The notes beneath the pieces are model-generated. The model made no database searches and was not told the origin of the DNA. It saw only the letters and a list, made by a program, of their open reading frames with translations. Below, one piece after another: positions 1 to 5,041 of a stretch of DNA of 5,041 bases; the first letter of the stretch is position 1, and the number at the start of each line of letters is the position of its first letter. The translations under genes and the position numbers were made by a program. The stretch comes from Pirellulales bacterium (lineage in GTDB: Bacteria > Planctomycetota > Planctomycetia > Pirellulales > Thermoguttaceae): positions 1 through 5,041 of the forward strand of contig JAUWWA010000185.1 of assembly GCA_030617125.1 (NCBI GenBank). The letters are read 5' to 3'.

Positions 1-1037
1 AGGCTGGCGGCAAGCAGCAATCGGTGACGGCGCCGCGGCTGCGACGTTGCCGCGGTTTTCATCAGGTCGTCCAGCCGCTGCGTCAGCGCGCTGCGGGGAT
101 CGGCCGGAAGTACCATCGACGTTGATTCCCAGCCGGGCAGGTCATCCGGCCAATCGTCGATGGACTCCTCGCGGTAGACGCGACGCAGCTCGCGGAGCAA
201 ATCCCGGGCCGACGGGTACCGGCGGTCGGGGTCCTTGGCCAGCAGCCTGTGGACGATCCGGCACAACGCGGCCGGCAAGTCCGGACGTACGGTCTCCAAC
301 GGTGCGGGCTGCTTCTTCAGGTGTTGCACCGCCACGCCCAACGCCGTATCGCCGGAAAACGGCGGCGCACCGGACAGCATATGGTAGCAGGTCACGCCGA
401 ACGAGTAGAGATCGCTACGCGGGTCAAGCGGTCTGCCTTCGACCTGTTCCGGGCTCATGTACAGCGGCGTGCCCATGGTGATGCCGACCTGCGTCAGATC
501 GGTCTTCTCGCCTTCGCGAGTCACCCGGGCGAGGCCGAAGTCGGCGACCTTCACTTCGCCGCTTCGCGTGAGCATGATGTTTTCCGGCTTGATATCGCGA
601 TGGACGACACCCTGCTCGGCTGCTTTGGCCAGCGCGGCGGCCACTTGGCGGATGATCGACAGCGCACGGGGAAGATCAGGCGGACCGTGACGGCCGATCC
701 ACTGGCGGAGGTTCTCGCCCTCGATGTACTCTTGGGCGATGTAGTGCAAGTCGCCGACATGGCCCACCTCGTAGATTTGGACGATGTTGGCGTGCGCCAG
801 GGCCGCCGCGGCCTGGGCTTCTCGCTCGAACCGCTTCAGGTAGGTGTGGTCGTCGGCCAACTCGGGCTTGAGAATCTTGACGGCTACGTGGCGTCGCAGT
901 AGATACTGCTCGGCCAGATAGACTTCAGCCATGGCCCCGCGTCCCAGCCGCCGAAGGAGGCGAAAATCGCCCAGTTGCCGACCGGAGAGGTCGGCCGCGA
1001 CAGACGTTTTGTTAGGCTGGTCGCTAGAGTTGCTCAT
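1..1037 (-). CDS. Hanks-type serine/threonine protein kinase, N-terminal part (3' end cut by window edge)
   Basis: Transfers phosphate from ATP to Ser/Thr of protein substrates; probably a membrane-anchored signalling kinase. 345 residues are visible, starting at ATG 1037 (MSNSSDQ). A tail of about 24 residues precedes the kinase domain. The glycine loop is GRGAMAEVYLA (32-42), with Ala where the usual third Gly sits. The ATP lysine is in VAVK (K54) and the helix C Glu is likely E73. The catalytic loop is HRDIKPEN (146-153, D148 and N153), the metal motif DFG is 166-168, and the P+1 end is MSPEQ (194-198). DPRSDLYSFG follows as subdomain IX. All catalytic residues are present, so it should be active. 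After about residue 290 comes an acidic linker, then RRRHRLLLAAS at the edge, which may open a transmembrane helix, as is usual in PknB-like kinases. No good ribosome site precedes the ATG, and the frame stays open upstream without another ATG. Substrate unknown. Confidence 0.96.
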   Translation of the reverse strand, partial: MSNSSDQPNKTSVAADLSGRQLGDFRLLRRLGRGAMAEVYLAEQYLLRRHVAVKILKPELADDHTYLKRFEREAQAAAALAHANIVQIYEVGHVGDLHYIAQEYIEGENLRQWIGRHGPPDLPRALSIIRQVAAALAKAAEQGVVHRDIKPENIMLTRSGEVKVADFGLARVTREGEKTDLTQVGITMGTPLYMSPEQVEGRPLDPRSDLYSFGVTCYHMLSGAPPFSGDTALGVAVQHLKKQPAPLETVRPDLPAALCRIVHRLLAKDPDRRYPSARDLLRELRRVYREESIDDWPDDLPGWESTSMVLPADPRSALTQRLDDLMKTAATSQPRRRHRLLLAAS

Positions 1038-1235
1038 GGGCGCAAGAATGTGGTTAGTCGTCAGGGGGCAGAAGTCAGGGGTGGGAGAAAACTCACGACG
1101 GGCGTCTAACAACGGACGACTGATAAGCGGGTTGTGGTAAAAAACTTCGAGGTCAACATGGCCAAGGCGGTGCAGTAAAGGTGTCCGCAATATTTGTCGC
1201 CCCTGTCTTAGTGGTGGAGCATCCTGTTTCCGGAT
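1038..1235. other. Intergenic stretch without a recognisable gene
   Basis: This is the part of the 1038-1490 gap between the protein kinase start and the FDPY remnant. I see no intact gene, tRNA or CRISPR repeat. Short minus-strand frames are open here, but none has a start with a ribosome site or a recognisable motif. Two copies of GTCAGGGG lie 14 bases apart at 1060-1067 and 1074-1081. The other end of the gap, 1386-1490, also shows nothing I can assign beyond lying between the epimerase stop and the remnant's ATG. Confidence 0.6.
1060..1081. repeat. Short imperfect tandem repeat (GTCAGGGG twice)
   Basis: GTCAGGGG occurs at 1060-1067 and again at 1074-1081, a 14-base period, just upstream of the protein kinase start. 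Two copies are few, and the role, if any, is unknown. It may be a minimal version of the short tandem intergenic repeats seen in GC-rich environmental bacteria. Confidence 0.35.
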
Positions 1236-1385
1236 TCACGCCCTGGGTTTCTTGGGCTGGAATGAGGTCGTCGCGGAGCGCTGCACTCCACGCCTGCCAA
1301 CCCTGCCTGTCGGCGGGACGTGGTTGGGGGGTTGTTCCTCGGGCGAGACTTCCAGCCATTTTCGATAGGGATCGAACGTTGCCAT
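1236..1385 (-). pseudogene. Remnant of an FDPY-type planctomycete protein: conserved N-terminus only
   Basis: From ATG 1385 the minus strand reads MAT, then FDPYRKWLEVSPEEQPPNH. This matches the N-terminal signature I know from many large planctomycete proteins (FDPYxKWLgIppeeQPPnhYRLLG), which normally leads into a small helical, J-domain-like region. Here the match stops dead after NH (codon 1320-1322). The expected YRLLG is replaced by VPPTGRVG, and the frame runs only to TGA at 1236, giving 49 residues in total. The other frames downstream show no resumption of the family. I read it as the 5' stub of a gene whose body was lost or replaced by the sequence between about 1180 and 1319. A poor ribosome site precedes it. 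The family match is from memory of the motif, not an alignment; the chance of a 19-residue match like this arising randomly is negligible. Confidence 0.75.
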
Positions 1386-1490
1386 CACGGGCCTGGAGGA
1401 ATTCGCGGTCACCACTTGTGCATTATGTCGTACGGTGCACCAATTGACAATGGAGAGTTGCCTCCCACTACGGCGGGGGCGTTGCGCGCT

Positions 1491-2510
1491 TCATCGGTCG
1501 CCGAGTTCCAGCGGCAAGACGGTCTTGTGGTTCTCACGATACCAAACCACCGTTCGGCGTAGCCCCTCCTCCAACGAGATTTGGGGCGACCAGTTCAGCA
1601 GCCGGGCGGCCTTGTCGACGTTGGCCCAGGTGGCCAGAACGTCGGCGGGATGGGCCGGGTGATGCTCGATCCTAGGCTTCTTGCCCAGTAGCGCAGCGAT
1701 TTGCTCAACGACAGCCATGAGTTCCACGGGCCGATCGCCCCCGAGGTTGATCACCTCGTAGCCGAGCGGTTCGAGCGCGGCGAGCGTTCCCCGCGCGATG
1801 TCGTCGACGTAGGTAAAATCGCGGTTTTGCGTGCCGTCGCCAAAAACGATGATCGGTTCGTTCTCGGCGATGCGGCGTACGAAGCGAAAGATGCTCATGT
1901 CGGGCCGGCCCGCCGGTCCGTACACGGTGAAGTATCGCAGGATCGAAACGTCAAGCCCGTAGAGATAGTGATACGTATAGGCCAACGTTTCGGCCGCCTT
2001 CTTCGACGCCGCATAGGGCGACAACGGCCGATTCGTGTCGGTGTCTTCGCGGTACGGCACGGGGTTGTGCGAACCATACAAGCTGGAGGTCGAGGCCAAA
2101 AGAAACATGCCGACACCGAAGTCGCGGCACAATTCCAGCAGGTTCAGTGTTCCGTCGCAGTTGACCTGGTAGTAGACTTGTGGGTTTTCGACCGAGGGGC
2201 GCACTCCGGCCCGGGCCGCCAGGTTGATCACTGCCGAGTAGGGTTGCGCTTCGAGCTTGCCGAGACCCGGTGTATCGGCGTCGGCCTGAAAGAGTCGTTC
2301 CAGCGCCGCCCGGTCGGTGATGTCGATGCGGTGGAAGCGGAAGTCTTCACGAGCGAGCAACCGCTCAAGCCGCCACTGCTTCAATCGCGGATCGTAGGCG
2401 TCATTGAGGTTGTCCACGCCGGTGACCAAGTGGCCGGCGTCCAGTAGCAGTTCTGCGACTTTCGAGGCGATGAACCCCGCACAGCCGGTTACCAGGTAAC
2501 GCTTCGTCAT
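1491..2510 (-). CDS. NAD-dependent epimerase of the UDP-glucuronate 4-epimerase type (extended SDR family)
   Basis: Likely interconverts UDP-glucuronate and UDP-galacturonate by NAD-mediated oxidation and reduction at C4, in the cytoplasm. The protein has 339 residues, normal for the family. The Rossmann start is TGCAGFIAS (8-16); the third Gly of GxxGxxG is Ala15. The acidic residue after beta-2 is in VDNLND (D33). AARAGVRPSVENP (98-110) and FTVYGPAGRPDM are signatures that separate UDP-glucuronate epimerases (plant GAE, CapI/LpsL) from ordinary GalE. The active site has SSLYG after strand 5 and YAASK (Y166, K170); RDFTYVDDIARG follows. I chose ATG 2510 because it starts directly at the Rossmann strand and has GAAGGAA about 10 bases upstream; the longer open frame to 2786 overlaps the kinase gene and adds unrelated sequence. 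It is last in the operon, 52 bases after the GHMP kinase. Related sugar nucleotides as substrates cannot be excluded. Confidence 0.9.
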   Translation of the reverse strand: MTKRYLVTGCAGFIASKVAELLLDAGHLVTGVDNLNDAYDPRLKQWRLERLLAREDFRFHRIDITDRAALERLFQADADTPGLGKLEAQPYSAVINLAARAGVRPSVENPQVYYQVNCDGTLNLLELCRDFGVGMFLLASTSSLYGSHNPVPYREDTDTNRPLSPYAASKKAAETLAYTYHYLYGLDVSILRYFTVYGPAGRPDMSIFRFVRRIAENEPIIVFGDGTQNRDFTYVDDIARGTLAALEPLGYEVINLGGDRPVELMAVVEQIAALLGKKPRIEHHPAHPADVLATWANVDKAARLLNWSPQISLEEGLRRTVVWYRENHKTVLPLELGDR

Positions 2511-2518
2511 GACGGTGG

Positions 2519-2526
2519 TTTCCTTC
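2519..2526 (-). promoter_or_regulatory. Ribosome binding site of the epimerase gene
   Basis: The minus strand reads GAAGGAAA, with the AAGGA core at 2521-2525, ten bases before ATG 2510. It decides the start in favour of MTKRYLVTG rather than the upstream in-frame ATG at 2786. It is the only purine-rich block in the 52-base gap after the GHMP kinase stop. Confidence 0.6.
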
Positions 2527-2562
2527 AACCATGCAAACAGTAGCAAATCCCACTTGGGGTGT

Positions 2563-3570
2563 CTAGAGCGTGTTCGGTCGAATGACGCGGCAGCCGATAG
2601 ATGACAACTCGGCCTGAAGACGCCGAAATGTGGCATCGTTGCCGTACGTGCCGATGATCGCGCCGCCGGAGCCGGCAAACTTGGCCGTGGCGCCGGCAGC
2701 CCGGGCGCGTTCGACCATCTCGACGTGGGCGGCTGGAATGCGGCAGATGGACCGGCGCAGATCAAAGTTCGCGTCGATGAGTTCATCCAAACGCGCCGCG
2801 TCGCCCGCCAGAATCGCTTCGCGCGCGTCGATCGTCAGGTCGGCCAGTCGCACCATCGTGTCGAGCACGGGCGGCTCGCCTTGCTCGAACCGCGCGCGGA
2901 GGTTGTTGTGGACCACTTCGGTCGGTTCGCTCACTTTGGTGCTGTAGGCAATGTACAACGGCGGCAGCAATAGGGCGTCGAGTGGTTCATACTCGCCGCA
3001 AGAAAAACCATGATACTCTCGCATCCGCGCCCAATCGAAATCCATATAGACCAGCCCCTCGTAGACCTGGACGACGCGGTCCTGCAGCCCGGCGGCGATG
3101 CCCAATTCCTCGGTCTCCACGCTCAGCACCAGCGACGGTTGGACTTCGCGGGGAATCTCGATCTCGTAGAACTCCATCAGGCATCGCAGCATGGCGACGA
3201 TGATCGCGCTGGAGCCGGCCAGCCCGACCTGCCGCGGAATGTTGCTCTGGTAGCGGACTGAAAAGTTCTTCGCATGCAGCGTAAGTCCCTGGCGGCGACA
3301 GTACTCGACGAGCTTCTTGATCGTGGCCTTCACCAACCGGATCCCACCATAGTAACCGTGCAAACGGACGTCGCGGACCAGTTCGTCGACCGACTCAAAT
3401 CGGGTTTGATCGTTCTGGCTGAAAACGACCTCGATACGGTCCCATTCGTAAAGGGTTACCTCGGCGTGGAAATTGCGCACTACCAGGGCCAGGGTCTTGC
3501 CGAAGTAGCCGTCCGAGGGATTGCCGATCAACCCCGCACGCGCATAAGCTCTTTTTCGGATCAGTTGCAT
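2563..3570 (-). CDS. GHMP-family sugar kinase, glucuronokinase-like
   Basis: Predicted to phosphorylate D-glucuronate at C1 with ATP, giving glucuronate-1-phosphate (cytoplasmic). The 335 residues match plant glucuronokinase closely in my memory of that family. The opening is YARAGLIGNPSDGYFGKT (9-26; plant: YARIGLLGNPSDVYFGRT). HGYYGGIRL (71-79) and NIPRQVGLAGSSA (110-122), the GHMP phosphate loop, come next, then ELGIAAGLQDRVVQVYEG (155-172) carrying the likely catalytic D164. LLPPLYIAY follows, and the C-terminal GHMP motif is KFAGSGGAIIG (297-307). No motif is missing. ATG 3570 lies 12 bases after the stop of the upstream galU-like gene; the gap holds no clear ribosome site, so translation is probably coupled. 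The neighbours would use its product and the product's product, which supports the substrate. Alternatives are a kinase for galacturonate or for a heptose phosphate or fucose, as in other GHMP branches, but the motifs fit these less well. Confidence 0.85.
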   Translation of the reverse strand: MQLIRKRAYARAGLIGNPSDGYFGKTLALVVRNFHAEVTLYEWDRIEVVFSQNDQTRFESVDELVRDVRLHGYYGGIRLVKATIKKLVEYCRRQGLTLHAKNFSVRYQSNIPRQVGLAGSSAIIVAMLRCLMEFYEIEIPREVQPSLVLSVETEELGIAAGLQDRVVQVYEGLVYMDFDWARMREYHGFSCGEYEPLDALLLPPLYIAYSTKVSEPTEVVHNNLRARFEQGEPPVLDTMVRLADLTIDAREAILAGDAARLDELIDANFDLRRSICRIPAAHVEMVERARAAGATAKFAGSGGAIIGTYGNDATFRRLQAELSSIGCRVIRPNTL

Positions 3571-3582
3571 GGGTGCAGACCA

Positions 3583-4467
3583 CTATGGCGCGAGCAGTTC
3601 TTTCATGTGTTTTCGCAGTGCTGGTCCGTACTGCGGATCCGCCAAGGCGAACTCCGTAAAAGCGAGAAAATAGCTCTCGAAGTTGCCGATGTCGAACCGC
3701 CGTTCGTCGGCCCTCAGACGGATGCCCAGCACATTGCGTCCGTCGCGGATCAACATGCTGACGGCGTCGGTCAACTGGATTTCGTCCCCTTTGCCGGGCG
3801 GGGTTCTCTCGAGGCAGTCAAAGATGGCCGGGCTGAAGACATAGCGGGAAGCAACGGCCAGGTTGCTGGGAGCTTCGTTGGCATCGGGCTTCTCAATCAG
3901 GTCGGCCAACTCGAACACCTCGTCCGCACCGTCACGCGGCTGCGCAATGCCGTAATGGACGACTTCCCTCGGCGGGACCTCCTCGAATGCGATCACCGCC
4001 GCCGCCCGAGATGCCTCGAACTTCTCGATCATCGTTCTGACCACCTTCGACTCGGCGTGCATGCCGATGATCGAATCGCCCAACGCCACCACGAACGGCT
4101 GGTCGCCCACCACCGCCCTGGCGCAAAGCACGGCGTGGCCCAGGCCGAGTTGGCGTCGTTGCCGGGTGTAGAAGTACTCGAGGTCCTCGCGTTCGAAGGC
4201 CAGCTCGCGCAGGAGTTCTTCCTTGCCCGTCTCGCGCAAGTAGTCGATCAGCTCGACATCGATGTCGAAATGGTTTTCGATGGCCGCTTTGCCGGGCCCG
4301 GTGACGAACAGCACCCGGCCGATGCCGCATCGAGCGAGCTCCTCGACGACGTACTGGACCACCGGCTTTCGGCCCATCGGCAGCATTTCCTTGGGCTGGC
4401 TCTTGGCCAACGGCAGCAGCCGGGTCCCCCGGCCGGCCACCGGGACGACAGCGAGATCAACAGACAT
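3583..4467 (-). CDS. galU: GalU-type UTP:sugar-1-phosphate uridylyltransferase
   Basis: Joins UTP and a sugar-1-phosphate to give a UDP-sugar and pyrophosphate, in the cytoplasm. Family UTP-glucose-1-phosphate uridylyltransferase; 294 residues, normal length. The nucleotide loop is VAGRGTRLLPLAKSQPKEML (10-29). GLGHAVLCA (108-116) and the metal aspartate in LGDS (D131) follow. YG is 172-173 and the sugar-phosphate lysine is in EKP (K193), followed by APSNLA and GDEIQLTDA (227-235). The C-terminal motif is FDIGNFESY (258-266), where typical GalU has D-x-G-x-K-x-G-Y; the Lys and Gly are absent. ATG 4467 is preceded by AAGAAGGG. It is the first gene of the operon and is followed after 12 bases by the glucuronokinase-like gene. 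The family is certain. Its substrate could be glucose-1-phosphate as in standard GalU, or glucuronate-1-phosphate as the context suggests. Confidence 0.9.
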   Translation of the reverse strand: MSVDLAVVPVAGRGTRLLPLAKSQPKEMLPMGRKPVVQYVVEELARCGIGRVLFVTGPGKAAIENHFDIDVELIDYLRETGKEELLRELAFEREDLEYFYTRQRRQLGLGHAVLCARAVVGDQPFVVALGDSIIGMHAESKVVRTMIEKFEASRAAAVIAFEEVPPREVVHYGIAQPRDGADEVFELADLIEKPDANEAPSNLAVASRYVFSPAIFDCLERTPPGKGDEIQLTDAVSMLIRDGRNVLGIRLRADERRFDIGNFESYFLAFTEFALADPQYGPALRKHMKELLAP

Positions 4468-4472
4468 GAGAA

Positions 4473-4480
4473 CCCTTCTT
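4473..4480 (-). promoter_or_regulatory. Ribosome binding site of the galU-like gene
   Basis: The minus strand reads AAGAAGGG, five bases before ATG 4467. This is the best purine-rich site of the operon and supports that start, which also places the nucleotide-binding strand directly at the N-terminus as in other GalU proteins. Confidence 0.6.
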
Positions 4481-4509
4481 GGTGGAGAGAGTAACCGTTC
4501 GCGAGAGCT

Positions 4510-4538
4510 ATGCTAACGCAAACCGGTTAGGGATGCAA
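4510..4538 (-). promoter_or_regulatory. Possible sigma-70-like promoter of the uronate operon
   Basis: On the minus strand TTGCAT (4533-4538) and TAGCAT (4510-4515) are separated by exactly 17 bases, about 45 bases before the galU-like start. The matches to consensus are modest (3 of 6 and 4 of 6). The spacer contains AACCGGTT (4521-4528), a perfect 8-base palindrome, and an inverted pair CTAAC / GTTAG (4513-4517, 4526-4530), which could be an operator. The location between an upstream hairpin and the first gene is right for a promoter, but this is a weak call. Confidence 0.3.
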
Positions 4539-4592
4539 TGCCGCGGATCGGTGGGAGAAATGTCGGGCGGACCCTTTCCTGGATCGGAACCG

Positions 4593-4632
4593 ACAAGAGC
4601 CCGCGCCGGCCGAAGCCGGTGCGGACCCTTGC
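4593..4632 (-). terminator. Strong TTCG-loop hairpin, probable terminator of the upstream PEP-CTERM gene
   Basis: Two 18-base arms (4593-4610 and 4615-4632) pair around a 4-base loop. On the minus strand the loop is C(TTCG)G, an exceptionally stable tetraloop. By hand I count 14 Watson-Crick pairs, 3 G-T pairs and one A/C mismatch. It begins 27 bases after the PEP-CTERM stop at 4659 and lies before the operon's possible promoter, so it should insulate the operon from upstream transcription. No T-run follows on either strand, so it may stabilise a 3' end rather than act as a classical intrinsic terminator. Confidence 0.55.
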
Positions 4633-4658
4633 TCGTCGCCCGCTCGCTTTCCTCAAAC

Positions 4659-4887
4659 CTATTCGCGGCTCCGCCGCCAAGCGTACGCCAGCAGGCCGAC
4701 CAGGCCAATGACGGCCAGCGCGAACGTCCCGGGCTCGGGCGTGATCACAAACGCCAGATTGATCGACTGCCCGGCGTACGGATGCACAGAAGGATCGTGC
4801 ATGTCGACCCAACCGGGGATCGATCACTAGCCCTCCAAAGCTTGTGTTGTCGCCATAGACCGCATCGTCCCGGAAGTGCTTTGTGAA
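4659..4887 (-). pseudogene. Frameshifted C-terminal remnant of a PEP-CTERM exosortase-sorted protein
   Basis: The minus-strand frame ending at TAG 4659 encodes GWVDMHD, then PYAGQSINLAFVITPEPGTF, a hydrophobic helix (ALAVIGLVGLLAYAW) and the basic end RRRSRE. This is a complete PEP-CTERM sorting tail; such proteins are exported, cut and anchored by exosortase-type enzymes in exopolysaccharide-producing bacteria. Going upstream this frame meets TGA at 4824-4826. The neighbouring frame carries a plausible continuation, FTKHFRDDAVYGDNTSFGG (about 4829-4887) and LVIDP. The two join by a one-base shift between about 4812 and 4824. Nothing further upstream looks like the body of such a protein, and no signal peptide is present, so even with the shift repaired it is only a 3' stub. 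The longest ATG frame at 4802 gives 47 residues. The tail is certain; the upstream join is probable. Confidence 0.8.
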
Positions 4888-4915
4888 ACGAGTGTGGGCA
4901 GGGACTGGGGGCCAA

Positions 4916-5041
4916 TCACGGTTGCTGGCCGGCGATCACGCGCACGTCTCCAGGAAGCTCTTGGCGGCTCCCCACGGGAACGACTGCCCGCTCTTGGAGC
5001 ATGCGGAGAAGTATCGCTTGAAAGTCGAGATCCAACTCATC
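4916..5041 (-). pseudogene. Truncated sigma-54 activator (AAA+) domain fragment
   Basis: From the window edge the minus strand reads DELDLDFQAILLRMLQERAV, then VPVGSRQELPGDVRVIA and GQQP, then TGA at 4916. This is the segment after Walker B in NtrC-family sigma-54 activators (typical form: GELsLdfQaKLLRvLQE...vPVGs...vDVRVIAAT). In an intact gene the domain would continue with the sensor I Asn (AATNR) and about 60 more AAA+ residues, then a DNA-binding Fis-type helix-turn-helix. Here AATNR is replaced by AGQQP and the protein stops. No other frame downstream continues the domain, so the gene is broken about 10-15 bases before the stop, right against the PEP-CTERM remnant. Its 5' part is outside the window and may be intact or not. 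Confidence 0.8.

Follow-up and report, generated by a model that had tools for sequence, protein, structure and literature searches.

The conserved unit in the DNA described here is a pair of adjacent genes, one coding for a GalU-like nucleotidyltransferase, the other for a sugar kinase of the plant glucuronokinase type. Predicted from sequence and gene neighbourhood, the pair probably turns free glucuronic acid into UDP-glucuronic acid, and in many planctomycete lineages we infer that it would be the sole route to this nucleotide sugar. Capsule, lipopolysaccharide, pentose and galacturonate sugars all draw on UDP-glucuronate, whose usual source in bacteria is taken to be UDP-glucose dehydrogenase (UGD). 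The chances are about even that many planctomycete lineages have discarded UGD and make UDP-glucuronate solely from free glucuronate, through a glucuronokinase and a dedicated GalU-derived uridylyltransferase, which would make them the first such bacteria.

The window, by which we mean the whole stretch of 5,041 nucleotides analysed, contains three co-oriented genes. Their coordinates and the gaps of 12 and 52 bases were re-found as given in the initial annotation:

3583-4467, minus strand: GalU-type nucleotidyltransferase, 294 aa, predicted glucuronate-1-phosphate uridylyltransferase
2563-3570, minus strand: GHMP sugar-1-kinase of the plant glucuronokinase type, 335 aa
3337-3357, minus strand: codons of the kinase loop G72-Y-Y-G-G-I-R78, common to plant glucuronokinases
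1491-2510, minus strand: SDR, predicted UDP-glucuronate 4-epimerase, 339 aa from the ATG at 2510

The spacers are 3571-3582 (12 bases, GalU-like gene to kinase) and 2511-2562 (52 bases, kinase to SDR). The longest SDR frame extends up to 2786; the homologues in the alignment also begin at the ATG at 2510. An Rfam search of the window gave no match. The host is likely a planctomycete, as named relatives at 76-78% carry the labels Planctomycetota, Pirellulales and Thermoguttaceae; its genome is 68% complete.

The kinase has the GHMP fold (PF00288, E 1.4e-12) and is 44% identical over 311 aa (E 7e-85) to an Arabidopsis protein recorded as putative glucuronokinase (P0122), so the plant-glucuronokinase motifs noticed in the initial annotation are real. 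Phosphorylation of glucuronate at C1 with ATP (EC 2.7.1.43) is the predicted activity. The loop GYYGGxR is found in 31/31 window-type and plant rows of the alignment and in 0/8 distant planctomycete kinases, and the shorter pattern GYxGxxR is present at 53/53 carrier loci. In the kinase tree one branch sets the plant glucuronokinases, together with every window-type bacterial kinase, apart from the eight distant kinases, the support for this branch being 86/97, below the tool's mark for firm support; in a tree rooted with galacturonokinases, the plant, distant and window-type groups form a three-way split whose order is not settled. Four of the eight distant-kinase neighbourhoods were inspected (L023, L024, L025 and L028), and in three of them a nucleotidyltransferase lies beside the kinase or is fused to it, as in L028, which codes for a fusion of the two; in L023 the neighbour is sugar-isomerase-like.

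It is unlikely that the kinase uses another sugar (heptose, galactose or galacturonate) and that the pair yields another UDP-sugar. The nearest solved sequence in the PDB is a heptose kinase (E 6e-12), and neither the PDB sequence search nor the 50 structural matches listed (VIA-align) included a glucuronokinase structure. Heptose kinases are about 20% identical to the window kinase, as against 44% for the plant glucuronokinase, and identity as a D-glycero-D-manno-heptose kinase was rejected on a score of 53.4 bits with NF049969, where the cut-off is 600. Galacturonokinase was rejected too, since no alignment with the plant enzyme (P0242) was better than E 1.7; this leaves the variant, raised earlier, of a galacturonate-first route running through the epimerase with no sequence support. 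Another sugar would also give a poor account of the tie to missing UGD described below, although galacturonate together with an epimerase could serve.

The pairing was analysed in a sample of 397 genomes of the class, which overlaps a sample of 294 genomes of the phylum; all co-occurrence and UGD counts are by genome, and descent was handled by a genus tally only. In 40 of the 52 class carriers the gene immediately preceding the kinase on the same strand is GalU-like, with gaps of at most 546 bases, and so it is in all 11 first-examined loci of the kinase's own subclade. The remaining 12 carriers have no GalU-like gene next to the kinase; for nine of these the upstream sequence covered 2.6 kb or more. 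In the phylum sample 25 genomes have the kinase, 25 the GalU-like gene and 14 both, where 2.1 are expected (Fisher p 4e-11). A contig search with one query sequence gave five loci, and the pair also occurs in records whose labels, Balneolaceae (L003) and Olavius-associated proteobacterium (L005), point to two other phyla.

The GalU-like protein matches PF00483 (E 2.1e-27) and TIGR01099 (E 1.1e-85), the latter with 287.4 bits where the GalU cut-off is 326.8. On linkage rather than on any residue we infer that it is a glucuronate-1-phosphate uridylyltransferase (EC 2.7.7.44). It could instead be an ordinary UDP-glucose pyrophosphorylase which leaves the kinase alone in uronate salvage; GalU is the best NCBIfam family (E 1e-85), and 11 of the 269 kinase-less genomes of the phylum sample have a GalU-like gene. 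We consider this improbable. The TIGR01099 cut-off is missed by 31-48 bits in 8/8 pair members tested (the window and seven others), and in the window's own class the GalU-like gene is found only together with the kinase, in 6/6 carriers against 0/15 non-carriers. Furthermore, a PF01704-type pyrophosphorylase which could serve UDP-glucose supply is present in 34 of 36 genomes (not in G080 and G145), counting a weak match in G266 and a partial one in G000.

The reading that we prefer, a glucuronate salvage pair, would work in two steps. The kinase would phosphorylate glucuronate at C1 using ATP, and the GalU-like enzyme would couple the glucuronate-1-phosphate with UTP to give UDP-glucuronate; in the window, the predicted epimerase coded by the third gene would convert part of the product into UDP-galacturonate. 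The breakdown of polysaccharides or glucuronides would supply the glucuronate; a minority of genomes could perhaps also obtain it from myo-inositol via inositol oxygenase. As a general source inositol oxygenase was rejected: it occurs in 13/52 carriers and in 4/28 non-carriers (chosen out of the 345 of the class sample), which is no enrichment (p 0.39). The initial annotation had set the pathway against degradation of glucuronate through UxaC. This contrast is too simple, since in L005 uxaC (634.9 bits, cut-off 387) adjoins the pair, a setting that speaks for the salvage reading, and UxaC above its cut-off occurs in 3/21 kinase carriers and 0/15 non-carriers tested.

In carriers without UGD the pair would, if both predicted substrates are right, be the only source of UDP-glucuronate. 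UGD was called from a match at E <= 1e-60 to a UGD-specific query (L065), the best solved matches of which are UDP-glucose dehydrogenases; this query was used since TIGR03026 alone mixes UGD with Cap5O-like dehydrogenases, and L077-type enzymes match Cap5O. Carriers were scored UGD-less when missing from the complete list of UGD-matching genomes, which gives sums that agree with the tally, and four carriers in the phylum sample were scored in the same way. It should be noted that G114 was scored UGD-less while another of its dehydrogenases shares 34% identity with the UGD reference, and that G542 and G668, with weak matches, were scored as UGD-positive carriers. By this measure 44 genomes of the class sample lack UGD (20 of them listed by name): it was not found in 29/52 carriers against 15/345 non-carriers (p 3e-19), or in 26/47 against 6/291 when only good genomes are counted. 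UGD is present in 252 of the 294 planctomycete genomes of the phylum sample and missing there in 13/17 window-type carriers, 0/8 distant-kinase carriers and 29/269 others. The absence of ugd from genomes with these genes, proposed in the initial annotation, has thus turned out to be a strong tendency but no rule: 23/52 class carriers retain UGD, so its replacement is not general.

Shared descent of a few lineages could by itself link UGD loss with the pair with no functional tie between them, and several UGD-less carriers do fall in one genus (six in g339, four in g6). This explanation has a low probability. Thirteen of the 19 UGD-less genera are carrier genera (p 2e-7); stated the other way, no sampled member has UGD in 13/33 carrier genera, spread over four families, against 6/153 non-carrier genera; among the 13, the genus of the window was judged from the 68% complete genome. 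Within one genus (g332) UGD is missing in 3/4 carriers and present in the 10 non-carriers among those listed.

The third gene belongs to the SDR family (PF01370, E 5.3e-59). In the PDB its first match is named dTDP-glucose 4,6-dehydratase and MoeE5 (6kv9) ranks fourth; none of the NCBIfam equivalog cut-offs is reached, the best being galE with 168.8 of 262.3 bits. Residues T141, S142, S143, Y166, K170, T195 and R202 align with those described for the UDP-glucuronate 4-epimerase of B. cereus, which we take to be 6zl6. In published descriptions of such epimerases Thr-Ser-Ser and an Arg are the residues for the carboxylate and YxxxK is the dyad (PMC7984243, PMC12338863). All of these features are present in the SDR, and the epimerase-like assignment of the initial annotation is supported by these residues.

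That the three genes form an operon devoted to UDP-galacturonate, as first proposed, is nevertheless very improbable. Besides the residues, the common orientation and short gaps speak for it, and in two genomes of the same family (G500 and G447) another SDR gene comes after the kinase. That gene's product is only 26% identical to the window SDR and scores above the cut-off for GDP-mannose 4,6-dehydratase, a sugar-nucleotide setting that speaks for the salvage pair. An SDR of the window type beside the pair is found in the window only, 1/52 class carriers, so the trio fails as a conserved neighbourhood: no relative of the window SDR adjoins the pair in any of the 48 other carriers whose downstream sequence reaches 1.1 kb or more, a further three with less than 0.4 kb not being judged. 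The nearest relative to a pair is in L157 (38% identical, 2.6 kb off, on the opposite strand); in G167, of the same family, a 68% identical relative lies about 484 kb away, and none is near the pair in L002-L005 (L002 has 1.4 kb downstream). Of the operon from glucuronate via UDP-glucuronate to UDP-galacturonate, the kinase type, the GalU-like neighbour and the SDR residues stand and the conservation of the trio does not.

If the pair replaces UGD, annotation and metabolic models would be wrong for whole planctomycete lineages; the profile libraries used in this analysis annotate it as GalU-like plus an unnamed GHMP kinase. UDP-glucuronate would there be a product of salvage and not of UDP-glucose oxidation, these bacteria would rely on scavenged or inositol-derived glucuronate for the supply of their envelope sugars, and cell-surface sugars would be tied to harvested uronic acids. 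The pair would also be a compact bacterial enzyme system leading from a cheap sugar to UDP-glucuronate; to our knowledge yeast does not itself contain UDP-glucuronate.

The glucuronokinase route itself is already known from plants and animals. In the open-access literature searched we found no bacterial, UGD-replacing form of it, no paper treating glucuronokinase and planctomycetes together and, judged by titles, nothing on a bacterial pair under glucuronokinase and operon. UGD makes the same product by oxidation of UDP-glucose, whereas the pair would activate free glucuronate, and UGD tends to be missing where the pair occurs. In the plant route of myo-inositol oxygenation and UDP-glucuronate salvage, the kinase belongs to the same family (44% identity) and the two chemical steps are those predicted here, but the partner is UDP-sugar pyrophosphorylase (USP), whereas the bacterial partner is a GalU-type enzyme coded next to the kinase; the inositol oxygenase of the plant route is found in only 13/52 bacterial carriers. 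According to PMC3938481, plants retain UGD as the main route alongside salvage, whereas UGD was not found in 29/52 bacterial carriers. The same paper describes zebrafish GKUP, a nucleotidyltransferase-glucuronokinase fusion whose nucleotidyltransferase activity was undetected in standard assays (PMC3938481). The fusion, like that in L028, counts in favour of the salvage pair, and the undetected activity counts against it. Like the pair, GKUP ties the kinase to a short bacterial-type nucleotidyltransferase (PMC3938481); the bacterial pair consists of separate adjacent genes with a GalU-type partner, and by size and description the GKUP partner appears closer to the RmlA-like proteins coded beside the distant kinases. 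The window SDR has the TSS, YxxxK, T and R residues in common with B. cereus UGAepi, MoeE5 and plant GAE, and it lies beside the salvage pair, whereas in the other carriers examined such an SDR is unlinked to it.

The three co-oriented genes described in the initial annotation, a GalU-type gene, a GHMP kinase gene and an SDR gene separated by gaps of 12 and 52 bases, were found again with the same positions and domains in the window (5041 bases, contig C134; the source genome is 68% complete). The features are:

3583-4467, minus strand: GalU-like gene, from domain matches
2563-3570, minus strand: GHMP kinase gene, from domain matches
1491-2510, minus strand: SDR gene, from domain matches
3-1190, minus strand: incomplete serine/threonine protein kinase gene that runs off the window (PknB PASTA model, 341 bits against a cut-off of 450)

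The kinase is related to the plant glucuronokinases, and its named relatives at 76-78% identity are planctomycetes, which makes a planctomycete the likely host. Upstream of the pair formed by the GalU-like gene and the kinase gene there is a stop-to-stop frame of 54 residues (4659-4823, minus strand) with no long gene ahead of it. Its end (TPEPGTFALAVIGLVGLLAYAWRRSRE) resembles an anchor which we take to be of the PEP-CTERM type, and the frame may be the 3' end of a secreted-protein gene that was broken or frameshifted.

The pair is a conserved neighbourhood. All 11 loci first examined from the subclade of the kinase have the GalU-like gene on the same strand, with its end from 1 base inside to 180 bases ahead of the kinase gene; among them are records labelled Balneolaceae and Olavius-associated proteobacterium. 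Among the 52 kinase carriers in a sample of 397 genomes of the window's class the two genes are adjacent in 40 (34 of 46 in one batch and 6 of 6 in another) with gaps of up to 546 bases; the other 12 have no adjacent GalU-like gene within the upstream stretch examined, which was at least 2.6 kb in nine and less than 0.65 kb in three. Outside the subclade, a GalU-like gene (41-43%) directly follows the kinase in three of ten window-type carriers and is absent from the available stretch, sometimes a short one, in seven. Across a sample of 294 planctomycete genomes, 25 have the kinase (E <= 1e-30), 25 the GalU-like gene (E <= 1e-20) and 14 both, where 2.1 would be expected; in the window's own class the GalU-like gene is present in 6/6 kinase carriers and 0/15 non-carriers. 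The window protein and all seven further pair members tested miss the GalU cut-off by 31-48 bits. UDP-glucose could be provided by a PF01704-type pyrophosphorylase, which is present in 34 of 36 genomes searched (weak in G266, partial in G000) and was not found in G080 and G145. In a record labelled Nealsonbacteria (L002), likely a mis-binned planctomycete contig, the two members of the pair are 84 and 71% identical to those of the window.

Kinase and nucleotidyltransferase are found together also where the GalU type is absent, in three of the four loci examined with distant kinases:

L048:9295-11063 and L049:2658-4360: distant kinase (34-36% identity, no GYYGG loop) with an RmlA/AglF-like nucleotidyltransferase of 247-249 aa
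L028:694-2355, minus strand: GHMP kinase fused to a following nucleotidyltransferase domain, one bacterial protein of about 554 aa

The fourth locus (L047) has a sugar-isomerase-like neighbour instead. Since the two functions are kept together, adjacent or fused, we read them as two enzymes acting in sequence.

The SDR gene is outside this conserved unit. The initial annotation had expected the three genes to stay together in related genomes, and this does not hold: the SDR adjoins the pair in 1 of 52 class carriers, the window itself, and 48 of the 51 others, with at least 1.1 kb downstream examined, have no relative of it in that position. The locus L157 holds, on the other strand and 2.6 kb away, a relative at 38% identity, G167 has a 68% relative about 484 kb from the pair beside other genes, and none of L002-L005 has a window-type SDR beside the pair. 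In two genomes of the same family (G500, G447) the kinase is followed, after 96 and 587 bases, by a different SDR gene, which scores above cut-off:

L112:8813-9790 and L143:5786-6787, same strand as the kinase: GDP-mannose 4,6-dehydratase gene

The window's SDR may well be co-transcribed with the pair, and its predicted function would fit the pair's product. T141-S142-S143, Y166, K170, T195 and R202 align with residues reported for the B. cereus UDP-glucuronate 4-epimerase. Among solved structures MoeE5 ranks fourth and a chain named dTDP-glucose 4,6-dehydratase first, and no NCBIfam equivalog cut-off was reached. A 45% relative in another genome (G194:C1:1873845-1876381) adjoins a Cap5O-like dehydrogenase.

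The presence of the kinase is tied to the absence of UDP-glucose dehydrogenase (UGD). TIGR03026 matches occur in 35 of 36 genomes, 32 of them above cut-off, and are of two kinds, one (L065) matching solved UDP-glucose dehydrogenases and the other (L077) matching Cap5O; G024, G137 and G194 are among the genomes with the second kind only. By a search with L065 at E <= 1e-60, 252 of the 294 planctomycete genomes have UGD. The gene is missing from 13 of the 17 window-type carriers, from none of the 8 distant-kinase carriers and from 29 of the 269 others (13/17 against 29/277, p 2.7e-9). In the class sample, which is denser than the planctomycete sample and partly overlaps with it, UGD was not found in 29 of 52 carriers versus 15 of 345 non-carriers (p 3e-19). 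The absence of ugd from the same genomes, which the initial annotation proposed to look for, stands as a strong tendency but not as a rule, as 23 of the 52 keep UGD. Incomplete genomes are an unlikely explanation of the missing gene; among those with a completeness of 90% or more and a contamination of 5% or less the figures are 26/47 carriers and 6/291 non-carriers (p 1e-20). In a count by genus, which corrects only in part for shared descent, 13 of 19 UGD-less genera are carrier genera (33 of 186 genera are carriers; p 2e-7). Within one genus (g332) UGD is absent in 3 of 4 carriers and present in 10 non-carriers among the genomes listed. In one genome, 99% complete and with UGD kept, the kinase match is in two pieces (G371:C158:7204-8530), from a broken gene, an insertion or a sequencing error.

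As to the source of glucuronate, inositol oxygenase was found in 13/52 carriers versus 4/28 chosen non-carriers (p 0.39). Five of the 29 carriers that lack UGD have it, one of them as a fragmentary match, and these five could run a complete plant-like pathway starting from inositol. In a locus labelled Olavius symbiont the pair adjoins glucuronate isomerase (634.9 bits, cut-off 387):

L005:10-12994: pair, uxaC, nickel-pincer isomerase group 22 (above cut-off), nagA- and nagB-like genes and a KDG-kinase-like sugar kinase (all below cut-offs), and a TctABC-like transporter named from sequence alone

This cluster is a uronate and amino-sugar setting. UxaC is above cut-off in G167, G145 and G243, all kinase carriers (3/21 versus 0/15 non-carriers), so a genome can combine the salvage of glucuronate with its breakdown.

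The reading that we favour for the pair is a bacterial glucuronokinase and a uridylyltransferase dedicated to it, activities and substrates which we infer from these relations. It likely makes UDP-glucuronate from free glucuronate, and its presumed role in vivo is likely often to substitute for UDP-glucose dehydrogenase. In searches of one open-access library, subscription journals not included, we found no paper joining glucuronokinase and planctomycetes. This route to UDP-glucuronate is already known from plants and lower animals, and the bacterial pair would be a variant of it; the zebrafish protein GKUP (PMC3938481) is a fusion of kinase and nucleotidyltransferase like the bacterial L028, with the order of the domains reversed.
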